Assembly (NCBI GenBank): GCA_027081755.1 | Contig: JALWJF010000062.1 | Span: 1-40,166 of the forward strand | DNA: 40,166 bases | Source: Desulfurococcales archaeon | GTDB taxonomy: Archaea; Thermoproteota; Thermoprotei_A; Sulfolobales; Ignicoccaceae | Direction: 5' to 3' | Part shown: positions 1 to 40,166 of the stretch, one piece after another | How positions within the stretch are numbered: the stretch's first letter is position 1 | How the letters are laid out: each line of letters starts with the position of its first letter | The notes under the pieces: generated by a model | Seen by the model: only the letters and a program-made list of their open reading frames with translations | Database searches by the model: none | What the model was told of the DNA's origin: nothing | Program-made: the position numbers and the translations under genes

Positions 1-1
1 C

Positions 2-2662
2 CTATTGGGTATCACAGACGACCTCTGAGCCCCTAGCACCTTTTCTTACTCTACATACATACTCGGCGACGTCAAGTACTTCCTGGTCATGAGTTACTAC
101 TATTAGTTGATGTAGTGCCGGGCCTACGGCCTTCAGCAATATTTCTTTTAACCTTCGCTTTCTCTCCTCATCCAAGTTTACAGTAGGTTCGTCCAAGACC
201 AATACTGATACCTTACCTCTTGATAACATCTTCACTAGGGCGAGCTTCATCGCTAAAGAAACTCCGACTTTCTCTCCGCCACTCAAGGTCTCAACCTTTA
301 GCTCTCTACCAGAGTCGCCTATTGCCTCAATAACCCAACCTTCACTCCTCCCTCTCTTCTCTTCGACTATTTTAATTGAGCTTATACTGAGATCAAAGTT
401 CTGCAGAAGCTTATTGGCTTCGACTTCCCATACTCTTCTAAAGTTTTCACTTATAGTGTTGTATATCGATGGAATTTTTGCTTTAAAGTCTTTTAGAAAG
501 TCAATGAAGTTTCTTATTTCTTCATACTCTTTGGCACTCTCTTCAAGTTCCTTGAGCTCCTTCATTCTCTCTTCGATGTTGTTATCGACTTCCTTAAGCA
601 TACCTTCGTATCTCTTCAATTTCTCGAAAATGCTGTCCTTTTCTTGCTTCTTATTTTCATATTCCTCTTTAACTTTGGCGTACTCAGTTTCATTGAAGTT
701 CAACTCATCTAGGTCCTTCAATATTTTATTTATCTCCTCTTCGAGGTTATCTTTGATACCCTTTAGATGATTCTTCTCATTTAGCTTCTTTTGGATTTCT
801 TCCCTTAGTTCCTCCAATTGGGCTTTTCTCTTCTCCAATTCATTTAGCTTCTCTAATTCTTTTTTATATGTATCCAAAGCTTCGTCTATAGCGTCATCGC
901 TCAAGTTGAACTGCTTAAGTAGTTCATTAAGTGCCCTTCTCTTTTCTGTCAACATCGCTTGTATTTCTTTTTTCTCTTTGAGCTGTTGTCTTATTCTTTC
1001 TAATTTTTCATTGAGTTTGGACTCTGTTGATTTAAGCGAGTCATATTTTTCTTCAAATTGTTTGATGTCGTTTTTGTACTTTTTAATTTCATTTTCTAGC
1101 TTTTCCACGTCTCGCTTCAATTCTTCAACATCCTTGTAGCCTAGGCTGTCTAGTATAGCCTCGACCTTATTATACGTCTGCTTTAAATCGTCTAACCTTT
1201 TCTTGTATCTTTCTAACTCTAATCGGACATTACTTAACTCTTTCTCTATGTCATCATATCTCTTCTTGAGCTCCTCCTTTTCCTTTAGCTTTCTCTCAAT
1301 TAGTTCTCTCCTCTTTAGCTCATTAAGGGGTGCACCACATACGGGACATTTGCCCTTGCTGTTCTTCAAGGCCCCTAAGCTATCATCAATCAAGGACAAC
1401 TTGCTTTCCAATTCGGCTTTCAGAGTTCGAAGTTCGTCTTTTTTTGATTCCAATTTGTCGAGGATCTCATCTAGAGACATAATTTCGGCTATAATCTCTT
1501 CCATGGATTTTCCATTAAGTAATGCCTTTACCCTCTTCAAATTTTCCTTTTTGGTTTCAAGTTCCTTAGATATATGCTTACACCTCTCCTTTATCTTACT
1601 GAGGTTCATTGCTAATTGCTCTTTCTCCTTCCTTATCTCATCTATCTTACTTACAATAGTTCTTTCATCATCGTCAGTTACTTTGATCTTCATAAGTTTC
1701 ATTTTCATTTCCTCTATCTCGTTTCTTAGTTTTGACGCCCTTCTCAGTTGTTCAACAATGTATTCATTGACTTGCTTATTCTTTAATCTTTTTTCCATGT
1801 TCTTTAATTCTTCTACTATTGCATTCAAATCTTCTTCGTTAACCTTAAGCTGTTCGAACCTCTCGTTTATCTCACGTAGTTTCTCTTTCTTTATACGTAA
1901 TTCTTCGTTCAATCTTCTATACTTTTCATAGGCGCTCCTCATCTCATCGATCTTATTACTTAGCTCTGTGAGTTCTTTTTCCATCTTATCTAGTTTGGCA
2001 TTTAATTCACTTACCTTCTTATGTAGATCTCTTCTCTTCTTCCTTAGCTCGGTTATTTTTTCTTTTTGTTTCCTATACATCTTTGCTTTAAATTCGAGCT
2101 TGGACGCCTTAATTTCATAGTTTTTAATCACTTCATTAAGTTTGTTCGTTATATTATCCCTTTTACCAATCCCTATTATTTCTATCACTCTATCCCTCAG
2201 CTCAGAGGGACCTAACTCTATCAGTTCTGTCAGTCTCCCTTGAGGAACGAACATCGATTCTATTGCAGCATTAACGCTTTCAAATCCTAGAATTCTTGCT
2301 ATTTCCTTATTAACGCTGGATGTACCATGAGCTATTCTTCTCCTGTTGTTAAGATCGTATAAGTAGGCTTCGCTTGCCCTGCCTTTACCAAATCTTCTCT
2401 CTACCATGTACTTTCTAGAGCCAATTTCGAAATAGAGTTTGACTTCTGTAAAAGTAGAGCCTTTGCGGATGAGTTCTGATTGCTTTACTCCCTTTCGGCT
2501 CGCAGGTTTGGATGAGAGGGCATATGCTATAGCGTCTATGAGACTAGTTTTCCCGGCACCGTTTTCTCCGTGTAAAATTATGAAGCCGGAGGGTATCTCC
2601 ACGGTGGCATTTGAATAAGAGAGGAAGTTCTTAAGTTCCACTCTGTTAATTTTGAATGACAT
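2..2662 (-). CDS. rad50: DNA double-strand break repair ATPase Rad50
   Basis: 886-aa ORF; N-terminal Walker A HGENGAGKTSLIDAI, long coiled coil, zinc-hook CPVCGAPL, C-terminal LSGGEKVGVSLAMKLALV and VLVLDEPTVNLDEERK. Confidence 0.96.
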   Translation of the reverse strand: MSFKINRVELKNFLSYSNATVEIPSGFIILHGENGAGKTSLIDAIAYALSSKPASRKGVKQSELIRKGSTFTEVKLYFEIGSRKYMVERRFGKGRASEAYLYDLNNRRRIAHGTSSVNKEIARILGFESVNAAIESMFVPQGRLTELIELGPSELRDRVIEIIGIGKRDNITNKLNEVIKNYEIKASKLEFKAKMYRKQKEKITELRKKRRDLHKKVSELNAKLDKMEKELTELSNKIDEMRSAYEKYRRLNEELRIKKEKLREINERFEQLKVNEEDLNAIVEELKNMEKRLKNKQVNEYIVEQLRRASKLRNEIEEMKMKLMKIKVTDDDERTIVSKIDEIRKEKEQLAMNLSKIKERCKHISKELETKKENLKRVKALLNGKSMEEIIAEIMSLDEILDKLESKKDELRTLKAELESKLSLIDDSLGALKNSKGKCPVCGAPLNELKRRELIERKLKEKEELKKRYDDIEKELSNVRLELERYKKRLDDLKQTYNKVEAILDSLGYKDVEELKRDVEKLENEIKKYKNDIKQFEEKYDSLKSTESKLNEKLERIRQQLKEKKEIQAMLTEKRRALNELLKQFNLSDDAIDEALDTYKKELEKLNELEKRKAQLEELREEIQKKLNEKNHLKGIKDNLEEEINKILKDLDELNFNETEYAKVKEEYENKKQEKDSIFEKLKRYEGMLKEVDNNIEERMKELKELEESAKEYEEIRNFIDFLKDFKAKIPSIYNTISENFRRVWEVEANKLLQNFDLSISSIKIVEEKRGRSEGWVIEAIGDSGRELKVETLSGGEKVGVSLAMKLALVKMLSRGKVSVLVLDEPTVNLDEERKRRLKEILLKAVGPALHQLIVVTHDQEVLDVAEYVCRVRKGARGSEVVCDTQ

Positions 2663-2679
2663 CTTACGTCACCCGTTGG

Positions 2680-2765
2680 CGCCGGGGGCGGGATTCGAAC
2701 CCGCGCGGGGGAGGACCCCCAGTGGGTCTCAAGCCCACCCCCTTAGGCCGCTCGGGCACCCCGGC
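2680..2765 (-). tRNA. tRNA-Ser(TGA), class II with long variable arm
   Basis: Reverse complement GCCGGGGTGCCCGAGCGGCCTAAGGGGGTGGGCTTGAGACCCAC...GGGTTCGAATCCC..CCCCGGC-G; anticodon loop CTTGAGA gives TGA; 7-bp acceptor stem; G73 as expected for Ser. Confidence 0.93.
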
Positions 2766-2785
2766 GGTAGTGCCAACTCAAAGTA

Positions 2786-2798
2786 TAGTTAATAAATG
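2786..2798 (-). promoter_or_regulatory. TATA-like promoter element for tRNA-Ser
   Basis: Minus-strand ATTTATTAAC about 27 nt upstream of the tRNA 5' end, abutting the nadE stop codon. Confidence 0.5.
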
Positions 2799-3665
2799 CT
2801 ACAGTTCGAGTTCCGGTATGAGAGGTGCAAATTCGAAAGCTGTTCTCTTACTTATCTTAACTATTGGCGGTGGTAGGAGCTTGTGTTGGTTCTTCTTCAT
2901 TAGCTCGATCACTCTCCTTACCGCTTCTTCTGGAACACCATATTTCTCAATAACTTCTCTTGGTTTAAGTCCTTCATCAACAATTCCGTAAAGTATCTTA
3001 TCCGCTATCTCATACTTTATTCCTAGCTCATCCTCTGCTAGTTGACCAGACCACAACCTGGGGCTTGAAGGTTTGAGTGCTATTCTTTCTGGTATTCCCA
3101 TATGCAAAGCTAGCTTTCTGACCCAGGTTTTGTATAAATCCCCTATAGGTAGAACGTCAACCGCACCATCACCATACTTAGTAAAGTAACCTAACAAGAG
3201 TTCACTTTTGTCACCAGTACCTATGACTAAGCCGTCCTCGTGAGCAAGCGCATACAATATAGTCATTCTTATTCTTGCCATGGTGTTTCCTCTAACGACT
3301 TTGTCCATATTCCCCAATGCTTCCTTGAAGCTTTTCAATATCTTATTGATATTTATTATTTTCCAGTCAGTGACGCCAAACTTTTGGATCACTTCTTTAG
3401 CATCTTCAATATCTTCTGGTGGCGTCGTTTGTGAAGGCATTATCACTGCTCTCACATCTTTCGCTCCAAAAGCCTTCACGGAAAGAGCTAAGACCGTGGC
3501 AGAGTCTACTCCACCACTAACGCCAATCACAGCCTTCCTTCCAGTCTTATCCTTAAGGTCTCTCAGAAAGTTAACTATCCTCTCTTCTACTTCACTCCAG
3601 TTTAGGACTGGGAGCTCCATGCCAAATCCCGATAAAGGTAACGCTAACCAACAGTAAAAGTTCAT
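2799..3665 (-). CDS. nadE: NAD+ synthetase (NH3-dependent); start may be 3665 (ATGA overlap) or 3620 (MELPVLNW)
   Basis: SGGVDSATVLAL PP-loop, NTMARIRMTILYALA, GTGDKSELLLGYFTKYGDGAVDVLPIGDLYKTWVR, PSPRLWSGQLAEDELG. Confidence 0.95.
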   Translation of the reverse strand: MNFYCWLALPLSGFGMELPVLNWSEVEERIVNFLRDLKDKTGRKAVIGVSGGVDSATVLALSVKAFGAKDVRAVIMPSQTTPPEDIEDAKEVIQKFGVTDWKIININKILKSFKEALGNMDKVVRGNTMARIRMTILYALAHEDGLVIGTGDKSELLLGYFTKYGDGAVDVLPIGDLYKTWVRKLALHMGIPERIALKPSSPRLWSGQLAEDELGIKYEIADKILYGIVDEGLKPREVIEKYGVPEEAVRRVIELMKKNQHKLLPPPIVKISKRTAFEFAPLIPELEL

Positions 3666-5617
3666 TTCCAGCGTGCAAGTCTGTACTCAAGCAGCATCTT
3701 TTCTATATCTTCTACGTTCACTTCTCCCTTAACTAGCTCTTCCCTTAATTTTTCCCATTCATCAAATACATCGTTTCCAACCGTTACTATTTTAGTCAAT
3801 TTCCTCACATCATTTCTCTTTAAAATAGGGATACCGATTTCTGTGAGACGCTTTTCAGCTTTTTTAGTGATATTTCCAACAATCAGCACAACATTATTAC
3901 TTTTTATAGCATTTATGAAATCGTCATTTATGTCTTTAACATCTTCAGCATATATGATTCTTAATGATTTCTCGGAGACTGCCTCTGGGTATTGAGTAGT
4001 GAAAGTTAACGTTTTGATGTAAATACCAGGTACGCGCTCGCCTTTGTTTACATTTATTATTTCCTCTTCACTAATCTTCAGTTTCTCTTCCTTGATCTGA
4101 AGTTCTTTCCTTAGATTTTCTACTTCTAGGCTCATTGATCTGAGAGTCTCTTTTAAGGTATTTATCTTAGCTTCAATGGCCTTATCTATGTCTTTCTTTA
4201 GCAAGTTTATTTCTAATTCTTTCTTCTTTAACTCTTCTTCTAATTCATTCAATTTCAGTTTTAACCAAACATTCTCAGCTTCAAGTTGGGCTAAACGTAG
4301 GTCTCTCTTAAATGAAGAAGTAGGTTTAGAGCGCATTGGAACTCTTTCGACCTTCTCTACCTTTTCCTCTTCAATTGCTTTGGATAACTCCTCTTCGACT
4401 GCTTCTGCAAGACTCTTCCCATTTAGTACCTCTACCTTTATTTTGTCTCTATTTATCTCTATGCCTATCTTGTCTAAATATGCATCAACTTTCTTTAGTT
4501 TTTCATGAACTTCTATCCAAGCCTTATAGGCTGCCGCAATTGCATCTCTTTGATGGGAATCCTTTATTTGAACACCTTGTTCTTTTAACATACCTTCTAT
4601 TCTCTCTTTTTCAGAGACTGATAGCGATGAGCGAGGAATATACAGCTGAGCTTTCAATACACTAGCCAGCTTTTTGGCAGAATGAGGAGGCGGATTGGTG
4701 TCTACTGCAACGATTATTGGGGTACCAAACTTTCTTATTAGTGAGACAATGTCTCCTCTGTCAACATTTTGAAGGGTAGTAGTTATTAAGACATTACCTT
4801 CTAGATCAATTATGGCCAAACCCGTATTTATACCTGGATCAAAACCTACGATTAGATACTTTCCTTCAGTTTTATCCTCGTCTTCGAATGTTATATGCCT
4901 AGTTATTACTGGTCTGATCTTAACCTTTACTGAAGAAGTAGAGATTGGCTTTATCTTACCTTCCAAATTTTTACGTGATGTGTAGACCGTAAAAACTGCG
5001 CTCTCTATAGATCCGTCACTTTTTCTGGTTACTAAGTCGTAATCAAAGCCCTCTTCGTCTAATATTTTCTTTATCTCTCTTACTGTTTCCATTACAGCAT
5101 TCTTTGTCGCTCTCTTGAACCTATTCATACTGCTCCCGCCAGCTCTTGGCGTCCTTCCCTTTGTAACCACGATCTTGGTCTTTTCCTCGTATGCCTTCAG
5201 CTTCGTTCCAACGCCTTTGAGTGCTAAGACACCTAGTATGTAGGCAGTTTCTAGCGGATCAAGTTTCCCACTTACTTTTATATCAAACTTTTTGGCCAAG
5301 TCCTTTATATCAATAAACATACCGTTTACTCTAGTAACTTGTACTACACTAGTCTCTGGAGGAAATAAATTGAGTACCTTTAATAGTTCCCTCTTGTCCC
5401 TGCCTAGTTCCATTATATTGTCTACTGCTAGTATCTTCGGTCTCTTCTCCCAGAGCAATCGGAGTAATTTCGTAAAGCTTACGACTTTCTGAAGAAGTAC
5501 CCTACCCTCACAATCGAGAATAACCAAGGCGTACTCGCCCTTAGTGCCCGGAGCTTTCCCGGGTATCACATCTATCGCTGCTACCGGACACTCCAAGCCT
5601 TGTGAGTACCTCTTCAA
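3662..5617 (-). CDS. DUF460 family protein (COG2433; RNase H-like domain plus coiled coil)
   Basis: 651 aa; LIVGFDPGINTGLAIIDLEGNVL RNase H-fold-like strand, KDSHQRDAIAAAYKAW, long coiled coil; matches the archaeal DUF460 architecture. Confidence 0.8.
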   Translation of the reverse strand: MKRYSQGLECPVAAIDVIPGKAPGTKGEYALVILDCEGRVLLQKVVSFTKLLRLLWEKRPKILAVDNIMELGRDKRELLKVLNLFPPETSVVQVTRVNGMFIDIKDLAKKFDIKVSGKLDPLETAYILGVLALKGVGTKLKAYEEKTKIVVTKGRTPRAGGSSMNRFKRATKNAVMETVREIKKILDEEGFDYDLVTRKSDGSIESAVFTVYTSRKNLEGKIKPISTSSVKVKIRPVITRHITFEDEDKTEGKYLIVGFDPGINTGLAIIDLEGNVLITTTLQNVDRGDIVSLIRKFGTPIIVAVDTNPPPHSAKKLASVLKAQLYIPRSSLSVSEKERIEGMLKEQGVQIKDSHQRDAIAAAYKAWIEVHEKLKKVDAYLDKIGIEINRDKIKVEVLNGKSLAEAVEEELSKAIEEEKVEKVERVPMRSKPTSSFKRDLRLAQLEAENVWLKLKLNELEEELKKKELEINLLKKDIDKAIEAKINTLKETLRSMSLEVENLRKELQIKEEKLKISEEEIINVNKGERVPGIYIKTLTFTTQYPEAVSEKSLRIIYAEDVKDINDDFINAIKSNNVVLIVGNITKKAEKRLTEIGIPILKRNDVRKLTKIVTVGNDVFDEWEKLREELVKGEVNVEDIEKMLLEYRLARWK

Positions 5618-6455
5618 TTTCTATTGGCACACCATATACTTTCTTAAAAAATCTTACTACATATTCGATGTCTCTTCTCAGTAGCTGTAGTGCTGAAGGA
5701 TGCTCCTTTTCAACATATTGGGGCCAATCTATAACATATGCTTCACTAGTTTCCGGTATTACTATTATGTTATATTCGCTTAAATCGCCGTGTACTATAC
5801 CAACTTCTTTATATGCTATCTCCACTGTTTCAAGAACGTCTATTAGTGCTTTTACTGGGTCTTTTATATCTGGTTTTCTGTAAAGTTCAACAGCACCTTC
5901 AATAAGCTTTGTAACAACTACATGTCTGGACTTAGCTACTGGTTCCGGTACTTTCGCCCCTCTAGGGAAAAGTTCCTTGAGTGCTGTAAACTCTCTAGCA
6001 GCAGAGAGCCTCGATTGTAAGAGCCAGTTTTCCTCTTCTTTATAGGTTCTGTGTCTAACTATGTGTCGAAAACTCTGTCTTCCAACCCTATGGAACTTAA
6101 CAGCCAGTTTCACTCCACCAGGGCCTATGCCTAGGTATACGTCGCTCTCCTTACCAACACCTATCTTTTCTCCTAGAGCTACTAAGATTCCTCTTCTCAT
6201 GAGACTGTGGACTGCCAGTACATCATATGCCAAAATGGTCAGCCTATAGCCTAGCACACTTGTTGACATCCTACGAATGAGCTTTAGCTTGTTTAGATGG
6301 TATAGACTCCTCTCTAGGCGATGTAACGGTAGCTTAGTATCCCGTTCGATTAGCTCTATAGGTACGAATTCGTGTGTCTTTAACCTCTTCTCTATTGCAT
6401 ATAGAACCTTAAAGTCGTCAGGGTGTAGCTGAGTTAGTGCTTCTTTTACGTTCAA
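5541..6455 (-). CDS. rio2: Serine/threonine protein kinase Rio2
   Basis: N-terminal winged helix; GEKIGVGKESDVYLGI, LAVKFHRVGRQSFR, GIVHGDLSEYNIIV, YVIDWPQYV. Confidence 0.95.
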   Translation of the reverse strand: MNVKEALTQLHPDDFKVLYAIEKRLKTHEFVPIELIERDTKLPLHRLERSLYHLNKLKLIRRMSTSVLGYRLTILAYDVLAVHSLMRRGILVALGEKIGVGKESDVYLGIGPGGVKLAVKFHRVGRQSFRHIVRHRTYKEEENWLLQSRLSAAREFTALKELFPRGAKVPEPVAKSRHVVVTKLIEGAVELYRKPDIKDPVKALIDVLETVEIAYKEVGIVHGDLSEYNIIVIPETSEAYVIDWPQYVEKEHPSALQLLRRDIEYVVRFFKKVYGVPIEIEEVLTRLGVSGSSDRCDTRESSGH

Positions 6456-7315
6456 CTTTCTCTCTCCTCTTCGAGAACTTCAAAGAATTCTTGTACATTG
6501 TCTACTACCTCAACTGGGCTCTCTTCGAGCTCTTTAGGTACTTCCTTAAATCCTACCGCTATACTCCTTCTGTTTATCAACTTACTCAGTGCACCAAACC
6601 AATTGAGATCGTCTTTCCTTCCATGTGGAACTAGCGCCGTGAATTCCTTGTTGCCATATACCCCTCCCACGCTGACTTTACCTTTAGCTACGTGTATAGA
6701 TTTAGTTTCAGTGAGTATCTTTGCTTCCATGGGGGTATGAGGTGGAACCTTTAGTTCATCTCCCTTGAATTCAGCTAAATCTACTGATCTCAATATATCT
6801 TCGCCGAAGAGTTCTGCTAATTTTATAGCAATGTCCACATGTACTCTACTCCGCCCTCTTTCATATTCATAGACAGACTTGCGGCTTACGCCTATTGTCT
6901 CAGCGACTGCTCCTATACTAAGCCTATTCTCAAGTCGTTTTCTCCTTAGTATCTGTCCATCTATTTCAACAACGAACATCGACCTAAGCTTTCTTATATA
7001 GACCTCATTCCCCTCTAGGAGCTGCCTAGCAGTTTCTGGTGTAACTACTGCTGCGTTATATCTTTCATACACGACATCATCAAGTAGTTTTTCACCGCCC
7101 ATTCTTTTAGCCACTACCAAAAGCTTTGCACCTATACTCTTGGCTAATGAACTTCCTATTCCTATTCTTCGCTTGGTGGCTTTGTTAGCATTTTCAGTAC
7201 ATATCATCACGAATACATCGTCTTTGCCTCTAACAACCATATCACTCGCTTCGCCATTTTCCAAATATTCATATTTTTCGCATATCTCCTTACAATACTC
7301 CTTCGTAACCATCAC
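6452..7315 (-). CDS. HTH (Xre-type) transcriptional regulator, COG1395-like
   Basis: RLENRLSIGAVAETIGVSRKSVYEYERGRSRVHVDIAIKLAELFGED helix-turn-helix; restriction-endonuclease-like N-terminal region typical of this archaeal family. Confidence 0.8.
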   Translation of the reverse strand: MMVTKEYCKEICEKYEYLENGEASDMVVRGKDDVFVMICTENANKATKRRIGIGSSLAKSIGAKLLVVAKRMGGEKLLDDVVYERYNAAVVTPETARQLLEGNEVYIRKLRSMFVVEIDGQILRRKRLENRLSIGAVAETIGVSRKSVYEYERGRSRVHVDIAIKLAELFGEDILRSVDLAEFKGDELKVPPHTPMEAKILTETKSIHVAKGKVSVGGVYGNKEFTALVPHGRKDDLNWFGALSKLINRRSIAVGFKEVPKELEESPVEVVDNVQEFFEVLEEERES

Positions 7316-7751
7316 CCCCTATAATATCTTCGACCCTCACATCAAACAATATAAATATTAGGGAAGAGTATCTCATAATTAACTTCTCTAAAGCTAAGAA
7401 GTTGAGTTTTTCTAGTGAATCTAAGCCCAAAGCGTACCTTACCGCTCTCTCTTCCCACTCACTCCCAAGAACTTTAAGGAGTTCTGTTGAGGGGTTATAA
7501 GCTAATGTTATAGGCACTCGAACTATCCACCTCATCCAAGAAGGTAGCTTCTCGGAGAAGTCCTTGAGTTCGTCTGCATCCATTAGATGTTTTGTATTAT
7601 CTTTAAGCATTATCTCCCTCTTACCATCTAAGGCTACTTTGAGAGTGACCGTTTCCTTAGGTACGCTTTGGTTTATGCTATATATATCATTAAAGACTAG
7701 CTTCGTTAGTCTTTTTTGTCCTTTGTCCATACTCCCAATCTTCACCTCCAA
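7290..7751 (-). CDS. DUF61/UPF0216 family protein
   Basis: VPKETVTLKVALDGKREIMLKDNTKHLMDADELKDFSEKLPSWMRWIVRVPITL resembles UPF0216. Confidence 0.6.
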   Translation of the reverse strand: MEVKIGSMDKGQKRLTKLVFNDIYSINQSVPKETVTLKVALDGKREIMLKDNTKHLMDADELKDFSEKLPSWMRWIVRVPITLAYNPSTELLKVLGSEWEERAVRYALGLDSLEKLNFLALEKLIMRYSSLIFILFDVRVEDIIGGDGYEGVL

Positions 7752-7772
7752 TTTTTACTAAAAGTTTTATTT

Positions 7773-8186
7773 TTACAGCTCTTCACCTTCAAATTCCTTC
7801 TCAATATCACTGAGGTCGAGTTCTATAACCTCACCTTCTTCTCTGTCTTCCTTAGGTTTTTGGCTACCTTTTAACTTCTTTTTCTTATTCTTAGTCTCGA
7901 CCTCTACTTCATCACCACCCACTTTTATCTTGCTTATAACCGCTCTCCACTTGTGTCCGCAGTTCGGGCATTCAAAAGAACCCATTATAGTTATCGTTAT
8001 CCTACCGTGTGAGTCTGGCATAGGTGAAACTAATTGCCATGTTTTCTTTGGTTCAGCTACTCTAGTTCCGCACTCTGGGCACACGTAGGGATCCTTCTTT
8101 TTCGACCTTGCCACAGCTCTTCGCCACTCTTTCGAGATCAACGACGGATTAATACTCGACTGTTGCCCAGCTGAGGTAAGATACAT
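7773..8186 (-). CDS. Zinc-ribbon protein of unknown function (trimmed from ORF 7773..8345)
   Basis: Two CxxC knuckles CPECG..CPNCG; start placed at ATG 8186 (MYLTSAGQQ) to avoid overlap with the divergent gene; acidic/basic tail. Confidence 0.65.
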   Translation of the reverse strand: MYLTSAGQQSSINPSLISKEWRRAVARSKKKDPYVCPECGTRVAEPKKTWQLVSPMPDSHGRITITIMGSFECPNCGHKWRAVISKIKVGGDEVEVETKNKKKKLKGSQKPKEDREEGEVIELDLSDIEKEFEGEEL

Positions 8187-8228
8187 ATTAGGTCTAAGAC
8201 AAAGAAACGTACCATAGGGTATGAAATC

Positions 8229-8603
8229 ATGGACTTTGGAGAAAAAGTCAAGAGAGTTGTTGAAGATTTCAACAAGAGATTTGCAGCTGAGTGTGAAGTA
8301 TTGAAAGCAGATGAACATGAGATAATAATTCACTTTAAAGGTCACATATGCTTCACATGTGGTACATACGACTACTTTGAAGATTTGGCTTATGACCTAA
8401 GCGATGCACTCGGTAAGAAGTATATACTTGCAGAATACGAGCAATTAGAAGACGGTACGTACATCGTAAAGTACAAACCAGAGGAGGAGGTTGATAGCAT
8501 AAAACGTGAAATAACTGTAATGCTCTATGACAAAGTGGAAAAAATCAGAATAGAGATTCCAACAAAGAGGAGTGAGAGTTTTGGGACAGAGTCCTCGAAT
8601 TAA
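8229..8603 (+). CDS. Hypothetical protein with HxxHICFTCGTYDYFEDL Cys motif
   Basis: Intact 124-aa ORF divergent from the zinc-ribbon gene and overlapping the next gene. Confidence 0.7.
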   Translation: MDFGEKVKRVVEDFNKRFAAECEVLKADEHEIIIHFKGHICFTCGTYDYFEDLAYDLSDALGKKYILAEYEQLEDGTYIVKYKPEEEVDSIKREITVMLYDKVEKIRIEIPTKRSESFGTESSN

Positions 8604-9201
8604 AGATGTAATAGTTTCTACGCTAATGCTCACACCCAGCGGTGCTTTCAGCCCAGGTTTGTTGAGCGCCGCGGCTGTAGCCTCTGGGACGGCATTGGGT
8701 CCCCTAGGAGGAGTACTAGTAAGCGCTGGCCACGTAGCTTTCGAACTGCCGTATCTTGTACTTCTAAGTGTCTTGCTCTCAAGCATACGCAAAGTCCTTC
8801 TAAGGTTCAAAAAAGTACTTTCAATCATCGTACTAGCATTCGCCACTTTCTTCGCTTATGGTCTATTAAGTGGAGGAAGTATGCCTAAGGTTACCATATC
8901 TGATGCCTTCTTAGCCGGTCTAGTATTTACTGCATCCAACGTCTATTTCTTGCTGTGGTGGGTCACGGTAGGCTTGCCACTTGTAGAAATTGGCAGCGTT
9001 TCTCGGAAACATTTCTTAGTAATGTACGCATCGCATGCATGGATGGACTTCCTCTGGCTAACGCTATTAGCTGCTGCAGGTCAGCTACTATTCTCAATAG
9101 CATTGAGTAAAGTGTTTAACATAGCACTAGCTAGCTTGATGATGTTATTCGCTATAGATATAGTGCTAAAAAGCTTCATAAACAGAGGAATCTTACCGTA
9201 G
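8572..9201 (+). CDS. LysE family transporter
   Basis: 209-aa polytopic protein; TPSGAFSPGLLSAAAVASGTALGPLGG near the N-terminus and six predicted hydrophobic segments; GTG start. Confidence 0.8.
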   Translation: MRVLGQSPRIKDVIVSTLMLTPSGAFSPGLLSAAAVASGTALGPLGGVLVSAGHVAFELPYLVLLSVLLSSIRKVLLRFKKVLSIIVLAFATFFAYGLLSGGSMPKVTISDAFLAGLVFTASNVYFLLWWVTVGLPLVEIGSVSRKHFLVMYASHAWMDFLWLTLLAAAGQLLFSIALSKVFNIALASLMMLFAIDIVLKSFINRGILP

Positions 9202-9256
9202 GGGATGAAGATAGCTAGATTGTCTGAACAGTGATGACGGTTTCGGGTCAAGACCC
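9202..9256 (+). ncRNA. Candidate double-guide C/D box sRNA
   Basis: C-like GGGATGA (9202-9208), 15-nt guide, D' CTGA (9224-9227), 3-nt spacer, perfect C' GTGATGA (9231-9237), 12-nt guide CGGTTTCGGGTC (9238-9249), degenerate D (AAGA), possible GGG/CCC closing stem. Confidence 0.6.
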
Positions 9257-12200
9257 GAAAAGTTCACCGTATTCGTAAAGCTTAAGCCTTTTGAGATCCA
9301 AGCATCCATATCTCCTATACATGTATTCGAAGGACTTGCTCAGTTCCTCTGCCAAGTATGAGTTCAAGACTAAGGGAACGTTTAGGTCAACGGCTGTCCT
9401 TCGCACAAGGTAATCCACTTTCTCGTCGCTTCCTGACGTCATTACAAACCCTATCTCTCCATTCACTAACATCTCTCTAACCCTTGACACATTGACTCTT
9501 TCAAAGCCTTCTAGGGGTCTCTCGTCCAACGTTACAACTTCGAAGCCCATTTCACTCATTCTTCTTGCCGCCGACTTCATTTTGTTAATATCGTCTTCGT
9601 AGTGCTCTAACGTATAGGCCAATACCTTCTTATTAGGTTTAGGTAAATTATTAGGAACTGCCGAGAGCCACGATAACAGCAATGCCTCTTCATATTTCTT
9701 CATGAAGGATGCTACTTCTCCTGTGGACCTCATTTCTGCCCCTAAATCAGGATAAGCACCCTTCAATTGAGCCCAACTGAACTGTGGACTCTTTACACCG
9801 TAAGTTCTAGCGGACGGAACGTAAATTTCCTTGTCTATACCCAAGCTTCCACTTAAGACGACCTTCGCTGCCAGCCTCATTAGATTTATATTCCTAGACT
9901 TGCTAGAGAATGGCATACTTCTGCTCGCTCTTAAGTTAGTTTCTATAACGTAAACATCATTACCGCTTACTATGAATTGTACGTTGAAGGGACCTCTTAT
10001 TTCTAGTTCTCTTGCTATCCGATAGGCAATATCCAATATTTTCTTTTCAATACTTTCTGAGAACATAAATGGTGTGACCATAGTTGAATCACCGGAGTGA
10101 ACGCCAGCAGGTTCAATGTGGCTAAGAGTTATCGCGATCACATGTTTAGAGTCAGAAACCGCATCTATCTCTGCCTCTCGAGCACCTACAATGAATTCTG
10201 AGATCACTACTGGATATTCCTCACTAACTTCGGCAGCCTTGACTAAGAATTCCTCTAACTCTTCCCAATTCCAGACCACTTTCATCCCAGCGCCACTTAG
10301 AACATAACTGGGTCTCACAATGACTGGGAAGCCGACCTCATCGATGAATATCTTTATTTCCCTCATGTTCTTTGCTGATATCCATTTGGGTTGCTTTATC
10401 CCTAACCTGTCCAATAGTTCTGAAAATTTCTCTCTGTTCTCGGCTATATCAACGCTCCTTCCAGAGGTCCCTAATATAGGAATGCCTAGAGATTCTAATT
10501 TCTTGTATAGACGGTTGGCTATCTGACCTCCAGCAAAAGCTATTACGCCCCACGGTCTCTCCCTTTTCGCTATCTTGTATACGGTTTCCAGTGTTAGCTC
10601 TTCAAAATAGAGCTTATCGCTTTCGTCCCAATCTGTGGATACAGTTTCGGGGTTATAGTTATGGATTATCACTTCTTCGGAATCATGCTCTTTAAGAGAA
10701 TGGGCTAAGGTAACCGTGGCCCAGTCGAACTCCACCGAGACTCCTATCCTAAAGACTCCAGCACCTAACACTATCGTCTTCATATGTTTTTTCTCAAAGC
10801 TTATATCATCTTCTTCAGCATCATGGGTTGTATAGAGATAGTTCGTCTTCGCAGGCCACTCTCCAGCTAAGGTGTCAATCCTCTTTACTCTAGGTAGAGT
10901 ACCCTTTATTATGTCCTTACTCACTTCCTCATCGCTAAAGCCTAGTATCTTAGCATACTCATAGTCAAACTCACCTTTCTCTATATCCTTTTTCATATCA
11001 ACAATTTCCTTTATCCAATAAACGAAATACTTATCCACACCATATACATCACTTACCTCATCGGGAGTGGCGCCCTCATACAAGGCCTTTGCCGCATACA
11101 AGGGCCAATATGGCTGCCTCTCCCTTAGGGCTTTCAATGCATCTTCCTTACTCAGCTTAGACAACTTTTTGAAATCAGTTAGTCCTTTATGACCTATGTC
11201 AAGCATCCTTATTGCCTTTTGCATGGCTTCGGCCACGTTCCTCCCTATAGCCATTACTTCTCCTACGCTCTTCATTTCGCTGTCAAGTCTCTTATCTACA
11301 CGCTCGAATTTATCCAAGTCCCATCGAGGTACCTTTATTACTACATAGTCCAAACTTGGCTCGAAGCAAGCACAAGTTATACCGGTTACTTTGTTTAATA
11401 TTTCCCATAATTTATAGCCTAAGGCTAGTTTTGCTGCTACATAAGCTAGGGGATAACCAGTAGCCTTACTGGCAAGAGCACTGCTCCTACTCATTCTAGG
11501 ATTGGTCTCTATCACGTAGTATGTCTCACCATGAGGATCCAAAGCTAACTGAACGTTGCCTTCTCCTATCATGCCTATGGTTTCAGCCACCTTTATTGAA
11601 GCATCCCTTAATATCTGGTACTCTCTATTAGTCAACGTCTGACAAGGTGCTATTACTACTGAATCTCCCGTGTGAATGCCCATGGGATCTAGGTTCTCAA
11701 GGCACGCGACCGCTATGGAATTACCATAAGCATCTCTAACCACCTCAAACTCAATTTCCTTCCAATGGTGAAGATATTTCTCTACTAGTACTTTTCCAAC
11801 ATCGCTCTGTGCAAAGGCCCTAGTTAACCACTTTTCAAATTCCTCCTCATTCCACGCTATGAAGCTTCCCTTCCCACCCAACGTGAAAGCTATCCTGACT
11901 ATTACTGGGAAACCTAACTTCTTAGCTGCCTCTAATGCCTCCTCTACACGTTTTGCTGGATAACTGGGTGGCATAGGTATTCCAGCTTCTTTCATCGTTT
12001 TTGAGAAGAGTGTTTTATCAGTCGCTTTTTCTATACCCTCTATAGGCGTACCTAATACTTTAATTCCATATTTCTTGAGCACACCTCTTTTCCACAGCTC
12101 CACTCCCAAGGTAAGGGCAGTTTGTCCGCCAAAACCAAACATCATTCCGTCAGGTCTTTCTTTTTCTATTATTTTCTCGAGCGTATCTATACGCAACGGT

Positions 12201-12382
12201 ACGAAGTATAGTCTATCTGCCAACTCTTTAGTGGTTTGAACTGTGGCCACGTTTGGATTAACAAGAACGCTCTCTATACCATCTTCTCTTAGCGCTTTTA
12301 AGGCTTGACTTGTACTGTAATCGAACTCAGCTGCTTCGCCTATCTTTATTCCTCCAGAGCCAATAACCATCACTTTTTTCAT
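9248..12382 (-). CDS. carB: Carbamoyl-phosphate synthase large subunit
   Basis: KKVMVIGSGGIKIGEAAEFDYSTSQALKALREDGIESVLVNPN; two ATP-grasp halves; ETNPRMSRSSALASKATGYPLA. Confidence 0.98.
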   Translation of the reverse strand: MKKVMVIGSGGIKIGEAAEFDYSTSQALKALREDGIESVLVNPNVATVQTTKELADRLYFVPLRIDTLEKIIEKERPDGMMFGFGGQTALTLGVELWKRGVLKKYGIKVLGTPIEGIEKATDKTLFSKTMKEAGIPMPPSYPAKRVEEALEAAKKLGFPVIVRIAFTLGGKGSFIAWNEEEFEKWLTRAFAQSDVGKVLVEKYLHHWKEIEFEVVRDAYGNSIAVACLENLDPMGIHTGDSVVIAPCQTLTNREYQILRDASIKVAETIGMIGEGNVQLALDPHGETYYVIETNPRMSRSSALASKATGYPLAYVAAKLALGYKLWEILNKVTGITCACFEPSLDYVVIKVPRWDLDKFERVDKRLDSEMKSVGEVMAIGRNVAEAMQKAIRMLDIGHKGLTDFKKLSKLSKEDALKALRERQPYWPLYAAKALYEGATPDEVSDVYGVDKYFVYWIKEIVDMKKDIEKGEFDYEYAKILGFSDEEVSKDIIKGTLPRVKRIDTLAGEWPAKTNYLYTTHDAEEDDISFEKKHMKTIVLGAGVFRIGVSVEFDWATVTLAHSLKEHDSEEVIIHNYNPETVSTDWDESDKLYFEELTLETVYKIAKRERPWGVIAFAGGQIANRLYKKLESLGIPILGTSGRSVDIAENREKFSELLDRLGIKQPKWISAKNMREIKIFIDEVGFPVIVRPSYVLSGAGMKVVWNWEELEEFLVKAAEVSEEYPVVISEFIVGAREAEIDAVSDSKHVIAITLSHIEPAGVHSGDSTMVTPFMFSESIEKKILDIAYRIARELEIRGPFNVQFIVSGNDVYVIETNLRASRSMPFSSKSRNINLMRLAAKVVLSGSLGIDKEIYVPSARTYGVKSPQFSWAQLKGAYPDLGAEMRSTGEVASFMKKYEEALLLSWLSAVPNNLPKPNKKVLAYTLEHYEDDINKMKSAARRMSEMGFEVVTLDERPLEGFERVNVSRVREMLVNGEIGFVMTSGSDEKVDYLVRRTAVDLNVPLVLNSYLAEELSKSFEYMYRRYGCLDLKRLKLYEYGELFGS

Positions 12383-13494
12383 GCTACCACCTTTGCGAAC
12401 TGATCAAAGATCCACTTAATGTCATTAGGACCTGGTGAAGATTCAGGATGGAACTGAGTGCTTAGGATTGGCATTTCTTTCCCTTTGACACCTTCTAACG
12501 TGCCATCATCTGGATTGATGAACCAGGGTTCTAACAGTTCCTTATTTATGGTCTCTATATCGATGGCAAAACCGTGGTTCTCACTGACGATGTAGCATTT
12601 TTTGTCCTTAACTTCTCTAACGGGTTTGTTAACCCCCCTATGTCCATATTTCATTTTATAAACATCTGCGCCCAAGGTCATATTGAGCATTTGATGCCCT
12701 AAGCAAATAGCCATTATCGGTAACTTGTATTCCAAAACGGAGTTTATAAAATGATCGACTTTATACCTCTTCATTATTACCTTCGGGTTACCGGGTCCGT
12801 TAGCTAGTACTACACCCTTTGCTAGACTCAGATACTTATCTGCATTGTAACCACAAGGCACCCTCAGTACTTTGAAACCCCTCGAAACTAATTCCCTTAC
12901 TATTCCATACTTTACGCCACAGTCCAGCAAAACTACTAATGGTCCCTCTCCGTGTTCCACGACATGCTTTGGTTTCACTTTGGAAACGTAGTCCACTTCA
13001 TCATATCTTGGAGCATTTCTCAACATCTCAATTGCTTCATCCAAATCCTCACCATTATATAGGATTCCCATTTTCACTCCTTCTTCTCTTAACTTCTTAA
13101 CTAACATCCTTGTATCAATGCCGTAAATTCCAGGAATTCCTTCTTCCTTCAGCCACTGATCTAAATCCTTTACCGAAGCCCAGTGATTGGGTTTAGTTAA
13201 CCTTGCTATAACGAATGCTTCGACCTTGACTCCATCCGATTCGTAGTGTAGTGGTAGGCCCGACTTTGGATCTATTATATTAGGGTCAGGAACCCCATAA
13301 TTACCGACCATAGGATGCGTCATAACAAGTATCTGACCCTTATAGGAAGGATCAGTTAGTGCTTCGGGATATCCATACATGGTGGTGGTAAATACGACCT
13401 CACCTACAGCATGCGTTTTTGCCCCAAACGAACATCCATCGAGTATTGTGCCGTCCTCCAGTATCAAATACGCTCGTTCACCCCTACACTTCAA
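12379..13494 (-). CDS. carA: Carbamoyl-phosphate synthase small subunit
   Basis: AYLILEDGTILDGCSFGA..GEVVFTTTMYGYPEALTDPSYKGQILVMTHPMVGNYG; class I GATase AICLGHQML; 4-nt overlap with carB. Confidence 0.98.
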   Translation of the reverse strand: MKCRGERAYLILEDGTILDGCSFGAKTHAVGEVVFTTTMYGYPEALTDPSYKGQILVMTHPMVGNYGVPDPNIIDPKSGLPLHYESDGVKVEAFVIARLTKPNHWASVKDLDQWLKEEGIPGIYGIDTRMLVKKLREEGVKMGILYNGEDLDEAIEMLRNAPRYDEVDYVSKVKPKHVVEHGEGPLVVLLDCGVKYGIVRELVSRGFKVLRVPCGYNADKYLSLAKGVVLANGPGNPKVIMKRYKVDHFINSVLEYKLPIMAICLGHQMLNMTLGADVYKMKYGHRGVNKPVREVKDKKCYIVSENHGFAIDIETINKELLEPWFINPDDGTLEGVKGKEMPILSTQFHPESSPGPNDIKWIFDQFAKVVA

Positions 13495-13637
13495 TGGAAC
13501 CCAAGCTTTGGGAGCCCTTAGGGGGATTTATATAGGTAATTTGGAAGTACCTAAGCCTAATAGATTGTGGAGTCCTTAACCCATCTTCACCGATAATATA
13601 AAATCTTAACCCAGTGTGGTCTTGCGGTGAGTACGAA

Positions 13638-14828
13638 ATGAAAGATATATATATAATATCGGCTGTGAGGACACCGATAGGTCGGTTCTTAGGCTCGTTC
13701 TCAAACGTTCCAGCACCAGAACTAGGTGCTACAGTAGCAAAAGAAGCGATTAAGAAGGCGGGTATAGAGCCCAAGGATATAGACTATTACTCCTTTGGCA
13801 ATGTAATAGGTGCGGCTGTTGGTCAAAACCCTGCTAGGAGAATAGCGTTACTCGCCGGTATACCTTACGAGGTCGACGGTTTTACAATAAACATGGTGTG
13901 TTCTTCTGGCATGTCGAGCATAATAGACGCTATAAGAACGTTTAGAGCTGGTGACGCTAAGATAGCCCTAGTCGGCGGTACAGAAAATATGACTAGGGCT
14001 CCTCTCTGCTTACCCCATGAAGCGAGGACTGGGATAAAGCACTTGATTGGGAGAGATGCAAAGCTTATAGATACTATGGTCCTCGATGGTCTAACCGATG
14101 CTTGGAACTGGAGGCTGATGGGAGAAGAAGCTGACATGACCGCAAAGAAGTATGGAGCCAAGAGGGAAGAGTTGGATATGATAGCGTATGAAAGTCATAT
14201 GAGGGCGGCTAAGGCAACGGATGAAGGGATCTTCGCGAAAGAAATTGTCCCAGTGGAAGTGAAGACTAGAAAAGGAACTGTAATTGTGGATAAGGACGAA
14301 GGAATAAGAAGGGACACATCACTGGAGAAGCTTGCTAGGTTACCACCAGCATTTACTCCAGACGGCGTTCACACAGCTGGCAATAGCTCTCAATTGAGCG
14401 ATGGAGCAGCAGCGCTTATTTTAGCACCAGAGAACGTGGTAGAAGAATATGGTCTAAAGCCTATAGCTAGAATAATTGCATATGATATAGTAGGCCTAAA
14501 GCCAGAAGACTTCGTAGAGGCACCAGTACCCTCGATCAAGAGAGTGTCCGAGAAAGCTGGCGTTAAGCCGGACGATTGGGACCTATATGAGGTCAATGAA
14601 GCATTTGCAATAAGCTTGTGGTTACCACATCATTTACTAGGGATACCTTATGAGAGAATGAATGTGCATGGTGGGGCAATAGCTATAGGTCACCCTCTAG
14701 GGGCATCAGGAGCAAGGATCGTGGTCACCTTGATAAATGCACTAAAGACATACAACAAGAATAAAGGTGTAGCCACCTTGTGTCATGGAACGGGAGGCGG
14801 AACTGCAATAGCTCTAGAGGTTTTTTAA
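13638..14828 (+). CDS. Acetyl-CoA C-acetyltransferase (thiolase)
   Basis: MKDIYIISAVRTPIGRFLGSFS, nucleophile NMVCSSGMSSI, NVHGGAIAIGHPLGASGARI, TLCHGTGGGTAIALE; start at ATG 13638. Confidence 0.93.
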   Translation: MKDIYIISAVRTPIGRFLGSFSNVPAPELGATVAKEAIKKAGIEPKDIDYYSFGNVIGAAVGQNPARRIALLAGIPYEVDGFTINMVCSSGMSSIIDAIRTFRAGDAKIALVGGTENMTRAPLCLPHEARTGIKHLIGRDAKLIDTMVLDGLTDAWNWRLMGEEADMTAKKYGAKREELDMIAYESHMRAAKATDEGIFAKEIVPVEVKTRKGTVIVDKDEGIRRDTSLEKLARLPPAFTPDGVHTAGNSSQLSDGAAALILAPENVVEEYGLKPIARIIAYDIVGLKPEDFVEAPVPSIKRVSEKAGVKPDDWDLYEVNEAFAISLWLPHHLLGIPYERMNVHGGAIAIGHPLGASGARIVVTLINALKTYNKNKGVATLCHGTGGGTAIALEVF

Positions 14829-14895
14829 GAAGTCCTTACCTACATATTTAAGCCGACTAAAGAGTCATCATAAGAAGCCATCATAGGACAACCAA

Positions 14896-14908
14896 AAACC
14901 TTTAAAAA
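14896..14908 (+). promoter_or_regulatory. TATA-like promoter element for lysW-lysX
   Basis: CCTTTAAAAATAA about 35-45 nt upstream of the lysW ATG. Confidence 0.45.
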
Positions 14909-14941
14909 TAACAAAGAGAGGCTAAAGGCGGTGGTGGTTGT

Positions 14942-15112
14942 ATGAAGGCAAAGTGTCCGGTCTGTGGCGCTGACGTAGAACTTCCCGACGACGTAATGGA
15001 TGGCGAGATAGTAGAATGTCCCTCTTGTGGAGCCCAATTAGAGGTCAAGAAGGCTGGTGACAAAGTAGAGCTGAAAGTAGCCGAAGAAGTAGGTGAAGAC
15101 TGGGGCGAGTAA
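14942..15112 (+). CDS. lysW: Amino-group carrier protein LysW (absent from the supplied ORF track)
   Basis: Hand translation MKAKCPVCGADVELPDDVMDGEIVECPSCGAQLEVKKAGDKVELKVAEEVGEDWGE; two CxxC knuckles and the diagnostic C-terminal EDWGE. Confidence 0.95.
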   Translation: MKAKCPVCGADVELPDDVMDGEIVECPSCGAQLEVKKAGDKVELKVAEEVGEDWGE

Positions 15113-15986
15113 ATGGAAGGAGGTGGAGGTGAGGTGGTTCCACCCCGTTGTTAAAGTATATTATGATATGCCTCGTATAGAGGAAAAGCTAATAATTAAA
15201 GCATTAGAAGACGCCGGCTTCAAAGTAGAACCAATAAACGTAACGAAGACTCCACTGCCCCTCAGTGGTATCCAAGAACACATAGCTCTAATAAGAGCAG
15301 TAAGCATGTTCCGATCAACATATACAGCAGCTGTGCTAGAAGCCAATGGAATAAAACCTATCAACAGTTCCTTCACGATAATGTTCTCTGGCGATAAAGT
15401 ATTAACATATTCAGTATTGGCAGCCAATAATATACCGATCCCAAAAACCATGATAACCTTAAACGGTGAGTCGGCTGAGAAGGCATATGCAGAGATGGGG
15501 TTTCCCCTAGTTGATAAACCCCCTTTAGGAAGTTGGGGGAGGCTGGTAACTCTTATAAGAGACTGGCACGAGGCAAAGATAGTCATTGAACACCGGAGCA
15601 TGTTCAATACACCACAAATGAAAGTCCATATTGTCCAAGAGTATGTAAAAATGCCAGAGAATAGAGACATAAGATGCTTTATTATCGGAGATCGGTGTCT
15701 CGGATGCATATACAGAAAGCCAAGTGAAGGAGAGTGGAGATCTAACGTGGCCCTAGGAGGAAAAGTAGAAGCACTAGAGAACTGCGAAGAAGAATGCGAA
15801 CTAGCAATCAAGGCTGCCAGAGCTCTCAAGGGCAAAGTAATCTCCATAGATATCTTCGAGTCTGAGAGGGGGCTCATAGTCAATGAGGTAAATGGTGTGC
15901 CGGAGTTCAAAGGATTCATGAGAGCTACTGGTGTAAATGTAGCGGAGAACATTGCAGAATACATAAAGGCTAAGGTGAAGAGGTGA
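15093..15986 (+). CDS. lysX: LysX/ArgX: LysW-glutamate or LysW-aminoadipate ligase (ATP-grasp, RimK family); start ATG 15093 or GTG 15129
   Basis: ATP-grasp protein directly downstream of lysW; GFPLVDKPPLGSWGRLVTLI, RDIRCFIIGD, VISIDIFESERGLIVNEVNGVPEFKGFMRATGVNVAENIAEYI. Confidence 0.9.
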   Translation: MKTGASKWKEVEVRWFHPVVKVYYDMPRIEEKLIIKALEDAGFKVEPINVTKTPLPLSGIQEHIALIRAVSMFRSTYTAAVLEANGIKPINSSFTIMFSGDKVLTYSVLAANNIPIPKTMITLNGESAEKAYAEMGFPLVDKPPLGSWGRLVTLIRDWHEAKIVIEHRSMFNTPQMKVHIVQEYVKMPENRDIRCFIIGDRCLGCIYRKPSEGEWRSNVALGGKVEALENCEEECELAIKAARALKGKVISIDIFESERGLIVNEVNGVPEFKGFMRATGVNVAENIAEYIKAKVKR

Positions 15987-16467
15987 ATCTCTCAAATCCT
16001 CTTCTCAGTCTCTCCCACGTCTCACTCAACGCTTCTGGAAGTACTTTAACGCTCGCGGTTACTGTCATAAAGTTTGCATCACCCGCCCATCGTGGGACCA
16101 CATGGACATGCACATGACCGGGAATGCCGGCTCCTGCAGCCCTACCTATATTCCACCCTACGTTGAAGCCCTCAGGTTTATACTCTTCCCTTAAGACCTT
16201 GAGTACTATACGTAGTATCTTCATGGTTTCAAAAAGCTCCTCATCTGTCATGTCTTCTACAGTGCTTACATGTCTATAGGGGACTATCATAACATGACCA
16301 GAGTTATACGGGAAGGCATTCAATACTACATAATTATACTTGCCCCTATAAACTATCAACGCATCTTTATCTTTCTTCTTTGGAAGTTCACAGAAAATAC
16401 ATTTGTCGCTTTTCTCCAAGGTCGATTTGATATATTGCATTCTCCAAGGAGTCCAAAGTATTTCCAT
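15970..16467 (-). CDS. HIT family hydrolase
   Basis: LWTPWRMQYIK, CIFCELP, NAFPYNSGHVMIVPYRHV, histidine triad HVHVHVVPRW. Confidence 0.95.
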   Translation of the reverse strand: MEILWTPWRMQYIKSTLEKSDKCIFCELPKKKDKDALIVYRGKYNYVVLNAFPYNSGHVMIVPYRHVSTVEDMTDEELFETMKILRIVLKVLREEYKPEGFNVGWNIGRAAGAGIPGHVHVHVVPRWAGDANFMTVTASVKVLPEALSETWERLRRGFERFTSSP

Positions 16468-16497
16468 GTTTCCCCTATCAGCAAATATGATCAGACA

Positions 16498-17283
16498 CTA
16501 AAATAATAGCAGAATGCGGAAGGGTACATCTCCTATTATCAGCGCTAATATAAATCCAATTAGCATGAAAACTATGAAGGGTATTCCGTAAGTTACAAAT
16601 ATTAGTTCGTTCTCCCTTATTTTGCCTCTATCGAGCAGTTCCTTCAATTTCTTTTGATGTTCTTCATATTCCTCTTCAACATGGAAATAGGGTCTAAGTT
16701 CTCTCTTAATCCCATTGTTGGTCTCTTTAATTATCTCTAATGGGTACCAGAACTTTTTTGATAAGTATTCCTTTACCGTCATTACGCTGGCAGAAGATGC
16801 CAACCTTATTTTTTTAAAACCACTTATGCCTAGCTCTTCAGCATGAACATTGAACTTTCTATCACTTAGGTTCTTTATAACCTTAATTGGAATGTAGATC
16901 GCGACCGCTAAACTGGCATATAGTAGAGTTAGTAATGGTATAGGCAGTATAGAACGTACACCAAATGCTACCGGATACCATGGCATATCAACAATCAAGA
17001 AGACATATGCAAGCATGTCTGCACCACCGAAGAGCCCTTTTTTGAAAAGGTAGACTATGAATGGTAGGAACACTATTGCTATGGCAACTTCCAGTAAACA
17101 AAATAGTAGGTATCCTTTAGTTATCAGAAACCAAGCCTCGTAGAGTGTTAAAGGAAGAGCTATGAGGCTTGCTATTAGCCATAACCATGGACTAATTTCT
17201 CTTGTCTTTACATCGCTGTAAGCTGCATAGCTTAGTGTTAAGAGTGCTATTATCGTCCTTGCTAGGTCAACCTCGAACAGCAA
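16498..17283 (-). CDS. A24 family prepilin/preflagellin peptidase
   Basis: YAAYSDVKTREI (catalytic Asp), KKGLFGGADMLAYV GxGD-type motif, multiple transmembrane segments. Confidence 0.85.
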   Translation of the reverse strand: MLFEVDLARTIIALLTLSYAAYSDVKTREISPWLWLIASLIALPLTLYEAWFLITKGYLLFCLLEVAIAIVFLPFIVYLFKKGLFGGADMLAYVFLIVDMPWYPVAFGVRSILPIPLLTLLYASLAVAIYIPIKVIKNLSDRKFNVHAEELGISGFKKIRLASSASVMTVKEYLSKKFWYPLEIIKETNNGIKRELRPYFHVEEEYEEHQKKLKELLDRGKIRENELIFVTYGIPFIVFMLIGFILALIIGDVPFRILLLF

Positions 17284-17394
17284 AGCCTTTTCCCGTGGCA
17301 GTTAGTGTGAGGCATATTTAGGGGTCCTCAGGCGGCTCTTCCGCTTTCACCTCTCAAGGGTTACCGGGCATGAGTCTTCATCGGGTTTTTATGG

Positions 17395-17479
17395 TGCCGG
17401 GGGTGGGATTTGAACCCACGCAGGCCTACGCCATCGGGTCCTAAGCCCGACCCCTTTGGCCAGGCTCGGGCACCCCGGC
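17395..17479 (-). tRNA. tRNA-Leu(TAG)
   Basis: Reverse complement GCCGGGGTGCCCGAGCCTGGCCAAAGGGGTCGGGCTTAGGACCCGATGGCGTAGGCCTGCGTGGGTTCAAATCCCACCCCCGGCA; anticodon loop CTTAGGA gives TAG; long variable arm; A73. Confidence 0.95.
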
Positions 17480-17501
17480 TCCGCCGAAATGGGTTCCGTT
17501 T

Positions 17502-17512
17502 GCCTTTATAAG
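17502..17512 (-). promoter_or_regulatory. TATA box for tRNA-Leu
   Basis: Minus-strand GCTTATAAAGG about 28 nt upstream of the tRNA 5' end. Confidence 0.55.
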
Positions 17513-17570
17513 CTTAGCTTGACGGAGCACCCTTAACCTTTTTGACTCGAAAACTATGTGGTACTAAGCT

Positions 17571-18776
17571 TTGATTCCACTCTTGGGGTTGGTTGGTAAA
17601 ACTAACGTGGGGAAGTCTTCTTTCTTCAGTGCGGCCACAATGGTCGAGGTTCCAATGGAGAATAGACCGTTCGTTACCATAGACCCCAATGTAGGGGTGA
17701 CGTATGTTAGGAAGAAGTGTGCTCACGTAGACCTAGGTTTGCCTAAGTGTGACCCTATCGACGGTTTCTGTATGAAGGGATGGAGGTTTATACCAATAAA
17801 GTTAGTGGACATCGCTGGCCTAGTACCAGAGGCTAGTAAGGGTAGGGGCCTAGGAACGAAGTTTTTAGATGAAGTCAGAAAAGCTGATGCACTATTAGTA
17901 GTGGTTGATGCTTCAGGCTCAACAGACTCAGAGGGCAACCCCGTACCTCCGGGAACTCATGACCCGAGAGAGGACGTAGAAATCTTATTAAGAGAAATGA
18001 GCGAGTGGATGTTCAACCAAGTTTACAAAGATTGGAAGTCTTTTGTGACCAAAGTTTCCACCCTAGGTATTAGGGCAGACGAAGCCCTCAAAGAGAGGTT
18101 GAGTGGCTTTAGCGTTAACCATAGAGAAATAGTGAAAGCAATAGAAGAGTTGGGGTTACCAGATCAACTCCACAAGTGGAGTGCAAATGATTTAAAGAAA
18201 TTCATAAGAAAAGTAGTTGAGTTAAGACCAAAAGTTATTGTAGCTAACAAAATAGATATGCCAAAAGCTGAAGAGGGTTATAGACTTCTAAAAGAAGCCT
18301 ATCCACAGTATCCAGTAGTACCAGCCTCCGCCGCAGCCGAGTTAATATTAAGAAAGGCAGCTAAGGCGGGATTAATCGAATACACCCCCGGTGATTCCAA
18401 CTTTGAGATAAAGAGTAACCTTAGCGAAAAACAAAGAAGAGTGCTTGAAATGATAAGGAAGAATGTGTTGGAGAAATGGGGCTCAACCGGCGTAGTACAA
18501 GCACTGAACAAAGCTGTCTTCGATCAGTTAGGCATGGTTGTGGCCTATCCTGTTCATGATACCCATAAGTTTACTGATAGCGAGGGTAGAATACTCCCAG
18601 AAGCCAAGCTCGTACCAAAAGGGACAACTCTAAAAGAGTTCGCTGCAATGATACACTCCGATCTGGCCAAAGGTTTCCTATATGCTATAGATGCAAGGAC
18701 TGGAAGGAGACTAGGAGCGGATGCAGAAGTAGAGGATGGTATGGTCATAAAGATAGTGTCCACAACGGGTCACTGA
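17571..18776 (+). CDS. YchF/Obg-like GTP-binding protein (archaeal redox-regulated ATPase type)
   Basis: GLVGKTNVGKSSFFSAAT P-loop, LVDIAGLVPEASKGRGLGTKFLDEVRKADALLVVVDAS, VVANKIDMPKAE, C-terminal TGS domain. Confidence 0.93.
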   Translation: MIPLLGLVGKTNVGKSSFFSAATMVEVPMENRPFVTIDPNVGVTYVRKKCAHVDLGLPKCDPIDGFCMKGWRFIPIKLVDIAGLVPEASKGRGLGTKFLDEVRKADALLVVVDASGSTDSEGNPVPPGTHDPREDVEILLREMSEWMFNQVYKDWKSFVTKVSTLGIRADEALKERLSGFSVNHREIVKAIEELGLPDQLHKWSANDLKKFIRKVVELRPKVIVANKIDMPKAEEGYRLLKEAYPQYPVVPASAAAELILRKAAKAGLIEYTPGDSNFEIKSNLSEKQRRVLEMIRKNVLEKWGSTGVVQALNKAVFDQLGMVVAYPVHDTHKFTDSEGRILPEAKLVPKGTTLKEFAAMIHSDLAKGFLYAIDARTGRRLGADAEVEDGMVIKIVSTTGH

Positions 18777-18854
18777 CCAACTGGTACATAAAAGGTCTTA
18801 TATCGTAGAATGTCCCCAACCATTGGGCAACCATGTTCGTAAAGCGGTGAGATC

Positions 18855-20126
18855 ATGTCTTCTGGTAAACCTCGTAGGGAATTCTTGAAGAGCCTCCTGG
18901 CTGGAGGGGCTGCTCTAACTGTGTTGAGCAACATAGACTGGGCCAAGGCTGCTGAAATGGCTGCCGAAGCAGTAAGAAAAGGGAAGATAAACATAGTTTG
19001 GTTTGAAGGACAGAGCTGTACCGGTGACACCACTTCCATAATCCAAGCCACCGATCCAGACCTAGTTCAGGTACTGCTAGGAGCTTCTCACTTAGCCGGA
19101 CCCGGAACTGTAGGACTAGCGTTCCACGACACAATAATGCCCGAGTGGGGAGAAGGGGCTATTGAGATATTACATCTAGCTGAAAGAGGTGCCTATGATC
19201 CTTACGTCCTAGTACTTGAAGGCTCCATACCTGACGAGAACCACGCACGAAAGCATTGTAATGATCCTAACCACTGCGGTTACTATTGCTTCGTTGGCGA
19301 AGAGAATGGTAGAGTGGTGACTTGTACCGAATGGGTCAGGAGACTTGCCAAGAGGGCTGTGGCCGTGCTCACATTTGGTGCATGTGCATCTTATGGAGGC
19401 ATACCTGCTAACAAGGTCCTCGAGCCCCCACCAGGATGGACTTATCCAAGCTGGAGCCTAGCTCCCACCGGAGCTATAGGCTTCTTTGACGATCCCATTA
19501 GAGGATACAAAGGTCTCATAAGCAGAACAGCCGATATGCCCGAGTTCACTCCGTACTTCAAGTACATCTATGAGGACTGCGATCCTATACTAAGCCCAGA
19601 TAGCGGCTGTAAGCCCGCAGTGGCAGTACCCGGCTGTCCAGCAAACGGAAACGGTATGCTTAGAGTACTAGTTCACATGGTACTAGCTGCTCTATATCCC
19701 AACTTAGTCCCACTGCCCAAGGCCAGCCAATGGCTAGACCAATATGCTAGACCGAAGTATATCTTTGGTCGCACCGTTCACGACCAGTGTCCTAGGGCTG
19801 GTTACTATGCTGCTGGTGCCTTCAGAGTAAACCCCGGAGATAACGATGCCAAGTGTCTCTTCGCCGTAGGCTGTAAGGGACCAGCGTCCAACTGTCCATG
19901 GAATAAATATGGCTGGGTAAACGGCGTGGGAGGTCCAACGAGGACTGGAGGTGTGTGTATAGGCTGTACTATGCCCGGCTTCAGTGATGCTTTCGAACCC
20001 TTCTACAAGCCTCTACCGGCACCAGCAACTCCAAGTGCTCCAGCAGCTTTAGCTACAACAGTAGGTGCCGCTGCTGTAGGTGCAATAGTTGGATATGCAA
20101 TGTCTAAAAAGGGTAAGAGTGAGTGA
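18855..20126 (+). CDS. hynS: [NiFe] hydrogenase small subunit with Tat signal and C-terminal membrane anchor
   Basis: Twin-arginine RREFLKSLLAGGAALTVLS; WFEGQSCTGDTTS, FGACASYGG, VPGCPANGNG, HDQCPRAGYYAAG, CLFAVGCKGPASNCPWN, GVCIGCTMPGFSDAFEPF; terminal hydrophobic helix. Confidence 0.95.
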   Translation: MSSGKPRREFLKSLLAGGAALTVLSNIDWAKAAEMAAEAVRKGKINIVWFEGQSCTGDTTSIIQATDPDLVQVLLGASHLAGPGTVGLAFHDTIMPEWGEGAIEILHLAERGAYDPYVLVLEGSIPDENHARKHCNDPNHCGYYCFVGEENGRVVTCTEWVRRLAKRAVAVLTFGACASYGGIPANKVLEPPPGWTYPSWSLAPTGAIGFFDDPIRGYKGLISRTADMPEFTPYFKYIYEDCDPILSPDSGCKPAVAVPGCPANGNGMLRVLVHMVLAALYPNLVPLPKASQWLDQYARPKYIFGRTVHDQCPRAGYYAAGAFRVNPGDNDAKCLFAVGCKGPASNCPWNKYGWVNGVGGPTRTGGVCIGCTMPGFSDAFEPFYKPLPAPATPSAPAALATTVGAAAVGAIVGYAMSKKGKSE

Positions 20127-20140
20127 AGGAGGGACGAGTC

Positions 20141-22159
20141 ATGAGTGGAAGGAGCGAAAAGAGGAATAATGTAAATACTAAGATAAATGATCCAAGGTTC
20201 AAGAATAAGAAAGATCCGAAATTAGTATTGCTAGCGCCCAACGTGAAAGGAATTAGAGGCAATGTTGCCGAAATATACATAGACCCTATTACCAGGATCG
20301 AAGGCCACTTAGGGCTGAGGGCAGAAGTTGACGTAACCACTAGAAGGACGAAGAATACTTGGGTCTTCGCGACGATGTTCAGAGGATTCGAAGTGTTCAT
20401 GAGGGGTAGGCCTCCAGAGGACGCAATATCTCTGGCCTCTAGGGTCTGTGGAGTATGTGGAGCAAGTCACGCCAGCGCTGCAACTATGGCAGATGACATG
20501 GCATTAGGTGCAGTACCAACACCACTAGGAGTCGCCCTAAGAAACATGGCCTTTGCAATGACTGACTTGATATACGACCACTCAATAATTCTGAACTTGT
20601 TGGGAGGTCCAGACTACAGCGAAATAGTCGTAAGCAAGTTGACTCCCCATTGTTGGGAAGCTGCTAAGACCACCCCAGCGGAATACTCAGCTATTCACGG
20701 TTACCGCTACATAGCGGACATAATGAAGGACTTGAACCCAATAGTGGGCAAGATATGGCAACTAGCAGTTAAATATCAAAGGATAGCTAGGGAAGCTGGA
20801 GTACTTCTATACGGAAGGCACTCCCACCCAAGTACCTTGGTACCCGGAGGAATAGGTACTGACTTATCAACCGGTAACTACCTACTGGAGGAATACATAT
20901 TCCGCCTAACCCGACTAACGGCTTGGGTTAAGTTCGTAGTAGCAATATGGATGGACTTAGCTGACTTCTACGTCAAGAACTGTGACTATGCTAAGAATGG
21001 CTATACTTACACAAAGCCCGTATTCTACAGCTCTGGAGCTTTCGACGACCCAGAGACATACAGCCAACTAGGAGATGATTACAAGACAATATATGAGAAC
21101 ATAGACAAAGCTGCAAAGAGGAGGGCTACGCCACCGGGCCTCTATATAGGCGGTGAACTGGTTACCGAAAATATCACCGAACATCAGAGGAATGTAGTAG
21201 AGCTAGTTGACAGCGCCTTCTATGACGAGTGGAAAGGCAAGACAACGCTATTCACCAAGACGGATCCGGCCGGTAACCCGTTGGTAGGAGGCAACGAAGA
21301 GCTCATTTGGTACCACCCATGGAACAAGACCACCATACCAAAACCAAGCGACATCAAGTGGAGCGGTAAGTATAGCTGGGCTGCAACAGTTAGGATCTAC
21401 TATAATGGTAAATTATATCCATATGAAGTAGGACCAATGGCGAAGGTATGGGTAACGGCCCATAGCAACCTAAAGGGCTGGGTCGAGGAAGAAGGTGGTG
21501 CCGTAAAGCACGGTGGAGGCAAAATAGAAGTAACGTTACCACTGTCCAGAGACGTAACCGACTTGCCCAAGGGCACTTGGGAAGAGGTCAAGTTCACCTA
21601 CAAAGCACCGGAAATAAGCTCTACCATAGAAAGGGTTAGGGCAAGAGCCTTTGATATGGCACTTGACATAATAGATGCTTGGGCTAGTGCCCTAAAGGCC
21701 GTATATTACATAAATACTAAGGGAATGACTAAGGCATCGAGACCTTGGAAAGAACCGGCCTTTGCGCTAGGTTTCGGTCAGCTAGAGGTACCAAGAGGAA
21801 ACGTAGAGCACTGGATAGTTGTCAAAAACGCGCGCATAGCCAATTACCAGATCCACGCACCCACGACTCAGAACGTAGGTCCGAGAGCTCCTAAGGGCGA
21901 ACTAAGGAAGTACATACCGAACGACCCATGGGTAACCAAGAGCCCAGAAGGTATACCGCTGAGTCCCTTCGAAGCTGCAGCACTGAACACAGTAGTAACT
22001 GAAGAGGTCAAACCGGAGGAGTGGACAGGCTTAGACTTCGTGAGAGCTATAAGGAGCTTCGACCCATGTATATCATGTGCTGCACACATAGAATTCATCA
22101 AGGATAAGAAGGTACTAAAGAGCGTAAAGAAGTTCCTCACCAATGCATGCAGCCTGTAA
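20141..22159 (+). CDS. hynL: [NiFe] hydrogenase large subunit
   Basis: IDPITRIEGHLGLRAEV, L1 SRVCGVCGASHASAA, L2 DPCISCAAH followed by a 23-aa tail; ATG 20141 preceded by GGAGGG (track start 20123 is GTG). Confidence 0.95.
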   Translation: MSGRSEKRNNVNTKINDPRFKNKKDPKLVLLAPNVKGIRGNVAEIYIDPITRIEGHLGLRAEVDVTTRRTKNTWVFATMFRGFEVFMRGRPPEDAISLASRVCGVCGASHASAATMADDMALGAVPTPLGVALRNMAFAMTDLIYDHSIILNLLGGPDYSEIVVSKLTPHCWEAAKTTPAEYSAIHGYRYIADIMKDLNPIVGKIWQLAVKYQRIAREAGVLLYGRHSHPSTLVPGGIGTDLSTGNYLLEEYIFRLTRLTAWVKFVVAIWMDLADFYVKNCDYAKNGYTYTKPVFYSSGAFDDPETYSQLGDDYKTIYENIDKAAKRRATPPGLYIGGELVTENITEHQRNVVELVDSAFYDEWKGKTTLFTKTDPAGNPLVGGNEELIWYHPWNKTTIPKPSDIKWSGKYSWAATVRIYYNGKLYPYEVGPMAKVWVTAHSNLKGWVEEEGGAVKHGGGKIEVTLPLSRDVTDLPKGTWEEVKFTYKAPEISSTIERVRARAFDMALDIIDAWASALKAVYYINTKGMTKASRPWKEPAFALGFGQLEVPRGNVEHWIVVKNARIANYQIHAPTTQNVGPRAPKGELRKYIPNDPWVTKSPEGIPLSPFEAAALNTVVTEEVKPEEWTGLDFVRAIRSFDPCISCAAHIEFIKDKKVLKSVKKFLTNACSL

Positions 22160-22169
22160 TCCATATTTT

Positions 22170-22204
22170 CTTGACTGATTGGTTAAGTAGCCTTTTTAGT
22201 CAAG
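22170..22204 (+). other. Inverted repeat (7-bp stem, 21-nt loop) between hynL and the isp1-like gene
   Basis: CTTGACT (22170-22176) and AGTCAAG (22198-22204); loop contains CCTTTTT. Confidence 0.6.
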
Positions 22205-22228
22205 TTTCCCTTTATGGGGGTGAGAACC

Positions 22229-23062
22229 ATGAATGTAGGTGGATGGGGATCACCAAACGATATTTTCAACTTTGCCGTATACTACTTACTAGTACCATCG
22301 ATATTCATATTCAGCGCTGGAGCTACATATAGGATAGTAAAACTGCTCGTAAACACCAAGTGGTCCAAGGTCCAGAAGGGACACAATGGATGGGGCGAGA
22401 TAATAAAAGGTCTAATAATGACCTTCTTGAGACCGATAATATTTAGCGCTAAAGTGAAGCCAGACGACTTCATAGCCGGAATACTGCTGCTTCACTTGGT
22501 CGGCGTAATTCCAGTCCTCTTCCTACTAGGTCAACACATATCTTGGTGGAGCTACTATTTCCCAGCATACAAGGCACTATGGATATTCAGTGTACCGGAA
22601 AGCATCAGTACAAGCGTGCTGACTGTGACCTCCAAAGTAATTCCAAGTAGTAGCATGTCATTTACATTCGTTAACACAATATGGGGACCCTTGGTAGTAA
22701 TACTTAACGGTGACCTCATGAGCTTATTCATACTGATCGCCATAGGCTACAAGTGCGCAGTAAGGCTAACCGAGACAGTAATGAAACACAATATAAGCCC
22801 AGCTAGGTACGGCGACTACATAGCCTACCTACTGCTCTTCCTAATAGTGTTCTTTGGCTACGCCGCTGCTAGGCACTGGCCATCCGAGAATACTGCAGTT
22901 TACAGAAACGTACTAGGACTCCACGTACTCTTTGCAGAGCTTCTGTTCATGTACATACCGTTCAGCAAGTATTGGCACTTCGTATTCGGTTATTGGTACG
23001 GCAAACTCCATGAATGGTACGATAATGATATTAAGAGAGGAGAGATGGAAGTTGAGTTGTAA
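22229..23062 (+). CDS. Hydrogenase-associated membrane protein, Isp1/NarI-like
   Basis: 278-aa polytopic protein between hydrogenase large subunit and HdrD-like gene; ATG 22229 preceded by GGGGGTGA. Confidence 0.8.
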   Translation: MNVGGWGSPNDIFNFAVYYLLVPSIFIFSAGATYRIVKLLVNTKWSKVQKGHNGWGEIIKGLIMTFLRPIIFSAKVKPDDFIAGILLLHLVGVIPVLFLLGQHISWWSYYFPAYKALWIFSVPESISTSVLTVTSKVIPSSSMSFTFVNTIWGPLVVILNGDLMSLFILIAIGYKCAVRLTETVMKHNISPARYGDYIAYLLLFLIVFFGYAAARHWPSENTAVYRNVLGLHVLFAELLFMYIPFSKYWHFVFGYWYGKLHEWYDNDIKRGEMEVEL

Positions 23063-23077
23063 AGGGGGTGATGAGTC

Positions 23078-24508
23078 ATGAGCGCTATGGGTGGAGATAT
23101 GGATATGAGTAAAATGATGGAAATGCTAGCAAGCCAGAGGACTGACATAAAGACCGCCATAAAGAAGATGTTAAGTAAGATAGACGCAGTAACTATACAC
23201 TACATAGAAGACTGCCTAAACTGTGGAATATGTGCACCATCTTGTCCGTTCTATAAAGCTGGTCCAGAGTACACCCCAGTTAACAAGGCAGAACAAGTAA
23301 GAAAGATCTATAGGAAGGAAATGACTATAATAGGTAAACTATTGGGAGGTCTAGCAAATGCGTGGGAGCCTAAGGACGATGCTGACATGAAGAAGCTCAT
23401 GGACTTGGCTTACGCTTGTACCAACTGTGGTCATTGTTACTACACCTGTACTGTGGGAATTCATAGCGGTACTATGGTCGGACTTCTGAAGTCAATGCTT
23501 ACAGCTGCCGGCTATGTACCAACGATACTCAACTTGTTCGAAGCAGTAGAAGTGAACAACATGCACATGAAGATACCAGGCTTGGCGAAGCTATGGAATG
23601 ATGCAATAACTGAGGCACAAAACAAATACGGAGCTATAGAGTTCGAAAAGAAAGGCGCAGACATATTCTTCATGGGCTGGTTGACTGATGCATTTATGAT
23701 GAGGGAAGGATTCATAGCTACTATAGGCATATTGAACAAGTTGAAAGAACTCGGAATAAGTTGGACAACGTGGAAAGAGCCCTTAGCAGTGAGGGCTCCA
23801 ATATCGGTAGTCATAGGCAGAGGCGAGAACGCTGCCCAAGTCGTTAGCAGGATAGCCAAATACGTAGACGAACTAAGACCAAAATACGTAGTATTGATGG
23901 ACGGAGGATACCCGTATCCCGTATTCCGCTTCAACATGTATAACACAATCGTCAAAGCACTAGGTAAGAAGCCCGAGTGGAAAATTATACACATCACCGA
24001 ACTGTTAGCAGAACTCCTCAGAGCTGGTAAGATAAAGTTCAAGAAGAGTAACGACCCCATAACTTGGCACGATCCATGTCAGCTAGGGAGGCATTCAAGA
24101 GTCTTCGAACCTCCGAGAGTTGTACTAAAGGCAGCCAGCGTCGGCTATAGAGACTTACCGCATAACCGCGAAATGAACTACTGCTGTGGAGGCGGTGGTG
24201 GTATAGGCTGTATGCTGAGAGAGGTAAGACTGATGATGGGACAAATAATAGGACAAGAAATAAGGATATCGCCAGAAGAGGAGGAATTCGAAAGGAGAGT
24301 TGAAGAGAAGCATAAAATAGCAGTGAGAAGGAAGATGGAAGACATAGCAAAGGTTCAACCAAAACTAATAGCAACCGCTTGTCCAGCTTGCGTAGAAACG
24401 ATTAACAGAGGCATAAGGTGGTTTGGCGAAGAACTGGGCATTGCAGATGCCAAAGCTATACACATATCTGAATATGTCGTTGACAAACTAGAAATAACTA
24501 AACACTAA
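23078..24508 (+). CDS. HdrD/Isp2-like Fe-S protein with CCG domains
   Basis: CLNCGICAPSCP and CTNCGHCYYTC 4Fe-4S motifs; CCG domain DPCQLGRHSR..NYCCGGGGGIG and TACPACVETI; GGGGTGATGAG before the start. Confidence 0.9.
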   Translation: MSAMGGDMDMSKMMEMLASQRTDIKTAIKKMLSKIDAVTIHYIEDCLNCGICAPSCPFYKAGPEYTPVNKAEQVRKIYRKEMTIIGKLLGGLANAWEPKDDADMKKLMDLAYACTNCGHCYYTCTVGIHSGTMVGLLKSMLTAAGYVPTILNLFEAVEVNNMHMKIPGLAKLWNDAITEAQNKYGAIEFEKKGADIFFMGWLTDAFMMREGFIATIGILNKLKELGISWTTWKEPLAVRAPISVVIGRGENAAQVVSRIAKYVDELRPKYVVLMDGGYPYPVFRFNMYNTIVKALGKKPEWKIIHITELLAELLRAGKIKFKKSNDPITWHDPCQLGRHSRVFEPPRVVLKAASVGYRDLPHNREMNYCCGGGGGIGCMLREVRLMMGQIIGQEIRISPEEEEFERRVEEKHKIAVRRKMEDIAKVQPKLIATACPACVETINRGIRWFGEELGIADAKAIHISEYVVDKLEITKH

Positions 24509-25031
24509 ATCTGTGGTATATTTTTAGCTTACACATGTTACAAAACCTCGCCTCTTTGAAGTCCACATCGTATATCGAGTTAGAAAAACTCATGACACAT
24601 TTCGGATTTAGACAATGCTCTAAACCCAGCAAGTGGCCCACTTCATGGAGAACTTCTTTTTCTACTCGTTGCATGAACCTCTCCTCGTCTGGGCTCCAGC
24701 CATAATATTCGTTCCTAAGCCTCTTCAAAAAGACACCCGCTATACCCAAGTTAGGCATAGCCAATCCAAAGACAAAATTCAAATTGTCTTCATATGCATC
24801 CACATCAGCAAGGTACACTGTTATTACATCGCCGACCCTCCCGAGCAATCTTAGAAGTTTTGAGGCAACATATTGCCTCCTTTCCCAGTCGTAGGCATCT
24901 AATACTGGCTCTAAGCTTTTGTAGTCTATGTATACGTTCACAAAGTCGAGTTCCCTTTTCAAGGCTCTCTTAGCCCTTTCCAAAGCTTGGCTGGGGACGT
25001 CACCTACCCTTCTTAATAACAGTTCCAACAT
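24498..25031 (-). CDS. amzA: Archaemetzincin
   Basis: HEVGHLLGLEHCLNPKCVMSFSNSIYDVDFKEARFCNMC: extended HExxHxxGxxH plus four-Cys archaemetzincin signature. Confidence 0.96.
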   Translation of the reverse strand: MLELLLRRVGDVPSQALERAKRALKRELDFVNVYIDYKSLEPVLDAYDWERRQYVASKLLRLLGRVGDVITVYLADVDAYEDNLNFVFGLAMPNLGIAGVFLKRLRNEYYGWSPDEERFMQRVEKEVLHEVGHLLGLEHCLNPKCVMSFSNSIYDVDFKEARFCNMCKLKIYHRFSV

Positions 25032-25070
25032 TTACTCCCCGCCAGTACCTTCTTTTGGTGGTCAAAGTAT

Positions 25071-25883
25071 ATGATCGGTGAACCGTTAGCGTTTGGCGGC
25101 TTCAAGAAAAAGGATAGCAAGTACAAAGTACTAGGTTTCCCCCTAGAGGTAACAACAACCTTTAGGGAAGGTACCAAGTGGGCACCTTACGAGATCAGAA
25201 AGGCTTCAACGTATATCGAGTTTCGTTCGTCTCTTACAGATTTGGACGTGGACGAAATAGGCTTTGACGACTTAGGCGATTGTGTAACTGTTTCCGGAGA
25301 CTTAAGAAAGAGTTTGGAAATATTGGAGAACGTGATAAGAAGCATTGAAGGTATACCGATAATTCTAGGGGGTGAACACAGCTTAAGCTACGCTGCTGTC
25401 AAAGCACTAAAACCAGACTGCTTACTTGTACTAGACGCTCACATGGATTTGAGAGATGAATGCTTAGGTCAGAAATGGTCACATGCAACGTGGCTTAGAA
25501 GGTTAACGGAAGAAGTCGAAACAAGAGTGATGATAATAGGAGCAAGAGCATATGTGAGAGAGGAAGTGGAATATGCGAAAGAAAAAAAGATAAAGATTAT
25601 TACACAACCTTCCTTAGTACCGGAGAGCGTTTCAGAATGTAGTAGTGTGTACTTGAGCTTGGATATGGACTTTTTCGACCCCACCTTCGCTCCGGGCGTC
25701 TCTAACCCGGAGCCGGGAGGCTATTCTTTCAATGATTATTTGGTTGTCCTACAATCACTATATAGGACGGAGCTTGTAGGAATGGACGTAGTCGAACTCT
25801 CGCCACCTTACGATCACTCTGGCACTACAGCAGTTCTTGCCGCTAGAGCGATCATCGAAGCTGTTGCTGCTAACGAACTTTAG
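25071..25883 (+). CDS. speB: Agmatinase/arginase family (ureohydrolase)
   Basis: [49 protein letters not shown]. Confidence 0.9.
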
Positions 25884-26845
25884 TCCCTCTCACCTATGCT
25901 GTTGAGTACTTTCATTATCTCCTTATAGCGGTTCCTTACGGTGACCTCTGTCACACCAGCAACTTGTGCTATTTCTTTCTGTGTTCTTCTTTCACCCTTC
26001 CTCATAACGGCTATGTATATTACTGCGGCAGCTATCCCTGCCGGGTCCTTACCGGCGGTTATTGGATTACCCTTTATCTTCTTCATAATTTTCATGGCTT
26101 CTTCAATGATATCCCCTCTTAGGCGTAAGGCTTGGCCTATTCTCGGTATGTAGTAGCTTGGATCGGCTATAGGAACCTTCAGATCTAATTCCTTTATGAG
26201 AAGTCTGTAACAGCGGGCTATTTCCTTCTTTTCTATATTCTCTCCGAGCTTCTCTTTTATTTCCTTCGATATCTCGTCCAGAGTTTTAGGTTGTTTGTGT
26301 ATTCTAGAGGCGATGTATATCACCGCAGCGACGACAGAGTTTATGCTTCTACCTCTAACCAGTCCTTTCTCTACAGCTTTACGGTATATTACGGCTGCCT
26401 CATCCTTTATAGGTTTCGGCAGATTCAGTGCAGCCGCCATCTTCTCTAGCTCGTTCATAGCTATGCTCAGATTTCTCTCCATTCCAGTCTGAATCCTAGA
26501 CCTCATCTGCCACTTTCTCAACTTCTGTACTTCAAACCTCCTTCTGGGACTGAGCCTCTTGCCCAGAGCGTCTCTATCCCTATGATCTATTACTGTGGTC
26601 AAGCCTTGATCGTGGAGGGTTGGAGATAAGGGTGCTCCTGTCCTTCCTCTCCTCTCCCTTTCCTCTGGAGTAAAGGCTCTCCACTCCGGACCTTGGTCAA
26701 TATACCTTTCCATTACTACGGCTCCACATCTCCTGCAGACGTAGTTGCCCGTCTCCTCGTCGAATATTATATCAGTGCTCCCACAAACGGGGCACTTGAG
26801 CTGTTCACCACCGGGCCCTCTCGCTTCGGGCACCTTCGCCCACAC
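25880..26845 (-). CDS. tfb: Transcription initiation factor B (TFB)
   Basis: Zn ribbon [25 protein letters not shown]-finger [35 protein letters not shown], two cyclin repeats, C-terminal HTH. Confidence 0.98.
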
Positions 26846-26881
26846 CCCTTTTTTGCCTTTTCGTAAACAGGTATGGTTCGG

Positions 26882-26898
26882 GGTTTATAAGTTTAAGT
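26882..26898 (-). promoter_or_regulatory. TATA/BRE-like promoter for tfb
   Basis: Minus-strand CACTTAAACTTATAAACC upstream of the tfb start. Confidence 0.5.
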
Positions 26899-26924
26899 GC
26901 GAAGATAGGAGCCCGGCAAGGCTG

Positions 26925-27090
26925 TGGTGGGCCCGGGGGGATTTGAACCCCCGACCTACGGGTCTCTCCCCTTCTCACGGCTTTGCCTCGAAGCTCCAAA
27001 CGCCGATCATCGCCTTACGGCTCTTCCAGACCCGTAGAATCCGGCAAGCCGTCTGGAGCCCGCCGCTCTGCCTGGCTGAGCTACGGGCCC
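26925..27090 (-). tRNA. tRNA-Trp(CCA) with 89-nt intron (exons 27053-27090 and 26928-26963) and encoded 3' CCA (26925-26927)
   Basis: Reverse complement GGGCCCGTAGCTCAGCCAGGCAGAGCGGCGGGCTCCAG[intron]ACCCGTAGGTCGGGGGTTCAAATCCCCCCGGGCCCACCA; intron after G37; outer helix GCGGG/CCCGT, central CTCC/GGAG helix and 3-nt AGA bulges on both sides. Confidence 0.92.
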
Positions 27091-27134
27091 ACCAGATCTC
27101 ATCCGTGTTACGGACTACGGAGGGGTTATTTAGT

Positions 27135-27947
27135 TTAACAGCAAGCTCTCCTAACAATCAAACTGGCTATCCTCTCAGCCTCTTCGATACCATACTCTTC
27201 CAAATTTTTCTTCAAAACTTCTCTACCATAGCTTAGCCCTTTACACAGCGCTTTCCTCAAGCCTTTGGCCGGTAACCAGAGCAGCGCATCCAAATGAAGA
27301 GTCTTAATACCCACTTCGTGGGCTACTTGACTCCATAACCTTATCGCCTCATCTCTTCTCTTACTCATTATCTCCTCCACGTTTGCATCAATTAAGCCAG
27401 AAGAACACGTGAGAGTTGCTATCCTAGAGTCTATAGGAAGCTCTACGTCCCCCTCAACGTTCACTCCCAAGGATTTGAACAAATAGTAGGCCATCTTTAA
27501 TGCGAAGACCAATGTCTTCTCTGTCCCCTTAGCCTTTAAGGCTCTTTTAAGCCTCTCCCTTATCAAATCCAAGTTTGAATAGCGCATATCTGCTAACTCG
27601 ATTAGAGTTTTCCTCACCTTTTCTATTCTCTTTAACTTTTGCTCTTTCATTACCTTATTGTATTTTGATAGTTTAATAAACTGTATCAAGCTATCTACCG
27701 AGGGTTCATACTTCAAGAAATACTTACCGAACTCTTCCCAGTATTGTTCACCCGTGCCACTGAGCCTATAGCTCACCAAAGCATTGCCTACTACTACCGG
27801 TAACGCCTTTATGCCATGTTTTCGTGCCACCTTAGATACCCACAAGTATTGAGGATCCTTCTCCTCCATGTGATCAATATACTTAGATAAAATTGATAGA
27901 GCTTCCTTTATCTCCTCACGCCCCAAATTTCTTTGCCCTGTTGGCAT
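27135..27947 (-). CDS. Archaeal 8-oxoguanine DNA glycosylase (AGOG family)
   Basis: LPIDSRIATLTCSSGLID, WSQVAHEVGIKTLHLDALLWLPAKGLRK; size and motifs match AGOG. Confidence 0.88.
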   Translation of the reverse strand: MPTGQRNLGREEIKEALSILSKYIDHMEEKDPQYLWVSKVARKHGIKALPVVVGNALVSYRLSGTGEQYWEEFGKYFLKYEPSVDSLIQFIKLSKYNKVMKEQKLKRIEKVRKTLIELADMRYSNLDLIRERLKRALKAKGTEKTLVFALKMAYYLFKSLGVNVEGDVELPIDSRIATLTCSSGLIDANVEEIMSKRRDEAIRLWSQVAHEVGIKTLHLDALLWLPAKGLRKALCKGLSYGREVLKKNLEEYGIEEAERIASLIVRRACC

Positions 27948-29166
27948 AGTTTGTCATTAGTCTAATTAGATCCCTTCCCTTAATCCTCAAACTGCCCTTG
28001 ATGGCTGCTCTTTCATTATATTCACCCACCCCATCGGGTATTTGGGTTGGTGCATATAGCAAAACGGGTACCGGATCGCCGGTATGTTCCTTAACGCTTA
28101 GCGGGGTTGCGTGATCTGGTGTTACGGCAAAGACCGCTTCACCATCATAGTAATCCAGTATGTAACCCGCTATGTAGTCAAGAGCTTCTATCATTCTTAC
28201 CTTTTCCTCTACTAATCCGTCATGAGATGCTGCATCTGTTCCCTTCAAATGAACGAAGACCATATCATAATCATTTAGACGCTTTACGGCCTCCCTTGCC
28301 TTGGCCTTATAATCCGTATCTATACCTCCAGTAGCTCCTTTAGGTACGTAGACATCCATTCCTACTGCCCTGGCTACACCTAAGACCAAGGCAGTTGCTC
28401 CCACCGCAGCCGCTTTAATACCAAACATCTCCTGAAGCTTCGGTAGCCTCTTCCTCATCATACCAGCTCCTCTTAAGAGGACTATGTTTGCTGGGGGTAA
28501 GCCCTTTCTTATTCTCTCCTTATTTGATGGATGATCCTTCAATATTTCATAACTCTTTAATGTTATTTCGTTTAGTATTTCGGCGGTCTTTTTGGCTTCG
28601 GGGGTATCCCTTAACGGTTTGGATAGTGCTACAGGCTTACCCACTTCATGGGGATCCGTATCAGTCACTTCATCGCTGAGACCGGATCCGTGGAGGACAA
28701 CCGCCAACCTATGCTCAGTGGCATGATAGAACTTAACCTCTACATCCTTTACTCTGTTCAACTTTTCATTTAATGTCTTTACAAGTTCTTCTGCTTCTGG
28801 TACCCTTCTACCAGCTCTTCTATCAATTACAATAAGTTTACCGTTTTCTTCTTTAACTGTTGCAAAATTCCCTCTTAGAGCTACATCTCCTTGCTCAAGT
28901 TCGGCCCCAACACCTAGGGCTTCGAAAGGGCCTCTACCTTCATACCATTCAAAGGGATCTAAACCGAAGAGAGCTAGGTGGGCGGTATCACTTCCCGGAG
29001 GGACTCCGGGGGCTATTACGTCCATTAGTCCTACCCTACCCCTTCTAGCCATTTCATCCAAGTTCGGTGTACTTGCCACCTCCAAGGGCGTCTTGTTACC
29101 CAAGGAAGGGACGAGCCTATCTCCCATACCATCGCCAACTAATAGCACGAGCTTGAGTTTTTTCAT
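27916..29166 (-). CDS. apgM: 2,3-bisphosphoglycerate-independent phosphoglycerate mutase (ApgM)
   Basis: LVLLVGDGMGDR, TPNLDEMARRGRVGLMDVIAPGVPPGSDTAHLALFGLDP, FAVTPDHATPLSVKEHTGDPVPVLLY; start at ATG 29166. Confidence 0.96.
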   Translation of the reverse strand: MKKLKLVLLVGDGMGDRLVPSLGNKTPLEVASTPNLDEMARRGRVGLMDVIAPGVPPGSDTAHLALFGLDPFEWYEGRGPFEALGVGAELEQGDVALRGNFATVKEENGKLIVIDRRAGRRVPEAEELVKTLNEKLNRVKDVEVKFYHATEHRLAVVLHGSGLSDEVTDTDPHEVGKPVALSKPLRDTPEAKKTAEILNEITLKSYEILKDHPSNKERIRKGLPPANIVLLRGAGMMRKRLPKLQEMFGIKAAAVGATALVLGVARAVGMDVYVPKGATGGIDTDYKAKAREAVKRLNDYDMVFVHLKGTDAASHDGLVEEKVRMIEALDYIAGYILDYYDGEAVFAVTPDHATPLSVKEHTGDPVPVLLYAPTQIPDGVGEYNERAAIKGSLRIKGRDLIRLMTNYANRAKKFGA

Positions 29167-29237
29167 GCAGACACCGCTTAACCTTAACGTACCCAATTAA
29201 TTACTTCTCTCCACTTAGCGGAATACGGTAAAGAGGC

Positions 29238-30047
29238 TTGAAGAGGCCCGAAGGCCCTAGGTTCTTGAGGTCTGACGGTACCCCATCAAAGCTCACGAGA
29301 ATTCATAAGGAACAGCATTGGCTAGATGAGGCCAGAGAGCTAGAAGTCGTCCATACACCAGCAAGTCCCATAAGGGTGGCTATCCTAGAGATGATTAATA
29401 GAAACATACTAGACGTAATAATAAGCGATGGCGACAAATACCTAGGATTGGTAACATTACCCAAGCTCGTGTCCGAGATAGCCCTCTGGGAGAAGAAAGA
29501 TGAGCCTATATATAAAGTATTCTTAGAGCCTCTTAAGAGAGCATTAATAAAGGTTAAACCGTTAGACTTGGGCATGGATGACAAGGAGGTTGCTGAGATA
29601 CTTAGCTCCGCTGTGCCTAGCGATGAATACCCTATAGTGCAAGAAGAGAAAGTAGTGGGCATGCTCCCCTTGAGGGAGGTCGTGGCTAAAAGACCGTGTG
29701 ATAAGGCCTTGGGAAGCATAGCACGAGAAGTCCCAGTTGCCAAGGACATAACTGAGGCATTAAAGCTAATGTATGAGACAGCTTCTCCTGTGGTGGGCGT
29801 AGAAGAGAGAATAATAGATTCGAGGGATCTAGCCAAAAGGATATGGGAGGAAAGAACACACAATGTTGGCGATCTAAGTTTAAATGACCTACCTCACGAG
29901 CCCCATGAAGTCTTCAAGGAAAACGTAAGGCTATCCGAAGCTATAGAAAGCTTAGATATACATAAAGCTGACTATATACTAGTTAAGAAGGAGGGAGGTC
30001 TAGCTTACGTACCAATAAACGTGGCAGCGTCATGCAACATACATTAA
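29238..30047 (+). CDS. CBS-domain-like protein
   Basis: 269 aa; repeated pattern resembling degenerate CBS pairs (DVIISDGDKYLGLVTLPKLV; YPIVQEEKVVGMLPLREVV; MYETASPVVGV). Confidence 0.6.
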   Translation: MKRPEGPRFLRSDGTPSKLTRIHKEQHWLDEARELEVVHTPASPIRVAILEMINRNILDVIISDGDKYLGLVTLPKLVSEIALWEKKDEPIYKVFLEPLKRALIKVKPLDLGMDDKEVAEILSSAVPSDEYPIVQEEKVVGMLPLREVVAKRPCDKALGSIAREVPVAKDITEALKLMYETASPVVGVEERIIDSRDLAKRIWEERTHNVGDLSLNDLPHEPHEVFKENVRLSEAIESLDIHKADYILVKKEGGLAYVPINVAASCNIH

Positions 30048-30466
30048 AGTTCGTTTGTGATGCTATGCTAGGAAAACTAGCCAGATTTTTGAGAGTTCTC
30101 GGCTATGACACTCTGTATACTCAAGAAAAAGATGAACTTATCTTAAAGAAGTATAAGGATCGGATACTATTGACCAAAGATAAGGAACTTTGCAAAAGAT
30201 TCGAGGGTCATTGCATATACATTCATTCCCAAGATGTCAAAGAACAATTAGAAGAACTTCACATAACCCTAGGTTTACCACTAAAAATGCCAGAGAGACC
30301 TTTAAGGTGTTCATTATGTAATACCGAATTGGTCTATGTGGGAAAGACCAGAGATAGGGATTTATGGGTCTGTCCCAAGTGCGGTCAACCGTACTGGAAA
30401 GGCTCACATACGGAGAGGATGGAAAGAATGTTTAGAAACATAAGGAAGAAGTACATCATTTCTTGA
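30032..30466 (+). CDS. Mut7-C RNAse domain protein (DUF82, PIN-like fold with Zn ribbon)
   Basis: FVCDAMLGKLARFLRVLGYDTLY, ILLTKDKELCKR, CSLCNTEL..VCPKCGQPYWKGSHTERM. Confidence 0.93.
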   Translation: MQHTLKFVCDAMLGKLARFLRVLGYDTLYTQEKDELILKKYKDRILLTKDKELCKRFEGHCIYIHSQDVKEQLEELHITLGLPLKMPERPLRCSLCNTELVYVGKTRDRDLWVCPKCGQPYWKGSHTERMERMFRNIRKKYIIS

Positions 30467-31415
30467 ATCTGAAGCCGAGCTTTAGTACCCCAGACGGGCA
30501 GACTTCTACACACCTTCCACAATGGAAGCAACGATAATCCTTAACGTCTTTCATTGTGTTCACATACTGGCCATAGACATCTATGTTCATTGGGCAAACC
30601 ATACTACAGAGATTACACTTAGTACATTTGGTAACGTCCTCTACCTTTATTCTGAATGGGCTATACTTGTTCATTACAAAGCCATAGAAGTTGCCCACTG
30701 GACATACGTATTTGCACCAGAACCTCTTTACCTTAAACGCCTTTTCGGCAACGATGTTCACTACTAAAGCTACTATTATGAAAGTAACATAAGCAAGTGC
30801 CGTACCCAGAGCTGCTCCGGGCAGTCCCATAGCAATTGCTACGAGTTCGTCAAAGAACTTAGTAGTCCCCGCTATTGGCGATATCGTAGTATAGAACGGT
30901 ATGCTGAAGTATACTGACAGTATGAAGAATATGGCCATCGATATTATTGGTACTACTTTCTCCTTGGCATTTGCCTCGTGATACTTCATGTGATAGCTAT
31001 CCTTGGGTAATGAGAGCTTTTTCTCAAAGATGCTGAAGAGTAGGTCCATTGGACAGACCCATCCACAGAAGAACCTTCCCAGGAAGCTGTACAGTACTAC
31101 AACTACGGCTACTCCTATCACTGTCTGGAGTATTACGTGGTGTGCTGAACCCCACAGCTCTATGAAAGCCCAAGGATCAAACATAGGTATCTCGCAAAAT
31201 ACCCTGCTCGAGGCCAAGGAACCTTCTAAAGGCATTGAGCAAGTAACGTTGCCATGGAATGTTGGCTTTACTATATAGAAATATATGGGTAATTGTAACG
31301 CAAAACCCAAGAGTATGAGCACTTGTAGTGCCCTTCTAGCTAGGGTCCATTTCCCTCTGGGCGGAGTTCCTTTGATCCACCTCTTGATCATAGATTTGCT
31401 TACCATGTCTTTCAC
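30456..31415 (-). CDS. napH: NapH-like 4Fe-4S membrane quinol dehydrogenase component
   Basis: FFCGWVCPMDLLFSIFE, FWCKYVCPVGNFYGF, CTKCNLCSMVCP, CFHCGRCVEVCPSG; transmembrane helices; next to napG/napA-like genes. Confidence 0.88.
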   Translation of the reverse strand: MKDMVSKSMIKRWIKGTPPRGKWTLARRALQVLILLGFALQLPIYFYIVKPTFHGNVTCSMPLEGSLASSRVFCEIPMFDPWAFIELWGSAHHVILQTVIGVAVVVVLYSFLGRFFCGWVCPMDLLFSIFEKKLSLPKDSYHMKYHEANAKEKVVPIISMAIFFILSVYFSIPFYTTISPIAGTTKFFDELVAIAMGLPGAALGTALAYVTFIIVALVVNIVAEKAFKVKRFWCKYVCPVGNFYGFVMNKYSPFRIKVEDVTKCTKCNLCSMVCPMNIDVYGQYVNTMKDVKDYRCFHCGRCVEVCPSGVLKLGFRFKK

Positions 31416-31416
31416 C

Positions 31417-32361
31417 TCACAGACCCGGAGTTAACCTTTTGGCCTTCCTAACGTTTATCAAGTAGTCGGCGTTTAGGGAGCTTCTTATAGTTGCTTTGTA
31501 CGGATCATTATACTCTGCATCAAAGATAAGTTTTATATATTCGTCATACGTCATACCAGTATTCTTGAAGTTTTTGACCCTCTTCTCGTACTCATCCTTA
31601 GGCAAGACGTGTATAGCTGCTCCTGGAACTGGACATGAACTCATACATAAGCCACAACCGTTACACTGATCCGGTTTGACTCTTGTATGCTTGCCCCACT
31701 CGTTATAGGTAAACTCGAAGACCTCGGCCCCTCTGGGACAAGCTGATGCGCAGCTCTCGCAGTCACCACTGTTCCAAGCCCAACATAGATCTGGGTCTAT
31801 CAGAGCAATCCCCATCTTGACTTCTCTTGGCTCAATCTTTGCCAGCGCATCTGTAGGACATACCTTTACACATTCCATACAAAGCTCACATGGATGGTTG
31901 AACACATCGTATGCTACTGGGATCCCTACCTCGGCGGGATTTCCTTCGAATCCCTTTAACCTTAAAACCCCATATCCCATGTTGCTACAAGCAGTATAGC
32001 ATAAGGTACATCTGATGCATTTGCTAGCGTAGTTCTCATCAGCTCCGGGAGGAGGAAGTTCATAATGGTCTTCCTTGTATGGCTTTGTATACGTCATACA
32101 TTTGTCCGGCAATAATGGATTCTTCACTATAATCTTATTCCCTATTTTTTCAGTCAAGCCTAAGGCTTGGTAATATGCTATCTTGTCTTTAGCTTTGAGT
32201 ATCCACGGTTCATAATAATAGCCTTCACAGTCTCCCAATTCATTTGCCTTTTCTAAAGCTTCCATAGCCTTAGAGGTAGTTGGAAGTAAACTCGAAACGG
32301 CAACAAGGAGGATCCCTTTGAGCAAATTCCTCCTAGTATCGTTCAAGCCTTGAATACCCAA
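31417..32361 (-). CDS. napG: NapG-like ferredoxin-type protein with Tat-like leader
   Basis: TRRNLLKGILLVAVSSL leader; CIRCTLCYTACS, CELCMECVKVCPTDAL, CNGCGLCMSSCPVPGAAI. Confidence 0.88.
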   Translation of the reverse strand: MGIQGLNDTRRNLLKGILLVAVSSLLPTTSKAMEALEKANELGDCEGYYYEPWILKAKDKIAYYQALGLTEKIGNKIIVKNPLLPDKCMTYTKPYKEDHYELPPPGADENYASKCIRCTLCYTACSNMGYGVLRLKGFEGNPAEVGIPVAYDVFNHPCELCMECVKVCPTDALAKIEPREVKMGIALIDPDLCWAWNSGDCESCASACPRGAEVFEFTYNEWGKHTRVKPDQCNGCGLCMSSCPVPGAAIHVLPKDEYEKRVKNFKNTGMTYDEYIKLIFDAEYNDPYKATIRSSLNADYLINVRKAKRLTPGL

Positions 32362-32427
32362 GGATAATGGGCAAGAGGAGGAAATAAATAGTACGTTCGA
32401 GATACATGAAAAAGATTTTTGTCTAAG

Positions 32428-35400
32428 TTATTCTAACTCTACCATACACTCTGGACAATAGTCCTTAAGCTTTATGTCGTAGTTGGGCTTGGCAGTCTGC
32501 TCCTTGGACCATATTCCTCCTGGCGGTATCTCGTCGGGCCTAGCCTTCCTTATCCTGGCTGCACACGTCTTGAAGTCTGGCTGGAAGAAGTACGGCTGTA
32601 CGTCGTAATTATCAAGCGTTAGTGCATTAGCTAACTTGTATTGGTCGAACCATGGTATGAAGGTGTAGTCGGCCCTCGGACCTCCTAGACCGGTCTTCGG
32701 GTTCAGTATCCTTACTGGCACCACAACCTTACCTCTTGGACTCTCTACCACTACCCAATCGCCAGGCTTGAGTCCTAGCTTCTTGGCAGTCTTCACGTTG
32801 ATCTCTGCATAAGCGCTTGGCTTAACTCTATACAGCTCTGGTACCCTACATGTCATAGTACAGGTGTGCCAATGCTCGATCACTCTTCCGGTGGTGGCGA
32901 CCATTGGGTAGCCGTCATCATTCCTTACATCTATTACTGTTCCGTCTGGTAGCCTGTACCTCAAGTTGAAGCCGGGTGCTTCAGCCGGTGCTAGCGCTAT
33001 CTCGAAAATAGCCTCTATGTCACCCTTGCTGATAGCCAATGCGTCACCCCAGCTCATTTGCTCTAGCAGTTGTAGTCCCCTCTCTGGGTCACCGCTTGCT
33101 GGTTCAGCTATGTACTTCTTGGTTACTACGAACGGTCCCTTCGGGGCAGTGAAGACGCTTATCTTACCCTTGAAGACAGCGTCTGCGTCGAGCTTCTCGT
33201 GGGTTATTATTACCTTCTTGTTGATAGTCATCTTGCCGGTCTTGTGGTCTAAGTTCACCGGTAACCATGGCCTGGCCCACATAGTCATTCTACCGGTGTA
33301 CTTGGCATAGAAGATGTTGTACCAGTCTTTCGGTAGGTTCCACTTCTTCTTGTACTCCATATCATCAATCTCTTCCACTATCTTCTTTAACACCCACTTC
33401 AGTAGTACTGGGTTGTGCCATAGGTGACCGAGCCACTTCTTCTTGTGTATCGGGTGCAGCTTGGTATCGTCGTAGTTCATTATGAAGTTGCGTATCTCTT
33501 GCGGATCGTTCATGTTCTTTATCTTGTTGTATATGTCCTTAATGACCTCTGGGTCCGGCATTAGCGGATCATACGGATATACGTACCTCATAGCGCTCTC
33601 GTACTTGTCGTACCTCCTCTTCACGCTCGGGTTGACGGCATAGGTCCAAGGCCACGGCCACCTGAAGCCGTGTTGCTGCTGCCAAGTCCTCTTGCGGAAT
33701 AGATTCCTGTCCGGATAGCTGAAGTCGTAGTAGGTGTTCTTACAGAGTGCCCTTATGTCGTAGTTCCATATGCGGTCGAGTACCTTCATGTGCCACTTCT
33801 TCTCTTGACTCTTCTCTACTACGTACTGAACCCAGCTCTTGTAACCAGCCTTCTTGGCAGCCTCATCAACCCTTTCTGGGAAGAAGACGCTCACTATGCC
33901 CTTCGGTACTAGGCCCTCGTCCTCCCAGGCCTTTCCTAACATAGCGAATATGATGTGGTCACCGATGGCTTCTCCGTACGGCTTGATCACGTAGCCGGCT
34001 ACGGAGTACCTCCTCTCGGTACAGCCGTAGAAGAACTCCTTCTCGGCGTATGCTGCTGCTGGAAGTACTAGGTCGGCCACGTCGGTAGTTCTGGTTGGGT
34101 AGATGTCGTTTACCACTACGAACGGAAATGCTGGATCGTCGTCATGCGGCTTAGCCATGCCTAGCCTGAACTTGAAGACGTTCGGGAGGCTCTGACCTGG
34201 GTTGGTCTCGGCTATCCAGATGATCTTGATCTGCCCGGCGTTCACACGGCGGAACATCTCTATTACGTGAGGTCCGGGTACTGGGTGGACCCAGATCTCC
34301 TTCATGGTCTTCTGGATTACGCTCTCTGGATAGCCCAATTCTCTCATTAACTCAGCAGTTACTTTCCTCCAGATCTCCTCTACCTCATGCCTAGCCTCAG
34401 CATTGGCAATCAGCCTTCCGTAAGGCAGTACGTGGGCTAGACCTCCTTGGTCCCTTATTCCTCCACACGCGTTGGGCTGTCCGGTTAGGCTTAGCGTGCC
34501 CTTACCATACTTACCTAAGTTACCACTCAGTGCTAGGAAGTCCATTATAGTGTTTATCGAGTGCACACCTTGTATCTTCTGGTTTATGCCCATCGTCCAG
34601 AGCACTAGGGTGTTGCCCTTAGCCATCCACTTAGTAGCGAGTCTCATGGCCTCCACTGGGTCAATCTCCACGAACGGCTCGGTGCCCTCCATGTTGACCT
34701 TAGCCGGATCCAGCTCGCCAGCTTGGATGAGCTTTTGGGCTAGGCTCCTCTTGATTAGTGGCATCTCGTCACCGAACAGTATCTTGACCATTACCTCTGG
34801 CTTGTAAAGCTTGATGAAGTCTACGAATAAGGCGAATCCCTTCTCCCAGTCTCTCTCTATCTCGTCCTCACTCCCGTATTCCTTACCTAAGCTTGGATAG
34901 AATGCGTAGTTACTCTTGACGCTGGCAGTAGTACCCATATCCCAGACCTTGTTGAGATCCTTTAGGTTGTTGTACTTAGTGTTGTAATCCTTGAGAGCCC
35001 AAGTCTTTTGGCTCTGTTTGATTATCGCGAAGTCCACGTGTCTTCTGAGCCAAGTTAGATCTAGCCATTCGGGGTTCTCACAAGTGACCTTTCCATTAAC
35101 TGGATCAGCCTTACACTTGGCCAGCTCGTAGAGAAGTATGTATATCATGGTATTCATGAAGGCTACGTCCATGGACCACCTCAGAGGTAGCCACAGATCC
35201 GATAGTACACCGGTCCTAGTCTTCCTTGGATCGGCCAGTATGATCTTCGCCTTGTCGCCCATCCTTTCCTTGACCCTAGCTATCCTACCGAAGAGTATTG
35301 GGTGGGCTTCGGCAGTGTTGGTACCTATCAGTAGGAAGGTATTAGCGTGCTCGCCGGTCTCTGGCTCCGGTATGTCAATTAGGTCATAGCTGGTTTCTGG

Positions 35401-36186
35401 CTCGTCCGCTCCGAAGCCGGTTATGTAACCTCCTACTGCAGAGACCATACACATTCTTGGGTTGCCGTCTAGGTTGTTGGTGTGAATACCTCCCTTGGTT
35501 AGCTTGTTGATCACATAGCTCTCTTCAGTTCCTAGCTGTCCACTTCCATAGTAAGCGAAGCTGTGGGGACCGTACTTCTGGAGTGCGTACTTGAACATCG
35601 CAGTGAAGAACTTTACGGCAGTGTCCCAATCAACCTCAACGAAATTATTGAAGAGGAAGTCGTCTTGGACGAGCTTGGCACTTACGTTCTTGGTTACTTG
35701 TCTATTCTTAACCCTGGGAGCAAGCTTTATCTCTTCAGGCTTAATCGGTGGTCTGTTGAGGCCGGGTATGATCCAGTCCTTGTTGACCAGAGGTCTCTTG
35801 AGCCTGGCCTTGGCGGCTTGCTTGTTACCACCGTGACCTATGGCCTTGTGAATGTAGAATGCCTTAGTACACATCGCACCGTGGTTGACGGGGTAGGCAG
35901 GCATTCCCAAGATGGCATACATCTCAATGGCTAGATCAGTCTTGGGGTCTACCAGGGCTTGGGTCTGGACGCCACAACCGGTTCCACAGAACCTACAAGG
36001 TCCTATAGGTACTATGGTCATGTAGGGTCTGCCTTCAGCTTGTAGATGCATAACCTCGTTTATGCTAGACTTTATTTCTCCCTCGAGTTCCTTGTTGGTA
36101 AGCTTAGCTGCCCTTCCGACCGTCGCGAGGGCTGCGCCCAGAGCCAGGGCCTTGAGTAGGTTCCTACGCGCTTTGTTCACTGTCAA
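32428..36186 (-). CDS. napA: NapA-like molybdopterin oxidoreductase (periplasmic-type nitrate reductase catalytic subunit), 1252 aa
   Basis: Tat leader KARRNLLKALALGAAL; 4Fe-4S CRFCGTGCGVQ..C; Mo-ligand region NPRMCMVSAVGGYITGFGADEPETSYDL; C-terminal GRVIEHWHTCTMTCRVPELYR and FVPWFDQ-like FIPWFDQYKLANALTLDNYD. Confidence 0.88.
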   Translation of the reverse strand: MTVNKARRNLLKALALGAALATVGRAAKLTNKELEGEIKSSINEVMHLQAEGRPYMTIVPIGPCRFCGTGCGVQTQALVDPKTDLAIEMYAILGMPAYPVNHGAMCTKAFYIHKAIGHGGNKQAAKARLKRPLVNKDWIIPGLNRPPIKPEEIKLAPRVKNRQVTKNVSAKLVQDDFLFNNFVEVDWDTAVKFFTAMFKYALQKYGPHSFAYYGSGQLGTEESYVINKLTKGGIHTNNLDGNPRMCMVSAVGGYITGFGADEPETSYDLIDIPEPETGEHANTFLLIGTNTAEAHPILFGRIARVKERMGDKAKIILADPRKTRTGVLSDLWLPLRWSMDVAFMNTMIYILLYELAKCKADPVNGKVTCENPEWLDLTWLRRHVDFAIIKQSQKTWALKDYNTKYNNLKDLNKVWDMGTTASVKSNYAFYPSLGKEYGSEDEIERDWEKGFALFVDFIKLYKPEVMVKILFGDEMPLIKRSLAQKLIQAGELDPAKVNMEGTEPFVEIDPVEAMRLATKWMAKGNTLVLWTMGINQKIQGVHSINTIMDFLALSGNLGKYGKGTLSLTGQPNACGGIRDQGGLAHVLPYGRLIANAEARHEVEEIWRKVTAELMRELGYPESVIQKTMKEIWVHPVPGPHVIEMFRRVNAGQIKIIWIAETNPGQSLPNVFKFRLGMAKPHDDDPAFPFVVVNDIYPTRTTDVADLVLPAAAYAEKEFFYGCTERRYSVAGYVIKPYGEAIGDHIIFAMLGKAWEDEGLVPKGIVSVFFPERVDEAAKKAGYKSWVQYVVEKSQEKKWHMKVLDRIWNYDIRALCKNTYYDFSYPDRNLFRKRTWQQQHGFRWPWPWTYAVNPSVKRRYDKYESAMRYVYPYDPLMPDPEVIKDIYNKIKNMNDPQEIRNFIMNYDDTKLHPIHKKKWLGHLWHNPVLLKWVLKKIVEEIDDMEYKKKWNLPKDWYNIFYAKYTGRMTMWARPWLPVNLDHKTGKMTINKKVIITHEKLDADAVFKGKISVFTAPKGPFVVTKKYIAEPASGDPERGLQLLEQMSWGDALAISKGDIEAIFEIALAPAEAPGFNLRYRLPDGTVIDVRNDDGYPMVATTGRVIEHWHTCTMTCRVPELYRVKPSAYAEINVKTAKKLGLKPGDWVVVESPRGKVVVPVRILNPKTGLGGPRADYTFIPWFDQYKLANALTLDNYDVQPYFFQPDFKTCAARIRKARPDEIPPGGIWSKEQTAKPNYDIKLKDYCPECMVELE

Positions 36187-36258
36187 GGACTGGTCCCATG
36201 AGAAGGTGTTATTTTCTCCCTAAAATAGGTTGGGGAGTACATAGAAACACTTTAAGTT

Positions 36259-36618
36259 CTATTTCGAATCTTGTTCCTCTATTTTTGAAAGTATTAGGCG
36301 GTAATAGGCTTTTGCCTCTTCTGAGACACCTATCTCCTTATTTAATAGCATTCGGTTTAGCCTCTCTTCAGCTTCTTTGTCAGCCAAAAAGCCATAAGCC
36401 ACATAGGCCTTCAATACACCCTCAACGCCTTCAGCATACCTTATTATATCAATCAAGTCGTCAACCGTAGGCGCTTCGACGTAGAAGAGTAGGTAAGCCG
36501 GGTTATCCATTTCGTATGTTTCGAAACCGGACTTGTGTAGTACTTCCCTTATCTTAGCTATCACTTCTGGCTTACGGTATTGAGGAGCTATTAAGAAGAA
36601 GCCCGTTGCAAACGGCAA
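36259..36618 (-). CDS. NapD-like chaperone (candidate)
   Basis: 119 aa directly upstream of napA on the same strand; alternating alpha/beta pattern with GVEGVLKAYVAYGFL as in NapD. Confidence 0.55.
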   Translation of the reverse strand: MPFATGFFLIAPQYRKPEVIAKIREVLHKSGFETYEMDNPAYLLFYVEAPTVDDLIDIIRYAEGVEGVLKAYVAYGFLADKEAEERLNRMLLNKEIGVSEEAKAYYRLILSKIEEQDSK

Positions 36619-36707
36619 ACCTCGTGCCCCAGCTCTACTCTATGTGTCGGTATAAAATGACCCCTATACATTAGCTTTACTCAAAACCTTCTGTAGCGGG
36701 AGAACTG

Positions 36708-37349
36708 ATGATACTAATTAAATATACAACGATTCCAGAACCAAAAATGGAGGAGGAAAATTATGAGGGTAAGCCGTACCTTTATTATAGGGAGTGTTCA
36801 GACGGCCTTTACTTAGAAGTCGCTGTGGATGAAGAAAATGCCGATATCGTGAAAGAAGCCATAGAAGGTGGAGAGTTACCAGATGCTGTCCTTTCGGCTT
36901 TAGGTATAGGGATTGAAGGGGAAAGTTTGGAAGAATTATGCGAGCAGTTGAAAGAGAGAGGTCTAGACTGCGAAATGAGGGCCTACGAAGAAGGGAAGAG
37001 GTACTGTGAAGAAATGAGGTTAGAACTAGGAAGAGGAGGGGGGAGACTCGTAAAGGTTGTCGTAGAGGGTAACAGCATTAGGACATTTCCCTATAGAGGA
37101 AAGAGCTACGTGAGATTTGTAGGAGGGAAAATCCCGAAACTCGAGGCGACTGTGCCTTCCTCTGCTCTCGAAGCAATATTCAAAAGCGAAGACAAGCTCA
37201 AGGCCACGCTTGCATTAGTAGTTCCAATCTTAAAGGAAACTAACTTGGACGATCCCGTAGACGTTATCGAAAAGCTTGAAGCGAGTGGCGAGAACTACAA
37301 GATATGTATTGAGAGGAAAGGAAACACTATAGTGTGGACGCTTGAGTAA
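36708..37349 (+). CDS. Hypothetical protein
   Basis: 213-aa intact acidic ORF, divergent from the nap cluster. Confidence 0.7.
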   Translation: MILIKYTTIPEPKMEEENYEGKPYLYYRECSDGLYLEVAVDEENADIVKEAIEGGELPDAVLSALGIGIEGESLEELCEQLKERGLDCEMRAYEEGKRYCEEMRLELGRGGGRLVKVVVEGNSIRTFPYRGKSYVRFVGGKIPKLEATVPSSALEAIFKSEDKLKATLALVVPILKETNLDDPVDVIEKLEASGENYKICIERKGNTIVWTLE

Positions 37350-37398
37350 GGCCTACACATTTTAGGGTATTCCCTTTTCGTCCAAAAGGCTGATACTA

Positions 37399-39264
37399 AT
37401 GGCCATCCAGATACCTAAGACTGAAGTACCATTACAGATAGAGAAGCCACCTACTCCAGAAGATGTAGAAAGGATGTGGGATGTGGCAGAGGACCTAAGG
37501 TACAAGTTCCTAGAAGTCAAGGATTTGGAAGAAGCTAGGAGGTATGCTTATGAGTGGCTTTCCGAAAAGGAAATGAAGTATTACTACGGCGAAGTGAGCG
37601 TTCATCCCCTCGTAGCTGCACAAGCCTTAGAAGCAATAAAGGTCTTGAGGAACGTCTTCGCTCCGATAAACGAACAGCTCACGGGCTTCTCGGCACTTCA
37701 ATACCTTGTCGATTTAGCTCACATGAGGAACTTGGATAAAGTCGACGTAGGCTTTGTACTGGAATTCTACCACTTGTTCAAAGCCGTGAACGGGAGGCCC
37801 GACATTTACCCGGCTAAGTACGCCGAAGGCTTGGGCTACTTCGACTTCTCAAAGCTTAAGGGGAGGCAAGCCGGAATAGCTAGGAGCGAGTATCTAGACC
37901 GCTTGGCATCTAGGGTTTGGGAGTACATCAAGAGGTACCCGAGCGGACTGGAACCAGAAATTATTGAAAAAAGAAAGGAGAACAGGAAGAAGATACTTGA
38001 GGTTTTGGGAGGCACTGAAGAGGACTGGAAGGACTACAAGTGGCACTATAGGAACGCGCTAAGGGGCAAGAGGGCCATTAGGGTATTGAAGGAACTAATC
38101 AAGGACTTGAGGGAAGAGGACTGGGAGGCCTTAGAGAAAGCCGTAACCTATAACGTTCCCTTCGGGATAACACCCTACTACCTACACCTCTTCGACTTCG
38201 AAGAAGGCTGGAAGAAGGATTATGCTGTAAGAAGGCAAGTGTTACCGCCGCTACACTACGTTAAGGAGATGGTAGCTCACTTGGACGAGAGGGAGTACTA
38301 CTTCGACTTCATGGGAGAGCACGACACAAGCCCGCATCCACTGATAACCAGGAGGTACCCAATGGTAGCAATCCTAAAGGCCGCTCACACTTGTCCACAG
38401 ATCTGTGTGTACTGCCAGAGGAACTGGGAAATAATGACCGCTATGGATAGAAGCGCAATACCCACGAGGATGACTATAGATGAGGCAATAGACTGGTTTG
38501 CTGAACACCCTAACATAATAGACGTATTGGTAACTGGAGGAGACCCATTCATACTGAGGGACGAAGACATAGAATACATACTGAAGAGGTTGAGCGAACT
38601 TGACCACGTGAAACTCATCAGGTTCGGAACGAGGACTCCAGTAACCGTGCCAATGAGGATAACGCCAGAGTTTGCCGAAATGCTCGGCTCCTACATAGAG
38701 CCCGGCAAGAGGAATGTGCACGTAGTGACACACGTGGAACATGCCTATGAAGTGACTCCAGAAATGGCTGAAGCAGTAACCAACCTAAGGAAGAACAAGA
38801 TATACGTGTACAACCAGCAAGTGTTCACCTTCTGGAACAGCAGGAGGTTCGAGACTTCAGCCCTAAGGATAGCTCTCAAGAAAGTCGGAATAGACCCTTA
38901 CTATACCTTCTATCCCAAGGGCAAGTGGGAGACCAAGGACTACTTGGTGCCCGTAGCGAGGATACTGCAAGAAAGGAAGGAGGAGGCCAGAGTGTTACCG
39001 GGAACCTTCAGAACCGAAGAGCCGGTGTTCAACGTTCCAAGGCTAGGCAAGAACCATCTGAGGGCTTGGCAAGACCACCAGATCATAATGATAAGGCCAG
39101 ACGGAAGGAGGGTATACCTCTGGCACCCGTGGGAGAAGAACATACAACTGGTAACGCCATACATCTACACAGACATGGTATCCATAAGGATGTACTTGGA
39201 CAAGCTCAAGGAAGTGTTCAACGAAGACTTAGAAGACTACAAGAGCATATGGTACTACTACTAA
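37399..39264 (+). CDS. KamA-family (lysine 2,3-aminomutase-like) radical SAM protein, 621 aa, divergent
   Basis: CPQICVYC (CxxxCxxC), VLVTGGDPFILRDEDIEYILKRLSELDHVKLIRFGTRTPVTVPMRITPE; downstream region VFNVPRLGKNHL. Confidence 0.85.
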   Translation: MAIQIPKTEVPLQIEKPPTPEDVERMWDVAEDLRYKFLEVKDLEEARRYAYEWLSEKEMKYYYGEVSVHPLVAAQALEAIKVLRNVFAPINEQLTGFSALQYLVDLAHMRNLDKVDVGFVLEFYHLFKAVNGRPDIYPAKYAEGLGYFDFSKLKGRQAGIARSEYLDRLASRVWEYIKRYPSGLEPEIIEKRKENRKKILEVLGGTEEDWKDYKWHYRNALRGKRAIRVLKELIKDLREEDWEALEKAVTYNVPFGITPYYLHLFDFEEGWKKDYAVRRQVLPPLHYVKEMVAHLDEREYYFDFMGEHDTSPHPLITRRYPMVAILKAAHTCPQICVYCQRNWEIMTAMDRSAIPTRMTIDEAIDWFAEHPNIIDVLVTGGDPFILRDEDIEYILKRLSELDHVKLIRFGTRTPVTVPMRITPEFAEMLGSYIEPGKRNVHVVTHVEHAYEVTPEMAEAVTNLRKNKIYVYNQQVFTFWNSRRFETSALRIALKKVGIDPYYTFYPKGKWETKDYLVPVARILQERKEEARVLPGTFRTEEPVFNVPRLGKNHLRAWQDHQIIMIRPDGRRVYLWHPWEKNIQLVTPYIYTDMVSIRMYLDKLKEVFNEDLEDYKSIWYYY

Positions 39265-39453
39265 GCGATTTCACTTGAACCTAAGCTACCAAGCTACTAA
39301 GATTTCCCCATACTTTCCATTACGTCGCTTTCTATAAATATCTCAAAACAGAAACTTCCTACTTTCGGAACTTCACGCGTCTTCAAAACTTAGCGTTCAT
39401 CTCCAAAGCTCATTATTTTAATCCTTGCTCCATACAAAATAGGGTTCCAGCCC

Positions 39454-39996
39454 ATGCATTCCTCCCTAGAAAGACCCTTACCAAAGGAAGACCTCAAAGA
39501 ATTGGCTAAGCTCAAACTCAAAGAATCCCTCATTGAATCCAAATTGGCATTAGAGTACTTGGACAAAGGAATAGTAAGGAACGCGGCTGGAAAAGCCTTT
39601 CAAGCTTGGAAGGCTCTGATCTCCGCTTTAATAGCCTTGAACTTTGATAGGCTTTCAAAAGACTTGAGAGAAGAACAAAAGGAATGGCTAAGGGAGAAAG
39701 GAATACTTGCTCCGACGAGCAAGCTCAAGCCGTTGAGCCAAATGCTCGAAGAAAAGGCTGAGCTGAAGGGACTGAGCGCTTGGACAGATAAGGCCTTAGA
39801 CCTCCACGATTACCAGTACAACGGTCCAGATCCAGACTTGGTCTTCAGTAAGTACACGGATTCAGAGACAGCTTTCGAGGATGTCAAGCTATTACTGAAA
39901 ACCTTAGTTGAGTATGTTGAGAGGTACAAGGACTTGCTGGATGAAGAAGGACTGAAGCTTTTGGATGAACTGAAGAACGCTCTCAGCAGTGCCTAA
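39454..39996 (+). CDS. PaREP1 family (HEPN-like) protein
   Basis: 180 aa; ESKLALEYLDKGIVRNAAGKAFQAWKALISALI, WTDKALDLHDYQYNGPDPD; characteristic crenarchaeal PaREP1 pattern. Confidence 0.8.
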   Translation: MHSSLERPLPKEDLKELAKLKLKESLIESKLALEYLDKGIVRNAAGKAFQAWKALISALIALNFDRLSKDLREEQKEWLREKGILAPTSKLKPLSQMLEEKAELKGLSAWTDKALDLHDYQYNGPDPDLVFSKYTDSETAFEDVKLLLKTLVEYVERYKDLLDEEGLKLLDELKNALSSA

Positions 39997-40053
39997 CCTT
40001 TGCTCACCTCCCCCTCTTATATTCCATTCAAGCATACTCAATGGGACTCTGCT

Positions 40054-40166
40054 TTGTCCCTTTCAGACCAACTTGCCAAGGAGATAATGGAAGGCAAGGG
40101 AGATAAGCTCATTAGTGCAATTGCTTACAAGCTAATGATCGGTCCAGATTTTACAAAAACAATTGT
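40054..40166 (+). CDS. Possible 5' part of another small protein, truncated by the window edge
   Basis: Open frame LSLSDQLAKEIMEGKGDKLISAIAYKLMIGPDFTKTI from TTG 40054 to the end; no ATG start seen. Confidence 0.25.
   Translation, partial: MSLSDQLAKEIMEGKGDKLISAIAYKLMIGPDFTKTI

Follow-up and report, generated by a model that had tools for sequence, protein, structure and literature searches.

C/D box sRNAs are a well-known class of guide RNAs, in which the kink-turn or kink-loop formed by the boxes binds L7Ae and then Nop5 and fibrillarin. The guides of archaea are described as fast-evolving, with few methylation sites common between species. For other archaeal double guides, it has also been proposed that one RNA may hold two rRNA segments together during the folding of the rRNA. 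The closest described set is that of Ignicoccus hospitalis, for which 128 C/D sRNAs were reported by RNA-seq (Dennis et al. 2015, PMC4644070). These RNAs have two 12-nt guides, the box order C/D'/C'/D, a 3-nt spacer between D' and C', rRNA targets at the N+5 position and a location at the 3'-end of a protein gene.

In this study, we analyzed a 40,166-nt stretch of DNA (hereafter the window) from an Ignicoccus-like archaeon, whose genome (G000) is a Desulfurococcales-type MAG of 1.41 Mb in 159 contigs. The segment at 9201-9256 is very probably the gene for a double-guide C/D box sRNA, whose guides would direct methylation of U790 and C673 of the 23S rRNA (E. coli numbering). The RNA is a member of the known class and is alike to the I. 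hospitalis RNAs in all the points listed above; the differences are that the genus of the window RNA has eroded boxes C and D and that its guide pair is unusually widely kept. As judged by comparison of sequences, the assignment as a C/D box sRNA whose two guides are directed against domain II of the 23S rRNA is strongly supported by the occurrence of the RNA in 63 genomes and by covariation with the targets.

The sRNA gene between lysE and carB

The gene (9201-9256, plus strand) comprises 56 nt including the terminal stem, with its ends placed from the boxes, and sits between two convergent genes. Upstream on the same strand is lysE (8572-9201), which encodes a LysE-type translocator (Pfam LysE, 3e-13), and on the minus strand is carB (9248-12382), which encodes the large chain of carbamoyl-phosphate synthase and is confirmed by Pfam. 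The lysE stop codon TAG has its last base at 9201 and the carB stop codon occupies 9248-9250, and the 3'-end of carB is antisense to the sRNA over 9 nt (9248-9256). The initial annotation was right about this overlap but started the RNA at the base after the lysE stop codon, where the preferred 5'-end is the last base of that codon itself. Overlap with the 3'-end of a neighbour is common for C/D sRNA genes (PMC7994747).

Read from 9201 to 9256, the locus is GGG-G-ATGAAGA-TAGCTAGATTGT-CTGA-ACA-GTGATGA-CGGTTTCGGGTC-AAGA-CCC. Its terminal stem pairs GGG (9201-9203) with CCC (9254-9256), the 5' arm being followed by a 3-nt kink-turn bulge and then GA. Box C is ATGAAGA (9205-9211), with one mismatch to RUGAUGA and with the kink-turn GA retained; then come the D' guide TAGCTAGATTGT (9212-9223), a perfect box D' (CTGA, 9224-9227), the spacer ACA, a box C' that matches the consensus fully (GTGATGA, 9231-9237), the D guide CGGTTTCGGGTC (9238-9249) and finally box D (AAGA, 9250-9253), which departs from CUGA and keeps the kink-turn GA alone. 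From box D' to box D the sequence is exactly as first annotated, and so is the degeneracy of box D. Beyond the genus, every homologue has CTGA or CCGA at this place. The earlier reading of box C as GGGATGA (9202-9208) is another matter: the heptamer is present, but ATGAAGA fits the homologues better. We prefer the latter register because it gives a 12-nt guide as in nearly all homologues together with a GGG/CCC stem at the kink-turn end, and it is the register of the alignment to the out-group model R2.

Both strands of the window were scanned for exact boxes D' and C', with up to two mismatches permitted in C and in D. The scan returned this site alone, in two alternative C registers, and a search of the window for additional C/D sRNAs gave none. 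The random expectation is 0.02 sites per dinucleotide-model window, and the observed number is about 50-fold above it. Among random 12-mers of the window, 0.03% (a frequency of 0.0003) have a perfect 12-bp match to the I. hospitalis-like 16S and 23S rRNA and 1.6% have a match of 10 bp or more; the 16S locus used in this estimate included flanks, so the estimate is conservative. The locus is thus well outside what chance would give; the initial annotation had judged two independent guides to one rRNA neighbourhood to be unlikely by chance. At the gathering threshold, Rfam gives for the whole window two tRNA genes (2680-2765 and 17395-17479, both on the minus strand) and nothing else. On the sRNA, the families snoPyro_CD (RF00095), sR20 and sR36 score 20.3, 17.1 and 16.1 bits, below their gathering thresholds of 45, 44 and 55 bits, respectively. 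The box layout of snoPyro_CD can be aligned over the whole RNA, whereas the guides of the window sRNA are different and the score is below gathering, so that the latter is not a member of that family.

Predicted targets in domain II of 23S rRNA

The host assembly has no 23S rRNA save for a 3' fragment, and its own 16S is absent too; as the 23S target region is missing, the targets were checked in genomes of the same genus, including G003 (I. hospitalis-like, 1,297,538 bp) and G002 (I. islandicus-like, 1,394,664 bp). The E. coli numbering was verified by GUUGAAAAAU at 745. A guide was defined by a length of about 12 nt with at least 9 Watson-Crick pairs across the N+5 position, and such pairing is found in the I. 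hospitalis-like 23S rRNA (L036). There the D guide pairs without mismatch, by 12 of 12 Watson-Crick pairs, with nt 815-826 (GACCCGAAACCG), and its N+5 site in GACCC*GAAACCG is C819, corresponding to C673; this is the third C of GACCC*GAAACC, just as had been predicted. The D' guide forms 10 Watson-Crick pairs with CAAUCUAGCU from nt 934, and its N+5 site in CCAAU*CUAGCU, within CCAAUCUAGCU, is U937, corresponding to U790. The alignment of the guides to 23S rRNA thus holds, with the rRNA of relatives standing in for the missing host region.

The other half of the earlier target assignment has to be revised. It had placed the first target at AUCUAGC beside GACCCGAAACC and both targets within about 25 nt. 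At AUCUAG near GACCCGAAACC (about nt 830 of the I. hospitalis-like 23S rRNA), the D' guide can form no more than 7 contiguous Watson-Crick pairs, against 10 at CCAAUCUAGCU, 118 nt downstream; hence CCAAUCUAGCU is favoured and the former candidate is rejected. The two predicted sites, both in domain II, are actually 118 nt apart in sequence. The host 23S rRNA would contain the segments GACCCGAAACC and CCAAUCUAGC, and it is predicted to carry GACCCGAAACCG and CCAAUCUAGCU.

In yeast 25S rRNA, Um898 and Gm805 presumably correspond to U790 and to 673/674, respectively, or to directly adjacent positions. The yeast modifications are served by separate eukaryotic snoRNAs, unlike those predicted here, with snR40 guiding Um898 and snR39b guiding Gm805 (PMC8307265). 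In I. hospitalis itself, the copy of the sRNA, which is marked by GGATTGGCTGAAGGGGATGATGACGGTTTCGGGTC, may be the reported Iho sR472. Table 3 of PMC4644070 lists 23S C897 as its D target and G1017 as its D' target, in alignment numbering. As in the window RNA, the D target is a C, and the D' target is 120 alignment positions downstream, compared with 118 nt here; this spacing is compatible with identity, whereas the letter is discordant, since a G is listed where a U is predicted here. The offset between the numbering of that alignment and the I. hospitalis 23S rRNA is about 114-124 further downstream, and an offset of 78-80 at the present sites is plausible. In the literature on sR472, no paper besides PMC4644070 was found.

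Homologues and covariation with the targets

Pattern searches spanned 216 genomes of the order. The D guide pattern matched 12 genomes with one control match, and a 12-sequence model recovered full-length homologues in 63 genomes, including the source, from eight families (f1, f2, f3, f4, f6, f7, f9 and f10), with both guides in the same order throughout; the families f5, f8 and f11 gave partial or weak matches only. So that the search would not be circular, 16 sequences, all of them outside the genus, were used for a second model, which recovered the window with a score of 38.8 bits (E = 4e-11) as well as the three other genus members. The relatives do keep the boxes and guides, in line with what the initial annotation demanded of a genuine sRNA.

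Within the genus, the sRNA occurs at the same lysE-carB junction in G004 (WAOJ01000102) and in G003. Between the window and G004, the nearer of these two, the lysE-to-carB-stop stretch is 83% identical with gaps counted, compared with 38% for third codon positions of lysE. The copy of G002 is found at a different convergent junction (L074 108-161; G002:C1:1063307-1063360), where the TGA stop of the upstream ORF is inside box C; judging from this change of junction, either the sRNA gene or the genes around it changed place in the I. islandicus-like lineage. Having the stop codon of the upstream gene within a box is reported to be frequent among archaeal C/D genes (PMC7994747). The fifth genus member, G001 (a MAG, 81% complete), gave no copy.

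There are further arrangements outside the genus. A second sRNA of G138 (L057 near 1501, minus strand; G138:C174:984-999) has the GGTTTCTGG guide at D', joined to another guide, ACCCTGCCTAG, which may reflect guide duplication or shuffling. Four loci of family f6 (L063, L064, L065 and L066) combine the U790 guide (GGGCTAGATTG followed by CTGA) with different D guides, so some genera do not retain the pair. In family f11, where no full-length homologue was found, the 23S rRNA at the D target is GGCTAGAAACC or AACTAGAAACC, and guide loss may accompany the changed target.

Covariation was assessed in the 17 genomes for which sequences of the sRNA and of its 23S target are available, and since the search patterns permitted either guide base, agreement was not imposed. 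Position 673 and the guide base are C/G in five genomes and A/T in twelve, concordant in 17 of 17 cases, which are not phylogenetically independent and amount to about three separate switches. One switch falls inside the genus (C/G in G003, A/T in G002), and others are seen in f7 (G020) and f2. At the U790 target, the 23S rRNA of G020 has CCAATCGAGC (CCAAUCGAGC), and its guide, GGCTCGATTGG, has the matching C. The +5 base of the D' guide faces U790 in all 63 homologues, with a D'-like NNGA box after the guide. The site predicted for the D guide is 673 in 42 homologues, 674 in 18 and 672 in three, because small indels beside box D shift it; such sliding through indels is described for Methanopyrus sR24/25 (PMC4644070). 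The gene, its predicted targets and the co-evolution of guide and target are shown by comparison of genomes.

Proposed function and the eroded box D

As for the function, we infer that the RNA is expressed, probably by being cut or trimmed from the lysE transcript. A kink-turn or kink-loop would arise at C/D and at C'/D' alike and bind L7Ae, followed by Nop5 and fibrillarin. In the assembled RNP, the D' guide would pair with CAAUCUAGCU and direct 2'-O-methylation of U790, and the D guide would pair with GACCCGAAACCG and direct methylation of C673, an activity predicted despite the AAGA at box D. As both sites are in domain II and 118 nt apart, the sRNA may also hold the two 23S segments together during folding.

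The eroded box D admits another reading, namely that the D' guide methylates U790 while the D guide is inactive and binds the C673 segment as a chaperone. A box D without its first C is indeed confined to the four genus members, against CTGA or CCGA in the 59 others. However, the guide base G or T still tracks C673 or A673 of the 23S rRNA within the genus, the 12 perfect pairs and the kink-turn GA are retained, and a GC terminal stem accompanies the eroded boxes. Binding without methylation could also account for the tracking, and on the whole we consider an inactive D guide improbable.

Two further readings do without an sRNA. A perfect 9-bp palindrome, TTTCGGGTC-AA-GACCCGAAA, covers the D guide and the 3' codons of carB at 9241-9260 and is found in the window and in G004, so it could be taken for the transcription terminator of two convergent genes, with the C/D boxes being coincidental. 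Yet G003 has a shortened palindrome, and G002 and other homologues have none, while guides and boxes persist, and neither strand has a T run after it; such a terminator is very unlikely. It is hardly credible that the RNA is a chance resemblance conserved through the 3' coding end of carB: its final 9 nt are antisense to carB codons, but very little of the guides and of three of the boxes falls within either coding frame, the copy of the I. islandicus-like genome is at another gene pair and the same guides persist in the 59 copies found beyond the genus. The homologues refute this last reading, and a double-guide sRNA remains the preferred one.

All four genus members with the sRNA have eroded boxes C and D (box D being AAGA, AAGA, ATGA and GTGA) and a terminal stem of 2-3 bp. 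Over the whole family, the stem has at least 2 bp in 19 of 19 members with a non-consensus C or D and in 11 of 44 with consensus boxes, by a hand count in which G185 was read by eye; as members group by family and by GC content, this tally is a lead and not a test. We tentatively suggest, as a possibility that we rather doubt, that members of this sRNA family can tolerate eroded boxes C and D if a GC terminal stem lies immediately next to the kink-turn. If so, Ignicoccus would be the extreme case, with a working guide that has no canonical box D. The homologues form a clean natural series in which to examine what part of box D is required for a kink-turn. Across eight families, the guide pair is kept jointly and the guide tracks its rRNA target base for base, and this series allows asking whether a role in folding keeps the two guides on one RNA.
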